From the NCBI RefSeq assembly GCF_000023445.1, contig NC_012881.1:1617501-1681500 (forward strand): a DNA stretch of 64,000 nt, in the 5' to 3' direction. Each line of letters begins with the position of its first letter. The stretch's first letter is position 1. The position numbers and the translations under genes were made by a program. The notes beneath the pieces were generated by a model. That model saw nothing but the letters and a program-made list of their open reading frames with translations. It did no database searches and was not told the origin of the DNA. Shown here in pieces: positions 1 to 64,000 of this stretch. This DNA is from Maridesulfovibrio salexigens DSM 2638 (GTDB lineage Bacteria > Desulfobacterota > Desulfovibrionia > Desulfovibrionales > Desulfovibrionaceae).

Positions 1-614
1 TCCAAGGCCATTTTTGCAAGGATATCCGCATCAAGTGTCGCGGGCATGGCCGGGTAGTTAACCTTTTCGGTTGCAGCAAGAATTGCCGCTTTGGGTTTTT
101 CCATTCCAAGTTTACGCGCAACATCAATGGCGTTGCGCAGTATGTCGGCTTTACGTTGCAGGTTGGGTTTTATGTTAACTCCTGCATCAGTCAGCAGAAT
201 CAGTCTTTTCTGGGAAGATGCTTCAAACACGCTTACGTGGCTGATAATTCCTTTTGTGGGCACGCCGGTCTGTTTGTTGAGGATGGCTTTGAGTACCGTA
301 CTAGTGCTGACCAGACCTTTCATGATCAGGTCTGCTTTGCCGTTTTTAAAGTAGGAGACAGCAGTTGCCACCGCTTCGACATCGTCATGCTCATCATGGA
401 ATTCAAAGCCGTCTATGTTTAGCCCGTGCTTTTCCGCAACAGCGAGGGACTTTTCCCTGTTACCGATGAAAATCGGTTCGGCAATTCCTTCTTTATGTGC
501 AGTGAGGGCGGACCTGATTACAAATTCTTCAGCGCATGGGGCAATTGCCACGCGCGCAGGACGATCGTGATTGCGAACTGCTGTAATGATTTCATCTAGT
601 GATGTTATGGTCAT
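1..614 (-). CDS. Phosphate acetyl/butyryltransferase-family protein (C-terminus beyond the window)
   Basis: The minus strand reads open from an ATG at 614 to the window edge, so about 204 N-terminal residues are visible and the C-terminus is missing. The protein begins MTITSLDEIITAV and contains KADLIMKGLVSTSTVLKAIL, then TGVPTKGIISHVSVF and LLTDAGVNIKPNL. These match the PTA_PTB fold of phosphate butyryltransferases and short phosphotransacetylases, which move an acyl group between CoA and phosphate. An AAAGGTG ribosome-binding site precedes the ATG. It lies downstream of the acetolactate synthase regulatory subunit gene on the same strand, 65 bases away. Whether the substrate is acetyl, butyryl or branched acyl-CoA cannot be told from this part; a kinase gene next door, off the window, would help. 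Confidence 0.85.
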   Translation of the reverse strand, partial: MTITSLDEIITAVRNHDRPARVAIAPCAEEFVIRSALTAHKEGIAEPIFIGNREKSLAVAEKHGLNIDGFEFHDEHDDVEAVATAVSYFKNGKADLIMKGLVSTSTVLKAILNKQTGVPTKGIISHVSVFEASSQKRLILLTDAGVNIKPNLQRKADILRNAIDVARKLGMEKPKAAILAATEKVNYPAMPATLDADILAKMAL

Positions 615-679
615 CTGCGCACCTTTTTACGGTCTGGAAGTTCCGTCTGGATTAAGATCAATTTCGCGCCGGTTAAGCG

Positions 680-1159
680 TTACTCATCTCCGCGTTTGAG
701 TGCGATCATACCGGTACGGCAAAGGCTTTTGATCCCGAAAGGCTGGAGGATCTTGATAAGTCCTTCAACCCTTTCCTGGTCTCCGCTAAGCTCTACGGTA
801 ATGGTTTTCTGACCCATTCCGACAACATCAGCCCGGAAAACTTCGAAAATCTGCATAATTTGCGACATGGTGTCTTTGTTTACTTCAACTTTGATAAGCA
901 CGAGCTCCCGGTCCACAAATTCTTTGCGGGCCAGATCGTCCAGCTGAATGACAAAGTCCATCGCTTTAAGCTGTTCGGTTACTTTGGTTATCTCTTCTCT
1001 ACTGCCTTCGGCGCATATGACCATTCGTGAAACATCCATATTCTCGGTTTCACCGCAGGAAATGGAAGTGATGTTGATTTTATTATCTTGAAAGGCAGCA
1101 GAGGATTCGGCCAGAACTCCGGTTTTGTTTTTTACAAGTGCGGATATGGTGTGTTTCAT
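680..1159 (-). CDS. ilvN: Acetolactate synthase small (regulatory) subunit, ACT domain
   Basis: A 159-residue protein starting MKHTISALVKNKTGVL. Residues 3-75 form an ACT domain of the IlvN/IlvH type (valine-sensing, regulating the catalytic large subunit in branched-chain amino-acid synthesis). The C-terminal half (VDRELVLIKVEVNKD ... GQKTITVELSGDQERVEGLI) matches the usual second domain. The reading frame is open upstream to 1222, but the start at 1159 has a clear AGGAG site and fits the family N-terminus. No large-subunit gene (ilvB) is adjacent, which is less common for ilvN, so a stand-alone ACT protein of this family remains possible. Confidence 0.85.
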   Translation of the reverse strand: MKHTISALVKNKTGVLAESSAAFQDNKINITSISCGETENMDVSRMVICAEGSREEITKVTEQLKAMDFVIQLDDLARKEFVDRELVLIKVEVNKDTMSQIMQIFEVFRADVVGMGQKTITVELSGDQERVEGLIKILQPFGIKSLCRTGMIALKRGDE

Positions 1160-1257
1160 CTTTACTCCTGAAAATGACAGTTCTTTTTCTTGGAGCATAC
1201 ACGCAAAGCCGGTCGTGAACAAGCAGGGACGGTAAAAGAGAAGAAGGGGGAAAGTTG

Positions 1258-4200
1258 TTAGATTGTTGTTAATCCCGGGGGGCAGAAACCTTCGGAACGC
1301 ATCTTGACCAGTTTTTCCGCGTCTTCATTTGTCTGGGGTTTGTCAAAGTAGTAGCCCTGAACATAGTCGCAGCCGATATCTTTAAGAAGAATAAGCTGTT
1401 CCCGTGTCTCAACACCTTCAGCAATGACGTCCATGCTCAGACTGTGCCCCAAAGCATTTACTGCACGAACTATCTCGAGAGATTCGTGGTCGCTGGCCAT
1501 ATGGCTGACAAAGGAACGGTCGATTTTAACGGTGGAAGCCGGAAAGCGTTGCAGCTGTGCCAGTGATGAATAGCCGGTTCCGAAGTCATCAACTGCCAGT
1601 CTGATTCCCATCTCGCCGATCTTTTTCAGGTTCAGGGAGGATGCTGCATTGCGCTCCATGATCGCGGATTCTGTTATTTCCAGCTTGAGATTGTCAGCCG
1701 GAATCTTGGTCTCCTGCACAATTGTTTCAATAGCTTCAGCCAGATCTGGCTTGGAAAGCTGACTGGGGGATAGGTTGACGGTCAGAAATAGATCGTTGGC
1801 ATTGGGATAAAGCCTGATCCATGCGGACATGAATCTGCATGCTTCAAAGAGTATGATTCGGTCGAGTTCAACTATCAATCCAGTTTCTTCTGCAACAGGG
1901 ATAATCTGATCCGGAGTCAGGAATCCACGCTCCGGGTGGTTCCAGCGAACAAGAGCTTCAAATCCGGCCAGATTGCGGTTTTGCATGCTGTAAACCGGTT
2001 GGAAGTAGGGGAAAAATTCATTTTCAGGAATACCCTGTCTTATTTCAGTCTCAATCAGCAGACTTTGCAGGGCTTTTTCGTGCATGGTTTTGTTGAAAAC
2101 CTTGAACTTGTTAACCCCTTGTTCCTTGGCTTTGTACATGCTGATGTCCGCATCACGAATGATGTGCTCAGGATGCTCGTAGCTTGAAGTCTTGAAAACA
2201 ATGCCGATACTGGAACTGATGACAACTTCCCTTGAGGATATGCTCATCGGCTTGCGGATTTCGTTGCGAATATCACGGATAATCTGGATGACCATTTGAG
2301 GGGTGGAGAAGTCTTCAATCAACACCGCAAATTCATCACCACCCATCCTTGCAACGGTATCAACGGGGCGCAGGCAGCATTTAATTCTTTTGCCGACCTC
2401 AATGAGTAATTCGTCACCTGCCTGATGTCCAAGGCTGTCGTTGATACGTTTGAACATATCAATATCAAGCATCAGGACAGCGAAAGTCCTTTCCGGAATC
2501 TTGCGAGACATATCCAGAGTTTCTTCCAGACGCTCAAGAAAGAAAGTGCGGTTCGGCAGCCCGGTCAGGGAGTCGTGCAGGGACTGATAGGAAAGTCTTC
2601 GTTCATATTCCTTGCGCTGTGAAATATCATCGTAAATAATGAATGTTCCTGAAATTTCCTCATTGTAAAGAAAGGGGTACCCAAGGATGGATACCGGGAT
2701 AAGCCTGCCATTTTTATGGCGGCGCATATCTTCGGTCCGGTATGTTTCTCCGCCGAGTATCTTTTTCAGGTTTGCCCTGATTTTTCCTGTATTGGTCGGA
2801 GAAAGGTTTTCACAGCAGGGCGCCATTTCTTCGGTGGAGTATCCGAAAAGTTTGTTGAAGGCTCTGTTGGTATCAACCACATTTCCTTTGGAATCTGTTA
2901 ATGCAATAGCTTGCGGAGAGCTTTCAAAAAGTTGCATGAACCGGGATTTGTGTCTGAAAATTTTACGCTCGGCTACAATTTCCAGAGTGGAGTCAAAAGC
3001 TGTGCCTGTGTATAAAACAGGGTTGCCGCGAGAGTCATAAGAGGTGCGGGCATTCACAGTAACCCATTTCTCTTTCCCGTTGCGATGGTTCACTCGCAAT
3101 AGCATTCCATTGACTGCACCATCGGTGAGCAATCTTTTTAGAAATTTCTGACGACCTTCATGATTATAGAGAAATCTTGAAGCCAGATCATTTTCAGCCA
3201 GCATTTCATCAACATTGTCATAGCCCATTATCGCAGCTAATGCAGGGTTCGCTACAGTAACTCTTCCTGCGGCAGATATCTGGAAAATAGCAACGGTCGC
3301 GTTTTCAAAGATTGAACGAAATTTTTTCTCACTCTCCAGCAGAGCTTCCTCAGCCTGCCTGCGTAAAAGGGCTGCTGCAACTTGCTCGGATATTGCCACC
3401 ATGAGATCAATATCCTGAGAATTGTAGACACCGGAGCGTTCATATGACTGAATTGCCATCACGCCCATTACTTTTCCCCCGTGCTTTAGGGGAATGCCCA
3501 TCCATGATTTTGCAGGCGAACCGATGTGATTGATCTTATTGGTTCTTTGGTCACGGAAATCGTTTTCATCAAGTAATAACGGATGCTCCGCCTTAATTAC
3601 TTCCACGCTTAGGCTTTTGCCATCAGTCATTGGCAAAACAGTATATGGCGCCATGAAATCTTTTTCGTCAGCGTAATATGGAAAAGTTAAGGTTTTCTGG
3701 ACTTCGTTATACAGTCCGACAAAGAAGTTCTCAGCTTCAATGAACGGCTTGAGGCTTTCGTGTACCTGCTTGAGGAATATGGGGGTGTCTGCTGTTGAAT
3801 TAAGAGCAGATGAAATTTTGTAGAGGATTAAGTTGATATTTTCAGTCTGTTTTCGTGCTGAAATATCACGCAGAGACTCGATAGCCCCAATGGTTTTGCC
3901 GTTTGCATCCAGTATTGGCGCAGCCTGTACCCATAGATTTGTGCTTTTTCGATTGCCAAGGTCTTGAATACAGATTTCCGCGGCAAGAGCTCTACCTCTG
4001 CGACTGATTGCTCCATATTCAATTTCGCCAATTTCATCACAACCGTTGACAAGATCGATCAGGCCCGGAGTGCGTTTGCCGTGTATGAGATTTATGTGCT
4101 CAAAGTTGCCATTGCCAATGACATTTTCCGCTTTTGTGTTGGTAAGCTGTTCAAGGGCAGGGTTCCATGCAACGATGACCCCTTCTTTATTAATAATAAA

Positions 4201-4380
4201 AGCGGGGTCAGGTATGAAATGTAAAATGCTGACAGCAGGCGAGTTGGGTACAAGTGTAGAGTCATCAAGGCCGGAGTATGTTTTTTCGACCAAGTCTATA
4301 AAATTGTTCAGCTCATCGGCTAGTTCTAGAGACTGGTCTCCGATGGTGTCTTTCAGTTGTTTTTCCAGCAATTCGTGCAT
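1258..4380 (-). CDS. PAS-GAF-PAS-PAS-GGDEF-EAL cyclic-di-GMP protein
   Basis: A 1040-residue soluble signalling protein. In order: a PAS domain (about residues 50-175), a GAF domain (about 180-345), two more PAS domains (about 350-600), a diguanylate cyclase domain with intact GGDEF (about residue 679) preceded by an RPVD inhibitory-site motif, and an EAL phosphodiesterase domain with FEALVRWNHP (about 805) and DDFGTGYSS. Both catalytic signatures look intact, so it could make or break c-di-GMP; the PAS and GAF modules presumably choose between these. No transmembrane segment or signal peptide is seen, so it should act in the cytoplasm. It stands alone as a transcription unit between ilvN and a lipoprotein gene. 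Confidence 0.92.
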   Translation of the reverse strand: MHELLEKQLKDTIGDQSLELADELNNFIDLVEKTYSGLDDSTLVPNSPAVSILHFIPDPAFIINKEGVIVAWNPALEQLTNTKAENVIGNGNFEHINLIHGKRTPGLIDLVNGCDEIGEIEYGAISRRGRALAAEICIQDLGNRKSTNLWVQAAPILDANGKTIGAIESLRDISARKQTENINLILYKISSALNSTADTPIFLKQVHESLKPFIEAENFFVGLYNEVQKTLTFPYYADEKDFMAPYTVLPMTDGKSLSVEVIKAEHPLLLDENDFRDQRTNKINHIGSPAKSWMGIPLKHGGKVMGVMAIQSYERSGVYNSQDIDLMVAISEQVAAALLRRQAEEALLESEKKFRSIFENATVAIFQISAAGRVTVANPALAAIMGYDNVDEMLAENDLASRFLYNHEGRQKFLKRLLTDGAVNGMLLRVNHRNGKEKWVTVNARTSYDSRGNPVLYTGTAFDSTLEIVAERKIFRHKSRFMQLFESSPQAIALTDSKGNVVDTNRAFNKLFGYSTEEMAPCCENLSPTNTGKIRANLKKILGGETYRTEDMRRHKNGRLIPVSILGYPFLYNEEISGTFIIYDDISQRKEYERRLSYQSLHDSLTGLPNRTFFLERLEETLDMSRKIPERTFAVLMLDIDMFKRINDSLGHQAGDELLIEVGKRIKCCLRPVDTVARMGGDEFAVLIEDFSTPQMVIQIIRDIRNEIRKPMSISSREVVISSSIGIVFKTSSYEHPEHIIRDADISMYKAKEQGVNKFKVFNKTMHEKALQSLLIETEIRQGIPENEFFPYFQPVYSMQNRNLAGFEALVRWNHPERGFLTPDQIIPVAEETGLIVELDRIILFEACRFMSAWIRLYPNANDLFLTVNLSPSQLSKPDLAEAIETIVQETKIPADNLKLEITESAIMERNAASSLNLKKIGEMGIRLAVDDFGTGYSSLAQLQRFPASTVKIDRSFVSHMASDHESLEIVRAVNALGHSLSMDVIAEGVETREQLILLKDIGCDYVQGYYFDKPQTNEDAEKLVKMRSEGFCPPGLTTI

Positions 4381-4467
4381 CGTAGTAAGTGGATACTTTA
4401 ATAATTGTTGAGTTGCAAGTCAGCTTGTCTCATTTTTAAAATAGCATAACCTTGTGCTATAGTAATC

Positions 4468-6669
4468 TTATTTTCCGATTTTATGTACAGAAATAGTCGG
4501 TTCGTTTTGATGATTCCGTTGAACGCTGATTAGATAGTATTCTCCTTGTGGAGTACTTATTTCCCATGTTTTGTTTTCAGGGTTCATTTTACCTTGAATT
4601 GTTTTCTCAATTATTTGAAATCTATTCTTATCTATTAATTTAGAAACAGAGAAATCTTTAAAGTATTGAGGATTGCGTTTAATTTTTTTAAAATAGGGTA
4701 GATTGAATTTTATTCTTTGCCAGTTTGAGTAGAAGGCTTTACTTTCTGCTGTAGCATTTGCATTTCCTATCTGATTCGTAAGTTGCGGATAAAATGGTTT
4801 CCATAGCTCTCCGTCATAGAATTCAACCCAGCCCAATTCGTCAAGAAAGCGTGCCGGAATACCTGCGCTACGTAATATCGCGGTATTTAATATGCATATC
4901 TCAGTAATCGAAGATGTTTTGAGGGTATCTAATACTTGGACAGGTGAGAGTGTGTCTCCCAGTACACCTTTGTTTACTGATGATATTTCAGTATTAAGTT
5001 TATCTAATCTTTTTAGCAGTTTTTCCATTCCACCGACTTTGGTAAGATTGAATTTATGATGCAGGCGTTTTCGCCAATTGCTTTGCTGTTCGTATATGAT
5101 CCGCGGGTTAAGGACGTATTGCTCGAAAATATTATCAGGATATTTCAATCCCGTTGATTCTGCTTCTTTTCTAGATCTGTCAGAAAATTCCGCATTTTCT
5201 ATTAATTCAGTTGCCTTCACTGTCAACAGGTCTGCCACGGGCAGGATGGATATTGATTTGAGCAGTGAATCCCTGTTTGAGGGAGGGCAGGTGGCTATTG
5301 CGCGCAGTATTTGCGGGGTGTTCAGTCCTGATTTTGCAATATCAGAAGCACTGTCAGGCAAGGCTGTTTCCGCACTGGTTTTCATCCCTGTCAGTCTTTG
5401 CAGCCGTCTGTTTTTTATGGAATCAAATTCCACCTTTTTGGCGCCTTCTGAGTTTTTGGGCGGGGTAGGTATTTTTAAAGTGTCTTGGTAGGCAAATTTA
5501 AAACTGATAGTGCCTTCCGGTTTGTTGTCCGGCTGCATTCTTAGTATTATCGGGGTTCGTCCAGTTTGCTTTCCGGGAATCCATATTGATCCTGAATATG
5601 CGGAATTATCTCCGTTTGCAGCTGATAAAAGTACGGAACCCGGCCCTAACGTGATTTTTACCTTTCCCTCTGCATCAGTTGTCTTAGCGGCTACAGGACG
5701 GAAGGACGCATAATTCAGCACTGAAAAAAATACTCTCGTTCCGGGCAATGGTTTGCCTTTGGAGTCAACTACCAACACTTCGGTTCTGCTTGCCGGGGCA
5801 TAGCGTGCAGTGGTGTTGATCAGTGTACAGCCGAAAGAACGTCCCAGAATTGGGAAGTCTGCTGAAGTTGTATTTCCGTATGCATATGAAACCACCAGTG
5901 GTGCCATGCGTACTGAACCGCTGAACCATGCATGATCAAGTCCATAGTCTGGATTGGCTGATTCAATGTAATGCCATTTACCGTCTACCTGAACTTCGGT
6001 CCAAGTATGGTTGTCGTTTGAGTGCTGCCAGGCCGGAACCATTGCCTGTCTTGCGGGGATGCCCACGCTACGCAGTGCGCAGACTGCAAGGATTACAGCT
6101 TCTTCACATCTTCCCCAGCCCCGGTTGATAGTCATGAGCGGGTTTTGGTCCCAACGCTGGGTTGATTTGAAGCCTGTTTTGGAAAAACACCAGCGGTTTA
6201 CTGCAAGCACGGCTTCTTCCATTGATTCACATTCAGCAACTAGCGGTAGAAGTTCATTAAAAAAAAGTTTTCGCCAACTGGTGGCTTTTTCCTGACTTAC
6301 ACGGTGCGGGAGCACATAGTGCAGGAAGTCGTTCCAGGAAATATTTTTTCCCCACTTGGTTGATTCGCGGGCAAGGAAGGCAAAGTCGAGGTTTTCAGCC
6401 AACTCTTTTGCAGAGAGGGCGGCCCGGTCTGATGGAGGGAGGTTAGCGATCAGAAATTGTGCGGCCTGACGTTTTTGGGGATTTTCGTCATATCTGGAAA
6501 TGAAATTTTCTAATTCAGCGCGGTTGTTGCCTGAAGTGGCAAGTATCGTTTTTATCGATGCGGAGTATGGTGAAAATTGATCTTGATAATTTTTAGTTGA
6601 ACAGGCGCATAGAGATGTGCAGAGGCAAATGGCAGCTAAAATATGTGATACGTATTTAAGTGAAATCAT
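4468..6669 (-). CDS. Transglutaminase-like lipoprotein with a second, degenerate domain
   Basis: A 733-residue protein with a lipoprotein signal peptide ending at the lipobox LCAC (Cys23). The first transglutaminase-like domain has Cys near residue 187 (GWGRCEEAV), His near 220 (DNHTWTEV) and a downstream Asp (ESANPDYGLD), that is, the complete Cys-His-Asp triad of the papain-like transglutaminase superfamily. A middle beta-sandwich-like segment (EVLVVDSKGKPLPGTRVFF) follows. Near residue 590 a second copy of the core appears (TEICILNTAILRSAGIPARF), but its His position is not kept (LGWVEFYDGELW). It is likely a periplasmic, membrane-anchored peptidase or cross-linker. The substrate is unknown. 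The second half is AT-richer than its neighbours. Confidence 0.82.
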   Translation of the reverse strand: MISLKYVSHILAAICLCTSLCACSTKNYQDQFSPYSASIKTILATSGNNRAELENFISRYDENPQKRQAAQFLIANLPPSDRAALSAKELAENLDFAFLARESTKWGKNISWNDFLHYVLPHRVSQEKATSWRKLFFNELLPLVAECESMEEAVLAVNRWCFSKTGFKSTQRWDQNPLMTINRGWGRCEEAVILAVCALRSVGIPARQAMVPAWQHSNDNHTWTEVQVDGKWHYIESANPDYGLDHAWFSGSVRMAPLVVSYAYGNTTSADFPILGRSFGCTLINTTARYAPASRTEVLVVDSKGKPLPGTRVFFSVLNYASFRPVAAKTTDAEGKVKITLGPGSVLLSAANGDNSAYSGSIWIPGKQTGRTPIILRMQPDNKPEGTISFKFAYQDTLKIPTPPKNSEGAKKVEFDSIKNRRLQRLTGMKTSAETALPDSASDIAKSGLNTPQILRAIATCPPSNRDSLLKSISILPVADLLTVKATELIENAEFSDRSRKEAESTGLKYPDNIFEQYVLNPRIIYEQQSNWRKRLHHKFNLTKVGGMEKLLKRLDKLNTEISSVNKGVLGDTLSPVQVLDTLKTSSITEICILNTAILRSAGIPARFLDELGWVEFYDGELWKPFYPQLTNQIGNANATAESKAFYSNWQRIKFNLPYFKKIKRNPQYFKDFSVSKLIDKNRFQIIEKTIQGKMNPENKTWEISTPQGEYYLISVQRNHQNEPTISVHKIGK

Positions 6670-6702
6670 GAAGATTGGTCTAGCATATAGTCCGTCTTAT
6701 GT

Positions 6703-6736
6703 AAAAAAGACCGGAACCATATAGGTCCCGGTCTTA
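6703..6736 (-). terminator. Rho-independent terminator after the IscA-like gene
   Basis: On the minus strand AAGACCGGGACC and GGTTCCGGTCTT pair around a TATAT loop and are followed by a run of T. It lies just downstream of the IscA/HesB-like gene and just before the transglutaminase-like lipoprotein gene, separating the two transcripts. Confidence 0.85.
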
Positions 6737-6769
6737 GAGGTGCATAGAGGGTAATTGTTGTCGATCCGG

Positions 6770-7084
6770 TTAGCCGCAACCGCAGCCGCTGCAGCCTCCG
6801 CCGCAACCATTTTCTTCTTCGAATACGAGAGAAGAAGAGATCTCAATTCCCATGGGTGAAAGGTCAATTACCATGGGTTTGGCCTGCGCGAGAAGCTCTT
6901 CGTCAACTACAAAGTCGTATCCTTCAAGGTTGATGGTTTCATCACCTTCTTTTGCGGAATCAATTCCAAGTGCCAGACGGGTTCCGCTGCATGCGGAAGC
7001 AATGTATATACGAATCGGCTCTTTGTCTTTGTCTTCAAAGTGCTGATCGAGTACTTCTTTTGCTTTCTCTGTGATCTTAAGCAT
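6770..7084 (-). CDS. IscA/HesB-family iron-sulfur protein
   Basis: A 104-residue protein of the HesB/IscA fold (A-type iron-sulfur scaffold or carrier). The conserved first Cys is present in SACSGTRLALGID, and the C-terminus carries an unusually cysteine- and glycine-rich tail (CGGGCSGCGCG, five Cys) where IscA normally has CGCG. A strong AAGGAG site precedes the ATG at 7084. It is monocistronic, with its own terminator. It may carry or insert Fe-S clusters for the many Fe-S enzymes of the cell. This is family inference; related short HesB-like proteins of unknown role exist in Desulfovibrio. Confidence 0.8.
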   Translation of the reverse strand: MLKITEKAKEVLDQHFEDKDKEPIRIYIASACSGTRLALGIDSAKEGDETINLEGYDFVVDEELLAQAKPMVIDLSPMGIEISSSLVFEEENGCGGGCSGCGCG

Positions 7085-7236
7085 TATTTTCTCCTTTTGA
7101 GGTTTGTTTTTCTAACAGAATAGCCCTCATGCAAGGTAAGTCAACCTGAATAGAGCAAAAAAACGTTCACTATTTGTTTTGCTCGTGAATGCGCTTGTTT
7201 TGCATTTAAAAATCCTATTCACGGGTAGGATATTCG

Positions 7237-8073
7237 CTATCTGTTTTCCCGAAGGAAACGTCCGGGTGAAATACCTATTACCTTTTTGAAGTGGCGGGAA
7301 AAATGACTTTGGTCAGAAAAACCTGAATTAAGTGCCGCTTCGATCAATGTTTCTCCAGATTGAATCCGGGCTTTTGCTTCGTAAATGCGGCAAGAGGTGA
7401 GATGCTCCTGCGGAGATAATCCGAATTTTTTTACAAACAGTTTTTGCAGATGAAACTGGCTGAGGCATGCTGTTTCAGCCAGAACATTTAAAGTGATTTT
7501 GTCTTTGAAATTTGTATCAATAAATTCTTTCACCCTGATTAGAGCTTCCTGCTGAGGACCGGTTGCTTCCGGGATTATCCGCGTGGTGCTGAAGTGTTCC
7601 AGTGCATGGTATAAAAAATTGTTCAAAGCTGTTTGCTTCTCAAGGGATGTCCCAGTTGTCTTCAAGAGGGAGAACAGTTCATCAAAAGAGGTGCGGCCAA
7701 AACCTTTGTAAGCAATGGCAGGGTTAAAATGTGGCGCAGAACATGCCTTGCCGCTTATCTCTTCTGCAAGATTTTGCAGATAGGATGGATTGACGCATAG
7801 GGCGCGATATGAGTGGGGACCGAATCCATTTTTGCAAATTGATTCGCAACTGTGAGATGTGCCGGGGGGAAGTATGCACATCTCCCCGGCACAATATGAA
7901 TATGTTTGAGAATTGATACTGACCTTGCGTTCTCCCTGATCTATCAGGATGAAAATATAGCTGGAATGAACATGGCGCGGAAAACGGTTTGCGATTTCAC
8001 GTGCTTCAATAAGCACTGCTTCCGGCAGATTCTCCAGCTCATTAAAGGTCAGTTTTTCATTATGTTTTGTCAT
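7237..8073 (-). CDS. AraC-family transcriptional regulator
   Basis: A 278-residue regulator. The N-terminal half (about residues 10-110) is an AraC_binding cupin domain (FPRHVHSSYIFILIDQGE, MCILPPGTSHSCES). The C-terminal 100 residues form two helix-turn-helix motifs (LAETACLSQFHLQKLFVKKF and EAALNSGFSDQSHFSRHFKK, then GISPGRF). It lies 10 bases downstream of a small cupin gene on the same strand, so the two are probably one operon. A perfect palindrome upstream of the cupin gene (8530-8544) is a candidate operator. The effector is unknown. Confidence 0.92.
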   Translation of the reverse strand: MTKHNEKLTFNELENLPEAVLIEAREIANRFPRHVHSSYIFILIDQGERKVSINSQTYSYCAGEMCILPPGTSHSCESICKNGFGPHSYRALCVNPSYLQNLAEEISGKACSAPHFNPAIAYKGFGRTSFDELFSLLKTTGTSLEKQTALNNFLYHALEHFSTTRIIPEATGPQQEALIRVKEFIDTNFKDKITLNVLAETACLSQFHLQKLFVKKFGLSPQEHLTSCRIYEAKARIQSGETLIEAALNSGFSDQSHFSRHFKKVIGISPGRFLRENR

Positions 8074-8083
8074 TTGTTCCGAT

Positions 8084-8476
8084 TCATATCAAAGCCGGGA
8101 AAAACTTGGCAAGCAGAGTCAGCCCTTCCGGTCCGGCTTTTACGCTATGTTCCTTTCCTTGAGGGATAACAGCTGATTTGCCGGGATGGTAGGGTGTTGA
8201 TTTGTCTGCAAGGCTGGCATCTCCGTTTCCACCGATGATTTCATGCAGTTCCCATTGGTTTTCATGGATATGTGTTTCAAGGGTGCAGCCGGGATCAATT
8301 CTTACAATGTGGCAGCTCAGCTGACCTGCGGTCTTATCTCCGGTGATAAGGTGTTTGAGGTAAACGCCTTCGAATGCAGGGTGTGGATTCCAATCAAGGT
8401 TTGAGCACTGAATAGAATCTGTTGTTGTTTCAATTGTGCCGTTTGCGGCGAGAATGGGAAATTCCTCTGATGTCAT
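8084..8476 (-). CDS. Small cupin-domain protein
   Basis: A 130-residue single-domain cupin: HIHENQWELHEIIGG gives the first metal-binding motif (two His and a Glu), and PGKSAVIPQGKEHSVKAG the second (His). It probably binds a divalent metal. It is co-transcribed with the downstream AraC regulator gene; such pairs often sense or modify a small molecule. No enzyme activity can be assigned from the sequence. A GGAGG-like site (ctcct in plus orientation) lies just upstream of the ATG at 8476. Confidence 0.82.
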   Translation of the reverse strand: MTSEEFPILAANGTIETTTDSIQCSNLDWNPHPAFEGVYLKHLITGDKTAGQLSCHIVRIDPGCTLETHIHENQWELHEIIGGNGDASLADKSTPYHPGKSAVIPQGKEHSVKAGPEGLTLLAKFFPALI

Positions 8477-8529
8477 ATTGTCCTCCTGTTTTTATTGGTG
8501 TGATCGTTTTATAGGCAGGATCAGGAGGA

Positions 8530-8544
8530 ATCGTATTGTACGAT
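8530..8544. promoter_or_regulatory. Perfect palindrome upstream of the cupin-araC operon
   Basis: ATCGTA-TTG-TACGAT is a perfect dyad 54 bases upstream of the cupin start codon. Its position and symmetry suit an operator, perhaps for the AraC regulator encoded in the same operon or for another dimeric regulator. Binding is inferred. Confidence 0.4.
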
Positions 8545-8566
8545 CTTGTGAATGTGGTTTTTCAAA

Positions 8567-8604
8567 TAAAAAAGCGGATAAGATTTATTACTTACCCGCT
8601 TTTA
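8567..8604 (-). terminator. Terminator after osmC-like gene
   Basis: AAAAGCGG-A-TAAG pairs with CTTA-C-CCGCTTTT around an AT-rich loop, with T runs on both sides. It lies immediately downstream of the OsmC-family gene on the minus strand and could work in both directions. Confidence 0.75.
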
Positions 8605-8632
8605 GCTGAACCAATATGGCAGCAAAATTTAT

Positions 8633-9028
8633 TTAAACAATTTCTAGCTGAAAGGCCGGAGGGCTCATGAGCAGCTTTTTGATGGGACAAAGGTCCAGTG
8701 CTCGGAGCAGGGCCGCTTTGTACTTTTCAGGAAAACCATCAGGAATGCTTAGTTCGTAGGTGAACTTGGCAATCTGGTTTCCTTCTTCATTATACTGGTA
8801 TCTGACTTTTAGTCCCAGACCTTCCATAGGCAGTGATCTCGCTTCACAAAACTTGCGGGCGTAGTGAGCCGCACAGGTTGCCAGTGAAGCCAGAAAAAGA
8901 TGCGTAGGTTCCGGGGCAGACCCTTCGCCTCCTTCACTTACAGGCATATCAACATCGATACAGTAATCGTCGCTGACAGCTGAAAGCTTTTGGCCGGGGC
9001 CGAATTCAATTTTGATTTCATTATTCAT
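8633..9028 (-). CDS. OsmC/Ohr-family protein
   Basis: About 131 residues starting MNNEIKIEFGPGQ. OsmC-family features are seen: GGEGSAPEPTHLFLASLATC (first conserved Cys) and LRALDLCPIKKLL (second Cys), the pair that in OsmC/Ohr reduces organic hydroperoxides. Two ATG codons are in tandem (9031 and 9028); the second has the better distance from the GGAG site. An upstream open frame to 9115 lacks a good start. It is monocistronic with its own terminator. It may be a peroxidase or the less well defined OsmC-like group. Confidence 0.85.
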   Translation of the reverse strand: MNNEIKIEFGPGQKLSAVSDDYCIDVDMPVSEGGEGSAPEPTHLFLASLATCAAHYARKFCEARSLPMEGLGLKVRYQYNEEGNQIAKFTYELSIPDGFPEKYKAALLRALDLCPIKKLLMSPPAFQLEIV

Positions 9029-9156
9029 CATGACTCCAATTCGCCATAAATGTTGATAAAAATCACAGTGCTGCGGTTGGGATGTAAAGTAGCCCTTTAC
9101 GTAAGAAAAAAGCAATGCTTTTTGTGTAGGGAAACCGGGGAAATACGTCTTTTTTT

Positions 9157-9618
9157 CTATTTTTTCTCGGGGATATGTCCAGACTTGATCTTTTCATCAT
9201 CATGCAGGGCGTCTTGCAGGATTTTTTCAAAGTCTGTTTCAGTGGACATGCGGAACCCGCACCCGGCAGGAAGTTCTCCGAATTGCATGAAAATTGTAGG
9301 GTTTGGGAAATTACGGCAAAGTTGAGGGCGGTTTTCGTAGTCGTTGCATGTACCGTTATCGGTCAGGCTGGTGCAGGAAAATTTGAGATAACCCTCTTCG
9401 GTTTTTCCGCATATTTCAAAACGAGATAAGAGCTCGTCTTCGTCGACGGCTTTTAAAAACTGCTTTTCATTTTTCAGCCATTTACCGCCTGCATGAAGGC
9501 ATATTGAACGGCAGCAGTTCCCGCACATTTTGCACGAACCGCGAATAATCACCGTTTGCCGTTTTCTTTTTAAACGCCATTTTCGGAATTTATATTCCAG
9601 ATATTCAAAAAGATTCAT
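9157..9618 (-). CDS. YkgJ-family cysteine-cluster protein
   Basis: About 153 residues from the ATG at 9618. It has the cysteine pattern of the CxxCxxCC (YkgJ/FliB-like, putative zinc or iron-binding) family: CKMCGNCCRSICLH, then CTSLTDNGTCNDY and RPQLCRNFPNP. The N-terminus is strongly basic (YKFRKWRLKRKRQ). The frame is open to a TTG at 9681, which would overlap the gtrA-like gene; neither start has a strong ribosome-binding site, so the start is uncertain. Function is unknown for most members. Confidence 0.75.
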   Translation of the reverse strand: MNLFEYLEYKFRKWRLKRKRQTVIIRGSCKMCGNCCRSICLHAGGKWLKNEKQFLKAVDEDELLSRFEICGKTEEGYLKFSCTSLTDNGTCNDYENRPQLCRNFPNPTIFMQFGELPAGCGFRMSTETDFEKILQDALHDDEKIKSGHIPEKK

Positions 9619-9658
9619 GAAAGGAAAATAGACCTCTATGTTGCTGAATGCAAGGTGC

Positions 9659-10114
9659 TTAGGGCAAATGCTTACCTGCAACCCGGAAATTTACATAGAG
9701 ATTCAATATATAATTCCATAATCCGGTAATAAGTGAGATCAGGATTCGGGAAATGATGTATTGCCAGTGCAGAATATCGACCATCAGGAACATCCCTCCG
9801 GTTACGATAATCAGACCGGTCCCGGCTATCAACAGAAAACCGAGATAGCCCTGTTTGAATTCACGGGTTGTTCCTTTGAAAACAAGCCTGCGGCTGATTA
9901 TGTAGTTCAACGAAACCGCTATTAGAAAAGCTAGTCCGGCAGAAAAAACAGGTGACCAGTTGAATCCGTCTGTGAACAGGTAGAGCAGGGCCAGATCAAA
10001 TAGAAAGGTCCCTCCGCCTACGCAGGTATAGCGTAGAAAGCGTATAGTTCCTTTAATATCCCATACTGAAAATAGTTTGCCTGTTTTGTTTGGGCTGTTT
10101 GTCTGCTCTGCCAT
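9659..10114 (-). CDS. GtrA-family membrane protein
   Basis: About 151 residues from the ATG at 10114, with four predicted membrane segments (for example FLFDLALLYLF, VFSAGLAFLIAVSLNYIISR, FLLIAGTGLIIVTGGMF, ILISLITGLWNYILNLYV). The sequence FLRYTCVGGGTFLFD and LNYIISRRLVF match GtrA-like proteins, thought to flip or aid transport of polyprenyl-linked sugars for surface glycosylation. The frame extends to a TTG at 10132, but the ATG is preferred. No glycosyltransferase gene is next to it in this window. Confidence 0.85.
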   Translation of the reverse strand: MAEQTNSPNKTGKLFSVWDIKGTIRFLRYTCVGGGTFLFDLALLYLFTDGFNWSPVFSAGLAFLIAVSLNYIISRRLVFKGTTREFKQGYLGFLLIAGTGLIIVTGGMFLMVDILHWQYIISRILISLITGLWNYILNLYVNFRVAGKHLP

Positions 10115-10193
10115 ATCTGAGCAGGAAGCCAATGAGTGACTTAAAAGTCAAGGCTCGTCTGCAAAGGTGACTGATTTGTAATATTGTAGTCAC

Positions 10194-10242
10194 AAAAGAA
10201 AGGCCCCGCTGAATGAGGGGGTGAAATCCTCGTCAGCGGGGC
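10194..10242 (-). terminator. Strong hairpin terminator on the minus strand, no gene upstream of it
   Basis: GCCCCGCTGA (10203-10212) and TCAGCGGGGC (10233-10242) are perfectly complementary. An inner GAGG/CCTC stem extends the hairpin. Read on the minus strand it is followed by CTTTCTTTT. It sits 80 bases before the gtrA-like start codon, with no minus-strand gene on its upstream side. Confidence 0.7.
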
Positions 10243-10384
10243 TTGCGGCGTTCGGGTCAGGTTGCGCCAAACCTCCCTTGTGCCGTCTGGAAGAAAGGGT
10301 GTTTGTCCGGTGATGAACAAAGAGTGAAAGTAAAATTTTCTGAGCAGTAATCCTTAATCCTTTTCCTGCTTCGTTGATCTGTTT

Positions 10385-10405
10385 ATATGGAACGGCTTTC
10401 CATAT
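10385..10405. repeat. Inverted repeat upstream of the response-regulator gene
   Basis: ATATGGAA (10385-10392) and TTCCATAT (10398-10405) are perfect 8-base arms around CGGCT. It may be an operator or a short hairpin. It lies 217 bases before the REC-PAS-GGDEF gene start. Confidence 0.4.
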
Positions 10406-10621
10406 GTCTAATATATAATTTATGTCTGTTTGATACTTTAGAAGTATTGATTGACCGTGGTACGGGCTTTGCTGTGGATAATTATTTTTGAAAGTTAATT
10501 TCAGAATTAAATTTGCTTAAAAATAAGATTAAACCTGAAGTGTTCAGTTTATCGTTTTGATATTTATTTTTCTGATCTTATGGGTTTTATAAAGTTTGAT
10601 TTTATATTAATTGGTGGAATC

Positions 10622-11932
10622 ATGGAGAATAGCCTGAAAATACTGCTTGTGGATGATAATGCCGTAAATCTGACTCTTCTTGAGCGACTGCTCAAAGACG
10701 AAGGGGCTGAATTACACAAGGCTATGGAAGGGGAGGAGGCCATCGGACTTTGTCGGGAGCATGATTTTGCATTGATTTTGCTTGATGTACAGATGCCCGG
10801 AATGGATGGCTATGAAACTGCGCGCAAGATTAAAGAGATTGAGTCTTGTTGTCTTGTTCCGATAATCTTTTTGACAGCTATTTATAAAGACCCGGCATAT
10901 GCCCGTATGGGCTATGAGGCAGGTGCTGTTGATTTTCTTACGCAGCCAATTGATCCGCCGACTTTAAGGGGAAAAGTCGGGGTTTTTCTGGAGCTGAAAA
11001 GACAAAAAGATCGACTGGAGCGGGAAATCGCGCAGCGTATTAAAACTGAAAAAGCTTTGCGGGCTGCCGAGGAAAAGTATCGCAATATATTTGAGCGTGC
11101 TGTGGAAGGTATCTTCAGGTCTACCCTTGATGGTAATTTTGAAGAAATCAATCCGGCTTTGGCTCGTATTTTGGGTTACGATACCCCGGAAGAAGCTGTG
11201 AAAAAGGCTCATACGGATATTCTTTACAAAAATCCGGCTGACAGGAAAGTCTTTCTGAAAAAGCTAATGCAGGAAAAGTCGCTAAATGATTATGAGCTTC
11301 GTTTCCGGCGTAAGGACGGTTCTGTAATATGGGTCTCGGAAAGTTGCCGACTGTTTGAAGAGGGTGGTGAATTCTACATTGAAGGTGTTGTGGAAGATAT
11401 TACTCACCGCAAAATGTGTGAGCTTGAGCTTCAGGAAAAGGCCACCCTTGATGCACTTACCGGGATACCCAACCGGTACCTTTTCTTTGATAGGCTGGAA
11501 AAATCAGTTGCCAATGCAGGGCGGTATGGTGAAAAACTGGCTCTTTTATTCATTGATTTGAATGATTTTAAGCGTGTTAATGACCAGTATGGTCACCATG
11601 CCGGGGATATGGTCCTAGCCAAAGTTGCCGCAAGACTGAAATCGCGATTGCGTTCAGCGGACACTTTTGCGCGGCTTGGCGGGGATGAGTTCTGTGTTTT
11701 GCTTGAACGTCCTTCTGATAGGGAAAGTATTGCGCGTGTAGCGGATGATTTCATCAACTGCCTTACTGAACCTTTTGAGTTTGATGATGTTCAATGTTCT
11801 ATCGGTGCCTCCATCGGTATAAGTATATATCCCGAAAATGGGGTTGAGCCCGAGGGATTGGTCAAAAAGGCAGATCAGGCCATGTACAGAGTAAAAGAAC
11901 AGAAGGATCGAAAATACTGTTTTTACAGCTGA
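10622..11932 (+). CDS. REC-PAS-GGDEF response regulator (diguanylate cyclase)
   Basis: A 436-residue protein from the ATG at 10622, chosen over the longer open frame because GGTGG lies 5 bases before it. Residues 1-125 are a receiver domain with acidic pocket DD (LLVDDNAVNL), phospho-acceptor Asp near residue 55 (LLDVQMPGMDG) and Thr in FLTAIY. The usually invariant Lys of the KP motif is Gln here (FLTQPID, about residue 108). A PAS domain follows (about 150-265), then a GGDEF domain with intact RLGGDEF (about 352) and an RSAD inhibitory site. It should make c-di-GMP under the control of phosphorylation. No histidine kinase gene is adjacent. Confidence 0.92.
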   Translation: MENSLKILLVDDNAVNLTLLERLLKDEGAELHKAMEGEEAIGLCREHDFALILLDVQMPGMDGYETARKIKEIESCCLVPIIFLTAIYKDPAYARMGYEAGAVDFLTQPIDPPTLRGKVGVFLELKRQKDRLEREIAQRIKTEKALRAAEEKYRNIFERAVEGIFRSTLDGNFEEINPALARILGYDTPEEAVKKAHTDILYKNPADRKVFLKKLMQEKSLNDYELRFRRKDGSVIWVSESCRLFEEGGEFYIEGVVEDITHRKMCELELQEKATLDALTGIPNRYLFFDRLEKSVANAGRYGEKLALLFIDLNDFKRVNDQYGHHAGDMVLAKVAARLKSRLRSADTFARLGGDEFCVLLERPSDRESIARVADDFINCLTEPFEFDDVQCSIGASIGISIYPENGVEPEGLVKKADQAMYRVKEQKDRKYCFYS

Positions 11933-11992
11933 GGAATTAATCTGCCGAATTTAAAACTGTAGCTTTTTCTACACATATAGATTTTTACAGCT

Positions 11993-12034
11993 AGGTGTTT
12001 CTGCTCGTGTTGAGCGGAAACACCTTCTTTTTTG
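11993..12034 (+). terminator. Terminator after the response-regulator gene
   Basis: AGGTGTTTC-T-GCTC pairs with GAGC-G-GAAACACCT and is followed by TTCTTTTTT. It ends the REC-PAS-GGDEF transcript before the nuo operon. Confidence 0.88.
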
Positions 12035-12513
12035 TCGGGCGGTTATGTTTAATTTTTAATCGATGATTTGTTCTGTGTCATTTTGATACTATATCTTGGC
12101 TGTTTATGACTTGTGAAAAATATTTATTTCTCTCGTTCCTTATGTTTTGTGCTTTAAAGTATCGTGCTGGTTGGTGTGTCGAAATATTTTGGTAAAACAG
12201 TATTGAATCTATTGTTGGTTGTGCTATTACTAAGCGGAAATTTTGTTTTGCATCGTTATTTATCTTTCAACTCTCTGGAATTAAAGTTGATTATTTTGTG
12301 ATTAATTTAACTATCTAGCGTTTTACAGTCGTCTTAACCTGTAAAACGCGCAGCCATCCTTGACACAGGAATGGTCGGGTGAGATAGATTTAATTAAAAT
12401 TTAACTTCAGAATTTTTTTAGACTTTTTCCAACGTTCTCTTTGCAATTTAACAAAAAAACAATTAGTGTTCGCTTCGTGTTACTAATTTTAAAAACGTAA
12501 GAGAGGTGCGAGA
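12035..12513 (+). promoter_or_regulatory. Upstream region of the nuo operon
   Basis: About 480 AT-rich bases without a gene. An 11-base perfect inverted repeat lies at 12318-12349. An AGAGAGGTG ribosome-binding site precedes nuoA. I could not place a confident -35/-10 or -24/-12 promoter. Confidence 0.5.
12318..12349. repeat. Perfect 11-base inverted repeat before nuoA
   Basis: GCGTTTTACAG (12318-12328) and CTGTAAAACGC (12339-12349) are perfect arms spaced by 10 bases, 165 bases upstream of nuoA. The spacing puts the two arms on the same face of the helix (21-base centre-to-centre), which suits a dimeric or tetrameric regulator. It is not followed by a T run, so a terminator is unlikely. Confidence 0.5.
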
Positions 12514-12891
12514 ATGGTTTTTACCTGGCTTCAGTTCGCCATCTTCATGTTTTTGATCGGTGGGCTTCTTTTTGCCGGTGGTCCGCTTATCTTGTCTGCT
12601 CTGGTGCATCCACGAGCAAAAGGCGGGGACATGGGCATGTCTTATGAGTGCGGGATGAAACCCCACGGCAGGGCATGGAATCAGTTCGGTATTAGTTATT
12701 ATGTTTACGCCTTGTTGTTTTTAGCCTTTGACGTAGACGTTCTCTATCTCTTCCCGGTTTCAGTCTGGTATCCTCATACCGATGGAATGTTTTATTTTAT
12801 TGAAGTTGCCGGATTCCTGTCTGTTCTTGCTATTGCGATTATTTATTTCTGGAAGAAAGGAGTGTTCACATGGCCGAGAAAAATCTCCTGA
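12514..12891 (+). CDS. nuoA: Complex I subunit NuoA
   Basis: A 125-residue membrane subunit with three predicted helices. The family motif [22 protein letters not shown] and the acidic third-region [10 protein letters not shown] are present. NuoA lies in the membrane arm next to the quinone site of NADH:quinone oxidoreductase-type complexes. It is the first gene of the nuo operon, preceded by an AGAGAGGTG site, and overlaps nuoB by 22 bases, so translation is likely coupled. Confidence 0.97.
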
Positions 12892-13409
12892 CCCCCGGCG
12901 GGCATGTTGTTGAGGATGGACTTGTCCGCCTTGAACTTGCTGAAGACGCCATGAACATCTGCCGATCCATGTCACTGTGGCCCATGACTTTCGGGCTGGC
13001 CTGTTGCGCTATTGAGATGATGGCTGTGGGTATGGCCCGTTTTGATATGGCCCGTTTCGGAGCAGAGGTGTTCCGTCCTTCCGCACGTCAGGCAGACTTA
13101 ATGATTGTGGCTGGGACGGTGACCAAGAAAATGGCTCCTGCTGTTGTGCGTCTTTATGAGCAGATGCCTGCTCCCAAATGGGTGCTTGCTCTTGGTAACT
13201 GTGCAATCTCAGGTGGCCCTTTCAAGTTTAAGGGGCAGTACGGAATAGTTGAAGGCGTGGATAATCTTATTCCGGTAGATGTTTATGTTCCCGGATGTCC
13301 GCCGCGCCCGGAAGCATTGCTTGAAGGGTTGTTCCAGATTCAGGAAAAGGTGACCGGAAAACGCTGGTGGCCTGTGCCTGAGGATTTAGAGAAGGAGCGT
13401 GCCTTATGA
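12870..13409 (+). CDS. nuoB: Complex I subunit NuoB (N2 cluster)
   Basis: A 179-residue hydrophilic subunit. The four cysteines that bind the N2 [4Fe-4S] cluster are seen: [11 protein letters not shown] (two adjacent Cys), LGNCAISGG and [12 protein letters not shown]. This cluster hands electrons to quinone. The gene overlaps nuoA by 22 bases and nuoC by 4 bases (ATGA-type junction). Confidence 0.97.
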
Positions 13410-13939
13410 TGGGTGATAATTTAAGTCTCCCGGTTACCCCGCTTATGATCGGCAAGGGAAGTGTTCAAACCTCCGGGGTAACCATGAATGTCTTCCTGAC
13501 TGCCGATGATATTGAACAGGCGGCCGGTGCCATGCTCAAACAAGCCTACCATCTGGAAAACATAGACGCCATTGATGTAGCCGAAGGTTTTCTGATCTCC
13601 TACCATTATGCCCATTTCACCAAACCGGGACGCATTGCTCACCGGGTGCTGGTCTGTCGTGATGAAGCTGAATTGCCGTCTATCTCTTCCATCTATCAGG
13701 GAGCGGACTGGCATGAGCGTGAGTGTTACGATTTTCACGGCGTGAAGTTTACCGGACATCCCAATCTGCTGCCCCTGTTACTTGATCCCGAAACTCCTAA
13801 CGGAGTGCTGCTTAAAGATGATAAGAGCCGCAAGCCGTTGCGCGAGATCCTTAATCCCGGTGAAATTATCTTCAAAGGTGAAGGCTTTACTCTCTTCGAT
13901 GAAGAGCAACCGGAACCGGAAGAGGGGGTAGAATCATGA
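13406..13939 (+). CDS. nuoC: Complex I subunit NuoC
   Basis: A 177-residue subunit of the hydrophilic arm. The 30-kDa-subunit signature is seen ([20 protein letters not shown], then LLPLLLDP). It is separate from NuoD, not fused as in E. coli. It overlaps both nuoB and nuoD by 4 bases, so the four genes nuoABCD are tightly coupled. The N-terminal 25 residues are not conserved and two Met codons are in tandem at the start. Confidence 0.95.
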
Positions 13940-15087
13940 ATACATTTCCTGAAGGTGATTTCTACACCAATCATTTTGAAAAGGGTGCAGACGAGCATAC
14001 CATGATTCTGAACATGGGACCGCAGCATCCTTCAACCCACGGTGTTCTGCGGGTCATCCTTGAACTGGATGGTGAATATATCGTTCGAGCCGAGCCTGTA
14101 CTTGGTTATCTGCACCGTATGCATGAAAAGATGGCCGAGGTAAAAACATGGGTTCAGTTCATTCCCAACATGGGGCGTGTTGATTATCTGCATCCACTGG
14201 CATGGAACCATGCTTATGTCGGCGCGGTGGAAAAACTGGCCGGGATTGAGGTGCCTGAGCGGGCCGAATACATCCGGGTAATTCTTACTGAGCTGAATCG
14301 TATTTCTTCACACCTGCTCTGGTGGGGCGCATATCTTCTGGACCTCGGCGCATTTACTCCGATTATGTACGGCTTTGATGACCGTGAAATCCTCATGGAT
14401 ATGATGCAGAAGGCAACCGGAGCACGGTTGACCTATAGCAATTTCCGTTTCGGCGGGGTGGTTCATGACCTTGATGACGGTTTCGCGGACAAGTGTACAG
14501 AGTTCATCAAACGTCTTCGTGACCGTTTGCCCATGTACAAGGATCTGGTCACCGATAACATCATCCTGCGTAAACGTATTGAGGAAATCGGCTACATGGA
14601 TGTTGATATGTGTAACCGCTACGGCGCGACCGGTCCTCTGATTCGTGGTGCAGGCGTTGAGCATGATACCCGCAGGGCTGAACCTTATTCAATCTATGAT
14701 CGTTTCGATTGGAAGGTTCCGGTTTATTACGAAGCTGATGCCATGGCTCGTTACATGGTGCGCATGGAAGAGATCGAGCAAAGCCTGAACATTGTGGAGC
14801 AGGCCCTCGAGCAGATTCCTGAAGGTGAGCACATCATCAAGAAGGCTCCCAAGCCAACGTGGAAGGCTCCGGCAGGTGAAGCGTACTTCAGTACTGAAGG
14901 TGCGCGTGGCAAGGTCGGAATCCATATTGTCAGTGACGGCAGCAAAACCCCGTACCGGATCAAACTCCGTGCGCCGGGATTCTCCAACCTGTCCCTGTTT
15001 GCTGAATGTGCACAGGGAACAATGCTGGCAGATGCGGTTGCGATTTTAGGCAGCTTGGACATGGTAATCCCGGAAATCGACAGGTAG
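13936..15087 (+). CDS. nuoD: Complex I subunit NuoD (49-kDa, quinone site)
   Basis: A 383-residue subunit beginning [20 protein letters not shown]. Typical motifs are NMGPQHPSTHGVLRVILELD, GYLHRMHEKMAE and GATGPLIRGAGVEHDTR. It is related to the large subunit of NiFe hydrogenases but lacks the Ni-binding cysteines, as expected for NuoD, and forms the quinone-binding cavity with NuoB and NuoH. Confidence 0.97.
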   Translation: MNTFPEGDFYTNHFEKGADEHTMILNMGPQHPSTHGVLRVILELDGEYIVRAEPVLGYLHRMHEKMAEVKTWVQFIPNMGRVDYLHPLAWNHAYVGAVEKLAGIEVPERAEYIRVILTELNRISSHLLWWGAYLLDLGAFTPIMYGFDDREILMDMMQKATGARLTYSNFRFGGVVHDLDDGFADKCTEFIKRLRDRLPMYKDLVTDNIILRKRIEEIGYMDVDMCNRYGATGPLIRGAGVEHDTRRAEPYSIYDRFDWKVPVYYEADAMARYMVRMEEIEQSLNIVEQALEQIPEGEHIIKKAPKPTWKAPAGEAYFSTEGARGKVGIHIVSDGSKTPYRIKLRAPGFSNLSLFAECAQGTMLADAVAILGSLDMVIPEIDR

Positions 15088-15100
15088 TCAGGAGCTTCAT

Positions 15101-16069
15101 ATGTCTCAAATTCCTGTAGAACTCGTTAAATTAATCATCGCACTGGTGGCGATTGCCGCTTTTGTGGGATTGAACGGGCTGGTGCTGGTTTACCTTGAAC
15201 GTAAGGTGGCCGGATTCGTACAGCGCAGGCCCGGACCTTATGAAGTCGGTCCGCAGGGACTGCTGCAGCCTCTGGCCGATGCCGTAAAGCTTATCGGTAA
15301 ACAGCTTTTCACCCCCAGCGGTGCGGACAAATTGTTGTTCTGGATGGCTCCCATTCTATCCTTCCTGCCCGTACTTTTACTTTTCCTGCCTATTCCTTTC
15401 GGTCCTGTTGCTACCGGGATGGAAATGGACCTCGGCCTGTTGCTCATTCTGGCTTTCGCAGGTCTGAATGTTCTCGCCCTGTGTCTGGCTGGGTGGGGGT
15501 CGAACAACAAATGGGGAATTCTAGGTGCGGCAAGGGCGGTGGCTCAGTCCGTAGCTTATGAAATCCCGTTGCTTCTCTCAGTGCTGGCTGTTGCCTTCAT
15601 GACCGGAAGCCTGAACCTTACCACAGTGGTCGAGGGGCAGGGCGGCTGGCCGTGGCAGTGGAATGCAGTAGTGCAGCCGTTGGCTTTCATCATTTATTTT
15701 GTCAGCGCGCTTGGTGAAACCAACCGCGCTCCCTTTGACCTTCCTGAAGCGGAAAGTGAACTGACCGCCGGATTCCATACTGAATATTCGGGCATGGGTT
15801 TCGGGCTGTTCTTCCTTGCTGAATACGCCAACATGATCGTGGTTTGTTCTGTTGCTGCGGCCCTGTTTCTCGGCGGCTGGCAGGGACCTTTCTTTGACGG
15901 TGCATGGTGGTTCCTCGTCAAGGTCTATATTCTGCTGCTGGTCATGATCTGGCTGCGCTGGACATACCCCCGCGTTCGTTTTGATCAGCTTCTGAATATC
16001 AACTGGAAATGGCTCATGCCCTTAGCTCTGTTGAACCTGTTTATCACCGCTTTTGTGATGAAGCTGTAG
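15101..16069 (+). CDS. nuoH: Complex I subunit NuoH
   Basis: A 322-residue membrane subunit with about eight helices. Signatures: ERKVAGFVQRRPGPYEVGPQ in the first loop and AYEIPLLLSVLAV, then GETNRAPFDLPEAESEL with the acidic quinone-channel residues. NuoH joins the membrane arm to the hydrophilic arm. It has an AGGAG site and lies 13 bases after nuoD. Confidence 0.97.
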   Translation: MSQIPVELVKLIIALVAIAAFVGLNGLVLVYLERKVAGFVQRRPGPYEVGPQGLLQPLADAVKLIGKQLFTPSGADKLLFWMAPILSFLPVLLLFLPIPFGPVATGMEMDLGLLLILAFAGLNVLALCLAGWGSNNKWGILGAARAVAQSVAYEIPLLLSVLAVAFMTGSLNLTTVVEGQGGWPWQWNAVVQPLAFIIYFVSALGETNRAPFDLPEAESELTAGFHTEYSGMGFGLFFLAEYANMIVVCSVAAALFLGGWQGPFFDGAWWFLVKVYILLLVMIWLRWTYPRVRFDQLLNINWKWLMPLALLNLFITAFVMKL

Positions 16070-16082
16070 GAGGGCGTTTTTA

Positions 16083-16688
16083 ATGAGTGTGATTAAAAAA
16101 ATATGGGATGACGTGACTTCGCTCTGGTCCTTGATCGTAGGACTGAAAGTCACGGGTAAAAACTTTGTCGATAAAAACGTGACCCTCCATTATCCGCGTG
16201 AAACGGTTACTTCCGGGGAGTTGGAGGGATTTCGTGGTCCGCTGGAACTCATAGGTAAACCCAAGGATCCGGCCAAACCAAAATGCATTGCCTGCATGAT
16301 GTGTGTCACCGCCTGTCCCAGTAAGTGCATTACCGTGGTTAAGGCCAAGGCTCCCAAGCCTACCGAGGCTGAACTTCAGGCTATGAAAGAAGCGGAAGAG
16401 CGGGGCGAAAAGGTCAATAAGCCTAAAGCTCCTAAAGAGCCTGCAAAATTTTTGTATGACTTTTCGCTCTGTTCACTTTGTGGATCATGCGTTGAAAACT
16501 GCCCTGCAAAGGCACTGCGTTACTCATCAAATGTGTACTTGACTGTGACTGATCGCAAGGAGCTTAAAATGGACCTGCTTGCCAGACTCGGTGCACAGGC
16601 TGAGGCTGCTGTAGTTGCAAAGGCGGCAGAGTCTCCCAAGAAAGTTGAAGCTGTAACTACTGAAAAAGAGGCAGGGACAGAATCATGA
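16083..16688 (+). CDS. nuoI: Complex I subunit NuoI (two [4Fe-4S] clusters)
   Basis: A 201-residue ferredoxin-like subunit. Two cluster motifs are complete: CIACMMCVTACP and CSLCGSCVENCP. Between them sits a 35-residue charged, proline-rich insert, and the C-terminus has an Ala/Glu-rich tail of about 40 residues, longer than in the E. coli protein. Since NuoE, F and G are not encoded nearby, NuoI is the likely entry point for electrons from ferredoxin or another donor. It overlaps nuoJ by 4 bases. Confidence 0.96.
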   Translation: MSVIKKIWDDVTSLWSLIVGLKVTGKNFVDKNVTLHYPRETVTSGELEGFRGPLELIGKPKDPAKPKCIACMMCVTACPSKCITVVKAKAPKPTEAELQAMKEAEERGEKVNKPKAPKEPAKFLYDFSLCSLCGSCVENCPAKALRYSSNVYLTVTDRKELKMDLLARLGAQAEAAVVAKAAESPKKVEAVTTEKEAGTES

Positions 16689-17209
16689 TGGAAACGCTCG
16701 CAAAAATAGCTTTTGTTGTTTACACGCTGCTGATTCTCGGCGGCGGGTGCATAGCCGTGGGCGCACACAGCCTGGTGCGGGCTATGGTGGGGCTGATATC
16801 GTCCCTGCTGGGCGTGGCTGGAATGTACATGCTCATGGCTGCGCCGTTCATGGCTTTCATGCAGATTCTCATCTACGTGGGGGCAGTCTGTGTGCTCATC
16901 TTCTTTGCCATCATGCTTACTCAGGCTGATGATCACGGGGTTGAAGCAGGAAGTCGCAGGCCGGGAAAATCAGCACTCGCAGCCCTGACGTTTATCGCTC
17001 CGGTATTTGTAATCGGGTTTATCCTGATCAAATTTCAGCCCGTTTCAATTCACATCCCGGTTGAGGTACCCCTGATCGAAATAGGTAAAGGACTGCTGGA
17101 AGATTATCCGGTTGCATTTGAGCTTATCTCGGTTGTCCTGCTGGCTGCCATGGCAGGAGCTGTGCTGCTGGCCTTTGAACAGAAAGGCAAGAAAGGGAGG
17201 AAAGTATAA
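16685..17209 (+). CDS. nuoJ: Complex I subunit NuoJ
   Basis: A 174-residue membrane protein with five predicted helices. The family core is seen (AMVGLISSLLGVAGMYMLM, FMQILIYVGAVCVLIFFAIM). NuoJ carries the pi-bulge helix that couples quinone reduction to pumping. It overlaps nuoI by 4 bases and abuts nuoK by one base. Confidence 0.95.
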   Translation: MMETLAKIAFVVYTLLILGGGCIAVGAHSLVRAMVGLISSLLGVAGMYMLMAAPFMAFMQILIYVGAVCVLIFFAIMLTQADDHGVEAGSRRPGKSALAALTFIAPVFVIGFILIKFQPVSIHIPVEVPLIEIGKGLLEDYPVAFELISVVLLAAMAGAVLLAFEQKGKKGRKV

Positions 17210-17517
17210 TGAGTCCTCTTTTAATGTATCAACTGGTGGCGCTCCTGCTGCTGGCTATCGGGCTGTACGGCATTGTCTGGCGTAAATCGCTTGTGGGCAT
17301 GCTCATTTCCGTGGAGCTGATGCTCAACGGCGCGGGGCTGTCCATTGTTTCCGCCTCCCAGCTTACCGAGGCCGGAAGCGCAGTGGGGCAGATCGCCGCA
17401 CTTTTTGTTATGGGACTGGCCGCTGCTGAAGCGACCCTTGTGCTGGCAATAATCATTGTGGTGGCAAAACGGTTTAAGTCCGTTGAGACCGACGCAATAA
17501 CAAGGCTGAAAGGGTAA
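17209..17517 (+). CDS. nuoK: Complex I subunit NuoK
   Basis: A 102-residue, three-helix subunit. The two buried membrane glutamates of the family lie in SVELMLNGAGLS and AAAEATLVLAIIIVV. It shares one base with nuoJ (TAATG junction) and lies 4 bases before the next gene. Confidence 0.96.
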   Translation: MSPLLMYQLVALLLLAIGLYGIVWRKSLVGMLISVELMLNGAGLSIVSASQLTEAGSAVGQIAALFVMGLAAAEATLVLAIIIVVAKRFKSVETDAITRLKG

Positions 17518-17521
17518 ATGT

Positions 17522-19015
17522 ATGACAGTTAGCACTGAATTCATCACCAGCGCGCGAATCCTGATCCCGCTCGCCATCACCCTTGTGGCACCGTTCTTCA
17601 TTTGGTTTTTCCGGGAGAACATCAATCGCCGCGAGGCCGTTTCCATCTGGGCCGGTATCCTGACCTTCCTTTCCGTGGCTTCTATGGTTCCCGATGTTAT
17701 GGAAGGCAAGATTGTAGAGTACACATTGTTCACCCTTTTTCCGGGTGTAAAAGTTTCTTTCGCTGCGGACGGGCTGGCTTTTATCTTTGCCCTGATCGCA
17801 TCATTTCTGTGGGTATTCGCCACCAGCTATAACATCGGCTACATGCGCACCCTTAACGAGCATGCCCAGACCAGATATTACTTCTGTTTTGCGGTTGCCA
17901 TTTTCGGTGCGGTGGGAGTTGCTTTTTCGGCGAATATTTTTACTCTCTATCTTTTCTATGAAATCATTTCCGTATTCACTTACCCGTTGGTTGCTCACCA
18001 TCAGGATGATGTCTCCTTTAACGGGGCGCGGAAATATATGGTCTACCTGATGGGTACCTCCAAGTTGTTTCTGCTCCCGGCCATGGTCATGACCTATGTG
18101 CTCTGCGGAACCTTGGATTTTCATCTCGGCGATGTGGCGCAGGGAATTTTTCCACCGGACGCCGACCCCACACTGGTGACCATTACCTACGTACTTTACA
18201 TTGCAGGTCTGGCAAAAGCAGCGCTTATGCCATTTCACAACTGGCTTCCTTCAGCAATGGTCGCGCCGACTCCGGTCTCCGCATTACTGCATGCGGTGGC
18301 TGTTGTTAAGGCCGGGGTTTTCTCAGTTTCCCGCGTGATCCTTTCCGGCTTCGGTGTGGATCTGATGGATAAACTGGGATTGGGACTGCCGACAGCATAT
18401 CTTGCGGCATTCACCATTGTAACGGCTTCGCTCATTGCCCTTACCAAGGACGATATCAAGGCAAGGCTTGCCTATTCCACTGTCAGCCAGCTTTCCTACA
18501 TCATTATCGGTGTAGCCATGCTGACCCCGGAAGCAGTGCAGGGCGGTTTGATGCACATAGCTCACCACGCTTTTTCCAAGATCACATTGTTCTTCGGTGC
18601 CGGTGCCATTTATGTGGCAACCCACCTTAAGAAGATCAGCCTTATGGATGGGCTGGGCAGGCGAATGCCGTGGACCTTCGGGGCCTTCGCCATTGCTTCA
18701 CTGTCTATGATCGGGGTGCCTCCGGTCTGCGGATTCGCCACCAAATGGTATCTGGTCAAAGGTGCGGTAAGTATAGGTCAATGGGGACTGCTGGTGGCTT
18801 TGCTGGCAAGTACTTTGCTAAATGCCGGATATTTCGGACCCATTGTCTATCGGGCATTTTTCAAGGCTCCGGCAGAGGGAGCCAATATCGAGCAATACAA
18901 CGAGGCCCCGCTGTGTATGGTCATTCCGCTTTTTACCACGGCTCTGATCTCAGTCTGGCTGGGACTTTATCCCCAGACTTTCCTGAACTTCATCAACGTG
19001 TTCGGTAAATTCTAA
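17522..19015 (+). CDS. MrpD/NuoL-like ion-translocating subunit (first copy)
   Basis: A 497-residue membrane protein with about 14 helices of the proton-conducting antiporter family (NuoL/M/N, MrpA/D). The channel residues are present: Glu in LYLFYEIISVFTYPL, Lys in GLAKAALMPFHNWLP, and Lys in VAVVKAGVFSVSR. It lacks the long C-terminal lateral helix of NuoL and is closest in style to MrpD-type subunits. It occupies the place where nuoL is expected. With the next large gene and nuoM and nuoN it makes four antiporter-like subunits in the operon rather than three. The start is set by coupling to nuoK. Confidence 0.9.
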   Translation: MTVSTEFITSARILIPLAITLVAPFFIWFFRENINRREAVSIWAGILTFLSVASMVPDVMEGKIVEYTLFTLFPGVKVSFAADGLAFIFALIASFLWVFATSYNIGYMRTLNEHAQTRYYFCFAVAIFGAVGVAFSANIFTLYLFYEIISVFTYPLVAHHQDDVSFNGARKYMVYLMGTSKLFLLPAMVMTYVLCGTLDFHLGDVAQGIFPPDADPTLVTITYVLYIAGLAKAALMPFHNWLPSAMVAPTPVSALLHAVAVVKAGVFSVSRVILSGFGVDLMDKLGLGLPTAYLAAFTIVTASLIALTKDDIKARLAYSTVSQLSYIIIGVAMLTPEAVQGGLMHIAHHAFSKITLFFGAGAIYVATHLKKISLMDGLGRRMPWTFGAFAIASLSMIGVPPVCGFATKWYLVKGAVSIGQWGLLVALLASTLLNAGYFGPIVYRAFFKAPAEGANIEQYNEAPLCMVIPLFTTALISVWLGLYPQTFLNFINVFGKF

Positions 19016-19026
19016 GGAGAACCGCC

Positions 19027-19311
19027 ATGATCGAAAAACTTGGAAACTGGTTCGAAACCCAGCGCACGCAGAAAATGAGGTTCTGGAAACTGCTTTTCGC
19101 AGGATTCCTTGTGCTGCTGGTGATGCTGAATTTCTTCATCCATCCGCATCATGTGGAATATCATTATGACGGTTACCCCGGATTCTGGGAAATCTTCGCT
19201 CTTGCTGCTTCAGTGGGCATGGTTTTTCTGATGAAGGTACTCATCCAGCCTTTTCTGGTAGGACCGGAAGAGGGCGAGGATTATACAGAAGGAGGAAACA
19301 ATGACCATTAA
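19027..19311 (+). CDS. Small two-helix membrane protein of the nuo operon
   Basis: A 94-residue protein with two predicted helices (about residues 22-38 and 60-78) and a short histidine-rich loop between them (FFIHPHHVEYHYDG). It has its own AAGGAG site and overlaps the next antiporter-like gene by 11 bases. I do not recognise the family. Its place between two MrpD/NuoL-like genes and the overlap suggest an accessory membrane-arm subunit or assembly factor. It is not one of the 14 standard complex I subunits. Confidence 0.85.
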   Translation: MIEKLGNWFETQRTQKMRFWKLLFAGFLVLLVMLNFFIHPHHVEYHYDGYPGFWEIFALAASVGMVFLMKVLIQPFLVGPEEGEDYTEGGNNDH

Positions 19312-21073
19312 TGGTTTTCTCCATCCGGCACTGGCTTTTATCGCCTTGGCAATGGCCTTGCCATTCTTCCGGGGCAAGCAGTGGAAATGGTTTCTGCTCG
19401 TCCCCCCTGTAATTGCCATAGGGGTGGTCTTTACTGCCACACTTGGTAATTTCGGGGTAATTCCATATCTCGGTAATGTGCTGGTGCTAGGCCGGGTGGA
19501 TAAGCTTTCGCTGGTCTTTGCCAACGTATTCGCTATCCAGTCTCTCATCGGTATGATCTACGCTTTGCATACGGATGATAAAGCGCACCATGCTGCGGCG
19601 TCCCTTTATGTTGCCGGATCATTCGGTTGTGTATTTGCCGGAGACTATTTGTCCCTGTTTATTTTCTGGGAACTCATGGCTGTGGCCTCCACCTTTTTGG
19701 TCTGGCTGCACCGCACCAAGACTTCCAGCGCTGCCGGTTTCAGGTACTTCCTGTTCCATATGCTCGGCGGTCTGTTCCTTCTTGGTGGATTGCTGCTCCG
19801 TTACTCCGAAATCGGAACTTTCGCTTTCCTGCCTGTGGACCCGCAGGGAATGGAATATTACGACTGGCTGATCCTGACCGGATTCTGCGTCAACGCAGCT
19901 GTTGTGCCTTTGCATGCATGGCTGCCTGATGCCTATCCCGAAGCAACTGTTCCGGGGGCGGTTTTTATGTGTGCCTTCACCACCAAGACTGCGGTTTACG
20001 TGCTGGCCCGAGGATTCTCCGGGGTTTACGCATTGGCAGTGGCCGGAACAATCATGGCTGTCTATGGAGTGCTTTACGCGTCAATGGAGAACAATGCGCG
20101 TAGGATTCTTTCCTACCACATCGTCTCGCAGGTCGGTTACATGGTCGCCGGTATCGGTATCGGTACAGCCATGTGCATCAACGGTGCTGTTGCTCACGCT
20201 TACGCACATATCCTTTATAAGGGGTTGCTCTTCATGAGTGTGGGTACGGTGCTTTATGCAGTAGGAACTGCCGACTTGGACCGCCTCGGTGGGCTGGTCG
20301 GGAAAATGCCTGTGGTCATGCTTCTGTACATGGTCGGGGCGGTTTCCATTTCCGGTATGCCGCTTTTCAACGGATTTGTATCAAAGACCATGACTATTAC
20401 CGGGGCTGCTGAAGCTCATCACACTTTGCTGGCCGTAGGGCTTGAAATCGCCGCCGTAGGTACTTTCCTTTCGGTTGGTATTAAGCTTCCGTACTTTGCC
20501 TTCTGGAATAAACCGGCAAAGACGGACATCAAACTAAATCCCATTCCCAAGAATATGTACGTGGCAATGGGTATCGCGGCTTTCCTCTGTTTCGCACAGG
20601 GTGTTTATCCGCAGATGCTCTACAAGCTGCTGCCGTTCCCGGTTGAATATCATCCTTACACCCCGTGGCACCTGTTGCAGGCTTCAATGCTGCTGGCATT
20701 TACCGGAGCAGGTTTCTGGATCATGCGTAAGGTCATCGTACCGCACCACGGACGTAACCTCGATTTTGACAAGCTGTACCGTTTCATCGGTAATATGGGC
20801 TTGCTTTTGGTCTGCCGCCCCATCGCATGGGCTGATTCAGTCTGGACCACAGTGTATCGGGTGATCGGGCTTAAGTGGTTGATGGATTCTGCTGCCGGAT
20901 CATCATGGTTTGACCGGAAGGGTATTGATACCGTTGTGGATGGCACCGCATACACCGTACGCAATATCGGTAAGACAGGAGCCAAGATACAAACCGGACG
21001 TTTGCAGGATTACCTCGGAATGGCTGTGTTCATCGCGCTCTGCGTCTACGGCTTAGTCTGGTATTTCGGATAA
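19301..21073 (+). CDS. nuoL: NuoL/MrpD-like ion-translocating subunit (second copy, with C-terminal extension)
   Basis: A 590-residue membrane subunit. Family features: Glu in LSLFIFWELMAVAS, PLHAWLPDAYPEATVPGAV, and Lys in CAFTTKTAVYVLAR. The Lys that usually precedes the PLHxWLP motif is Asn here (VNAAVVPLH). After about residue 460 an extension follows that ends in WFDRKGIDTVVDG ... IQTGRLQDYLGMAVFI, like the C-terminus of NuoL with its lateral helix and last membrane helix. So this gene is the better nuoL candidate, although its core looks MrpD-like. A GGAGG site lies inside the end of the preceding small gene. Confidence 0.88.
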   Translation: MTINGFLHPALAFIALAMALPFFRGKQWKWFLLVPPVIAIGVVFTATLGNFGVIPYLGNVLVLGRVDKLSLVFANVFAIQSLIGMIYALHTDDKAHHAAASLYVAGSFGCVFAGDYLSLFIFWELMAVASTFLVWLHRTKTSSAAGFRYFLFHMLGGLFLLGGLLLRYSEIGTFAFLPVDPQGMEYYDWLILTGFCVNAAVVPLHAWLPDAYPEATVPGAVFMCAFTTKTAVYVLARGFSGVYALAVAGTIMAVYGVLYASMENNARRILSYHIVSQVGYMVAGIGIGTAMCINGAVAHAYAHILYKGLLFMSVGTVLYAVGTADLDRLGGLVGKMPVVMLLYMVGAVSISGMPLFNGFVSKTMTITGAAEAHHTLLAVGLEIAAVGTFLSVGIKLPYFAFWNKPAKTDIKLNPIPKNMYVAMGIAAFLCFAQGVYPQMLYKLLPFPVEYHPYTPWHLLQASMLLAFTGAGFWIMRKVIVPHHGRNLDFDKLYRFIGNMGLLLVCRPIAWADSVWTTVYRVIGLKWLMDSAAGSSWFDRKGIDTVVDGTAYTVRNIGKTGAKIQTGRLQDYLGMAVFIALCVYGLVWYFG

Positions 21074-21088
21074 AGGGGAGAGAATACA

Positions 21089-22624
21089 ATGCAAGAATTC
21101 GCTTATCCTGTTCTGACTGTCCTCGTGTTCTTTCCTTTGCTGGCGGCTGTCGGGCTTTTCTTCCTGAAAGGCGACAACACCATCAGGATGTACACATTGG
21201 GCGTGTCAATAATTGAACTCGCACTCTCATTTCCGCTCTTCGCCGGATTCAAGCTTGAGTCAGCAGCCTTCCAGTTTGTGGAACGCATGGACTGGGTTAA
21301 GCAATGGGGGGTAGAGTATTACCTCGGTACTGACGGCATCAGCTTTCTTATGGTGGTGCTGACCATCGCAGTACTGCCACTCTGCGTGCTTTGCTCTTGG
21401 ACTTACATCCAGACAAGGGTCAAGGAATTTCACTTCTGTCTGCTGTTTATGACCGCAGCCTGTGTGGGAGTCTTTACCGCTCTTGATCTGGTTCTTTTCT
21501 ATGTGTTCTGGGAAGCAATGCTGATTCCCATGTACCTGCTTATCGCCGTATGGGGCGGACCTGAGAAGCGTTACGCATCGCTCAAGTTCTTCCTTTATAC
21601 TTTGGCTGGATCGGCTCTGCTGCTGGTGGCTATCGTTGCCTTCAGAATAGCTGGCGGAACCTTTGCCATACCGGAACTTATGGAGCAGAATTTTGCCTTC
21701 AACTTCCAGTTCTGGGCATTTCTGGCTCTTGCTCTGGCCTTTGCCATCAAGGTCCCAATGTTCCCGTTCCACACATGGCTTCCTGCCGCACACGTACAGG
21801 CCCCCACAGCCGGGTCGGTAATTCTGGCTTCCGTGCTCCTGAAGATGGGAACCTACGGCTTTCTTCGCTTCAACCTGCCGCTTACTCCGGCAGCCAGTGA
21901 ATACTTTGCCCCGTTCATGATCGCCATATCCATTGCCGGAATTCTTTACGGCGGGATCGTGGCTCTCGGACAGAATGATATTAAAAAGGTTATCGCTTAC
22001 TCATCAGTTGGTCATATGGGGTTTGTCACTCTCGGCATCTTCCTTTTTAACCAGCGCGGATTGGAAGGTGCGCTCTTCCAGATGCTCAACCACGGTATTA
22101 CTACCGGCGGTCTGTTTATGATGATAGGGGCTGTCTATGAGCGCAGTCACAGCCGCGAACTTGATGACAACCTCGGACTTGGTAAATACATGCCCGCCTA
22201 CATGTTCTTCTGGGGGCTGTTCGCATTGTCGTCCTTTGGATTCCCCGGAACCAACAGCTTTGTAGGCGAAATTCTGGTCTTCGTCGGAGCATTTGAGCAG
22301 AATCCCTGGATCGGTGCTCTGATGGTGCCCGGAGCTATGGTTGCCGCGGCCTACATGCTGCGTGTTTCACTCAAGCTGGCTTGGGGACGTCCAACTTCGT
22401 GGAAGGAGTGGCCTGATCTTAACCTGCGTGAATGGACTTATCTGGTCATTCCGGCAGTGTTTGTCCTTTATATCGGCCTTGCACCGGGACTTTGCTTCAA
22501 GGTCATGGATGCCTCGCTGATCAAGCTGGAGAAGGATGTGAAGCAGGGAGCTAAGATTGTTGCCTTGGAAAAAGAACATCCTGCAGAAGTGGCCCTTAAT
22601 TCCCTGAAGGGAATCATTAAGTAA
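21089..22624 (+). CDS. nuoM: Complex I subunit NuoM
   Basis: A 511-residue antiporter-like subunit with about 14 helices. Channel residues: Glu in LFYVFWEAMLIPMY, Lys in FAIKVPMFPFHTWLP and Lys in LLKMGTYGFLRF. The family motif AHVQAPTAGSVILA is present. A GGGGAGAG site precedes the ATG. All features are typical. Confidence 0.96.
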   Translation: MQEFAYPVLTVLVFFPLLAAVGLFFLKGDNTIRMYTLGVSIIELALSFPLFAGFKLESAAFQFVERMDWVKQWGVEYYLGTDGISFLMVVLTIAVLPLCVLCSWTYIQTRVKEFHFCLLFMTAACVGVFTALDLVLFYVFWEAMLIPMYLLIAVWGGPEKRYASLKFFLYTLAGSALLLVAIVAFRIAGGTFAIPELMEQNFAFNFQFWAFLALALAFAIKVPMFPFHTWLPAAHVQAPTAGSVILASVLLKMGTYGFLRFNLPLTPAASEYFAPFMIAISIAGILYGGIVALGQNDIKKVIAYSSVGHMGFVTLGIFLFNQRGLEGALFQMLNHGITTGGLFMMIGAVYERSHSRELDDNLGLGKYMPAYMFFWGLFALSSFGFPGTNSFVGEILVFVGAFEQNPWIGALMVPGAMVAAAYMLRVSLKLAWGRPTSWKEWPDLNLREWTYLVIPAVFVLYIGLAPGLCFKVMDASLIKLEKDVKQGAKIVALEKEHPAEVALNSLKGIIK

Positions 22625-22642
22625 GCAACAGGAGATATTGAA

Positions 22643-24064
22643 ATGAATGTGAATCCATATCCTTTCATGCCGGAACTTTCCATGTTCCTGATCATCGCCC
22701 TGTTGTTCGTACAGGCGGTGGGCAGTGAACGTATGCGTCACAAGGTTGGAGTCTGGTTGCCCATTGCGTCTTTGCTGCCAATAGCTGTCTCGCTGTTTTC
22801 ACTCGGGCAGGAAGGCTTGTTCTTTCATGGGGCTTATCAGATCGATCCGCTTTCGCAGTTCTTCAAAGTTGCCATTGCGATTGGTTTCAGCGTGACCGTA
22901 TTCAACGCTACCCGTCAGCCGACTCTGCTGAATGATAAACGATCCGACTATTTCCTTTTCCTAGCCATAAGCGGTTGGGGATTGATGATGTTGGCTTCTT
23001 CGGTAGAGCTGATCACCATGTATCTTGCCTTGGAACTGTCATCCTACGCCCTCTATGCGATTATCGCTTTGCGCGCTAAGGATAAGGGAGCGGCGGAAGC
23101 GGCAATCAAGTACATTATGTTCGGTGCAGTTTCCACAGCTGTGGCTCTGTACGGATTTTCTTACATCCTTGCCGGAATGCACACCACTTACCTTGCAGAA
23201 TTGGTCCAGAAAACATGGTCCTTTGAGGCCGCACCGATGGCTGTAACAGGCATGGCTTTGTTTCTGCTGGGCATGTTTTACAAACTGGCTCTGTTTCCAT
23301 TCCACTTCTGGTGCCCGGATGTTTATGAAGGTGCCAGCAATGAAACTGCCGCTTTTGTGGCAACCCTGCCCAAGCTCGGCGCGGTGGTAATCCTGATTCG
23401 TCTCGCAGCGATGTTCAAGCCTGGATACGACATAACCACAGTGATTGCTGTACTTGGCGCACTATCCATGACTTTCGGTAACCTTGCCGCACTGGTCCAG
23501 CGAGATGTAAAGCGTATCCTCGGTTACTCATCCGTAGCCCATGCGGGTTACATCATGATCGGCCTTATTTCCGGTACTGCGGAAGGGCTTGCAGCTGCAT
23601 CATTCTATGCACTTGCTTACGTTGCCATGAACCTGACCTGCTTCTGGGTTGTCAGCCGCGTGTCCGTGGATGGCCGTAATCTGCAACTGGATGATCTTAA
23701 CGGGCTGCATAAGCGCGCCCCGGCCCTCGCTTTTGCTTTGGCTGTAGGAGCTTTCGCGCTGGTCGGTCTGCCGCCCATGGCCGGATTCATGGGTAAGCTT
23801 TTCCTGTTCTCTTCCGGCTGGAACCACGGCTACAACTGGCTGATCATCATCGCCGGGATCAACACCGCCATTTCCATCTACTATTATCTGGGAATGGTTC
23901 GTCATGCCTACACCAAGGATGCAGCTGAAGATACTCCGTTACCGGATACTTCCGCATTCAGCTATGCGGGTGCGGCTCTGCTTTCCCTGCTGGTACTCGG
24001 TTTGGGAATGATGCCTGCCGGAGTGTTTGATTTCGCTTTGAAGGTGGGGAGTGTGGTGCCGTAG
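22643..24064 (+). CDS. nuoN: Complex I subunit NuoN
   Basis: A 473-residue antiporter-like subunit, the last of the operon. Glu in MYLALELSSYALYA and Lys in FYKLALFPFHFWCPDVYEGA are the expected channel residues. The 3' end of this gene (from 23963) is repeated at 25347, 1384 bases downstream, with only synonymous differences. The C-terminus (FDFALKVGSVVP) is therefore identical in both copies. This suggests that a small element inserted here and supplied, or displaced, one gene end without changing the protein. Confidence 0.96.
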   Translation: MNVNPYPFMPELSMFLIIALLFVQAVGSERMRHKVGVWLPIASLLPIAVSLFSLGQEGLFFHGAYQIDPLSQFFKVAIAIGFSVTVFNATRQPTLLNDKRSDYFLFLAISGWGLMMLASSVELITMYLALELSSYALYAIIALRAKDKGAAEAAIKYIMFGAVSTAVALYGFSYILAGMHTTYLAELVQKTWSFEAAPMAVTGMALFLLGMFYKLALFPFHFWCPDVYEGASNETAAFVATLPKLGAVVILIRLAAMFKPGYDITTVIAVLGALSMTFGNLAALVQRDVKRILGYSSVAHAGYIMIGLISGTAEGLAAASFYALAYVAMNLTCFWVVSRVSVDGRNLQLDDLNGLHKRAPALAFALAVGAFALVGLPPMAGFMGKLFLFSSGWNHGYNWLIIIAGINTAISIYYYLGMVRHAYTKDAAEDTPLPDTSAFSYAGAALLSLLVLGLGMMPAGVFDFALKVGSVVP

Positions 24065-24099
24065 GGCGGTTGAAAAATAATCATGAAATTGAAAGCCCC
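23963..24099 (+). repeat. Direct repeat copy 1: functional nuoN 3' end
   Basis: It covers the last 33 codons of nuoN, the stop and about 35 bases beyond, to the foot of the terminator. It aligns without gaps to 25347-25478 over 132 bases with about 10 mismatches. Upstream of 23963 the similarity ends abruptly. Confidence 0.92.
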
Positions 24100-24128
24100 G
24101 TCTGAATTTTCAGGCGGGGTTACTTTTA
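24095..24128 (+). terminator. Terminator after nuoN
   Basis: GCCCCG-T-CTGAA and TTCAG-GCGGGGT form a hairpin followed by TACTTTTATTT. It ends the nuo operon and lies just before the convergent orphan gene. Confidence 0.8.
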
Positions 24129-24129
24129 T

Positions 24130-25257
24130 TTATGTTTTTGAATTAAGACATTTAATAGTTTGAGCTATTAATTCTTTAAATTCTGTTGTTGTTTTTGTTT
24201 TGTCCGCTTCTCCAGTAATGACACCAATATCTAACAGGCTTTCGTATAAGAAAGAGCTCTGCATTGTATGGTCAGGGTAGTCTTCTTCAGTTATATTAAA
24301 TCTTTTGTTTGTTTTATTTTTTAAGTGTTCTTGTAATTTCTCTCTTTTGAAAGAGAATTCATGTAAGGCTGAGTCAGTAATAACATTTTTGGGATGTGTA
24401 ATATATTTATCTATTCTTTTTATTTCTTCTAATCCATGTTTTGTATATGCTGTATATATAAGCTTTAGTTTTGGTTGTTCCTCTAAATCACGCGTTGTGA
24501 TCCCCATTTTGTTCTTAAAAATTTTCTTTCTGTACCATTTTGTGTAGGATCTGTACATGTTAAATGGTATTGAGATTATAAAAGCGGCAATAAAAATTAG
24601 TCCAATACATGTTAAGAAGTATACGGGTATACGCGCGAGTGTTTCATTCCAATTGTCAGGAAACAAAATAGAAAATAAACTTTTGCTTGGTGGGTGTAAG
24701 TAGCTATTTATTACAGTTATTTCTGTGTTAGCAATGATTCCTAATGGAGTTATTTGTGGTTCTTTATCTTTTAGATAAATGACATTAAGAGTGATGATAA
24801 AGTCGTCACCGGTTTCAAATACCATGTTTTCAAAAGTTATTTTTGTTTTGTCGTATTGAGGTTTTATTGCTTCAAAATGTCTGCTTTGGGTTGCTCTTTG
24901 GATTTCTAAAGAATCAATAGCGAGCGAATCCTCAAAGTTTACTCCGAATTTTATTTTTGGATTGTAATAAGCAGGGAGAACATCCAGATCTCCTTTGTTG
25001 GTAACTTTTATTACATATTGTCTGATTGTTTTCTTGCTTTCGGCAATGTTTTCACCATTGTAGAAGATTTGCATTTTGGCATTCATCGATGCTTTTGCAG
25101 GTATTAATTCATTCTGACCTACTATATCAAAAACAATTTCTCCCTTAGGTTCATGGATAAAATCATAAATAGTAATGAAAGCTAGAACTAGAGATAATAT
25201 CCAACCTAGCAATTGAAAAAATGTATTTTTAAACAGTTTGTTAAAAAATGATTTCAT
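24130..25257 (-). CDS. Unknown AT-rich membrane protein inserted behind nuoN
   Basis: A 375-residue protein that I do not recognise. A hydrophobic helix lies at residues 13-32, followed by a predicted beta-rich extracytoplasmic domain (33-205), a second helix (210-232) and a 140-residue basic cytoplasmic tail. The gene is strikingly AT-rich: two 60-base lines counted by hand have 38% and 23% GC, against about half in nuo. No Shine-Dalgarno site precedes the ATG at 25257. It is the only gene between the two copies of the nuoN 3' end. Composition and context point to horizontal transfer; it may be cargo such as a stress or phage-defence membrane protein, but no known domain supports this. Confidence 0.8.
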   Translation of the reverse strand: MKSFFNKLFKNTFFQLLGWILSLVLAFITIYDFIHEPKGEIVFDIVGQNELIPAKASMNAKMQIFYNGENIAESKKTIRQYVIKVTNKGDLDVLPAYYNPKIKFGVNFEDSLAIDSLEIQRATQSRHFEAIKPQYDKTKITFENMVFETGDDFIITLNVIYLKDKEPQITPLGIIANTEITVINSYLHPPSKSLFSILFPDNWNETLARIPVYFLTCIGLIFIAAFIISIPFNMYRSYTKWYRKKIFKNKMGITTRDLEEQPKLKLIYTAYTKHGLEEIKRIDKYITHPKNVITDSALHEFSFKREKLQEHLKNKTNKRFNITEEDYPDHTMQSSFLYESLLDIGVITGEADKTKTTTEFKELIAQTIKCLNSKT

Positions 25258-25337
25258 TTTGATCTAATTGGTATGAGGTTTTGATTCGTAGGTTATACTA
25301 GTGTTGCTTACGCACTAATATAGGTGATTGTGTTTTT

Positions 25338-25448
25338 ATGCAACGTTATGCGGGTGCGGCTTTGCTTTCCCTGCTGGTACTCGGTTTGGGAATGATGCCT
25401 GCGGGCGTGTTTGATTTCGCTTTGAAGGTCGGTAGTGTGGTGCCGTAA
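25338..25448 (+). pseudogene. Displaced 3' fragment of nuoN
   Basis: From 25347 the sequence encodes the last 33 residues of NuoN (start YAGAALLSLLV, end KVGSVVP) and then a stop. A chance ATG CAA CGT in front keeps a 36-codon frame. Against the functional copy there are five base changes in the codons, all synonymous, and the stop is TAA rather than TAG. Such a pattern means the two ends diverged while both were under selection in full-length genes, not that this is a decaying tandem duplicate. Confidence 0.88.
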
Positions 25449-25483
25449 GGCAGTTGATAAATAATTATGAAATAGAAAAGCCC
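25347..25483 (+). repeat. Direct repeat copy 2: nuoN 3' end
   Basis: This is the partner of 23963-24099. The unit between equal points of the repeats is 1384 bases. Similarity begins sharply at TATGCGGG and ends at the terminator foot (GCCCC), after which the two terminators differ in sequence. It could be the attL/attR-like footprint of an integrated element. Confidence 0.92.
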
Positions 25484-25511
25484 CTCAGCCATATGGCTGA
25501 GGGGCTTTTGT
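25476..25511. terminator. Bidirectional terminator between the nuoN fragment and feoB
   Basis: AAAAGCCCCTCAGCC and GGCTGAGGGGCTTTT are perfect 15-base arms around ATAT. The A and T runs let it work in both directions. It probably served the ancestral nuoN and still serves feoB. Confidence 0.92.
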
Positions 25512-25532
25512 TGTTGGAGACTTTTGTTGAGA

Positions 25533-27662
25533 TTACAGATTCAAAGGCTGCAATCCATCCAGCTTATCTGATTCCTTGTTGCCCAGATATTTCAGAGTCG
25601 CGTAAATCCCAGCGAGGATGGCGATGGCGATTCCTGCGTAAACAGGATTCCTGCCTTCTGCTATCTGGTAGAACAGGGTTGCTACGGACCAGCCAAGAGC
25701 GGTGCAGTACATTGCCATAACACCGGAGTAGAAGCCGCCCATTTCCTGTCTGGTTGCCCCGATTACCGCAAGGCAGGGGAAGTACATGAGTACGAAGAGC
25801 AGGTATGCAAATGCAGAGTATACGGTGAAGTTCGCTGCGAGGTGCTTGTATACAGAAGCATCTGCGCCGATTTCTTCGGATACGGTTGCGCTGTCTTCGC
25901 TGATCAGCCCGATTCCGAGCAGGTCAACGGAAGTAACAACACCAACAAGACCGTCAACTACAGTTCCGAAAGCTTCGTTAACTGTTCCGCCGATATCAAG
26001 GCCGCCTTCTTCTTCACCTTCTTCAGCAGCAGGTTCCGCAGGCGCCGCAGCGTCATCAATAGATGCGTACAGGGAGTTAACAGTACCTACGATTGCTTCT
26101 TTGGCGAAGAGTCCGGTGAACAGAGCAACAGATGCAGGCCAGTTTTCTTCTTCAATGCCCATGGGCTTGAATACAGGAGAGATGGATTTCCCGGCAATGG
26201 AGAGTACGGAATTCTGGGAATCTTCGTTACCGAAAGTCAGTTTGCCGTTATCGATACCTACTGAGTTCAGCATGGAGAGAACGAATACAGCGGTTACTAC
26301 GATAACACCCGCACGTTTAACAAAACCCTTCATACGCAGCCATGCGCTTTTGAAAACTGCACTGATTCTGGGGATGTGGTAAAGGGGCAGGTCCATTACA
26401 AAGTGGGACGGAGATCCTTTAAAAAGTGTATTTTTCAGCAGGAATCCGGTGAAAATAGCCATTGCAAGACCTGAGAGATAGATCAGGAATACGGCCAGAC
26501 CGGAATATGCACCGAAGAGCGCCACGCAGAAGAGTGCATATACAGGCAGACGTGCACCGCAGGACATGAACGGAGCCATGAAAATGGTCATGAAGCGGTC
26601 ACGCTTGGAAGTCAGGGTTCTGGCAGACATAACCGCAGGAACGGTGCAGCCGAAGCCTACAACCATGGGAATGAATGCGGAACCGGGCAGTCCGATCTTG
26701 CGCATGAAGCGGTCAGCAACAACTGCAACGCGGGCCATGTAGCCGAAGTCTTCAAGGATCGCCAGCGCGAGGAACATGAAGAATACAACAGGGATAAAGG
26801 TCGCTACGGTCTGGATACCCGCGCCGATACCGCCAAGGGTAACAGTAACCCATTCCGGTGCGCCGATATTGCTCAGCAGGTCCGCAGGGATATCGATGAA
26901 AATGAGTCCGGCCATGATGTCAAAGAAGTCAATGAATACAGAGCCGAGACCGATTGCAAACCAGAAGGTCAGGAACATGGAAATAAGAAACACGGGAATA
27001 GCCGCGAACTTATTCATGACAATGTTATCGACCTTATTGGTGAAGTTCTGGCTGCGGTCTTTCTTCTCTTTGAGGACTTTGCTGTAAATGTTGTCGATGT
27101 GGTTGTACTTCTCAACCGTATCCATCACTTCCTGACGGGTGGGGTGAGAATCGTGTTCCGGGAGTTTTTGTGCTTCTACAGCAAGAGCAGCTACAGCTCT
27201 TTCAACAGAATCCTTATCAACGGCAATTACCGGGATAACAGCGATACCAAGCTCTTTGCTGAGTTTTCTTACATCAATATCAAGACCTTCGCTTTCTGCA
27301 ACATCAAGCATGTTCAGCAGGATAACTATCTGATCGGTGCGTTCCTTAAGGTCCATGGTCAGGAACAAGTTTCTGGAAAGATTTGTTGCATCCACAACGT
27401 TTACGATCATGTCGTATTCACCGCTGCGGATTACGCGCTCGGCAACTTTCTGGTCTTCGGTATCAGGGCTCAGGTTGTAGGTTCCGGGGAGGTCTACAAG
27501 CTCAACTTTGGTACCGGAAAGGGAAAAAGTTCCTTCGATTTTTTCTACTGTAACTCCGGGCCAGTTACCGACTTTCTGGCGTGCCCCTGTAAGAGCGTTG
27601 AAAAGTGTGGTTTTACCGCTGTTGGGTACGCCTGCAATGGCGATTCTTTCAATTCTATGCAT
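25533..27662 (-). CDS. feoB: Ferrous iron transporter FeoB
   Basis: A 709-residue inner-membrane Fe(II) transporter. The N-terminal G domain has GVPNSGKTTLFNALTG (G1), VGNWPGVTVE (switch I), LVDLPGTYNL (G3) and LLNMLDVA (G4), followed by a helical GDI-like linker. The membrane part carries the two Gate motifs (VVGFGCTVPAVMSARTL and ASVALFTGLFAKEAIVGT). An acidic, alanine-rich loop (about residues 545-565) is inserted before the last helices. feoA ends 2 bases upstream, so the two are co-transcribed. Confidence 0.97.
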   Translation of the reverse strand: MHRIERIAIAGVPNSGKTTLFNALTGARQKVGNWPGVTVEKIEGTFSLSGTKVELVDLPGTYNLSPDTEDQKVAERVIRSGEYDMIVNVVDATNLSRNLFLTMDLKERTDQIVILLNMLDVAESEGLDIDVRKLSKELGIAVIPVIAVDKDSVERAVAALAVEAQKLPEHDSHPTRQEVMDTVEKYNHIDNIYSKVLKEKKDRSQNFTNKVDNIVMNKFAAIPVFLISMFLTFWFAIGLGSVFIDFFDIMAGLIFIDIPADLLSNIGAPEWVTVTLGGIGAGIQTVATFIPVVFFMFLALAILEDFGYMARVAVVADRFMRKIGLPGSAFIPMVVGFGCTVPAVMSARTLTSKRDRFMTIFMAPFMSCGARLPVYALFCVALFGAYSGLAVFLIYLSGLAMAIFTGFLLKNTLFKGSPSHFVMDLPLYHIPRISAVFKSAWLRMKGFVKRAGVIVVTAVFVLSMLNSVGIDNGKLTFGNEDSQNSVLSIAGKSISPVFKPMGIEEENWPASVALFTGLFAKEAIVGTVNSLYASIDDAAAPAEPAAEEGEEEGGLDIGGTVNEAFGTVVDGLVGVVTSVDLLGIGLISEDSATVSEEIGADASVYKHLAANFTVYSAFAYLLFVLMYFPCLAVIGATRQEMGGFYSGVMAMYCTALGWSVATLFYQIAEGRNPVYAGIAIAILAGIYATLKYLGNKESDKLDGLQPLNL

Positions 27663-27664
27663 GA

Positions 27665-27901
27665 CTAGAGTTCCTCCACCTTGATCTGGTCTGCTTCATT
27701 TTTACGTAAGGCCACGCGGCTGCCGCGAATTTCAAAAATCATAGGATCAGAAATTTTAATCGGGGCGAGGGCGATCTGAGTGCCTTCGACAAAACCCATT
27801 TTGCGCAGCTTCTGGGCGTAATCAGAGTTTTCTGCTTCAAAACCGAGAACAGCGTAGGTGCGGCCTTCAAGAATCTTGGAAAGATTTATGTTTTTAGTCA
27901 T
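27665..27901 (-). CDS. feoA: Ferrous iron transport protein FeoA
   Basis: A 78-residue SH3-like protein with the FeoA core (LRKMGFVEGTQIALAPIKISDPMIFEIRGSRVALRKNEA). It is a cytosolic partner of FeoB. It has 2 bases between its stop and the feoB start. Two Fur-box-like sites lie upstream (27950-27970 and 28015-28029), so iron repression is likely. Confidence 0.95.
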   Translation of the reverse strand: MTKNINLSKILEGRTYAVLGFEAENSDYAQKLRKMGFVEGTQIALAPIKISDPMIFEIRGSRVALRKNEADQIKVEEL

Positions 27902-27949
27902 TTGGTGTCTCCGTTTGTGAATGACTGTTTTATGGATGCGTGATTTGGA

Positions 27950-27970
27950 AGTTGAAAATCAATGTCAACT
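27950..27970. promoter_or_regulatory. Candidate Fur-type operator upstream of feoAB
   Basis: AGTTGA-N9-TCAACT is an imperfect dyad around AAATCAATG, 49 bases before the feoA start. It resembles TTGAAAATCA-type Fur sites. Assignment is by position and pattern. Confidence 0.45.
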
Positions 27971-28014
27971 GAAATCCTGACTATACAAGTATGAAATATG
28001 CGTCAAGAAGAAAA

Positions 28015-28029
28015 TGAAATTAATTTTCA
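28015..28029. promoter_or_regulatory. Second Fur-like palindrome upstream of feoAB
   Basis: TGAAATTAATTTTCA is a near-perfect 15-base palindrome with one mismatched pair. It lies over the stop codon of the histidine-rich gene and 114 bases before feoA. Confidence 0.4.
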
Positions 28030-28547
28030 ATTAGAGGGGGAGGGAGATCTGTGGAGTTCAGGATTAACCATTTTATATGGTGAGATGATGATGAATGGTC
28101 TGATTGTTTCAGATAAAGTCCGGCTGATTCAATCCGGTGATTCTGTGTAAAGCTTGTGGCAGCTATGTCTAGCCGCGGGCTGGTGTTGTCGTCTTCTTTG
28201 ATTTCATCAGCAGGGAGAACATTGTCCAGATAATGAAAATGAAAAGACTTGCCGCTGCAATGCCATGCACTATGCGGTACAGCTGTTTCTGCGGACTCTA
28301 TCGGGCCGTTATGTTTGTGATGGAAATGCTGATCATGATGTTCGTCATTGTGCGGGTAGTCGGCTGTGGAGGGCGTACCGCTACCATCGTGATCATGAGG
28401 GGTAGTGAAAATGCTCTGGTGATTGCTTGCGAATCCATCAGCCCATGGACCGCGACAATGGTCGCAGCTCTCTGCATACGGTGTGATTAATACCGTAATT
28501 ATAAGAACCAGAATTGATGTTCGTATGATGTTATGCATTTTCGCCAT
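28020..28547 (-). CDS. Histidine-rich exported protein, Fur-linked
   Basis: A 175-residue protein with an N-terminal signal peptide (hydrophobic residues 9-23, then PYAESCDHC). About 20 His are spread through it, with clusters HDHDGS, HNDEHHDQHFHHKHN and SFHFHYLD, and three to four Cys (CDHC, WHCS). It probably binds metal in the periplasm. No known domain is recognised. It lies directly upstream of feoAB on the same strand (118-base gap) and has Fur-box-like sites on its upstream side, so it may be a periplasmic iron- or zinc-binding partner of Feo. The predicted protein could also be a metal buffer. Confidence 0.72.
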   Translation of the reverse strand: MAKMHNIIRTSILVLIITVLITPYAESCDHCRGPWADGFASNHQSIFTTPHDHDGSGTPSTADYPHNDEHHDQHFHHKHNGPIESAETAVPHSAWHCSGKSFHFHYLDNVLPADEIKEDDNTSPRLDIAATSFTQNHRIESAGLYLKQSDHSSSSHHIKWLILNSTDLPPPLIEN

Positions 28548-28568
28548 GTGATCTAATTGAAATAAAGA

Positions 28569-28579
28569 TTGATAATCAA
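28569..28579. promoter_or_regulatory. Fur-like site upstream of the histidine-rich gene
   Basis: TTGATAATCAA is a perfect palindrome. In its context it matches 13 of 19 positions of the classical Fur consensus by my hand count. It is 22 bases upstream of the histidine-rich gene's start. Confidence 0.5.
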
Positions 28580-28626
28580 AGTCGATTAATCTCTATGGTT
28601 AGAAGTAGTGAAGGTCAAGAAGAAAG

Positions 28627-28641
28627 TGAAAATTGTTTTCA
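28627..28641. promoter_or_regulatory. Perfect Fur-like palindrome
   Basis: TGAAAATTGTTTTCA has perfect 6-base arms around TTG, a form reported for Fur sites in Desulfovibrio. It borders a plus-strand promoter-like sequence. Confidence 0.5.
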
Positions 28642-28675
28642 ATTGGAACTTGCTCATGAACTAAGATAATAAAGG

Positions 28676-28835
28676 ATTTGGAGGGCATTCCAAAGTAGAG
28701 TGCTTCTTAAGCTTGCGAAAGCCGTATAAAATTTTTATTATGTATGTGTTGCAGAGCTCATAGGGAGTTTTGCTTCAAGGATAGAGAAGGGTGGGCGACC
28801 TGATTGGCAGGTCGTCCTCCCTTCTTTTATTTTTT
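28676..28835 (+). ncRNA. Candidate small RNA ending in a strong terminator
   Basis: A promoter-like pair (TTGGAA at 28643, GATAAT at 28665) next to a Fur-like palindrome is followed by about 110 non-coding bases and a strong hairpin, all on the plus strand. The layout resembles Fur-repressed small RNAs such as RyhB. The start is a guess and no family match is claimed. Confidence 0.3.
28786..28835 (+). terminator. Terminator with no upstream coding gene
   Basis: AAGG-GT-GG-G-CGACCT pairs with AGGTCG-T-CC-TC-CCTT and is followed by CTTTTATTTTTT. No plus-strand protein gene lies before it, so it implies a non-coding transcript. Confidence 0.8.
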
Positions 28836-28915
28836 AAGCACTTGCACAACAGTTCGGCATGCTTATATAATTGAGTAACAAGCCAATGACGACTCCCTAT
28901 GGGAAAAGGGGTTAA

Positions 28916-28989
28916 GCCGCCGGAGGCGAAATTAATTTAATCGAAAGCGCGAAGCGCATCAAAATAAGACCCGCAGGGCCGCCGGAGGC
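28916..28989 (+). repeat. Short palindromic repeat cluster before the HsdR_N-like gene
   Basis: GCCGCCGGAGGC occurs at 28916-28927 and 28978-28989. Between them lie the hairpin GCGC-GAA-GCGC (28947-28957) and CCCGCAGGG. The second copy also serves as the ribosome-binding site (GGAGG) of the next gene. The look is that of a REP-like extragenic element. Confidence 0.6.
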
Positions 28990-28994
28990 ACAAT

Positions 28995-29558
28995 ATGCAT
29001 GAAGTAAGTATGGGTGGAACATTACGCGATTACTTGAGTGGTGAAAAAATAGAAGAGACCACTTATGAGGAATTTCGTCAGGCGCTGGCAAAGCTGCTGG
29101 TGGAGGAGCTTGGCTATCCCAAGGATGCCCTGAAAGCAAAGATTGATCTTTGTTTTGAAATAGAAGGCGAGGAAATGTGCCGGACTATGGACCTCGTGAT
29201 TTATGATAAAGAGGGCCTTCCTATTCTGCTGGTCATGTTTTGCGCTGGTGATGTAGGGAGCTATGAGCGTGAAGCTGTTTGTGCTGGCAAGCTGTTTCAG
29301 GGTGGTCCTGTCCCTTACGTCGTAATTTCCGATTCTATGGACGCGTTTCTATTGGATGCTGTCTCCGGAAAAACATTGGCTCATGGCATGAAGTCTGTGC
29401 CCAGTTACGAAGAACTGCTTAAAATGACTGCCGATTACAAACGTGAACCTCTTCCGGCTGAGAAACGGGAAAAGATTGAGCGTATTTTTTATACCTACAC
29501 CGGATTTCTTCAGGGTACCTGTTGCAGCGAATCCTGCTCATTACCTCCGAAAAAATAA
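28995..29558 (+). CDS. HsdR N-terminal-like nuclease-fold protein with lost active site
   Basis: A 187-residue protein that resembles the stand-alone HSDR_N_2 domain (type I restriction R-subunit N-terminus, PD-(D/E)xK fold). The first acidic position is kept (TMDLVIYD, Asp66), but where the family has ECKA there is MFCA (residues 81-84), so the catalytic Glu and Lys are gone. It should not cut DNA. Six Cys are present, four of them near the C-terminus (TCCSESCS) or in the altered motif. No methylase or specificity subunit is nearby. A role in binding or regulation is possible; it is unknown. Confidence 0.7.
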   Translation: MHEVSMGGTLRDYLSGEKIEETTYEEFRQALAKLLVEELGYPKDALKAKIDLCFEIEGEEMCRTMDLVIYDKEGLPILLVMFCAGDVGSYEREAVCAGKLFQGGPVPYVVISDSMDAFLLDAVSGKTLAHGMKSVPSYEELLKMTADYKREPLPAEKREKIERIFYTYTGFLQGTCCSESCSLPPKK

Positions 29559-29582
29559 GGTTAGGAAAATTTGAATTGAAAC

Positions 29583-29620
29583 AGGCCGCAGCGTTGAACG
29601 TTACGGCCTGTTTTTTTAGT
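29583..29620 (+). terminator. Terminator after the HsdR_N-like gene
   Basis: AGGCCG-CA-GCGT pairs with ACGT-TA-CGGCCT and is followed by GTTTTTTT. Confidence 0.82.
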
Positions 29621-29636
29621 CTGTTTGCTTCTTGAT

Positions 29637-30515
29637 TTAAAGTAGTCCATGACGCTTCATGAAGCCTCGGATCATACAGTTAATCTCCTGCGGCCGTTCA
29701 AGCATCAGGAAATGTCCGGGACCATAGAAAAGGGTGTATTCGACTCCTTTGAACATGGATTCCAACATTTCATTCAGATTTGGCGGGGAGTCCGGAGACA
29801 TGGCATAGACAGCCATAGTCGGCAGTTCCTGCTGGGGTAGGTTCCAAGTTTCTTTGACCAGAAAATTGATCATGGACGAGGTTCGAACTTTTGCAGGTGT
29901 TGCCATCATCTTGTGTTTTATGTCTACCTTCAGGTTCTCTGGGGTCATTTTGCCGTGCAGTGAATCTATGAAATCGACTGTGTATTTTTCTGAGTCAGGA
30001 CCGGTAAATCCTTTGCGAAAACCCTGTTCAATTTCTTTGTCCCAGAATTCAAGTTCTGCTTCAGTCTTCGGATAAGGAAGTAAGGCTCCGTCAATTATGA
30101 TCAGGCCATTTACTTTTTTGGGATAGAGATGGGCAACCCAGCGGATGACCGAAGCCCCCATACTATGTCCACCTAGAGTTGCGGATTTTATGCCTGCGGA
30201 GTCCATAACAGTCGCAACAGCTTCGGCGAATGTTTTTTGCATATAAGGTCCTTTAGTTAGGCTACTTTTCCCATGTCCTGGAAGGTCTATGGCGATAACG
30301 CGCATGGTTTTGGATAATTCGGTAATCTGGGGATTCCAGAAGCTCGTATCACAAGCCCATCCGTGTATCAGCACTAGGCTTCTTTCGCCTTTGCCTGTGT
30401 CTGTGTAGTGAAGTGTCGAATTTTTGAAAGGAATGCTAACGGACTCGGCAAGGCCGGGTGTCGAAAGCATAATTAGAATAATTGAGAATAATATAGCCAG
30501 TCTTGTCTTAGACAT
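29637..30515 (-). CDS. Exported alpha/beta-hydrolase
   Basis: A 292-residue protein starting MSKTRLAILFSIILIML with a signal peptide cleaved near GLAES. The start at 30515 has an AAGGAG site; a longer frame to 30575 does not. Hydrolase features: oxyanion region LVLIHGWACDTSFW, nucleophile elbow GGHSMGAS, and the His in YGPGHFLMLE near the C-terminus. It acts on an unknown ester or amide in the periplasm. It is monocistronic. Confidence 0.88.
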   Translation of the reverse strand: MSKTRLAILFSIILIMLSTPGLAESVSIPFKNSTLHYTDTGKGERSLVLIHGWACDTSFWNPQITELSKTMRVIAIDLPGHGKSSLTKGPYMQKTFAEAVATVMDSAGIKSATLGGHSMGASVIRWVAHLYPKKVNGLIIIDGALLPYPKTEAELEFWDKEIEQGFRKGFTGPDSEKYTVDFIDSLHGKMTPENLKVDIKHKMMATPAKVRTSSMINFLVKETWNLPQQELPTMAVYAMSPDSPPNLNEMLESMFKGVEYTLFYGPGHFLMLERPQEINCMIRGFMKRHGLL

Positions 30516-30661
30516 GTTGTCTCCTTTTTTAAGTTTGAGAGAGTAACATGAACTATCAAGCCATAGACAGGTCAAGCAGCAAAATAGAAAGGTTCTATTG
30601 AGATTATGTTTTTATGATCAGGATGTTTTTGTGATAAGGGTGGATGTGTCTATTTGATTTA

Positions 30662-30680
30662 GAGAATGATAATTTTAATG
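30662..30680. promoter_or_regulatory. Candidate classical Fur box upstream of the small lipoprotein gene
   Basis: GAGAATGATAATTTTAATG matches 14 of 19 positions of GATAATGATAATCATTATC by hand count. It lies 97 bases before the lipoprotein start. Confidence 0.4.
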
Positions 30681-30776
30681 TGATAATTGTCAATATCTTT
30701 ATTTACAACATAAAAGTTCTGCTCTATAGGAGATTCCGAAGTTTGTTTTTTTGTTATACAATCTTAAGGAGTAATT

Positions 30777-31313
30777 GTGTTTAAACATTTTGTTGTAATC
30801 CTCTTTGTCCTTTCTTCTCTTGTCGGATGTTCTTCTAAGCCGATTGTGTTGGATTATTCTCCAAGCAGCACCATGACTGTCGATGGTAATTTTAAAGTTG
30901 GTGATTTCAGCTATCTGCCTGCAGAAAATGATCATGCTATTAAACCGAATCAAATCAAGAATACAGCATTAGGAAGTATCCTTTTTGAGAAGAATATCGA
31001 CAAATATTTTGAAGATGCTCTTTTCACAGAAGCTCGTTTCGTAGGTGTTGATATGAAAAAAAATGAAAATGTTGTTTCTGGTGAAATAAAAGAGTTTCTT
31101 ATTGATGATATTGGTTTCTCGGTGGATTGGAGGCTTGATGTAAACTATGTCGTCCAGAAACAGGATGGATTAGGACAATGCTATAACAAGAGCCACTTGG
31201 TCACAAAATCAACCTCTAAATTTGCTAATGCTTTTGGGACCATTAGAGAAATAATTAAATTGAATATTGAACAACTTTTTGCTGATCCTGAATTTGTGAA
31301 GTGCATCAGGTAG
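30777..31313 (+). CDS. Small lipoprotein of unknown function
   Basis: A 178-residue protein starting with GTG, placed 5 bases after an AAGGAG site. The signal peptide ends at lipobox LVGC (Cys18), so it is lipidated. The mature part (VDGNFKVGDFSYLPA ... EKNIDKYFEDALFTEARFVG ... VSGEIKEFLIDDIGFSVDW) has the look of YajG-like lipoproteins, in which an alternating strand-helix domain is found. No firm family can be named. AT-rich. It has its own terminator. Confidence 0.75.
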   Translation: MFKHFVVILFVLSSLVGCSSKPIVLDYSPSSTMTVDGNFKVGDFSYLPAENDHAIKPNQIKNTALGSILFEKNIDKYFEDALFTEARFVGVDMKKNENVVSGEIKEFLIDDIGFSVDWRLDVNYVVQKQDGLGQCYNKSHLVTKSTSKFANAFGTIREIIKLNIEQLFADPEFVKCIR

Positions 31314-31359
31314 TTTGGTTTTGATTTGTGTATGGGGTTTTAGGTAAAATATCATTATA

Positions 31360-31398
31360 GAGAAAAGGCGTAACTAGTTAAGGTTACGCCTTTTCTCT
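31360..31398. terminator. Bidirectional terminator
   Basis: AGAAAAGGCGTAAC and GTTACGCCTTTTCTCT are perfect arms. It lies between the convergent lipoprotein and acyltransferase genes and can serve both. Confidence 0.9.
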
Positions 31399-31468
31399 GT
31401 AATGGTGCTTGAAGTTCAAAATATTAAGACGGCAAAATATTAGATGCTGTTTGCAAGCCTTCTGATAT

Positions 31469-32164
31469 TCAACTATTAGATTTAACATTTTCCCCGGCTA
31501 CCAAAGGATTGCTGTCCTTTTCGTAAAACACCTCGGGATCCCATGTTACGTTTTTCTTAATTATTTTTGCAGGATTTCCGGCGGCAAGGCACTGCGGAGG
31601 AATTTTTTTACTGAGAACTGTACGGGCTCCAAGTATTGAGTCGTGTCCAATGGTTGCTCCTTTTAATAGCACAGCTTCATAGCCGATCCAGACATGATTG
31701 CCGATGGTTATATCCCGACCATGATTGATGCGCTTACCTGTAGTGGCGTCAACGATTGAGTGAGCGTCTCCGGTCCAAGCGTGTACACCATAGCTTATGA
31801 GACAATCTTCGCCGATAATAATTTTGGTGCCGACCTCAAATGAGATTATCTCTGCCTCTACGATTGTGGTTCCTGCGCCTATCGCAATCAGTCCTGCTCC
31901 GTGGATAAGACGTAAAAGTCCTGCGCTTATTTTGACATTCCTGCCCACAAAAAGGCGATGACGATCTCCACGGAGAACAATTTTCACTGATCCAAGTTGC
32001 GCGCTGGGGTGGATTTTAATTACGTTGTCATTTCCAATAATGTCTATGCTCGCGTTAGATATGCTTGAGCTCTCGTACTCAAGAGAATTTCTATCTCCAA
32101 GGATATTGATATTGTCAGTGTTTTTCATTTGGTCGCCAGTTTGACTTGTTATGAGCGGTACCAT
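31469..32164 (-). CDS. Hexapeptide-repeat acyltransferase
   Basis: A 231-residue left-handed beta-helix protein with many hexapeptide repeats (VGRNVKISAGLLRLI, IGAGTTIVEAEI, IGEDCLISYGVHAWTGDAHS, IGNHVWIGYEAVLLKGATIG, IGARTVLS) and the typical end AAGNPAKIIKKNVTW. The catalytic His lies in HAWTGDAHS. It resembles O-acetyltransferases of surface polysaccharides (WbbJ/CysE-like). Two starts are possible: 32164 and an internal ATG at 32128; neither has a strong ribosome-binding site. Confidence 0.85.
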   Translation of the reverse strand: MVPLITSQTGDQMKNTDNINILGDRNSLEYESSSISNASIDIIGNDNVIKIHPSAQLGSVKIVLRGDRHRLFVGRNVKISAGLLRLIHGAGLIAIGAGTTIVEAEIISFEVGTKIIIGEDCLISYGVHAWTGDAHSIVDATTGKRINHGRDITIGNHVWIGYEAVLLKGATIGHDSILGARTVLSKKIPPQCLAAGNPAKIIKKNVTWDPEVFYEKDSNPLVAGENVKSNS

Positions 32165-32365
32165 CAGGGATTGAAGGTCGGTTCCGTGGAATAATTAATT
32201 TTGTTATTTATAAATGCTCTTTAGCAATTTTAAGATTAATACGTCAAACTATTCGTTTTTTATTCATTCATTTGAATAGGTATTCTTCTGATTCAGCTTC
32301 AATCATCCGGCGCAAAGCTGTGGCTTGCAAGATTTAAGGCCGCTTAAATTATTACTCGCAAAATA

Positions 32366-32402
32366 GAAAAGGGTGTAACCGATATCGGCTACACCCTTTG
32401 TT
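32366..32402 (-). terminator. Terminator after the symporter gene
   Basis: AAAGGGTGTA-A-CCGAT and ATCGG-C-TACACCCTTT form a long stem with T runs on the minus-strand side. Confidence 0.85.
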
Positions 32403-32421
32403 TTGAATATTTGCAGAAGTC

Positions 32422-34020
32422 TTAGATATTGGCCCAGCAAAGTTTCAGATGCTCTTTGTTCATCTTCGGTGTGATCAGGGCCACTCCGATAGCCAGTGCC
32501 ATTGAGACCGGCAGTGCGACTACGTTGGGGTCAACCCATTGCAGCAGCCAGATCCATGAACCTTTGGCAGCGGAGGAAACTAGGGTGTCCATTCCGGTAA
32601 GGGCCTTGCAAAGCCCTATGGCTTTGGCTTCCTTGGCGTGTACGAACAACAGCCAGAACATGGAAGCGGTGAACCCGCCTACCATAGATACTTTTGCGGC
32701 TTTCTTGGTCATGCCTTTCCAGTAAAGACCCAGCAGATAGATGGGCAGGAATGATGCGGCGCAAAGTCCGAAGAAGAAGGCTGTTGCGCGGGCAATGATG
32801 GACGGAGGCAGTACCCAGGCCCAGAGGATTGCTGCCAGCAGGGTAATACCAACACCGATCTTGGTGATTTTTACAGATTTTTCCTGCGGAACATTTACAA
32901 ATCTTTCAAAGAAGTCACGGCCCAGTGCAGTCCCGCCTACGTGATACTGGGAGGAAAGGGTGGACATCCCTGCGGCGAGCATTGCCAGCAGAAATAGTGC
33001 TGAGAACCATGAAGGCATCATCTGTTCGATATACATGGGAATGATCTTATCCATGTTACCACCAGCCACTGCAATGGATATTTTACCTGCCGCCTTATAG
33101 AAGACTGCGTTGGAGAGTGCTCCGGTAAGGAATGCTACCCCGGTCATGAGCGGAATGAAGATCCCACCGTAAAGAACAGCGCGGTTAAGTTCACGGTCGG
33201 AAGGTACAGTCATGAAACGCACTGCCAGCTGCGGCTGTGCGAGTACGCCGATGCCGACACCGTAAACAATGGTGGTGTATATCACCAGCCAGAGCGGTGT
33301 TCCGAATTTTGCGCCCTGTGTCCAACCTATCATGCCTCCTTTTTGGAGTTTGGCAGGCATGAGGTTGACCATATCGGTCATGGTCTGATGCGCTTCAGTT
33401 ACGCCTCCAAGCATAGCATAGGTGGAGATAATGAGGATGATCATCATAACGGCCATGATCAGCCCCTGAAAAGCATCAGTGTACATGACCGCCTTCATGC
33501 CGCCGGAAATAACATAACCTGCAAGAATGACGCTGATTAAGATCAAAGCGGTGTCATAGGGGATGCCGAAGGAAATTTCCATCATACGGGAGATTCCAAT
33601 CAATACTGCTGCTGCATAGACCGGGATAAACAGGAAAATTACCCCTCCTGCAAATCCCTGAATGAATTTGGAATCGTACCTGCGTCCGAGCAGTTCCGGG
33701 AAGGTATGGCTTTCGAGGGCCAGCCCCATTCTGCGGGTACGCTTACCGAAAAAGACCATGGCGATGAGTACACCTACTACGATGGTGGCAAGAGTCAGCC
33801 AGAGCAGGGGGAATCCGAAAAGTCCTGCTGCCCCGCCAAAGCCGATGATAGCGGATGTGGAAACAAAGGTTGCTCCGTAGGACATAGCCATGATGAAAGG
33901 GTTCATCTGCCGTCCGGCGAGCATGTAGTCAGTGGATTTTTTAGTGGATTGCCAGCCTTTGAAGCCGAGATAGAAAATTACGGAAAGATAAATGCAGGTA
34001 ATGACGATCTTGGTAACCAT
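32422..34020 (-). CDS. Sodium:solute symporter (SSS family)
   Basis: A 532-residue membrane protein with about 13 helices. SSS-family features: KKSTDYMLAGRQMNPFIMAM near the N-terminus, SYGATFVSTSAIIGFGGAAG (sodium-site helix), and ISGGMKAVMYTDAFQGLIMA. It is the PutP/ActP/PanF type; the substrate cannot be read from sequence. Its start codon overlaps the stop of a 53-residue partner gene by one base (TAATG). The pair lies behind a possible transcription attenuator and beside gdhA, so an amino-acid or carboxylate substrate is plausible. Confidence 0.93.
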   Translation of the reverse strand: MVTKIVITCIYLSVIFYLGFKGWQSTKKSTDYMLAGRQMNPFIMAMSYGATFVSTSAIIGFGGAAGLFGFPLLWLTLATIVVGVLIAMVFFGKRTRRMGLALESHTFPELLGRRYDSKFIQGFAGGVIFLFIPVYAAAVLIGISRMMEISFGIPYDTALILISVILAGYVISGGMKAVMYTDAFQGLIMAVMMIILIISTYAMLGGVTEAHQTMTDMVNLMPAKLQKGGMIGWTQGAKFGTPLWLVIYTTIVYGVGIGVLAQPQLAVRFMTVPSDRELNRAVLYGGIFIPLMTGVAFLTGALSNAVFYKAAGKISIAVAGGNMDKIIPMYIEQMMPSWFSALFLLAMLAAGMSTLSSQYHVGGTALGRDFFERFVNVPQEKSVKITKIGVGITLLAAILWAWVLPPSIIARATAFFFGLCAASFLPIYLLGLYWKGMTKKAAKVSMVGGFTASMFWLLFVHAKEAKAIGLCKALTGMDTLVSSAAKGSWIWLLQWVDPNVVALPVSMALAIGVALITPKMNKEHLKLCWANI

Positions 34021-34181
34021 TACTTATCCCCTTTACCTTTAATATCAACATTCAGCGCTGTGGCATCGGGTTTGCCCCTTTTATTCCAGTTCAGGATTCC
34101 ATAAGCCACACATCCGAGCGATGAGAGAATACAGAGCCAGAAGACTGCTGCAATCTCAACGCTTCCAAGTCCTAACATCAT
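34020..34181 (-). CDS. Small one-helix partner of the symporter
   Basis: A 53-residue protein starting MMLGLGSVEIAAVFWLCIL with one hydrophobic helix and a polar C-terminus (NWNKRGKPDATAL). A GGAGG site lies 6 bases before the tandem ATG. It is coupled to the symporter gene by a TAATG overlap. Similar tiny subunits accompany other SSS transporters (for example YhdT with PanF), but no sequence match is claimed. Confidence 0.8.
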   Translation of the reverse strand: MMLGLGSVEIAAVFWLCILSSLGCVAYGILNWNKRGKPDATALNVDIKGKGDK

Positions 34182-36019
<1,838 letters not shown>

Positions 36020-36058
36020 AACAGTTTCATATTATATTGTAATATAACGAATCTGACC

Positions 36059-36101
36059 AAAAAAGGCGGACTGCGATGATTTCGCTGTCCGCCTTTTTTT
36101 G
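36059..36101 (+). terminator. Terminator after gdhA
   Basis: AAAAAGGCGGAC and GTCCGCCTTTTTTT are perfect arms around a 15-base loop. The next gene starts only 25 bases later. Confidence 0.92.
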
Positions 36102-36125
36102 AATTATCCAGCTGCGGGGCATCAT

Positions 36126-39116
36126 ATGGAAGACAAAATGAGATTTTTGGGCGGGCAGAGCCGTAAATTCAGCCTTTATCATGACCTGATGCAGGTTAAG
36201 GTGCGGGATATTTTGTTGATTTCCAGCCCTTATGATGCCTGGGTCATGGAAGAAGATAGCCGAATTTCCGAACGCATCGTCAGCGAATACCGTGGTCTGA
36301 ACCTGAGCCGTCCCCCTCGTCTTACATGGGTTTCCAATATTGAAGAAGCTCTGGAATTGCTTGATGTGCGATTCTTCGACCTTGTCATTATCATGCCTCA
36401 CCTGACCAATATGGATTGTTGCGATATGGGGCGGCGCATCAAAGATAAAATTCCGGGCATTCCAGTGGCAATGCTGGCCCATAAGCAACTTGCCGTTAAC
36501 GATGAAACTTTCTGTGACGGCACGGATCGTCAGTTTGTCTGGTCCGGTGATGCTGAACTGCTGGTGGCTATGGTCAAGAACTTGGAGGATCTGCTTAATG
36601 TAGAACATGACACCTCCGAGGTCGGGATCAGGGTCATTATTGTTGTGGAAGATTCTCCGCGCTATCTGGCCTCGTTTTTGCCAATTCTTTATAAAGAGTT
36701 GGTCCGTCAGACTCAGGCTGTGCTTGAAGAAGGTCTGAACTCAGAACACCGTCTGCTGACCATGAGGGCGCGTCCTAAAATATTGACCGCCCGAACTTAC
36801 GAAGAGGCTATGGTCCTTTTTGAGAAGTATGAGCCGTATATTCTGGGTGTGATTTCTGATGTTCGATTCCCTCGTATGGGCATTCTGGACGGTAATTCCG
36901 GCATAGAACTGCTTAAGAGTATCAAAGAACGCCGTGATGATATCCCTTTGCTGCTGACCAGTAATGAGCCTGAAAACAAAGAACGTGCCGCGGCTGTCCC
37001 GGCTTGTTTTGTTGATAAGAACTCACCTGATTTGATGTCCGAGGTCCGTAAGTTTGTAATGGAGCATCTGGGGTTCGGCGATTTCATTTTCCGCGATCTT
37101 GAAAATAATGAGGTGGCGCGTGCTTCCAGTCTTTATTCTCTGGAGAAAACTCTTCGTAAGATTCCGAAAGATATTTTCATGCGGCACTGCCAGCTTAATG
37201 ATTTTTCCCGCTGGTTTTATGCCCGTACGGAAATAGCTCTTGCAAATAGAATAAGGCCCTTACGGGAAAAGGATTTTCCTGATGTGGAAACTCACCGCGA
37301 GCATATGCTTACCCTGATCAGGGAGAGGCGTTTGCAGCGGCAGCAGGGGGTCATTGTTTCGTTCAACCCGAAAGATTTTGACCCGGATACGGATTTTTTG
37401 AAGATCGGTGCCGGTTCGCTGGGGGGGAAGGCTCGCGGAATGGCCTTCATCTGTTCAATGTTGGCCCGTAACTCATGGCTGCATGAAAAGTATGAAGAAG
37501 TGGTCATTACCGCACCGCGTACCCTGACCATCGGTACTTCCGGTTTTGATGATTTTATGGAGATGAATGACCTTTCGTATCTTGCGACCACCGACCTTGA
37601 AGATGATAAAGTGGCTGATATTTTCAGGGAGGCTTTCTTTCCCGGTTGGATTGAGGCTCAGCTCTGGGCATATTTAAAGGAAGTAAAATATCCGCTTTCC
37701 ATCCGTTCATCCAGTTTGTTGGAAGATGCACAGTATCAGGCATACGCAGGTTTGTATCAAACCTACATGATTCCCAATGATCATTCGGATATTGAACAAC
37801 GTTTGAAGCAGCTCGTTGATGCTATCAAGCTGGTCTGGGCATCTACTTATTACAAAGCTCCTAAATCCTTTTCCCAGCGGGTTAATCAGCGCACAGATGA
37901 AGAAAAAATGGGAGTAATCATTCAGGAAGTCGCAGGGCAGCAGTATGGCGATTACTACTTTCCAGCTATTTCCGGAGTAGGGCAATCTTACAATTATTAT
38001 CCTTTCGGTAAGATGAAACCGGAGCACGGGGTGGCAACGATTGCCCTCGGTATCGGTAAATCCGTGGTGGACGGTGAGCAGTGTATTCGCTTTTCGCCCA
38101 AATACCCGAAGATTCTGCCTCAATGCCCGACCTTGCAGGATTCACTTAAGAATGCGCAGACTTCTTTTTACGGGCTGCGCCTGGGCAATGGCGAAGTGTA
38201 TGACATCCACGGTGATGCCAACCTCGAAAAACTTGATATTGCGGACTTTGAAGATTCGGTTCCGGTCCGCAGGCTGGCCTCCACCTATCTGGCTGATGAG
38301 GGTAGAATCAGGGATACGGCTGCAATCCCCGGACCCAAGGTTGTGCTTTTTGCTCCGGTATTAAAGCATAAGCTGCTTCCTCTTCCGGGCGTGCTGACTG
38401 ATGTGCTCAAGCTGGCTGAAAACGGTATGGGCGGTCCGGTGGAGATGGAATTTTGTATCAACATATTCGAGGACGGTCGCAAGCCGGAATTCAACCTTTT
38501 GCAACTCCGGCCCATGAGTGCCCGCGCCGACCTCAACCGTATTGATATATCCGATCAGGAATTGAAGGACGCAGTTTGTGTTTCCAGCCATGCTTTAGGT
38601 AACTCCGAAAAGGATGACATCGTAGATTTGCTTATTGTCCGGCCGGATTCATTCGATGTGGCTAAGACCAGACAGATAGCCATGGAAATATCAGCTATAA
38701 ACAACCGTCTTATTAAACAGAATCGCAAATACCTGTTGGCCGGGCCGGGACGTTGGGGATCAGCTGACCATTGGCTGGGCATTCCGGTAGAGTGGCCTGA
38801 TATTTCAAATGTTTCTGCAATCATTGAGACTTCCTGCGATGAGCTTAAAGTCGAGCCGTCACAGGGATCTCATTTCTTTCATAATATAACGACCTTGGGC
38901 ATCAATTATTTGATGGTACTTGATAAGCCCGGCGATTTTATGAACTGGGAATGGTTCCAAAACCAGCCGACCATTGAAAAAGGCGAATTTATAAGTCATT
39001 TACGGCTGCCCGCTCCGGTCATACTCAAAGTCGATGGGCGCAGTTCTCAGGGAGTAATCCTTCCTGCTAAGGGAAGTGAAGATTATTGCCTGCTGCGTGA
39101 GTGCATTGCGGAATAA
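36126..39116 (+). CDS. REC-REC-PEP-synthase-like ATP-binding fusion protein
   Basis: About 996 residues. A first receiver-like domain (about 15-155) is degenerate (LVIIMPHLTNMD in place of the phospho-acceptor Asp strand). A second receiver (about 168-325) keeps VVEDSPR, the acceptor Asp (ISDVRFP, about 244) and the Lys (FVDKN, about 295). From about 425 the protein matches the ATP-grasp nucleotide-binding domain of PEP synthase / pyruvate phosphate dikinase: GAGSLGGKARGMAF, LSIRSSSLLEDAQYQAYAGL (about 525) and LLQLRPM (about 793). The phospho-histidine and PEP-binding domains are absent. So it may phosphorylate or bind a partner under two-component control. An ATG at 36138 has a better GGAAGA site and is an alternative start. 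Confidence 0.85.
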   Translation: MEDKMRFLGGQSRKFSLYHDLMQVKVRDILLISSPYDAWVMEEDSRISERIVSEYRGLNLSRPPRLTWVSNIEEALELLDVRFFDLVIIMPHLTNMDCCDMGRRIKDKIPGIPVAMLAHKQLAVNDETFCDGTDRQFVWSGDAELLVAMVKNLEDLLNVEHDTSEVGIRVIIVVEDSPRYLASFLPILYKELVRQTQAVLEEGLNSEHRLLTMRARPKILTARTYEEAMVLFEKYEPYILGVISDVRFPRMGILDGNSGIELLKSIKERRDDIPLLLTSNEPENKERAAAVPACFVDKNSPDLMSEVRKFVMEHLGFGDFIFRDLENNEVARASSLYSLEKTLRKIPKDIFMRHCQLNDFSRWFYARTEIALANRIRPLREKDFPDVETHREHMLTLIRERRLQRQQGVIVSFNPKDFDPDTDFLKIGAGSLGGKARGMAFICSMLARNSWLHEKYEEVVITAPRTLTIGTSGFDDFMEMNDLSYLATTDLEDDKVADIFREAFFPGWIEAQLWAYLKEVKYPLSIRSSSLLEDAQYQAYAGLYQTYMIPNDHSDIEQRLKQLVDAIKLVWASTYYKAPKSFSQRVNQRTDEEKMGVIIQEVAGQQYGDYYFPAISGVGQSYNYYPFGKMKPEHGVATIALGIGKSVVDGEQCIRFSPKYPKILPQCPTLQDSLKNAQTSFYGLRLGNGEVYDIHGDANLEKLDIADFEDSVPVRRLASTYLADEGRIRDTAAIPGPKVVLFAPVLKHKLLPLPGVLTDVLKLAENGMGGPVEMEFCINIFEDGRKPEFNLLQLRPMSARADLNRIDISDQELKDAVCVSSHALGNSEKDDIVDLLIVRPDSFDVAKTRQIAMEISAINNRLIKQNRKYLLAGPGRWGSADHWLGIPVEWPDISNVSAIIETSCDELKVEPSQGSHFFHNITTLGINYLMVLDKPGDFMNWEWFQNQPTIEKGEFISHLRLPAPVILKVDGRSSQGVILPAKGSEDYCLLRECIAE

Positions 39117-39367
39117 ATTTCCCTTATACGCAAGATCATTTTTGATAATCATCTACAGACATAAAGTTTTTTCCATTCTTTTTTGAATGTTTTTTTATTC
39201 TTTCTTTGTGACTCCTTCTTGTGTATACACACTCTCATGAGTGGATGCTCATACAATATGGGTTTGTGATAAAAAGATTTTCTAAGTTCTTCCAATTCGT
39301 GCCGCATAATTTTTTTGTCTATATTTCAACTTTTTTCATGATTAATATGCTTTAATGCAGGTTTACA

Positions 39368-39772
39368 ATGCGCAATTTCAATGGCGTAACAGATGATTAT
39401 GTCTCCAGACAGGACGAGATGGAGCCTGTCCAATTTGATTTCACGGAAAATTGGATTGAGGACATTGTGGTTTTAAGCCCTAAAGGGAGTCTTAATACTG
39501 CAACCGTATCGTTGTTCAGAGATCAGCTATATAATTTGAGTCGTGATGAAGGCTGTAAAATTGTTATGTCTTGCAGCAATGTTGAATCAATAGACAGTGT
39601 CGGGTTAGGAGTAATGATTGCTGCCCATAAAAAAGCGGATGACTATGGCGGAAAAATTGTCTTTTGTGATCTCTCAGATTTTATTTTCAAAAATATGAAG
39701 ATGTTGCATATGGATAAGTACTTGAATTTTAGTCCTAATGTTGACTCCGCTTTAGGTGATTTTAACTGGTAG
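39368..39772 (+). CDS. STAS-domain protein (anti-sigma factor antagonist-like), first copy
   Basis: A 134-residue protein. A STAS domain covers about residues 25-130: VLSPKGSLNTATVSLFRDQL, then ESIDSVGLGVMIAAHKKAD, where Ser of the DSxGLG motif is the usual phosphorylation site of SpoIIAA/RsbV-type proteins. The N-terminal 20 residues are extra. It follows the REC/PEP-synthase-like gene by 250 bases and precedes a paralogue. No anti-sigma kinase is encoded in the window. Confidence 0.88.
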   Translation: MRNFNGVTDDYVSRQDEMEPVQFDFTENWIEDIVVLSPKGSLNTATVSLFRDQLYNLSRDEGCKIVMSCSNVESIDSVGLGVMIAAHKKADDYGGKIVFCDLSDFIFKNMKMLHMDKYLNFSPNVDSALGDFNW

Positions 39773-39795
39773 TTTTTAATGCATATGTTTTTTCG

Positions 39796-39828
39796 AAGCG
39801 AATCTGTTTTCAGGTTCGCTTTTTTATT
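39796..39828 (+). terminator. Terminator between the two STAS genes
   Basis: AAGCGAATCTG and CAGGTTCGCTT pair around TTTT, followed by TTTTATTT. Confidence 0.85.
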
Positions 39829-39886
39829 TGCTAAATTTATAACACGTTAGCTTGAGTATTGGCATTTATGATGCATTATCCCAGCT

Positions 39887-40363
39887 ATGACTAGCATAAA
39901 TGACAGTGTGAAGCGCAGCGGCCTCGGGGCCAATGCCTTGAAGTTAAAGGAAAAGGTAGAGGGGCAAAATTCTGACACTATGCAGAGTCTCGACTCTGTG
40001 GTTAATCAGGCTTTTGATGCTCAGTTTGATTTTATTGAGCGCCAGAAAGGGGAGTTCACCATTTTTGCACCCAAGGGACGGATCAGTAATTCCACTGTGA
40101 AGTTCTTCAAGAATAGAATTTATAGCGCAGCTGCTGAGCAGGGCTGCAAAATTATCATCAACCTCAGGTATGCAAGTTTGATCGATAGTGTCGGCCTTGG
40201 AATGCTCATCAACACCCATAAGACAGCGGATCGAAACGGGGGAATGGTTGTTTTTACCGATGTCCCTGAAAGGATCATGAAGAACCTTGAGATGTTGTAC
40301 ATGGATCGTTTCCTTAAATTTGCTCCAGATATGAAGCATGCAGTACGGATGATGGACTGGTAG
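39887..40363 (+). CDS. STAS-domain protein (anti-sigma factor antagonist-like), second copy
   Basis: A 158-residue paralogue of the previous gene. It has an extra N-terminal segment of about 45 residues, then the STAS domain: FAPKGRISNSTVKFFKNRI, ASLIDSVGLGMLINTHKTAD, VPERIMKNLEMLYMDRFLKF. The phospho-Ser position is kept. The ATG at 39887 lacks a clear ribosome-binding site; an internal Met at 39980 is possible. The separate terminators mean that the two STAS genes can be expressed apart. Confidence 0.87.
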   Translation: MTSINDSVKRSGLGANALKLKEKVEGQNSDTMQSLDSVVNQAFDAQFDFIERQKGEFTIFAPKGRISNSTVKFFKNRIYSAAAEQGCKIIINLRYASLIDSVGLGMLINTHKTADRNGGMVVFTDVPERIMKNLEMLYMDRFLKFAPDMKHAVRMMDW

Positions 40364-40383
40364 ATAACTATCATACGTATTGA

Positions 40384-40424
40384 GAAACCCCGACTCTAGT
40401 TGTTTAGAGTCGGGGTTTCTTTTT
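40384..40424. terminator. Terminator between STAS gene and RND pump gene
   Basis: AAACCCCGACTCTA and TAGAGTCGGGGTTT are perfect 14-base arms, with CTTTTT on the plus side. It lies between convergent genes. Confidence 0.9.
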
Positions 40425-40429
40425 GGCGT

Positions 40430-43400
40430 TTAATCCTTTTCATGTGGAATGCCGAGTAAATCACGTTTGGCCCGACCACGTTCATAGGACCACTTCTGGT
40501 ACGAATCCATATAGGTGTAGAAGACGGGGGTCAGGTAAAGGGTTACTACCTGTGAGAGAATCAGACCGCCCACAATTGCAAGGCCCATGGGCTGACGGGC
40601 CTGTGCCCCGGCACCAAGGCCCAGAGCGATAGGCATGGCTCCGGCGATAGCTGCAATAGTGGTCATCATTATTGGACGGAACCTTTCCAACGAGCCTTTC
40701 ATTGCCGCTTCTGCCGGGGAAAGGTTGTCTTTTTCTTCGGCTTCAAGGGCAAAGTCCACCACCATAATTGCGTTTTTCTTAACGATACCGATAAGCATGA
40801 TGACCCCGACAATGCCAAACAGGTCGAGGTCCTTACCGAAGATGGTCAGGGTTAAAAGTCCTCCGATTGCCGCTGATGGCAAGCCGGAGATAATGGTGAT
40901 GGGATGGATGTAGCTTTCATATAGAATTCCCAGAATCATAAAGATGACAAAGATCGCGATAGCCAGCAGGAAATAGACGCTGGACATTGATTTCTGGAAT
41001 TCATCGGCAGTGCCTTCAAAGTTCGAAACAACGGTATCCGGCAGATTATTGAGGGCCAGTTCGTTAATGGCCGCAGTTGCATCACTCAGGGAATAGCCCG
41101 GAGCAATGTTGAAGGAGTAGGTTACCGAAGGCAGCATTCCGGTATGGTTGACCTGCATGGGGCCGGGTTTCTCTTCAAAGTTGGCAAGGTTGTCCAGCCT
41201 GATCAGGTCGCCGTTCTTGTTGGCGACATGCAGTTTCATCAGGTCACGTGGATCGCGTTGGTTGTATGGCATCACTTGGAGAATTACCCAGTACTGGTCT
41301 GTGTCTCCGTAAATGGTTGAAACTTTGCGTTCAGAATATGCAGAGTTGAGTGTGTTCTCGATATCGTGAGCGGTGACTCCGTAGTAGGAAGCCTTGTCTC
41401 GGTCTATCTTGACCCAGAGTTCCGGATTCTGATCCAGCAGGTCCGAGGTCAGTCCGGTCAGGAACGGAATCTGACGCATCTGCATTTCAAATTTGGGAGC
41501 AATTGAAAAGAGCTCCTGCTGATCAGGGGCCTGCACTGTGTACTGGTAAAGGTTTTTAGTTGATTTTGCGGTCAGCCTGATCATGGGCGGGTTTTGAATC
41601 CAGACCATGATGCCCGGTTCATTGTTCAATTTATACATGAGCTGGCGGGCTACCTGATCCGCAGTCATATCGCGGTCACCCGGCGGTGTGAGCATGGGAA
41701 AAACATACCCTTGGTTCTGGATGGGCGCTCCGGCCACGGTAATGACACTTTTAATATTCGGATCGTCCATGAGGATCGGCTCAAGTTTTTTGATATGATC
41801 TTTCATGGCATTGTAGGAAATTCCCTGCTTGGCCTGTGCGAATCCTTGACAATAACTCATGTCATCGGTGGGCAGAAATCCTTTGGGGATGACCATGAAA
41901 AAGTGGATGGTAGCCAGCAGGATAAGTCCTGCTGCACCCATAGTCCATGCTCGATGACGCATGACAAAATGCAGGGAGCGGTCATACATGCGCAGCAGGA
42001 AATCGAATATGGGATCGGATTCGGAAAGCTTGCTTCCGGGTTTGAGAATGCGGCTGGCAAGCATGGGGGTCATGGTTAGGGAAACAACGCCCGAGGCGAG
42101 GATTGCCACAGTAATGGTCATTGCAAATTCATGCAGGATACGTCCGATGATTCCGGACATGTACATGAGTGGAATAAAAACGACCGCCAGAGAAAGGGTC
42201 ATGGATATAATGGTAAAGGTGATCTGTTTCGCTCCATCAAGAGCGGCTTGATACGGCTTCTTACCCATTTCCAGATGACGGACAATATTCTCAATCATAA
42301 CCACAGCATCGTCGACAACAAAGCCTACAGAGAGCGTCAAGGCCAGCAGTGAAAGGGTATCCAGTGAGTAGTCCAGCACATACATGACTGCAAAGGTGAA
42401 GACGATGGATACCGGGACAGCCACAGAAGCGATGATAGTGGCGGAAAGGTTTTTCAGGAAAAAGAAGATAACACAGATAACAAAGAATATTGCCAGCAGC
42501 AGGGTCACCTGTACATCGTCAACCGCTTCCTTGATGGGCTCGGAACGGTCATAGAGGACCTTCATCTGAATTCCGGCAGGGATCTGGTTGCGGATGGTCG
42601 GCAACATTTCCCTGATGGTTTCGCATACCTGAATTGTATTTGATCCGGGCTGTTTTTTGATGGCGATAACAATGCCGCGCTTGCCGTCAATCCATGAACC
42701 GGATTTATCCGATTGCACAGAGTTGATAACTTCACCGACTTCGGAGAGGCGTACTGTCCTGCCTTCTTCCGATTCAAAAATCATCGGCATGAATTCATCT
42801 GCATTCTTCAGCTGTCCGGTGGATTCTATGGTTACGGACTGCATTTTGTTGTCCAGTGTACCGACCGGTTCTTTCACGTTCTGCTCGGCTATGGCCTGCC
42901 GGATATCATCAATGTTCATGCCTCGTGCGGCTAGTTTTTCCGGATTTACGCGTACACGTACTGCCAGTTTGGATTCTCCGTATACCTCAACCTTGGAAAC
43001 ACCGTTCACCATGGAAATAGTGTCGGTCAGAAAGGTCGTAGTATATTCATTAACCTTATATAACGGCATTGATTCCGACCAGATAGCCATATACAGCACC
43101 GGGTCATCTGCTGGGTTTACTTTTTCATAGTATGGTTGCTGCGGAAGATCGGTAGGGAGGTTCCCGCTGGCTCGTGAAATAGCAGCCTGTGTGTCCGATG
43201 CCGCGCCGTCAATGTCGCGGTCAAGATCGAACTGGAGGGTGATCTGGGTCTGCCCCTGTGAGTTTACGGAACTCATGGAGCGCAGTCCCGGGGTAGAGGT
43301 AAATTCTTTTTCCAGCGGAGTTGCTACTGATGAAGCCATAGTGGAAGCACTGGCTCCGGGCAGGGTGGCGGTAACCTGCAGGGTCGGGAATTCAACCGCA

Positions 43401-43513
43401 GGCAGATAACTTACCGGAAGCCTTAGATAGCCAACTATTCCGAAAAAGACCATGCCGATGACCACAAGAGAGGTCATGACCGGACGTTTGATGAAAAGTT
43501 CGGTGATATTCAT
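40430..43513 (-). CDS. RND multidrug efflux inner-membrane transporter
   Basis: A 1027-residue pump of the HAE1 (AcrB/MdtB/MdtC-like) group. It has the RND layout: N-terminal helix (VMTSLVVIGMVFFGIVGYLRL), large periplasmic loop, helices 2-6 with the proton-relay Asp pair (VGFVVDDAVVMIEN), then the second half with the same plan (LIGIVKKNAIMVVDFALEAE). The adaptor gene lies 2 bases upstream on the same strand. No outer-membrane channel (TolC-like) gene is next to it. Substrates are likely drugs, detergents or metabolites. Confidence 0.95.
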   Translation of the reverse strand: MNITELFIKRPVMTSLVVIGMVFFGIVGYLRLPVSYLPAVEFPTLQVTATLPGASASTMASSVATPLEKEFTSTPGLRSMSSVNSQGQTQITLQFDLDRDIDGAASDTQAAISRASGNLPTDLPQQPYYEKVNPADDPVLYMAIWSESMPLYKVNEYTTTFLTDTISMVNGVSKVEVYGESKLAVRVRVNPEKLAARGMNIDDIRQAIAEQNVKEPVGTLDNKMQSVTIESTGQLKNADEFMPMIFESEEGRTVRLSEVGEVINSVQSDKSGSWIDGKRGIVIAIKKQPGSNTIQVCETIREMLPTIRNQIPAGIQMKVLYDRSEPIKEAVDDVQVTLLLAIFFVICVIFFFLKNLSATIIASVAVPVSIVFTFAVMYVLDYSLDTLSLLALTLSVGFVVDDAVVMIENIVRHLEMGKKPYQAALDGAKQITFTIISMTLSLAVVFIPLMYMSGIIGRILHEFAMTITVAILASGVVSLTMTPMLASRILKPGSKLSESDPIFDFLLRMYDRSLHFVMRHRAWTMGAAGLILLATIHFFMVIPKGFLPTDDMSYCQGFAQAKQGISYNAMKDHIKKLEPILMDDPNIKSVITVAGAPIQNQGYVFPMLTPPGDRDMTADQVARQLMYKLNNEPGIMVWIQNPPMIRLTAKSTKNLYQYTVQAPDQQELFSIAPKFEMQMRQIPFLTGLTSDLLDQNPELWVKIDRDKASYYGVTAHDIENTLNSAYSERKVSTIYGDTDQYWVILQVMPYNQRDPRDLMKLHVANKNGDLIRLDNLANFEEKPGPMQVNHTGMLPSVTYSFNIAPGYSLSDATAAINELALNNLPDTVVSNFEGTADEFQKSMSSVYFLLAIAIFVIFMILGILYESYIHPITIISGLPSAAIGGLLTLTIFGKDLDLFGIVGVIMLIGIVKKNAIMVVDFALEAEEKDNLSPAEAAMKGSLERFRPIMMTTIAAIAGAMPIALGLGAGAQARQPMGLAIVGGLILSQVVTLYLTPVFYTYMDSYQKWSYERGRAKRDLLGIPHEKD

Positions 43514-43515
43514 GG

Positions 43516-44685
43516 TTATTCACCGTTCTTTGCATGGGCTGAAGGTGTCGTTGAGTTAGTTGTTTTTCCTTTAATTGTAATGGCTGCACCGGGGTAAAGG
43601 CGCAATTGACCATCAGTAACTATGCTTTCTTTATCCTTAAGACCGTCAGTGATTATGTCCACTTTGCCTGCTCTGCGATCAACTGTGACCGGACGCATAT
43701 CAACGGTATTGTTACTGTGTGCTATCCAAATAAACTTACCATTCGGCCCGGTGCAGGTTGCCTCCATAGGGATATTAATTACATTTTCATCATAGAGTTT
43801 TAGCCGTATTTCTACGTAATTACCGGGCCAGAGAGCTTTGTCCGTGTTGGCAAAACGTCCCTGCATCCAGATTGTTCCTGTTTTGGTGTCCACATTATTA
43901 TCAATGAAGGTCAGCTCGCCGCTCTCAGGGTTGTCGCGTCCTTCAGTGATTGCAAGAACTTCAAGGGTTTTGTTTGCTGAATATTTTTGCACTTCTGCCA
44001 GATATTTTTGTGGCAGGTAGAAGTTTACAGCAATAGGCGAAATCTTGTTGATGACGACCAGCTCGTCTTTGTTTTCTTCAATCAGGTTGCCCTCAGTAGG
44101 TGTTACGTATCCTGCAAGACCGTTAATGGGGGAACGGATGAAGCAGTAGTTAAGGTCATTTTTGGCATCAGTGAGCTTGGCCTTGGTTACGGCGATAGCA
44201 TCACTGGCGGTTTTCATGTCCAGACGTTTTTCTTCGAAATCTTCTTCACTGACAACTTTACGCCGCACAAGGTCACGGTAGCGGTTGTAGTCTTTTTTGG
44301 CCTGTTCGTATTTGGTGATGTCGGAAGCAAGTTCTGCTTTTAGCTGTCCTATGGAGGCTTCATAAGGAGAAGGGTCCATAGTAAATAACTGCTGCCCCTT
44401 AGTCACATATTGCCCGTCATCAATGAATATTCTGCTAAGGTATCCAGTAACCCTTGAGCGGACGGTGATAGTGTCCACAGCTTTCACTGTTCCGATAGCG
44501 GTTAGATAGTATGGTGTATTTTTAAGTTCAGCTTTTGCGACAGTTACCGGGGCGGGTGGGTAGCCACCAGTAGCCTCTTTATCATCTTTGCATCCTGAAA
44601 GCAGGAAGCAAAACAACACGCAGAGCAATAGAGGTGTGAAGCGTTGGATATAATGTATTGCGGGGGATGGTTTAATCCGAGGCAT
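43516..44685 (-). CDS. RND periplasmic adaptor (membrane fusion) lipoprotein
   Basis: About 389 residues from the ATG at 44685, which lies 9 bases after AGGAG; a TTG two codons before is less likely. Signal peptide with lipobox LLSGC. Adaptor features: lipoyl half-motifs (VRSRVTGYLSRIFIDDGQYV and FIRSPINGLAGYVTPTEGNL) around a coiled hairpin (about 100-175), then beta-barrel and membrane-proximal domains. It links the inner-membrane pump to an outer-membrane channel encoded elsewhere. Operon with the pump gene (2-base gap). Confidence 0.94.
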   Translation of the reverse strand: MPRIKPSPAIHYIQRFTPLLLCVLFCFLLSGCKDDKEATGGYPPAPVTVAKAELKNTPYYLTAIGTVKAVDTITVRSRVTGYLSRIFIDDGQYVTKGQQLFTMDPSPYEASIGQLKAELASDITKYEQAKKDYNRYRDLVRRKVVSEEDFEEKRLDMKTASDAIAVTKAKLTDAKNDLNYCFIRSPINGLAGYVTPTEGNLIEENKDELVVINKISPIAVNFYLPQKYLAEVQKYSANKTLEVLAITEGRDNPESGELTFIDNNVDTKTGTIWMQGRFANTDKALWPGNYVEIRLKLYDENVINIPMEATCTGPNGKFIWIAHSNNTVDMRPVTVDRRAGKVDIITDGLKDKESIVTDGQLRLYPGAAITIKGKTTNSTTPSAHAKNGE

Positions 44686-44914
44686 GGGCAAAATCTCCTT
44701 ACTGCTGATATATAATTGTTATATATCCTAATTTATATATTCTTAAAAGTCAGTTGATGTTTATTTCTGCTTGTTTGAAAAAAACACAAATGAATTTATT
44801 TATATAATAACTTGATTTTTGTTCATATTGCATGCAGGAAGAAGCTGCTTTTTGTGACGATTGTTACAACGTTAATTTTGCCACTTTAAAAAAAATATTT
44901 AGCTCTTTTTATAT

Positions 44915-46717
44915 ATGACTACAGCAAATACTGTGAAAATTGACTATGTTGACGGTGTCCGCTTCAGGAGGGGAGTTGTGGCCGCCGCAAGCAAACTGAT
45001 AGCCAATTCCCCGCATTTGGATGCTATCAACGTGTTTCCGGTTCCCGATGGTGATACCGGGGCCAATATGGCCGGCACGATGCGCAACATAGTAAGTTCC
45101 ACCGGTAAATCTGTGGAGCGCTCCATCGAAAAAATGACCGCCATGATTGCGGAATCCGCCCTTGACGGTGCTAAAGGAAACTCCGGTGCTATTCTGGCAC
45201 AGTTTCTTTGTGGATTCGCTGAAGGCGTGAAAGATATGCCTAAGCTTTCTCCCGCAGATTTCGCGCAGGCGGCTTCCTTGGCTGCCAAGCGTTCCTGTGA
45301 GGCCATTTCTGACCCTAAAGACGGAACCATTCTTAGTGTTATCCGTGATTGGGCTGCCCACCTGCATGCTAATGGCGATAACTATCGCGATTTTCATCAC
45401 CTGCTTTCCGATTCTCTTGAATACGCGCGGAACTCCGCAAAGTGTACTACTGAAAAGTTAGCCGAACTTAAGGCTGCCGGCGTTGTTGATGCCGGGGCTC
45501 AGGGGTTTGTCTACCTGCTGGAAGGTATTGTCGATTTGTTGGAAAACGGCAAAATCGAAAGAAGTTTTCTGCCTGATGCACGCAACTCAAAATCCTTTGC
45601 CAATGTTCAGGATAAGGTGGCGGTTGAATCTCTTGATTTCCGCTTTTGTACTGAATTCCTTCTCAAGGGGCAGGATGTTGACCGTGTTGCTGTTCGGGAT
45701 GCCATCTCTGAAATGGGTGACAGTCTGATCGTTGCCGGGACTCCCACATCGGTTAAGATTCATATCCATACCAATGACCCTGATGCAGTAGAAAAGATCG
45801 TAAGCAATTACGGTGAAGTGGTAAAACGCAAGGTTGACGATATGCTGGTTCAGCATAAACGCCTCCTCGCGGATGAGCGCACAGTTGGTATTCTTACTGA
45901 CAGTACCTGCGACCTTCCTGATGAAGTTCTGGAAGAGTATGATATCCGCGTGGTTCCCATGCGTTTATCCATCGATGAGAATGACTACATCGACCGGGTT
46001 ACTCTCAGCTCCAGTGAGTTCTATAAAATTCTTCCTTCTGCAAAGAGAGCGCTTTCTTCTCAGCCGACTCCCGGCGATATGAAGCGTGCTTACGCGAAAG
46101 TTTCTTCTGATTATGAAGATGTTGTCTCTTTGCACGTTGCTAAAGTGCTTAGCGGGACATTTCAGAATGCCCTGACTGTAAGCAGTCCTTTTGACAATGT
46201 TTCAGCTATTGATAGTAAGATGCTGACTATCGGTCTTGGTCTGCCTGTTCTTGAAGCTGCTCGTGCAGCCAAGAAGGGGGCTACTGCCGCCGAGGTCCGC
46301 AGGGTTGCTGATAGAGCGGTTGAGAACGTTAAGATTTTTGTTACCATTGACTGTCTGGATTATGCCGTGCGCGGCGGTCGCTTGAGCAAAGGACAGGGCA
46401 TGATCGCCAAGGCTTTGAATATTAAGCCCATCCTGCAGTTTGCAGGTGAAGGTCATCCCAAGGTTGTTGCTAAGTCTTTCGGTGTTAAGCGTCAGGAAGA
46501 TGCCTTGATCAAGCTAGTTAAAGACAATGCGTATGGGCGTGCTAATCTTAGGTATGCCATTTCACACGCAGATGCTCCTGAGACAGCAGAAAAGTTCAGC
46601 CGTGTGCTGAAAGCTGAGTTTGGCGCAGAGCCTGAGTTTATTGTTGAGGCTTCTCCTGTGCTGGGACTGCATTCCGGTCCCGGAGCATGTGCAGTGGCTT
46701 TTATCACTGACGAATAA
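44915..46717 (+). CDS. FakA-FakB fusion (DAK2 kinase domain plus DegV domain)
   Basis: A 600-residue protein. Residues 1-200: DAK2 kinase domain with VFPVPDGDTGANMAGTM (ATP/Mg site, about residue 43) and DGAKGNSGAILAQFL. Residues 220-310: the FakA middle domain (FRFCTEFLLKG, VKIHIHTNDPDAVEKIV). From about 322: a DegV fatty-acid-binding domain (VGILTDSTCDLP, VVPMRLSIDE, SQPTPGDMKRAY, SGTFQNA, YAVRGGRLSKGQG). In Staphylococcus FakA and FakB are separate and phosphorylate exogenous fatty acids; here both are in one chain. No Shine-Dalgarno site precedes the ATG, so initiation may be weak or leaderless. Confidence 0.9.
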   Translation: MTTANTVKIDYVDGVRFRRGVVAAASKLIANSPHLDAINVFPVPDGDTGANMAGTMRNIVSSTGKSVERSIEKMTAMIAESALDGAKGNSGAILAQFLCGFAEGVKDMPKLSPADFAQAASLAAKRSCEAISDPKDGTILSVIRDWAAHLHANGDNYRDFHHLLSDSLEYARNSAKCTTEKLAELKAAGVVDAGAQGFVYLLEGIVDLLENGKIERSFLPDARNSKSFANVQDKVAVESLDFRFCTEFLLKGQDVDRVAVRDAISEMGDSLIVAGTPTSVKIHIHTNDPDAVEKIVSNYGEVVKRKVDDMLVQHKRLLADERTVGILTDSTCDLPDEVLEEYDIRVVPMRLSIDENDYIDRVTLSSSEFYKILPSAKRALSSQPTPGDMKRAYAKVSSDYEDVVSLHVAKVLSGTFQNALTVSSPFDNVSAIDSKMLTIGLGLPVLEAARAAKKGATAAEVRRVADRAVENVKIFVTIDCLDYAVRGGRLSKGQGMIAKALNIKPILQFAGEGHPKVVAKSFGVKRQEDALIKLVKDNAYGRANLRYAISHADAPETAEKFSRVLKAEFGAEPEFIVEASPVLGLHSGPGACAVAFITDE

Positions 46718-46743
46718 TTTCGATATTCCATACAAGCTGATTC

Positions 46744-46779
46744 AGCGGGAACAGGTTTAACCTGTTCCCGCTTTTTTTG
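46744..46779 (+). terminator. Terminator after the FakA-FakB fusion gene
   Basis: AGCGGGAACAGG and CCTGTTCCCGCT pair around TTTAA and are followed by TTTTTTT. Confidence 0.92.
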
Positions 46780-47417
46780 TGATTGTTTATTTTCACAGAT
46801 GTCCGCAGATGTGCTATGTTTCTCTATGGTTTGAGATGTAGATTGTTTGATCAATCAAGAAATTTACAACTATGGCAAATTGCTTTTTGGGCAGTAAATG
46901 ATGTTGTCAGTGGAGCTTAGCACTTGTTTTAAAAGGAGGCAGAGGTTCAGGACCCAAATTGTTGTGAGCGAATGTAAATTTTAAGGGTAGGGTTTTTCTG
47001 CAAAATTTTATTAAAAAAGAATAAAATTATTTAAATTTCATTTTTACGCAAAAAAACATTTGTCTTTTTTGTATATTAATTCCCTTTGTACGACTAAAGG
47101 TGTTATGTGTTGTCTGAGTTTCAAAATGCCCGTGGTTACGCCAAAAGAAGGTTTCTGGTGATACTGAAATAAGTGTAAAATCATCCTTGTTTTGCAACTT
47201 CGGTAAATCATTTTTACGATTGTACATAAATGGAAAAAAGGGGTTAATTCCTTGACTTTTCATCGTTTTGGGCTATAAAAGTCTCTCATTCTTGAATTCT
47301 GAGCGATATCAATACGAGCTTGGAGAATGGCGGCCGTAATCATCAATATATGCGTTTTTTTACAGTCACGGCCGGTCCTGAACTTAATAAACAGTACGGG
47401 AGTTGGAGTTAAGCATT
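46780..47417. other. Long intergenic region before the amino-acid ABC transporter
   Basis: About 640 AT-rich bases. No supported protein gene, RNA gene or strong hairpin was seen. A TTGATCAA palindrome lies near 46849. The promoter of the ABC operon is presumably in the last 150 bases, but I could not place it. Confidence 0.4.
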
Positions 47418-48146
47418 ATGGCAATGATTGAAATCAAGAATCTCCATAAGTGGTACGGGGATTTTCATGTTTTAAAAGGTATCAATGACCATGTTGATAA
47501 AGGTGAAGTACTTGTAATCTGCGGTCCCAGTGGCTCGGGTAAGAGTACCTTTATCCGCTGTATCAACAGACTTGAGGATTACCAGAAAGGGACAATTACA
47601 TTTGATGGTAAGGACATTCTTGACAAGAGTGTAAATATTAATGAGCTGCGCGCCGAAATCGGTATTGTTTTCCAGCAGTTCAACCTTTATCCCCACCTGA
47701 CCGTATTGGATAACGTAACCCTTGCACCTCTGAAAGTGCGCAATGTTCCCAAGGCTGAAGCTGAGGAAACAGCACTTTACCTTCTTGAAAGGGTTGGGAT
47801 TCACGATCAGGCCCATAAGTATCCCGCAGAACTTTCCGGCGGACAGCAGCAGCGTGTTGCAATTGCAAGGGCGCTGGCTATGAAGCCCAAGGCTATGCTC
47901 TTTGACGAGCCTACCTCTGCGCTGGACCCGGAAATGATCAATGAAGTACTCAACGTAATGAAAGACCTTGCCCGGGAGGGCATGACCATGCTTTGCGTTA
48001 CCCATGAAATGGGTTTTGCCCGTGAAGTGGCAGACCGTGTGATTTTCATGGATGGCGGTGAAGTTATCGAACAGGCTCCTCCGGAGGAGTTCTTTCGCAA
48101 TCCCAAGCATGAAAGAGCAAAAATGTTCTTGAAGGAGATATTGTAA
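47418..48146 (+). CDS. Polar amino-acid ABC transporter, ATP-binding protein
   Basis: A 242-residue GlnQ/ArtP-type ATPase from the ATG at 47418 (GGAG 9 bases before). Walker [15 protein letters not shown]-loop [16 protein letters not shown], signature [15 protein letters not shown], Walker [14 protein letters not shown] and H-loop [12 protein letters not shown] are all present. First gene of a four-gene importer with a binding protein and two permeases. Confidence 0.95.
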
Positions 48147-48203
48147 GTATCGCACTTGCCGGCGATATTGGTAGGTAACCTTAAATTTTTCAGGAGGACC
48201 CTG

Positions 48204-49019
48204 ATGAGAAGACTCTCAATTATTGTTGCTATGGTTTTGGCGATGGCTCTTTGCGCATCTGTCGCAATGGCTGACAAACTGCAGGAAGTTAAAGCCCGCG
48301 GTGTTCTGATGTGTGGCGTTAAAGATGCCGTTGTTCCTTTCGGTTACATTGATGAAGATACCAAGAAACTCGTTGGTCTGGATATCGACATCTGTAATTA
48401 CATCGCCAAGGAACTGGGTGTGAAGGCTGAGTTCAAACCCGTAACTTCCGCCACCCGTATCCCCATGGTTGTTCAGGGTTCCATTGACCTTGCTGCTGCT
48501 ACCATGACTCACAAGATTGCACGTGACGACACCATCGACTTTTCCATCACTTACTTCATGGACGGTCAGAAGCTGCTCGTTAAAAAAGGTGCCGGCATCA
48601 ACTCCGTAGCTGACCTGAAAGGCAAAAAAGTAGGTACCGCTAAAGGTTCTACCTCCGAGCAGAACATCATGGCTGCACAGCCTGATTGTAAAGTTCTTTC
48701 CTTTGAAGGTTACCCCCAGGCAATGCTTGCTCTCAAGCAGGGTAAAGTTAAAGCTGTAACCACTGACTCCACTATCCTTCTCGGCCTCAAAAACTCCGAT
48801 CCCAATCCCGAAAAATGGGAAATCGTAGGTGAGTTCATCTCCCCCGAGCCTTACGGTATCGGTCTTCCCGAGAACGAATCCAACTTCCGTGATGCAGTTA
48901 ACCAGGCTCTCATCAAAATGTGGAAGTCCGGTGACTACAAGAAAGCATACAACAAGTGGTTCGGTCCTGACACCAAGTACTACCTGCCCCTCACCTGGAA
49001 CATGGAAGTTTGGCCCTAA
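48204..49019 (+). CDS. Amino-acid ABC transporter, periplasmic binding protein
   Basis: A 271-residue protein with signal peptide (MRRLSIIVAMVLAMALC ... VAMA-D) preceded by AGGAGG. It is an SBP_bac_3 family member: RGVLMCGVKDAVVPFGY, LVGLDIDICNYIAKELG (family signature), RIPMVVQGSIDLAAATMTH with the following Arg (KIARDDTIDFS) that binds the ligand carboxylate. It looks most like the glutamate/aspartate or general polar amino-acid binding proteins. The ligand is not certain. Confidence 0.94.
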   Translation: MRRLSIIVAMVLAMALCASVAMADKLQEVKARGVLMCGVKDAVVPFGYIDEDTKKLVGLDIDICNYIAKELGVKAEFKPVTSATRIPMVVQGSIDLAAATMTHKIARDDTIDFSITYFMDGQKLLVKKGAGINSVADLKGKKVGTAKGSTSEQNIMAAQPDCKVLSFEGYPQAMLALKQGKVKAVTTDSTILLGLKNSDPNPEKWEIVGEFISPEPYGIGLPENESNFRDAVNQALIKMWKSGDYKKAYNKWFGPDTKYYLPLTWNMEVWP

Positions 49020-49099
49020 GCCGACAGTCCTATAGTGTCGTGTATATCATAATGAAGACATGGCTCTGGGTTTTAGTTCTGTAAGATAACGGGGAGACC

Positions 49100-49840
49100 G
49101 TGTTCGCGCGGTCTTCCCGAAAACAACGGATAGATGTTTTGAATTATCAGTTTGATTGGAATCTGGTTCTTAGCGGACAATACGGGCAGTGGATTATTGA
49201 CGGGGTTAAAGTTACCCTTCAAATATCTGCAGTGTCTATCGTATTTACATTGCTCCTTGGAACTATTGTAGCTGTTATGCGCATGTCCAAGTTCAAGCCA
49301 TTTGAATGGTTCAGCTTTGCTTTTGTAGAGTTTTTTAGAAATACACCTTTGCTGATCCAAATATTTTTCTGGTATTTCGGCTCATACGCCATCCTACCTG
49401 AGGGGGTAAACGAATGGCTGTATGATCATGATTTCGAATTTGCGGCCGGGGTAATTTCTCTGACCGTTTATACCGCTGCATTTGTGGCCGAGGAAATCAG
49501 GGCCGGGATCAACTCTATCCCCAAGAACCAGCTGGAAGCCTCCCGTGCAACCGGGCTTTCCTTTCTGCAGGCCTATCGTTACGTTATTCTGCCGCAGGCT
49601 TTCAGAATCATCATACCTCCACTTATTTCACAGTCGCTGAACCTTATTAAAAACTCGTCACTGGTTATGACTATCGGGGTTATGGACCTCACTTACATGG
49701 CCCGTCAGATCGAATCCTACACTTTCCACGGATTCGAAGCTTTTACTGTGGCGACCGTTATCTATCTGTGTATCTCATTGGTCGTGTCACTCATGATCAA
49801 TATGTATAACAAGCATTTCCTGCTGCAAATTAAATACTAG
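49100..49840 (+). CDS. Amino-acid ABC transporter permease (first)
   Basis: A 246-residue HisM/GltJ-type permease with five helices. The EAA loop is seen: AAFVAEEIRAGINSIPKNQL, then EASRATGLSFLQAYRYVILP. The start is taken as GTG at 49100, after GGGGAG; a TTG at 49139 that gives a shorter N-terminus is possible. It forms a heterodimer with the next permease. Confidence 0.9.
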   Translation: MFARSSRKQRIDVLNYQFDWNLVLSGQYGQWIIDGVKVTLQISAVSIVFTLLLGTIVAVMRMSKFKPFEWFSFAFVEFFRNTPLLIQIFFWYFGSYAILPEGVNEWLYDHDFEFAAGVISLTVYTAAFVAEEIRAGINSIPKNQLEASRATGLSFLQAYRYVILPQAFRIIIPPLISQSLNLIKNSSLVMTIGVMDLTYMARQIESYTFHGFEAFTVATVIYLCISLVVSLMINMYNKHFLLQIKY

Positions 49841-49852
49841 GAGTGGCGTCTC

Positions 49853-50548
49853 GTGCAATGGGATGTAGTTTGGAACAACTTTGATTATTTTCTGTGGGGC
49901 GCCTTTCCTGACGGACCTATCGGCGGTTTGGCAGCCAGTATTATTCTGGCATTGCTCGGTATTTTCGGTGCTTTCTGGATCGGTCTTGCCGCAGGTCTGA
50001 TGCGTCTTTCTCGTAATAGGGCGGTTAAAACCGTTTCTGTAATCTATATTGAAGTAATCCGCGGTGTGCCGCTGCTGATGCTTATCTTTTGGTTTTATTT
50101 TCTCGCACCTGTTGTGCTTGGTAGATCTCTGCCGGAATTTCACTGTGCCTTGATCGCCTTTATCGTTTTTACTGGTGCGTATATCGGTGAAATCGTTAAG
50201 GCAGGCGTTATCGCTCTGCCTAGGGGACAGATGGAAGCTGCGCGCGGAACCGGGCTTTCACATGTGCAGGCTATGCGTTACGTTATTCTGCCGCAGGCTT
50301 TGCGCAATATGATTCCTTCTTTCGTTAACCAGTTCGTATCCCTGACAAAGGATACCTCCCTTGCTTATATTATCGGGGTAAATGAGCTGACCCGTACAGC
50401 AACACAGGTTAACAACAGGACTTTGTCCGCACCCACGGAAATCTTTATTACCATTGCGATTCTTTACTTTATTGTCTGTTACGTGCTTACTTGGGCCAGT
50501 CGCCGGATGGAAGCGCATATGGCTAAGTATCAGGCTAGAGATCGTTAG
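49853..50548 (+). CDS. Amino-acid ABC transporter permease (second)
   Basis: A 231-residue permease. GTG start 9 bases after AGGAG. EAA loop: YIGEIVKAGVIALPRGQMEA, then ARGTGLSHVQAMRYVILPQA. TM topology matches GltK/GlnP-like permeases. Last gene of the importer; a terminator follows. Confidence 0.93.
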   Translation: MQWDVVWNNFDYFLWGAFPDGPIGGLAASIILALLGIFGAFWIGLAAGLMRLSRNRAVKTVSVIYIEVIRGVPLLMLIFWFYFLAPVVLGRSLPEFHCALIAFIVFTGAYIGEIVKAGVIALPRGQMEAARGTGLSHVQAMRYVILPQALRNMIPSFVNQFVSLTKDTSLAYIIGVNELTRTATQVNNRTLSAPTEIFITIAILYFIVCYVLTWASRRMEAHMAKYQARDR

Positions 50549-50575
50549 CAATCTTAGAAAAAATGAACTGTTTTG

Positions 50576-50609
50576 CCCCTGCTTCTTATGGAGCGGGGGT
50601 TTTCTTTTG
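50576..50609 (+). terminator. Terminator after the ABC transporter operon
   Basis: CCCCTGCT and AGCGGGGG pair around TCTTATGG and are followed by TTTTCTTTT. Confidence 0.85.
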
Positions 50610-50748
50610 CGCTTATGTAACTTTATTTTGACCGGAATTTCTAATTCGATTAATGTCGTTCTAATGGGAAGTATGGTCTTGTTTCAGGGACGGCATTCTT
50701 TGTCGGCCTCTGAACCGTGTTTTTAATTTTTAAAGCCGGGAGGCGGAC

Positions 50749-51402
50749 ATGGACAAAATAGATAAACTTGCTTCGTACATTGACCACACCTTATTGAGCG
50801 TTACAGCGGTTCCAGCAGATATTGAGCAGCTGTGCCGGGAGGCTGTGCAGTACGATTTTGCATCTGTTTGTGTCCATCCTTCTCATATAGCCCGAGCAAC
50901 TGAGTTGCTGGCAGGTGAAAAGCCTATAGTTTGTTCCGTAATCGGTTTTCCTTCGGGCTCGACTTTATCGGAAGTGAAAATGCTCGAAGCCATGCGTGCT
51001 GTGGAAAAAGGTGCCCGTGAATTGGATATGGTGGTCAATATTGGAGCCTTAAAAGCCGGCGACCGTAAAGCTTTTCTGAATGATATTTTTATGACCGTGG
51101 AAGGTGCTGGCGGCGTTCCGGTAAAAGCGATTATTGAAACCGGCCTTCTTGATGATGAACAGAAAAAGATCGCTTGCGATCTTGCGGTGACAGCGGGTGC
51201 CTCTTTTGTTAAGACATGCACCGGATTTGCTCCCGGCTGTGCCTGTGTAGACGATATTAAACTTATGCGTTCCGTTGTTGGCGATGATATCGGCGTAAAG
51301 GCCAGCGGGGGAATTAAAACATATGAACAGGCTCAAGAGCTGTTGCAAGCCGGAGCCAGCAGAATAGGTACTTCCTCTTCCCTTGCTATAATAAGGAGAT
51401 AA
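50749..51402 (+). CDS. deoC: Deoxyribose-phosphate aldolase
   Basis: A 217-residue class I aldolase (2-deoxyribose 5-phosphate to acetaldehyde + glyceraldehyde 3-phosphate). Family motifs: YIDHTLL, CVHPSHI, SVIGFPSG, the Schiff-base Lys in FVKTCTGFAPG and the second Lys in VKASGGIKT. A GGGAGGCGG site precedes the ATG. It lies 3 bases before cbiC, an unusual pairing; presumably one transcript. Confidence 0.96.
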   Translation: MDKIDKLASYIDHTLLSVTAVPADIEQLCREAVQYDFASVCVHPSHIARATELLAGEKPIVCSVIGFPSGSTLSEVKMLEAMRAVEKGARELDMVVNIGALKAGDRKAFLNDIFMTVEGAGGVPVKAIIETGLLDDEQKKIACDLAVTAGASFVKTCTGFAPGCACVDDIKLMRSVVGDDIGVKASGGIKTYEQAQELLQAGASRIGTSSSLAIIRR

Positions 51403-51405
51403 TTT

Positions 51406-52080
51406 TTGTCCGGGAAAGTAGAACTTATGGCCGTGGCAAAGCCCGGTGATATTGAAAAAAAGTCGTTTGAAATTATTGATTCCGAAGTCCCGGAACCACG
51501 CAGGTTTGAAGGTATTGAATGGCAGATAGCTAGGCGAATGGTCCATACTACTGCTGATTTCGAACTGATTGATCTCGTGCGTTTTCATCCGGGGGCTGTT
51601 GCTGCCGGTCTTGCCGCATTACGTGGTGGGTGTACGATTGCTACGGATACCGAAATGGCCCGTTGCGGTATCCCCATGCGTCGGATGACCCCTTTGGGGT
51701 GTGAGGTTCGTTGTTTGATGAATGACCCGGAAGTTATTGCATCTGCTAAGAAGAATTCTACTACCCGGGCTCATGCAGCTCTTGAACTGGCTGCATCGTC
51801 TTTGAAGCCTGCAATCCATGTTGTCGGCAATGCTCCTACAGCTCTCATCAGATTGGTTAATCTTGTCGAAGAAGGAAAGATGGCACCTCCGGCGTTGGTG
51901 GTCGGGATGCCTGTCGGTTTTGTGAATGCGGCAGAATCCAAGGCTCTGTTGATGAATTGTGAATCAATTCCTTATATTTCTATCGAAGGCAGAAAAGGAG
52001 GGTCAGCTCTTGCGGCATGCGTAATTAACGCTCTTGCAGAAGTTGTTCTTGCTGAGAAGAATCTTTGCGGAGAAATATGA
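51406..52080 (+). CDS. cbiC: Precorrin-8X / cobalt-precorrin-8 methylmutase
   Basis: A 224-residue CbiC/CobH-family protein, which moves a methyl group from C-11 to C-12 in corrin-ring (vitamin B12) synthesis. The catalytic His is in RRMVHTTADFE; other motifs are GGCTIATDTEMARCGIP, TRAHAALELA, VVGNAPTALIRL and VGMPVGFVNAAESK. The start is TTG, 7 bases after AAGGAG. No other cobalamin gene is near, so the pathway is scattered. Anaerobic life suggests the early-cobalt route (hence cbiC). Confidence 0.93.
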   Translation: MSGKVELMAVAKPGDIEKKSFEIIDSEVPEPRRFEGIEWQIARRMVHTTADFELIDLVRFHPGAVAAGLAALRGGCTIATDTEMARCGIPMRRMTPLGCEVRCLMNDPEVIASAKKNSTTRAHAALELAASSLKPAIHVVGNAPTALIRLVNLVEEGKMAPPALVVGMPVGFVNAAESKALLMNCESIPYISIEGRKGGSALAACVINALAEVVLAEKNLCGEI

Positions 52081-52196
52081 TCCTTTTCTTAGTAACAAAT
52101 TATTATTATAGACTTTGAAAGTTAATTGTGAAAACAATACTGTAGTCAATTCTATTGGTTTTTCGAGTGTTAATGCTAGTTCCGGTGCAATAAGGT

Positions 52197-55013
52197 ATGT
52201 CTGAGAATACGACCGCTTCAAAAAGTTCATTATTGAAATTCAAAAAAGGTGAAAGATCAATATCCCGTGATCTGGCTGCCTGCCTTGTTTTTGCGCTTGC
52301 CATTATTATCGGCTTGGTAACGGCGTATGAATACATTGGCCGTTCTAAAATGTTGCGTCAGGAATATGAGGATAAAGCTGATAACTATATTGAACAGTTA
52401 GCTAAATCAGTTACTTTTCCTATCTGGAACTTCGATATGGGCTCACTTAAGCATGTCTGTAGTGCTTATACCCAGAATGAACAGTTCGCCAAGCTCAAGA
52501 TTGTTGATATGAACGGTGAGGTGTTGTTCAACTTTGTGCGCCCCGGCGATAAAGATGACAACCCTATTGTCCGTGTTCGTGATCTGTATATATCCAAGGA
52601 AAAAATCGGTTCCATCCGCATGGAGCTCAGCAGCAGGATCTACCGTCGCAATCTCGACTGGATTCTGTTTGTATCCAGTTTGACTTTTCTTACCTCGGTT
52701 GCGGTCATCTATATAATCACCGGTTTTCTCATGGATTATTTTATCCGAAATCCAATAGCACGCTTGCGTAAAGGGATGGATAAGGTTGCCATGGGGGACT
52801 TTTCATACCGTTTCGATGAATTTCAGTACATAGAATTGCTGGAGATCGGTTCTCGGTTCAACCGTATGACCGAAGAGATCGCCAGTCGTGAAAGCAGGCT
52901 TGAGGAAGTGAATAAGGTCTTGCAGGGTGAAATACTTATGCGTGAAAAAGCCGCCCGTTCACTTGTTAAGAGTGAAAAACGCTACCGTGCGTTGGTGGAA
53001 ACTACCGCTGAAGGTTTTTTCATGATTGATGAATCTTCAATTCTGCTTGATGTGAACCCTGCCTTTTGCACCATGATTGGCCTTACACGCGAAGAAGTTC
53101 TTGGTGGAGATATTGGAGCAATTCTAGGAGATACTGCAGCGGAAAGGTTTCGTAACAACGAAGGGCATTCCCACAAGTTTGAACTCAGTTTTGTTAATAG
53201 TAACGGACGTGAAGTTGATATCTTTATCAATGCTACCAATCTTTTTGAAAGTGACAATGTAAAACTGACTTTTGCATTTGTTACTGATGTTTCCGGCTAC
53301 AAAATGATGGAAAAGGCCCTGCGTGCTTCCGAAGAGGAATACAGGACCATTGCCGAATATACATTTGACTGGGAAATGTGGATCGGGCCTACCGGAGCAG
53401 TCAAATATGTAAGTCCTTCATGTGAGCGCATTTCCGGTTACCCCAAAGCGTATTTTATGGAAGGTCCGGTCAGGGTAGAGCATATTCTACACAAGAATGA
53501 CCGGGAATTCTGGCAAAAGGCCTTACGTGGAACATTTCCTTCTGCTGATGGTACGGATATGCGTCTTTTCCGTAGGGACGGGCTGTTGCGCTGGGTTTCT
53601 CTTACCGGGCATCAGGTCTTTGCTGATGACGGTACTTCGCTCGGCTTAAGAATTTCATTGCGTGATATTACAAAACGCAAGTTTATGGAAAAGCAGCTTC
53701 AGTACGAAGCTCTGCATGATCCGCTTACCGGACTCGCCAACCGAACCTTGTGTTGTGATCGAATTCTTCAGGCTGTTGAGCGCTCCCGCCGTCGCGATAA
53801 TTATTATTTTGCTGTTGTTTTTATGGATTTGGATCGCTTCAAGATCATTAATGACAGCCTCGGGCACAATATTGGCGATAAATTGCTGGTGGAAGTTTCC
53901 AAACGGTTGCTCCAAACCATTCGCGAACTGGATACTGTATCCCGGTTCGGTGGCGATGAGTTTATTGTAGTGCTGGAGGAACTTGCTTCCCCGCGTGAAG
54001 GTATCCGAATTGTGCGTCGCATAAGGGATTGCTTGAATGATCCTATTATGATCGAAGGGCATAAAATCAATATTGCGGCCAGTTACGGAGTTTTGCTCAG
54101 CCCTACTGAGTATGACAAGCCCGAAGAAATTATCCAGAATGCCAACGTTGCCATGCATCAGGCTAAAGAGTCGGGCAGAGACAGGATCAAGGTCTTTAAT
54201 AAAAGAATGCTGGAAGAGGCTGTTCAGGCTATGCAGCTTGAGAGTGATCTTCGGGCGGCAATGCTTTCCGGCGATGAACTTTATCTGGATTACCAGCCTA
54301 TTTATTCTCTGCAAAGCCAAAGCGTTGTTGGCTTCGAAGCCTTAATCCGTTGGGAGCATCCTCGTCGCGGTCTGGTTATGCCCGGTGAATTTATACCTAT
54401 GGCAGAGGAGTCCGGCCTTATTTTCGAACTTGGCAGTTGGGTTGTCAGTGAAGCTTGTCGTCAGATGAAAAGTTGGCAGGTTAATTACGACTCCGCTTCT
54501 GAGATGATGATGTCCATTAATATCTCCCCGCGGCAGTTTTCACAGCCTGCACTTGTAGATAATATTCTTTCAAAGCTGAGCGAATTTGATCTTCCTGCCC
54601 GTAATTTAAAAATTGAAATTACTGAAACGGCAATCATGGAGCGCGCCAAGCAGTCAGTGGATATGCTTAACAGGCTTAAATCCGCCGGTGTTCTGGTTTC
54701 CATCGATGATTTTGGAACAGGTTATTCCTCAATGAGTAATTTGCAGGAATTTCCGCTTGATCAACTGAAGATAGATCTCAGTTTTGTGCGTAAAATGAAT
54801 GAGTCCACCGAGAACCTTGAGATTGTCCGCGCAATAGTTAACCTTGCTCACAACCTTGGTTTGAACGTTGTTGCCGAAGGTGTGGAAGAGATTGAGCAGC
54901 AAGACGCTTTGCGTGATCTCGGTTGTGAATTCGGGCAGGGTTACTTATTTTCTAAACCTATCAGCCGCAGCAAAGTTGAAGCTTTTTTTAAGAATGAGAT
55001 TAAGCTGAGTTAA
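52197..55013 (+). CDS. Membrane sensor with HAMP-PAS-PAS-GGDEF-EAL
   Basis: A 938-residue protein. Helix 1 at 27-46, an extracytoplasmic sensor region of about 105 residues, helix 2 at 155-177, HAMP (178-232), PAS domains (about 265-380 and 385-505), GGDEF domain with intact RFGGDEF (about 584) preceded by the RELD inhibitory site, and an EAL domain with FEALIRWEHP (about 712), ETAIME and DDFGTGYSS. Both catalytic domains appear intact. The ATG follows TAAGG. It should change c-di-GMP in response to an outside signal. Monocistronic; a terminator follows. Confidence 0.94.
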   Translation: MSENTTASKSSLLKFKKGERSISRDLAACLVFALAIIIGLVTAYEYIGRSKMLRQEYEDKADNYIEQLAKSVTFPIWNFDMGSLKHVCSAYTQNEQFAKLKIVDMNGEVLFNFVRPGDKDDNPIVRVRDLYISKEKIGSIRMELSSRIYRRNLDWILFVSSLTFLTSVAVIYIITGFLMDYFIRNPIARLRKGMDKVAMGDFSYRFDEFQYIELLEIGSRFNRMTEEIASRESRLEEVNKVLQGEILMREKAARSLVKSEKRYRALVETTAEGFFMIDESSILLDVNPAFCTMIGLTREEVLGGDIGAILGDTAAERFRNNEGHSHKFELSFVNSNGREVDIFINATNLFESDNVKLTFAFVTDVSGYKMMEKALRASEEEYRTIAEYTFDWEMWIGPTGAVKYVSPSCERISGYPKAYFMEGPVRVEHILHKNDREFWQKALRGTFPSADGTDMRLFRRDGLLRWVSLTGHQVFADDGTSLGLRISLRDITKRKFMEKQLQYEALHDPLTGLANRTLCCDRILQAVERSRRRDNYYFAVVFMDLDRFKIINDSLGHNIGDKLLVEVSKRLLQTIRELDTVSRFGGDEFIVVLEELASPREGIRIVRRIRDCLNDPIMIEGHKINIAASYGVLLSPTEYDKPEEIIQNANVAMHQAKESGRDRIKVFNKRMLEEAVQAMQLESDLRAAMLSGDELYLDYQPIYSLQSQSVVGFEALIRWEHPRRGLVMPGEFIPMAEESGLIFELGSWVVSEACRQMKSWQVNYDSASEMMMSINISPRQFSQPALVDNILSKLSEFDLPARNLKIEITETAIMERAKQSVDMLNRLKSAGVLVSIDDFGTGYSSMSNLQEFPLDQLKIDLSFVRKMNESTENLEIVRAIVNLAHNLGLNVVAEGVEEIEQQDALRDLGCEFGQGYLFSKPISRSKVEAFFKNEIKLS

Positions 55014-55434
55014 TTGTTGGTAATATGCTTAATTAAATCTGGAAAATATGTGTTACATACTTTTCTGCAAGTAATATTCAGAAAATGTTTGTTCTGCCAA
55101 TGCATCGGTAGTTTAAATTTTAAGAGTCGGCATTCTGTCGACTCTTTTTTTTGGGAAGATTCTATGATTGTATAATCAATCAAAAGTCATTTGCTACACA
55201 AATGTCCATCCTTTCATAATCTATGTAGAAAGCATATTCATGTCAATTAAGTAATGCTTATTTTATAATATTGCCATAAAAGTTCTGATTCCTGTTGCAT
55301 GTGCGGAATTACCATGCTAGGGCCGAATTTAGGCCCAGTAAAAAGATAAGTTTACGAGGCTGTCGGCAAGGTTGGTCCGTTCAAGGGGAGAAGAGGAACG
55401 GATTATTAGAGTCACCCTCAACCTGGATCAGGTT
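55014..55434. other. Intergenic region before korDABC
   Basis: About 420 bases. A terminator lies at 55122-55152. The rest is AT-rich and holds a GATTG-TATAATCAATC inverted element near 55166. An open frame from a TTG at 55372 leads into korD but fits the family poorly, so the leader probably extends to 55434. Confidence 0.45.
55122..55152 (+). terminator. Terminator after the GGDEF-EAL gene
   Basis: AAGAGTCG and CGACTCTT pair around GCATTCTGT and are followed by a run of T. Confidence 0.85.
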
Positions 55435-55764
55435 ATGAGTGTCAAACGTAAGGGAAATAGCACGGTTACGATTTTTCCGGACTGGTGCAAGGGGTGCGGC
55501 ATTTGCGCAGCCTTTTGTCCGGCAAAGGTCATGGAGTTGAACGATCAGGGTAAGGCGGTCGTTATCCGGGAGGAAGAATGTATTAATTGTGGATTCTGTG
55601 AGCTGCATTGCCCGGACTTCGCGATTATGGTTCGTCCTAAAGTTGATGACGAGATTCCAGCAGTATGCAGGGCTGTCCTTGAAAAGGCCGCCCGGAAAGC
55701 CGATGTGCCTGCCGCTTCCGGCGGAGCTGCGGAAAAAACCGGTTCCGGTAAAAAAAAGGGATAA
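55435..55764 (+). CDS. korD: 2-oxoglutarate:ferredoxin oxidoreductase ferredoxin subunit
   Basis: A 109-residue two-cluster ferredoxin subunit: CKGCGICAAFCP and CINCGFCELHCP. The start MSVKRKGNSTVTIFPDWC at 55435 gives the usual short N-terminus; the frame is open to a TTG at 55372. First gene of korDABC. It passes electrons from the TPP subunit to external ferredoxin. An Ala/Lys-rich tail follows the second cluster. Confidence 0.92.
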   Translation: MSVKRKGNSTVTIFPDWCKGCGICAAFCPAKVMELNDQGKAVVIREEECINCGFCELHCPDFAIMVRPKVDDEIPAVCRAVLEKAARKADVPAASGGAAEKTGSGKKKG

Positions 55765-55775
55765 GGTGAATTTCC

Positions 55776-56927
55776 ATGGCCAGACCTAGAAAAAAAAGAA
55801 ACAAAGAGATTTTCGCTCTGGGCAACGAGGCTGTTGTTGAAGGTGCGCTTCTGGCAGGCTGTACCTTTTACGGCGGTTATCCCATTACTCCTTCATCGGA
55901 GATTATGGAGATAATGGCTCAGAGATTACCGCTCATCCCTAATGGTTCATTTATCCAGATGGAAGATGAAATCGGTGGACTCGGATCGGTTATCGGTGCG
56001 TCGCTGGCGGGCAGGAAAGCTATGACTGCTACTTCCGGTCCCGGTTTTTCCCTTATGCAGGAGCATTTGGGGTACGGATGTATTACCGAGACTCCGCTGG
56101 TAATTGTTAACGTCATGCGCGGCGGTCCCAGTACCGGTCTTCCCACTTCCCCGGCTCAGGGTGATGTGCAGCAGGCCCGTTGGGGAACACATGGCGATCA
56201 TTCCATTATAGTTCTTTCAGCTTCAAATGTTCAGGAATGTCTTGATAATACTATTGAGGCTTTTAACCTTGCAGAGAAATACCGTACTCCGGTAATCCTG
56301 CTTATTGATGAGATTACCGCTCATACCCGTGAGAAGATCATCATCCCCAATGAGGATGAGTATGAGGTCTTCAACCGTATTGTACCGACGATGCCCCCGG
56401 AATGGTATAAGCCTTACGAAGAAACCGTGCGTGGCGTACCTCCTATGCCGGCCATCGGTTCCGGTTACCGTTTCCATGTTACCGGGTTGACTCATGATAC
56501 CAATGGTTTTCCCACATCCCGCCCTGATGAAGTTCGTGAACTGAACGAACGGTTGTTCCGCAAAATTGATCAGTTCCTGCACGATGTGCAGTTGGTTGAT
56601 GAAGTGGATACCGAGGATGCGGATGTTGTTGTCATTGCTTACGGCACAGTGGCTCGTTCTGCTGAGCTTGCTGTTAAGCAGGCCCGCGATCTGGGTGTAA
56701 AAGCCGGTTTGCTCAAGCTTTCAACTCTGTTCCCTTATCCAAGGAAAGCGACAGAGAAAGTTATGGCCAAGGCCAGCACCCTTGTTGTTCCTGAAATGAA
56801 TATGGGACAAATCTCAAGGGAAGTGAAAAGGGTCAATAATGGTCAGGTAAGCGTGCGGACAATCAATAAGGTCGATGGGCAGATCATTACCCCGGCTGAA
56901 ATCCTCAAAGTCTTAACACGGGTGTAG
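55776..56927 (+). CDS. korA: 2-oxoglutarate:ferredoxin oxidoreductase, alpha subunit
   Basis: A 383-residue alpha subunit of the 2-oxoacid:acceptor oxidoreductases. Motifs: ALGNEAVVEGALLAGCTFYG, GYPITPSSEIME, SGPGFSLMQEHLG and VMRGGPSTGLPTSPAQGDV. The four-subunit order D-A-B-C and the sequence style match KOR, which converts 2-oxoglutarate + CoA + ferredoxin to succinyl-CoA + CO2 reversibly. A 2-oxoisovalerate or pyruvate substrate is not excluded. Confidence 0.93.
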   Translation: MARPRKKRNKEIFALGNEAVVEGALLAGCTFYGGYPITPSSEIMEIMAQRLPLIPNGSFIQMEDEIGGLGSVIGASLAGRKAMTATSGPGFSLMQEHLGYGCITETPLVIVNVMRGGPSTGLPTSPAQGDVQQARWGTHGDHSIIVLSASNVQECLDNTIEAFNLAEKYRTPVILLIDEITAHTREKIIIPNEDEYEVFNRIVPTMPPEWYKPYEETVRGVPPMPAIGSGYRFHVTGLTHDTNGFPTSRPDEVRELNERLFRKIDQFLHDVQLVDEVDTEDADVVVIAYGTVARSAELAVKQARDLGVKAGLLKLSTLFPYPRKATEKVMAKASTLVVPEMNMGQISREVKRVNNGQVSVRTINKVDGQIITPAEILKVLTRV

Positions 56928-56929
56928 TC

Positions 56930-57766
56930 ATGGTTGATATGAAAGGTACACAGCTCATTCATGAGTACTTAAGGCATAACAAGAAGTTTCCGCACGTTTT
57001 CTGTGCAGGCTGCGGGCATGGCATTGTGCTCGGTTCACTGATCAGGTCTATTCACGGTCTCGGTCTGTCCAAGGACGAGGTTTGTGTTGTCGCCGGTATC
57101 GGTTGCTCCGGCAGGCTGGCGGCATACGTCGATTTTAATACCGTTCACACCACACACGGCCGTGCATTGACTTTCGCTACCGGTATCAAGATGGCTAAAC
57201 CCAATATGCACGTTATCGTGGTTATGGGTGATGGCGACTCAATGGCTATCGGCGGTAACCATTTGATCCATGCAGCGCGCAGGAATATCGGTGTGACTGC
57301 CCTTATTCTCAATAATAACATTTACGGTATGACCGGCGGACAATGTTCACCGACTACACCGTCCGGTTCATTCTCCATGACGACTCCTCTCGGTCAGATG
57401 GAGCAGAGTTTTGATTGCGTGGAGCTTTGCTCTGCTGCTAAGGCCAACTATGTGGCCCGTGGAACTGTTTTCCATGTTAAGAAATTGGACCAGATGATCA
57501 TGGACGGAATTAGCAATCCCGGTTTTGGTGTAGTGGAGATCCTTACTCCCTGCCATACCCAGTACGGACGCAAGAATAAGTACAAAACCCCGGTGGATAT
57601 GTATAAAATGCTCAAGAAGGATGTCATCGACATTGAGCGTTATGAAAAACTTAGCGAAGCGGAAAAAGCCAACAAGGTTCCTTCCGGCGTGTTCGTGCAG
57701 AAAGATGAGCCCGGTCTGGAAGAAAAATTCTATGAAATGGCTGCTAGATGTCAGGGAGGTGCGTAA
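56930..57766 (+). CDS. korB: 2-oxoglutarate:ferredoxin oxidoreductase, beta subunit (TPP-binding)
   Basis: A 278-residue beta subunit. CAGCGHGIVLG and the thiamine-diphosphate motif VMGDGDSMAIGGNH ending in NNNIYGMTGGQ are present. GIGCSGRLAAYVDFNTVH is typical. It lies 2 bases after korA and overlaps korC at a TAATG junction. Confidence 0.95.
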   Translation: MVDMKGTQLIHEYLRHNKKFPHVFCAGCGHGIVLGSLIRSIHGLGLSKDEVCVVAGIGCSGRLAAYVDFNTVHTTHGRALTFATGIKMAKPNMHVIVVMGDGDSMAIGGNHLIHAARRNIGVTALILNNNIYGMTGGQCSPTTPSGSFSMTTPLGQMEQSFDCVELCSAAKANYVARGTVFHVKKLDQMIMDGISNPGFGVVEILTPCHTQYGRKNKYKTPVDMYKMLKKDVIDIERYEKLSEAEKANKVPSGVFVQKDEPGLEEKFYEMAARCQGGA

Positions 57767-58389
57767 TGAAAAATCAATCTTTGGATAGATTTGAAATACG
57801 CCTCTCCGGTCTTGGCGGTCAGGGGATTTTGACTTTGGGTAAAGTTATGGGGTCCGGTCTGGCTCTTGGGCACGGCTATTTTGTGACCCAGACCCAGAGT
57901 TATGGTCCGGAAGCCCGTGGCGGTGCCAGCCGTTCTGATCTGGTAATTTCTTCCAGTGTGATCAGCTACCCGAAGGCTGAATCCGTTGATTTGCTTATCG
58001 CTCTGAGTCAGGAAGCGTGTAACATGTATTACCGTAACCTGAAGCCCGGTGGCCTGCTTATGATTGAGACCGACCTGGTCAAGCAGCCCCCCGTTAACCA
58101 GTTTATCGGTCTGCCGTTCACCAAGCTTGCAAAGGATAAGCTGGGGCTGCCTCAGGCTATGAATACAATTGTTCTGGGTGCTGCAACTTACTTGTTGCCA
58201 TTTGCCCAGCAACGCACCATGCGCAAGAATCTTGAAGAAGTTCTGCCTGCAAAGATCAGGGATATCAACGTCAAGGCATTCAACATGGGCTTCCGTGAAG
58301 CCAAGAAGAGTTTTGGTGATCCCGAAAAACTTTGGAAGGATAATTCCGTAATCGTCTCGGACGAGGATTCAGATTACGATTCCATCTAG
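57766..58389 (+). CDS. korC: 2-oxoglutarate:ferredoxin oxidoreductase, gamma subunit
   Basis: A 207-residue gamma subunit starting MKNQSLDRFEIRLSGLGGQG. Motifs: SGLGGQGILTLGKVM, TQTQSYGPEARGGASRSDL and the later FTKLAKDKLG. GGGAGG lies 6 bases before the ATG, which overlaps the korB stop codon. Last gene of the operon. Confidence 0.94.
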   Translation: MKNQSLDRFEIRLSGLGGQGILTLGKVMGSGLALGHGYFVTQTQSYGPEARGGASRSDLVISSSVISYPKAESVDLLIALSQEACNMYYRNLKPGGLLMIETDLVKQPPVNQFIGLPFTKLAKDKLGLPQAMNTIVLGAATYLLPFAQQRTMRKNLEEVLPAKIRDINVKAFNMGFREAKKSFGDPEKLWKDNSVIVSDEDSDYDSI

Positions 58390-58412
58390 TTTTGACTGAC
58401 ATAGTATTAAAT

Positions 58413-58446
58413 AAAAAAACTCCGGCCTTTGGTCGGAGTTTTTTTA
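58413..58446. terminator. Bidirectional terminator between korC and the lipoprotein gene
   Basis: AAAAAAACTCCGGCC and GGTCGGAGTTTTTTT pair around TTT. It lies between convergent genes and overlaps the lipoprotein stop codon. Confidence 0.92.
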
Positions 58447-59028
58447 TTTAAAGATAAACATTGAGTCAGAAGTCCGGTTGAAAGTATTTACTTCTTCCTC
58501 TTGGTCTGGACTGAGATTAAGTGGGTCCCATTGTTCACATAGTTCCTGTGGCTCACGGGCTCGATTACGCACTCTGATAACCGCTAGGCTGCGTTTGCCG
58601 GTAGGAATGAAGGTCATACGTACCAAATGGCAGTCTATGTGTGCTGTGTAGCATTTTACGCCTTGATCATTGCTCAGGCAATTCCCGAGAGACACGGTTG
58701 ACCAGTCTCCTATTTTAGGCATGTCCACAGTGGCTTTGCGGTTCAGGAGCAGTCTGACTTCTGCTGTGCAATTTTTACTTTCGAAGTAGTAGTGCTGTTG
58801 GGTGATAGTTTTAAAATCCCTTTCAGAGCTGCCATCGGGGGAAAGTGATGCAGATACGGAAAGGGTCTTTTTCGTAGTTATGTGGGAGGAGTCAAAAGGA
58901 ATGACAAAGGGTTGCCCCGGAGCTGTTTTTGCACCGGAACAACCCGTAATAATTAAAACCAGCAGACTTAAAGCTGCGCAAAGGATAGGCTTAAGATCGC
59001 CTTTTCCGGCAAGCTTTACTGTTTGCAT
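58444..59028 (-). CDS. Lipoprotein of unknown function behind the sigma-54 activator gene
   Basis: A 194-residue protein with signal peptide and lipobox IITGC (about Cys30). The mature part has five more Cys (KNCTAEV, GNCLSND, VKCYTAH, DCHLV, ELCEQW), which may form disulfides. No domain is recognised. It begins 3 bases after the stop of the activator gene, so it is co-transcribed. No Shine-Dalgarno site is seen, which suggests translational coupling. Confidence 0.8.
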   Translation of the reverse strand: MQTVKLAGKGDLKPILCAALSLLVLIITGCSGAKTAPGQPFVIPFDSSHITTKKTLSVSASLSPDGSSERDFKTITQQHYYFESKNCTAEVRLLLNRKATVDMPKIGDWSTVSLGNCLSNDQGVKCYTAHIDCHLVRMTFIPTGKRSLAVIRVRNRAREPQELCEQWDPLNLSPDQEEEVNTFNRTSDSMFIFK

Positions 59029-59031
59029 ATT

Positions 59032-60612
59032 TTATTTTTTCTTTTTAGCGCCTGCGTATTTCTTGACGTCAATATTGTACTTTTTAACCTTGTAGTTAAC
59101 GATACGGTAACTGACTCGCAGGTCTCTGGCGGCTTGCAGCATGTTGCCGCGTGCCTTTTTCAGGGAATCAACCAACAGTTCCTGTTCGAACTTCGCTACA
59201 GCCTCACCAAAGGAAAGAGAGGTGTCGGTGGCTGTTGATTCCGCGGTCTGCAGGGTCGGCGGCAGGTGGTAAGTTCTGATTACCTCTTCCTCGCAGATGA
59301 GTACCGCTCGCTCGATGCAGTTTTTCAGCTCACGAACGTTCCCCGGCCAGTGGTACTGGGTGAAGAGATCGATTGCGGGGCTGGATATGCGTTTAATTTC
59401 CTTATTGTATTCACCGGAAAACAAGTCGAGGAATTTTTCAGCCAACGGCAGAATGTCTTCACGGCGTTCACGCAAAGGCGGAATAAACACAGGGAAAACG
59501 TTGATGCGGTAGAAAAGGTCTTCTCTGAATTTGCCGTCACGCAGCAGCTGTTCCAAGGGCTGGTGTGTCGCGCAGATCAGGCGAACATCAACAGCTATGG
59601 GCTGTTCAGAACCGACACGCTGGATTTCTTTTTCCTGAATTGCGCGCAGTACCTTGGCCTGTGCGTCAAGGGAAAGTTCCCCGATTTCATCAAGGAAGAG
59701 AGTTCCGTTATTGGCGATTTCAAAGAGACCGCGTTTGTTCTGGTAAGCTCCGGTGAACGCACCTTTCTGGTGTCCGAAAAGTTCACTTTCAACCAGTTCA
59801 GCAGGCAGTGCAGCGCAGTTGAGTTTTACCAGCGGCTTGTCTCTTCTGGGGCTGCATGAATGAATCGCTTCGGCAAGGAGTTCCTTACCTGTTCCTGATT
59901 CACCTCTAAGCAGGGCGGTAGCGCGGCTGGGGCCGACCTGACGGGCCTGCCGGAGAACCTGCTTCATGCTTTTGGAAGTGGCCACGAAGTCTGCCGGTGG
60001 AGGAACATCCACCGCTCCGGGCATCATTCCCTGAGAAAGCATCTGGGCCTGCAGGGACATTTCTTCCTGCAAGCGGGAAACCTGATTGGAAATAAGGGCT
60101 GCTACAACTTCAAGGAAATGCTTGTGTTCATGCAGGTCATCCATGGGCAGGATGGGGGAGTCGACGCTCAGAGCACCGATTACTTCCTGATTTCCGTCTG
60201 AATCAGTCCTTATTACAGGAACGCAGATGAAGGAAAGAGCCTTCTGCTCTTCTTCAGACCTGTTGAAAGCTTTATTGAGCATCTGATCATCATCAGACAT
60301 TCTGGGGATAATTACAGATTCACCCGTTTCGTATACTTTACCCACAACGCCTTTGCCCGGTGCGTACGTGGCTGTGTAGTCTTTTGCTGGGCTATGGGTA
60401 ATGGAAAGCTTCAGCTTTTCCGATTCCGGGTCCATAATGGCCAGGAATGCACGCGGGAAGTGGAGATCTTTGGACAGAACTTCAAGAATCGCATTGAGGC
60501 TTGGTTCCAAATCATGATGGGGAGCTACAGAGTCAAGAATTTCACTCAAAGTTGAAAGATAAATATTGTCCACTCGTTCCGTCAGTCCGTTTCTAGTCAT
60601 TTCGTTACTCAT
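59032..60612 (-). CDS. GAF-domain sigma-54-dependent transcriptional activator
   Basis: A 526-residue NifA/NorR-like activator. GAF domain (about 30-180), AAA+ domain with Walker A GESGTGKELLAEAIH, the sigma-54 contact motif GAFTGA, Walker B GTLFLDEIGELSLD and the R-finger region (FREDLFYRINVFPVFIPPLR), then a Fis-type helix-turn-helix (LQAARDLRVSYRIVNYKVKK). It should activate sigma-54 promoters in reply to a small signal bound by GAF. Its neighbours are iorBA upstream and the lipoprotein downstream, all on one strand; the targets are not known. Confidence 0.94.
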   Translation of the reverse strand: MSNEMTRNGLTERVDNIYLSTLSEILDSVAPHHDLEPSLNAILEVLSKDLHFPRAFLAIMDPESEKLKLSITHSPAKDYTATYAPGKGVVGKVYETGESVIIPRMSDDDQMLNKAFNRSEEEQKALSFICVPVIRTDSDGNQEVIGALSVDSPILPMDDLHEHKHFLEVVAALISNQVSRLQEEMSLQAQMLSQGMMPGAVDVPPPADFVATSKSMKQVLRQARQVGPSRATALLRGESGTGKELLAEAIHSCSPRRDKPLVKLNCAALPAELVESELFGHQKGAFTGAYQNKRGLFEIANNGTLFLDEIGELSLDAQAKVLRAIQEKEIQRVGSEQPIAVDVRLICATHQPLEQLLRDGKFREDLFYRINVFPVFIPPLRERREDILPLAEKFLDLFSGEYNKEIKRISSPAIDLFTQYHWPGNVRELKNCIERAVLICEEEVIRTYHLPPTLQTAESTATDTSLSFGEAVAKFEQELLVDSLKKARGNMLQAARDLRVSYRIVNYKVKKYNIDVKKYAGAKKKK

Positions 60613-60738
60613 GCCGTCCAGGCTGTTTTTAGATTGCAGCTTTGTCGGAGCGATTCTGCTCCGTGGTTCCGGCCTAAAATTTTAGTTGGCGCGTCGGGAG
60701 TAACCTCCCGATCTAGTATAGTGTTTTTCAAAATTGAC

Positions 60739-60760
60739 AGCCGCATGATAACATGCGGCT
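60739..60760. terminator. Hairpin between iorB and the activator gene
   Basis: AGCCGCATG and CATGCGGCT are perfect 9-base arms around ATAA. On the minus strand the T-rich tail is imperfect (GTCAATTTT), so it may be a weak terminator after iorB or a processing hairpin. Confidence 0.6.
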
Positions 60761-60774
60761 GCCGATTTGTTTAC

Positions 60775-61362
60775 TTATGATACTGCCTTCACTCCGAGTT
60801 CCAGAGCCTTCAGGTTGATATCCGCAATTTTCGGTTTCATGGCTGATTTAATTGTTTCGGCCAATTGTTCCGGTTTAAGGGGAATGCATCCTGTGGCGCA
60901 GAGAGCTCCGAGAAGGGCAATGTTACCACTCTGCACAGCACCGGCTTCAAGGCCGAGAGACTGGCAGGGGAGGTAGTATGCTTTTCCGGCGCAGGTAGCA
61001 ACCTTTTCCTTGATAATTTCAAGAGGGGTGTTTTCTGCTTTACCTGTGCATACGGCAAGAGGCGGAATGTATTCGGTGCTGGAAAGCACTGTTCCGCCGG
61101 GTTTGAGGTAGGGCAGGGCACGCAGGGTTTCCAGAGGCTCAAAACCGAGGATTACGTCTGCTTCGCCGTGTCCGATTTTAGGGGAGGCCAGTCCGATGAG
61201 AAGTGCAGATTCTACAACACCGCCACGCTGGGCCATTCCGTGAATTTCGCCGGCAGTGACATCGATACCGCAGTCAAGAACCGCCTGTGCGAGGAGGTTG
61301 GTGGCTGTCAGGGTTCCCTGTCCGCCGACCCCGGTCATGAATATACGCAACCTATCACTCAT
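60775..61362 (-). CDS. iorB: Indolepyruvate:ferredoxin oxidoreductase, beta subunit
   Basis: A 195-residue gamma-like subunit: MTGVGGQGTLTATNLLAQA and GEIHGMAQRGGVVESALLIG are the family signatures. It works with IorA to oxidise aryl pyruvates (from Trp, Phe, Tyr) to aryl-acetyl-CoA with ferredoxin. Its start overlaps the iorA stop codon by one base (TAATG). Confidence 0.94.
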   Translation of the reverse strand: MSDRLRIFMTGVGGQGTLTATNLLAQAVLDCGIDVTAGEIHGMAQRGGVVESALLIGLASPKIGHGEADVILGFEPLETLRALPYLKPGGTVLSSTEYIPPLAVCTGKAENTPLEIIKEKVATCAGKAYYLPCQSLGLEAGAVQSGNIALLGALCATGCIPLKPEQLAETIKSAMKPKIADINLKALELGVKAVS

Positions 61363-63206
61363 TAGCTGCTCCTTTTCCGGGCTTTAATATCTTTAGTCAG
61401 CTGCAGGCAGAGCATACAGCCGGAACAAAGGATTTCGTTAATTTCTACGCCTTCCGCAGTTTTTTCAAATGCGGGGCAGGCAAGCTCTTCCATTACCTTA
61501 AGCACTTCTTCAGTCTGATTAACTACGTAAGCAGTCTGTCCGGGGGCTTTTTTAAGGGTTCTGCGGGCGAAGAGAGGACATGGGGCCTTAGCGATAAGGA
61601 CACGCACGCCTTTCATGGCCTTCAGATCTTCAAGGTCTTTGGTAAGGGCTTTTTGGTTCAACGGATTCACGGTGCGGATTTCGTTAACGCCGCAACCCTT
61701 GACAATGGACTCGATGTCAACCTGCGCAGGGTTGGAACCCAGTGCGGTGGTTTCAACGCCGGGGTGGGGCTGGTGCCCGGTCATGGCGGTGGTGGAGTTG
61801 TCAAGAACGACCAGCAGGATGTCGTGCTGGTTGAATACTGCGTTAACCAGACCGGTGATGCCGGAATGGAAGAAAGTGGAGTCACCGATAAAGCCGACTA
61901 CGGTCTGTCCTGCGGCTCTTGCTGCTCCGGAACCTGCGGAGATGGAGGAACCCATGCAAAGCAGGAAGTCAGCAGCGTTGAGCGGAGGCAGAATACCGAG
62001 GGTGTAACAACCGATATCAGAAGAACATACAGCATCAGGACCGAATACCTTTTTAACTGCGTAGTAGGCGGCACGGTGTGTACAGCCTGCACAGAGGTTC
62101 GGCGGACGCATGGGCAGTCCTTCTTCTGCGGGACAGCTTTCGATCTTTTCGGCTTCCATACCCAGAACTTCGCGGATAATCGCGGTGATGTTCAGGGTGG
62201 AGTATTCGTCATTCAGCGGCAGCAGTGCGTTATCTTTACCGATTACTTCTACTGCAATAGAGTTCTTCTGGGCCAGAATCCTGATTTCATTTTCAAGGAA
62301 AGGCTCAAGCTCTTCGAGGACAACAACTTTTTCTACGGAAGAGATAAAGTCGGTAATCATCTTGGTGGGCAGCGGATAAGTGAAGCCCAACTCAAGGATT
62401 TTAAATTTATCGGCAAGGCCGGTATCAGCCAGTGCATCTGCGAGATAAGCTCTACAGATACCGGAAGCTACAATACCGATTTTTCCGTTGCCGGAAATTT
62501 TGTTGTACTTGGAGGTTTCTGCCATTTCACGCAGCTTTTCTAGCTTTTCAAGAAGATCTACGTGCATTCTGCGGGCAAAAGCCGGGATTGGTACGAACTG
62601 AGCGGGATTCTTTTTGAATCCTTCAGCAGGAGCAAGCTTGGCGATATCACCGTATTCAACCGGACCGCGAAGATGGTTGACTCGGGTGGTGGTGCGAAGC
62701 AGGAACGGAGCAGACATCTCGCGGGACATATTCAGCGCATCGCGGGTCATATCCTTGGCTTCCTGAGCTGTGGAAGGCTCGAAGCAGGGCATACCGGCAA
62801 GGCGTGCGTAGTAGCGGTTGTCCTGTTCGTTCTGGCTTGAGTGGCATCCGGGGTCGTCTGCGGAAAGCAGTACCATACCGCCGGGGGTGCCGGTGTAAGC
62901 CAGAGTCATGAGCGGGTCGGCAGCAACGTTTACGCCGACATGCTTCATAGTGGTCAGGGTCATTGCACCTGCGAGAGTGGCACCACCGCCAACTTCAAGT
63001 GCGACCTTTTCATTAACCGAGTATTCAAAAGTGAAGTCGCCTTCAGGAGAAAGGCGGAAGAAAGTGTCCGGAACTTCGGAGGAGGGGGTGCCGGGGTAGC
63101 ATGTAACTACCTGGATACCGGCTTCAATTGCGCCTCTGACAATGGCTTCATTGCCGAGAAGCAGCTTTTTCATGCCCGGACTGTCCTTGAGAAGTGGGTG
63201 AGCCAT
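61362..63206 (-). CDS. iorA: Indolepyruvate:ferredoxin oxidoreductase, alpha subunit
   Basis: A 614-residue fused alpha/beta subunit. N-terminal half: LLGNEAIVRGAIEAGIQVV, CYPGTPSSEVPDTF. Thiamine-diphosphate half: CAGCTHRAAYYAVK, GDSTFFHSGITGLVNAVFN and DNSTTAMTGHQPHPG. At the C-terminus only four Cys are seen (ACPAF and CSGCMLC), so at most one [4Fe-4S] cluster, whereas classic IorA has two. AGGAG precedes the ATG. A structured leader of 150 bases lies before it. Confidence 0.94.
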   Translation of the reverse strand: MAHPLLKDSPGMKKLLLGNEAIVRGAIEAGIQVVTCYPGTPSSEVPDTFFRLSPEGDFTFEYSVNEKVALEVGGGATLAGAMTLTTMKHVGVNVAADPLMTLAYTGTPGGMVLLSADDPGCHSSQNEQDNRYYARLAGMPCFEPSTAQEAKDMTRDALNMSREMSAPFLLRTTTRVNHLRGPVEYGDIAKLAPAEGFKKNPAQFVPIPAFARRMHVDLLEKLEKLREMAETSKYNKISGNGKIGIVASGICRAYLADALADTGLADKFKILELGFTYPLPTKMITDFISSVEKVVVLEELEPFLENEIRILAQKNSIAVEVIGKDNALLPLNDEYSTLNITAIIREVLGMEAEKIESCPAEEGLPMRPPNLCAGCTHRAAYYAVKKVFGPDAVCSSDIGCYTLGILPPLNAADFLLCMGSSISAGSGAARAAGQTVVGFIGDSTFFHSGITGLVNAVFNQHDILLVVLDNSTTAMTGHQPHPGVETTALGSNPAQVDIESIVKGCGVNEIRTVNPLNQKALTKDLEDLKAMKGVRVLIAKAPCPLFARRTLKKAPGQTAYVVNQTEEVLKVMEELACPAFEKTAEGVEINEILCSGCMLCLQLTKDIKARKRSS

Positions 63207-63359
63207 GAATGTGCTCCTTAGGTCATGGGGTTAACAGAATGTTCACAAACGCACGACTGGTTAGTCTCAGCGGGGATCCGGCCCCTATGGTTAATGCCGG
63301 AGCCCCGTTCTGCGGCTTATCGTGTACCGTCGTACACTTATGATCAGCCTGTGTTAAAT
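63207..63359 (-). promoter_or_regulatory. Structured region upstream of iorA
   Basis: Two hairpins are seen: GTGTAC-CGTC-GTACAC (63322-63337) and CGGGGATCCGG / CCGGAGCCCCG (63271-63281 and 63297-63307, one mismatch). Neither has a T run on the minus strand, so they are not ordinary terminators. They may be a leader structure of iorA or a factor-dependent terminator for the gene before. Confidence 0.4.
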
Positions 63360-64000
63360 TTAGATTTTAGCCTTGAGCTCTTTGATTTTGAACTCAAAGA
63401 AAGAAGCTTCCTGAGGAGAACTGGTCAGCAATGCCTGATAAGCCTGAATTGCAACCTGAGCGTTGCCGGCTTTCTCTGCTGCTTCACCAAGCAGTCTGTT
63501 GATGGAAGATGCGTAAGATGCACCTGCGCTCTCTTTCATTTTCTGAAGAACGGTAACTGCTTCACCTGCTTTGTTCTCAAGCATCAGGCATTTAGCCTGT
63601 CCGAGAGCAGCAACAGGTGCCATCTCGGGAGAAGTTTTGGCAATAGCAGCCCATACTGCTTTAGCATCGGCATAACTACCTGCGTCCATCCATGCCTTGG
63701 CGAGGGCAAGTTGCACTGCGGGCTTCATGGATGCGGGAACATCTTTTTCAAAAGCAGACAGTTCTTCAGCCTGTTTTGCTCCGCTGTACTTGATCAGGAT
63801 AGTTCCCATTTCGCTTTGGGCTTTGATCAGTTTCTGCTGGTTCATGTATTTGAACCCGGAGACGCCACCGGCGATAAGAATAATAGCCGCAACCCCGGCT
63901 GCAATCATCTTTCCGTTCTTAATAATGTAGTCAAGGATAGGGTGCAGGGTGTCGGGGGTGGATTCGTGAACCTGATTCAGAATGTCCTGTGTGTTGTTTT
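63360..64000 (-). CDS. Membrane-anchored TPR-like protein (N-terminus beyond the window)
   Basis: The minus-strand frame is open to the window edge, so the start is off the window and about 213 residues are visible. After about 30 cytoplasmic residues (QDILNQVHESTPDTLHPIL) one helix follows (AAGVAAIILIAGGVSGF), then alanine-rich helical repeats like tetratricopeptide repeats (LALAKAWMDAGSYADAKAVW, LLGEAAEKAGNAQVAIQAYQ). The plan matches YfgM/TPR_21-type proteins that assist membrane or periplasmic protein folding. A GTG/ATG at 63908 inside the frame is unlikely to be the true start, as the conserved-looking frame goes on. Confidence 0.75.
   Translation of the reverse strand, partial: NNTQDILNQVHESTPDTLHPILDYIIKNGKMIAAGVAAIILIAGGVSGFKYMNQQKLIKAQSEMGTILIKYSGAKQAEELSAFEKDVPASMKPAVQLALAKAWMDAGSYADAKAVWAAIAKTSPEMAPVAALGQAKCLMLENKAGEAVTVLQKMKESAGASYASSINRLLGEAAEKAGNAQVAIQAYQALLTSSPQEASFFEFKIKELKAKI

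What the first reader, a model, noticed from the sequence alone, without database searches (positions are those of the whole stretch)
23963..25483. 1.38-kb insertion at the nuoN 3' end, bracketed by two synonymous copies of the gene end
The last 33 codons of nuoN, its stop and about 35 bases beyond occur twice, 1384 bases apart, with about 10 mismatches in 132 aligned bases and no gap. All five changes in the codons are synonymous and the stop is TAG in one and TAA in the other. Similarity begins abruptly at both left ends and stops at the terminator feet. Elements that integrate in the 3' ends of protein genes (for example at E. coli icd) leave just this: a replaced gene end plus a displaced original. 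Here no integrase is present and only one unknown gene lies inside, so this may be a minimal or decayed element, or gene capture by recombination.
Basis: partly seen in the sequence, partly recalled or inferred. Interest (0 to 1): 0.82.

Follow-up and report, generated by a model that had tools for sequence, protein, structure and literature searches.

The report
Foreign gene behind duplicated nuoN end
A single foreign, A+T-rich gene sits just behind a housekeeping gene of a Desulfovibrio-like bacterium, with a second copy of that gene's tail beyond it; this most likely records a recombination event with a close relative, a known kind of gene gain, rather than a phage-like element.

Summary
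Bases 23963-24102 and 25347-25486 are direct repeats 1384 bases apart: the last 33 codons of nuoN, the stop and about 35 bases beyond, with 10 mismatches in 132. All five codon changes are silent. Between them lies one intact gene (24130-25257, minus strand, 375 aa); the insert has 31% G+C, its neighbours 50-52%. No second nuoN end was found in 16 congeners or in 73 testable further loci. Seven of 12 congeners with nuoN facing feoB hold other genes there. The copies look like working gene ends of two close lineages (4 of 33 third positions differ; 39% or more against the nine congeners measured). So the insert probably arrived attached to a relative's nuoN end and displaced the resident one. 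Single crossover of a circularised fragment, or homology-facilitated illegitimate recombination, explains this without an integrase, and none lies nearby. Site-specific integration by a recombinase acting in trans is not excluded. The gene encodes a sparse two-helix membrane protein whose only library match is a phage family of unknown function; one relative is a lone A+T-rich gene behind fusA, another lies near CBASS-like genes. Kind: insertion with long target duplication. New member, modest interest.

The parts
22643..24064 (+). nuoN, complete (473 aa), ending in repeat copy A
   Evidence: ORF list; NuoN model E 1e-98; 94-97% aa identity to the six nearest congeners
23963..24102 (+). repeat copy A: last 33 codons of nuoN, TAG stop, 3' UTR, foot of hairpin; starts at codon 441
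24094..24121 (+). terminator-like hairpin of copy A (12 pairs, 7 G-C)
   Evidence: 4 such sites found in the stretch, 1.2 expected by chance
24122..25346 (.). foreign insert, 31% G+C, with one gene and 89 non-coding bases on its right
24130..25257 (-). cargo gene, 375 aa: two hydrophobic stretches (residues 11-35 and 205-236) around a domain of unknown function, then a tail; matches phrog_29747 (unknown function) at E 1.1e-13
   Evidence: no Pfam or NCBIfam match over cut-off, none in PADLOC
25347..25486 (+). repeat copy B: displaced nuoN end with TAA stop, in frame with an ATG at 25338 (36-codon reading frame)
25476..25509 (.). second hairpin, 17-base arms without mismatch, 23 bases from the feoB stop; called a terminator on the minus strand; probably (inference) the original nuoN/feoB terminator
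   Evidence: (I7)
25533..27662 (-). feoB (709 aa), the right-hand neighbour, convergent with nuoN
   Evidence: 80-93% aa identity beyond nuoN in 12 of 16 congeners

Best explanation
Gene capture by recombination with a close relative. A donor of the same or a sister species had the A+T-rich gene behind its own nuoN terminator. A fragment carrying the donor's nuoN end, terminator and gene entered the cell and recombined by homology with nuoN, so that nuoN now ends in one lineage's sequence (copy A). The fragment's other end had no homology. It was joined to nuoN codon 441, either because the fragment had closed into a circle before a single crossover, or by homology-facilitated illegitimate joining. 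This left the other lineage's nuoN end (copy B) beyond the new gene, beside its terminator and feoB. Shown: the repeat, silent-only divergence in codons, foreign composition, single ends in the relatives examined, a variable interval. Inferred: donor, polarity (A donor and B native is likelier because B adjoins the terminator next to feoB), crossover, and the nature of the joint.
For: (1) A second nuoN end in 0 of 17 loci from 16 congeners and one other genus and in 0 of 73 testable of 80 further loci. (2) A and B differ at 4 of 33 third positions (12%) plus one silent first position; the nuoN body differs from the nine congeners measured at 170 to 244 of 440 third positions (39-55%). A and B share Tyr441; 7 of those 9 have Phe. 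(3) All five codon differences are silent: chance 0.015-0.027 if one copy drifted freely since an in-place duplication, 0.0016-0.0033 if all changes fell in the free copy. (4) From the stop on, 6 of the first 34 bases differ, close to the silent rate, and the hairpin stems differ, as between orthologous loci. (5) The nuoN-feoB interval holds other ORFs in 7 of 12 congeners with that arrangement, so a donor with a gene there would be ordinary. (6) In E. coli, with linear DNA homologous at one end to the 3' end of lacZ, 56 of 60 clones of the rare Lac-minus class had a partial duplication of the gene end (109-950 bp in 14 sequenced), attributed to circularisation and single crossover (PMC3240628, passages); 140 bp lies in that range.
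Against: No donor genome and no empty site of the same species was found. HFIR was very rare in that E. coli system (about 3e-10 per recipient) and is expected to delete rather than duplicate. If the crossover lay inside the repeat, 140 bp at 91% identity is short for RecA; it may instead lie further up in nuoN. On a small tree (99 nt) all A/B changes fall on the B branch, which could also be read as drift of B. The silent-only argument rests on five changes.
Confidence: 0.62

Rival explanations
1. Site-specific integrative element: the core lies at the left edge of the repeat, the element carries a mimic of the nuoN end (copy A), and an integrase acted in trans or was lost, like the displaced icd ends left by integrative elements (recalled).
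For: The anatomy is what such integration leaves: intact restored gene, displaced end, foreign G+C. The genome has 11 tyrosine recombinases and one serine recombinase that could act in trans.
Against: No recombinase in the insert; among 97 nuoN loci (95 distinct) and the window, one hit, 4.1 kb behind nuoN beyond unrelated genes (tyrosine type only). The 15-base core is exact only at A and B; 12 further sites have two mismatches, one about 5.3 kb from a recombinase, judged chance. The right non-coding end has only short matches in the 98 other family genomes searched, best E 0.011 over 26 bases. No viral contig matched the nuoN-end pattern or peptide. Similarity goes on past the stop at about the silent rate, where a mimic has no reason to follow.
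Confidence: 0.2
2. In-place duplication: the cargo came first, and later the nuoN end was copied beyond it; copy B has drifted since.
For: A tree of 99 nt puts all changes on B. B keeps an open frame from an ATG at 25338.
Against: All five codon changes are silent (chance 0.0016-0.027); the two hairpins have different stems, and B's sits beside feoB. No mechanism for such a copy was seen.
Confidence: 0.1
3. Movement of the cargo gene as a unit of its own that prefers places behind terminators of housekeeping genes, with the nuoN end picked up in a previous host.
For: A relative of the cargo gene is a lone A+T-rich gene directly behind fusA in G329 (23-44% G+C per 100 bases against 56-75% around it), while 5 of 5 other genomes tested of that genus have only 145-358 bases there.
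Against: No gene-end repeat at the fusA site and no terminal repeats at the edges of the nuoN insert; only two such sites were seen; the relatives in G326 and G598 lie in other settings.
Confidence: 0.08

Closest known systems
Insertion with long target duplication (Nobusato et al. 2000, not read; known here from passages of PMC1643837, PMC3031569 and PMC3154945)
   Same: A gene without mobility functions of its own, bracketed by long direct repeats of chromosomal target sequence
   Different: Cargo does not match restriction-modification genes; the two repeats have diverged like two lineages; the empty-site strain is inferred, not seen
Single crossover of a re-circularised linear fragment, or homology-facilitated illegitimate recombination (PMC3240628 and PMC2884548, passages)
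   Same: Homology at one end in a gene 3' end, none at the other; in the first case a partial duplication of the gene end
   Different: A natural event of unknown age, donor unknown, no strain pair
Displacement of T6SS effector genes by effector-immunity modules in Vibrio cholerae (PMC5361080, passages)
   Same: Incoming module thought to be anchored on an upstream conserved region, with an old downstream part left beyond it
   Different: Here the anchor is a respiratory gene and the leftover is a gene end, not an immunity gene
Minimal mobile element of Neisseria (PMC2649163, passage; definition recalled)
   Same: Different genes between the same two conserved genes in different genomes
   Different: Compared here between species only; a duplicated gene end is not a defining part of it
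Integrative elements in 3' ends of protein genes such as E. coli icd (recalled)
   Same: Restored gene end plus displaced end
   Different: No integrase in the insert and no relative of the insert's right end found

Membership tests
Insertion with long target duplication | Insert flanked by long direct repeats of target DNA | tested here: met
   140 nt, 91%
[quoted passage not shown]
   17 of 17 loci of other genomes show no second nuoN end and no cargo gene, but 7 have other genes before feoB, and no same-species strain is held
Integrative element in a gene 3' end | Integrase gene in the element | tested here: not met
   One ORF of 100 aa or more inside; no recombinase match for it; none of the own tyrosine recombinases hits the window
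Integrative element in a gene 3' end | Gene kept whole by an equivalent end | tested here: met
   nuoN is open to its stop; the ends differ only silently
Integrative element in a gene 3' end | Same attachment site used in other genomes | tested here: not met
   No second nuoN end in 17 and 73 loci; one recombinase hit in 97 loci, 4.1 kb away
Integrative element in a gene 3' end | Excised circle | not testable with these tools
   needs DNA from cells
Minimal mobile element | Conserved flanking genes with different cargo in different genomes | tested here: met
   Of 12 congeners with nuoN facing feoB, 7 have ORFs of 60 aa or more between, 5 have none
Minimal mobile element | Exchange between strains by transformation through the flanks | not testable with these tools
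   no strain set; competence not examined
phrog_29747 (phage protein family, unknown function) | Profile match over much of the protein | tested here: met
   E 1.1e-13, residues 4-248 of 375, profile 4-247 of 364

The most novel reading that the evidence does not exclude
A one-gene mobile unit without a recombinase of its own: an A+T-rich membrane-protein gene, possibly linked to phage defence, that repeatedly lands behind the terminators of housekeeping genes (nuoN here, fusA in another genus) and in one case carried a captured gene end that served as its landing site.
Probability: 0.08. Interest if true: 0.65.

Novelty: new member of a known kind. Interest (0 to 1): 0.34.

Why it matters
Single foreign genes are common in bacterial genomes, but how they got in is usually invisible because both joints have vanished. 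Here one joint and a displaced gene end survive, with silent differences that suggest the two ends come from two lineages. If right, it is a readable record of integrase-free gene gain in a Desulfovibrio-like bacterium, and a concrete case for asking how often such gene-end duplications occur.

Tried and rejected
Close relatives of the cargo: none in phage and plasmid records (with a relative as query), none confirmed in genome contigs and viral contigs. The putative core elsewhere in the genome: exact only at A and B, 12 more sites with 2 mismatches. Other gene-end duplications in 569,669 bases (window, 17 nuoN loci, 10 stretches of the own genome around its tyrosine recombinases, two cargo-relative loci): other repeats were a pair of permease-like genes in the window (49529 and 50228, by reading the translations), dispersed intergenic repeats in L033, L035 and L039, a duplicated tRNA-Pro/tRNA-Thr segment in L094 and a short pair in L099. 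L112 had a repeat behind nuoN, but of post-stop sequence; L162 and L165 had 26-base matches. Rfam at gathering thresholds: no match in 22500-26500. No solved structure matched the cargo profile. Rejected: chance repeat (E 4e-50); a copy elsewhere in the genome (one search found the window place and its own hairpin only). Paper search (three terms together) found nothing; one search listed nine papers, none opened.

Full report
What is there. The window lies in a 4.29-Mb single-contig genome. A congener contig, 96% identical in NuoN, is recorded as Desulfovibrio sp. UBA2564. nuoN (22643-24064, +) faces feoB (25533-27662, -). Between them lie a terminator-like hairpin, a 375-aa gene on the minus strand, 89 non-coding bases, and a second copy of the nuoN end with its own hairpin. 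The copies, 23963-24102 and 25347-25486, are 91% identical without gaps, with 10 mismatches in the first 132 bases. The repeat starts exactly at codon 441. The insert has 31% G+C; nuoN has 52% and feoB 50%. G+C at third positions is 26% in the cargo gene and 59% in nuoN.

Empty and filled sites. I took nuoN and roughly 10-18 kb beyond it from 16 congeners and one other genus (G010 only to its contig end, about 2.5 kb beyond). None of the 17 shows a second nuoN end; the best self-matches are 12-33 bases at chance level. In 12 of 16 congeners feoB was found beyond nuoN, convergent, after 166 to 3675 bases. Seven of these intervals hold one to three ORFs of 60 aa or more; five hold none. By eye, one unknown gene is shared by G003, G004 and G008, and a sensor-kinase-like gene by G003 and G011 (HisKA and HATPase in G003's; a CHASE domain in G010's; no Pfam match for three others). 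In four congeners (G002, G005, G006, G016) feoB was not found in the stretch taken. The region further downstream also varies, so this is one variable place in a variable region, not a proven special hotspot. Of 80 further nuoN loci, 73 had enough sequence beyond nuoN, and none had a second coding end; two of the 80 are the same records as G010 and G007. The cargo gene was found in no congener; in the order, 3 of 348 genomes matched it, the own one included.

Where the two ends come from. A and B differ at 4 of 33 third positions and at one first position (Leu, silent). The nuoN body differs from the nine congeners measured at 170 to 244 of 440 third positions; the other seven were not measured position by position and are more distant in protein (77-80%). 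So A and B are far closer to each other than to these, but not identical. All five differences are silent. If one copy had been free of selection since an in-place duplication, that has a probability of 0.015-0.027, or 0.0016-0.0033 if all five fell in the free copy (three transition weights). From the stop on, divergence is about the silent rate (6 of 34), and the hairpin stems differ. Two orthologous loci of sister lineages would look like this. Against it: five changes are few, and a tree of 99 nt puts all of them on the B branch (support for A+B 0.78). B also keeps an open frame from an ATG nine bases upstream, which may be chance.

Mechanism. The simplest history is that a fragment with a relative's nuoN end, terminator and cargo gene recombined with the recipient. 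In an E. coli test with linear DNA homologous at one end to the 3' end of lacZ, 60 clones of a rare class were analysed. Fifty-six had a partial duplication of the gene end, 109-950 bp in 14 sequenced ones, which the authors explain by circularisation and single crossover; the other four were put down to homology-facilitated illegitimate recombination (PMC3240628, passages). A comparison of strains within species (PMC2884548, passages) and a study of Vibrio T6SS modules (PMC5361080, passages) propose homology-assisted illegitimate recombination for small variable segments and for leftovers beyond new modules. I favour this family of events at 0.62. B adjoining the perfect hairpin beside feoB makes B the likelier native end, but that is inference.

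Site-specific integration. The genome has 11 tyrosine recombinases and one serine recombinase, none inside the window by position, so action in trans is possible. But the insert has no recombinase; the core is exact only at A and B; the right end of the insert has only short, weak matches in the 98 other family genomes searched (44 of 99 genomes, the own one included, had something at E up to 1; best other 0.011); and the 11 recombinases as queries hit one of 97 nuoN loci (95 distinct), 4.1 kb behind nuoN beyond unrelated genes. I put this at 0.2.

The cargo. It has two hydrophobic stretches (11-35, 205-236), no Pfam or NCBIfam match over cut-off and none in PADLOC, and matches phrog_29747, a phage family of unknown function. 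That family was found in 4 of 348 genomes of the order at E up to 0.01, the own one included, and in 2 of 395 of a phylum sample, the own one included. In G329 a relative stands directly behind an elongation factor G gene as a lone A+T-rich gene; in 5 of 5 other genomes tested of that genus the same interval has only 145-358 bases. In G326 a relative found with the alignment (the only new genome there) lies 1.9 kb before genes matching E1-E2, JAB and SAVED-2TM models of CBASS; a cyclase gene was not looked for. In G598 a relative lies next to a gene with an NYN match under its cut-off and a HEC-09 match at E 1e-7. A defence role is a guess from context, and PADLOC has no model that matches the cargo itself. 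No structure could be predicted.

Known or new. The arrangement fits 'insertion with long target duplication', described from Helicobacter pylori (Nobusato et al. 2000, not read; passages of PMC1643837, PMC3031569 and PMC3154945). The variable interval resembles minimal mobile elements (PMC2649163, passage; definition recalled). In the held library, nuoN with 'integration site' and 'genomic island' gave no paper, and Desulfovibrio salexigens with 'genomic island' and 'integrase' none. I file it as a new member of a known kind.

Noticed in passing
L090 7748-8446 (G329), behind an elongation factor G gene: A relative of the cargo gene is a lone A+T-rich insert (23-44% G+C per 100 bases in a 56-75% setting); 5 of 5 other genomes tested of the genus have too little room for it there.
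   Followed up: partly
L185 3867-5006 and 6923-10313 (G326): Another relative lies 1.9 kb upstream of E1-E2, JAB and SAVED-2TM genes that match CBASS models.
   Followed up: partly
25338-25448: Copy B is in frame with an ATG three codons upstream, giving a 36-residue frame identical to the NuoN C-terminus after MQR; an AGGTG lies about ten bases before the ATG (by eye).
   Followed up: partly
L033 5166-5223 and 12445-12501; L035 10140-10247 and 14773-14879: Dispersed intergenic repeats in congeners sharing, by eye, a motif like GGGATTCTTAAACCCTTTT.
   Followed up: no
L094 12229-12642 and 12773-13186 (own genome 3528228-3529185): A direct repeat of about 415 bases, 97% identical, each copy with a tRNA-Pro and a tRNA-Thr gene, about 2.5 kb from a tyrosine recombinase.
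   Followed up: partly
L112 from 7428 (Telmatospirillum): The 40 bases behind nuoN's stop recur about 80 bases on (exactly) and again about 1.5 kb further on (85%).
   Followed up: no
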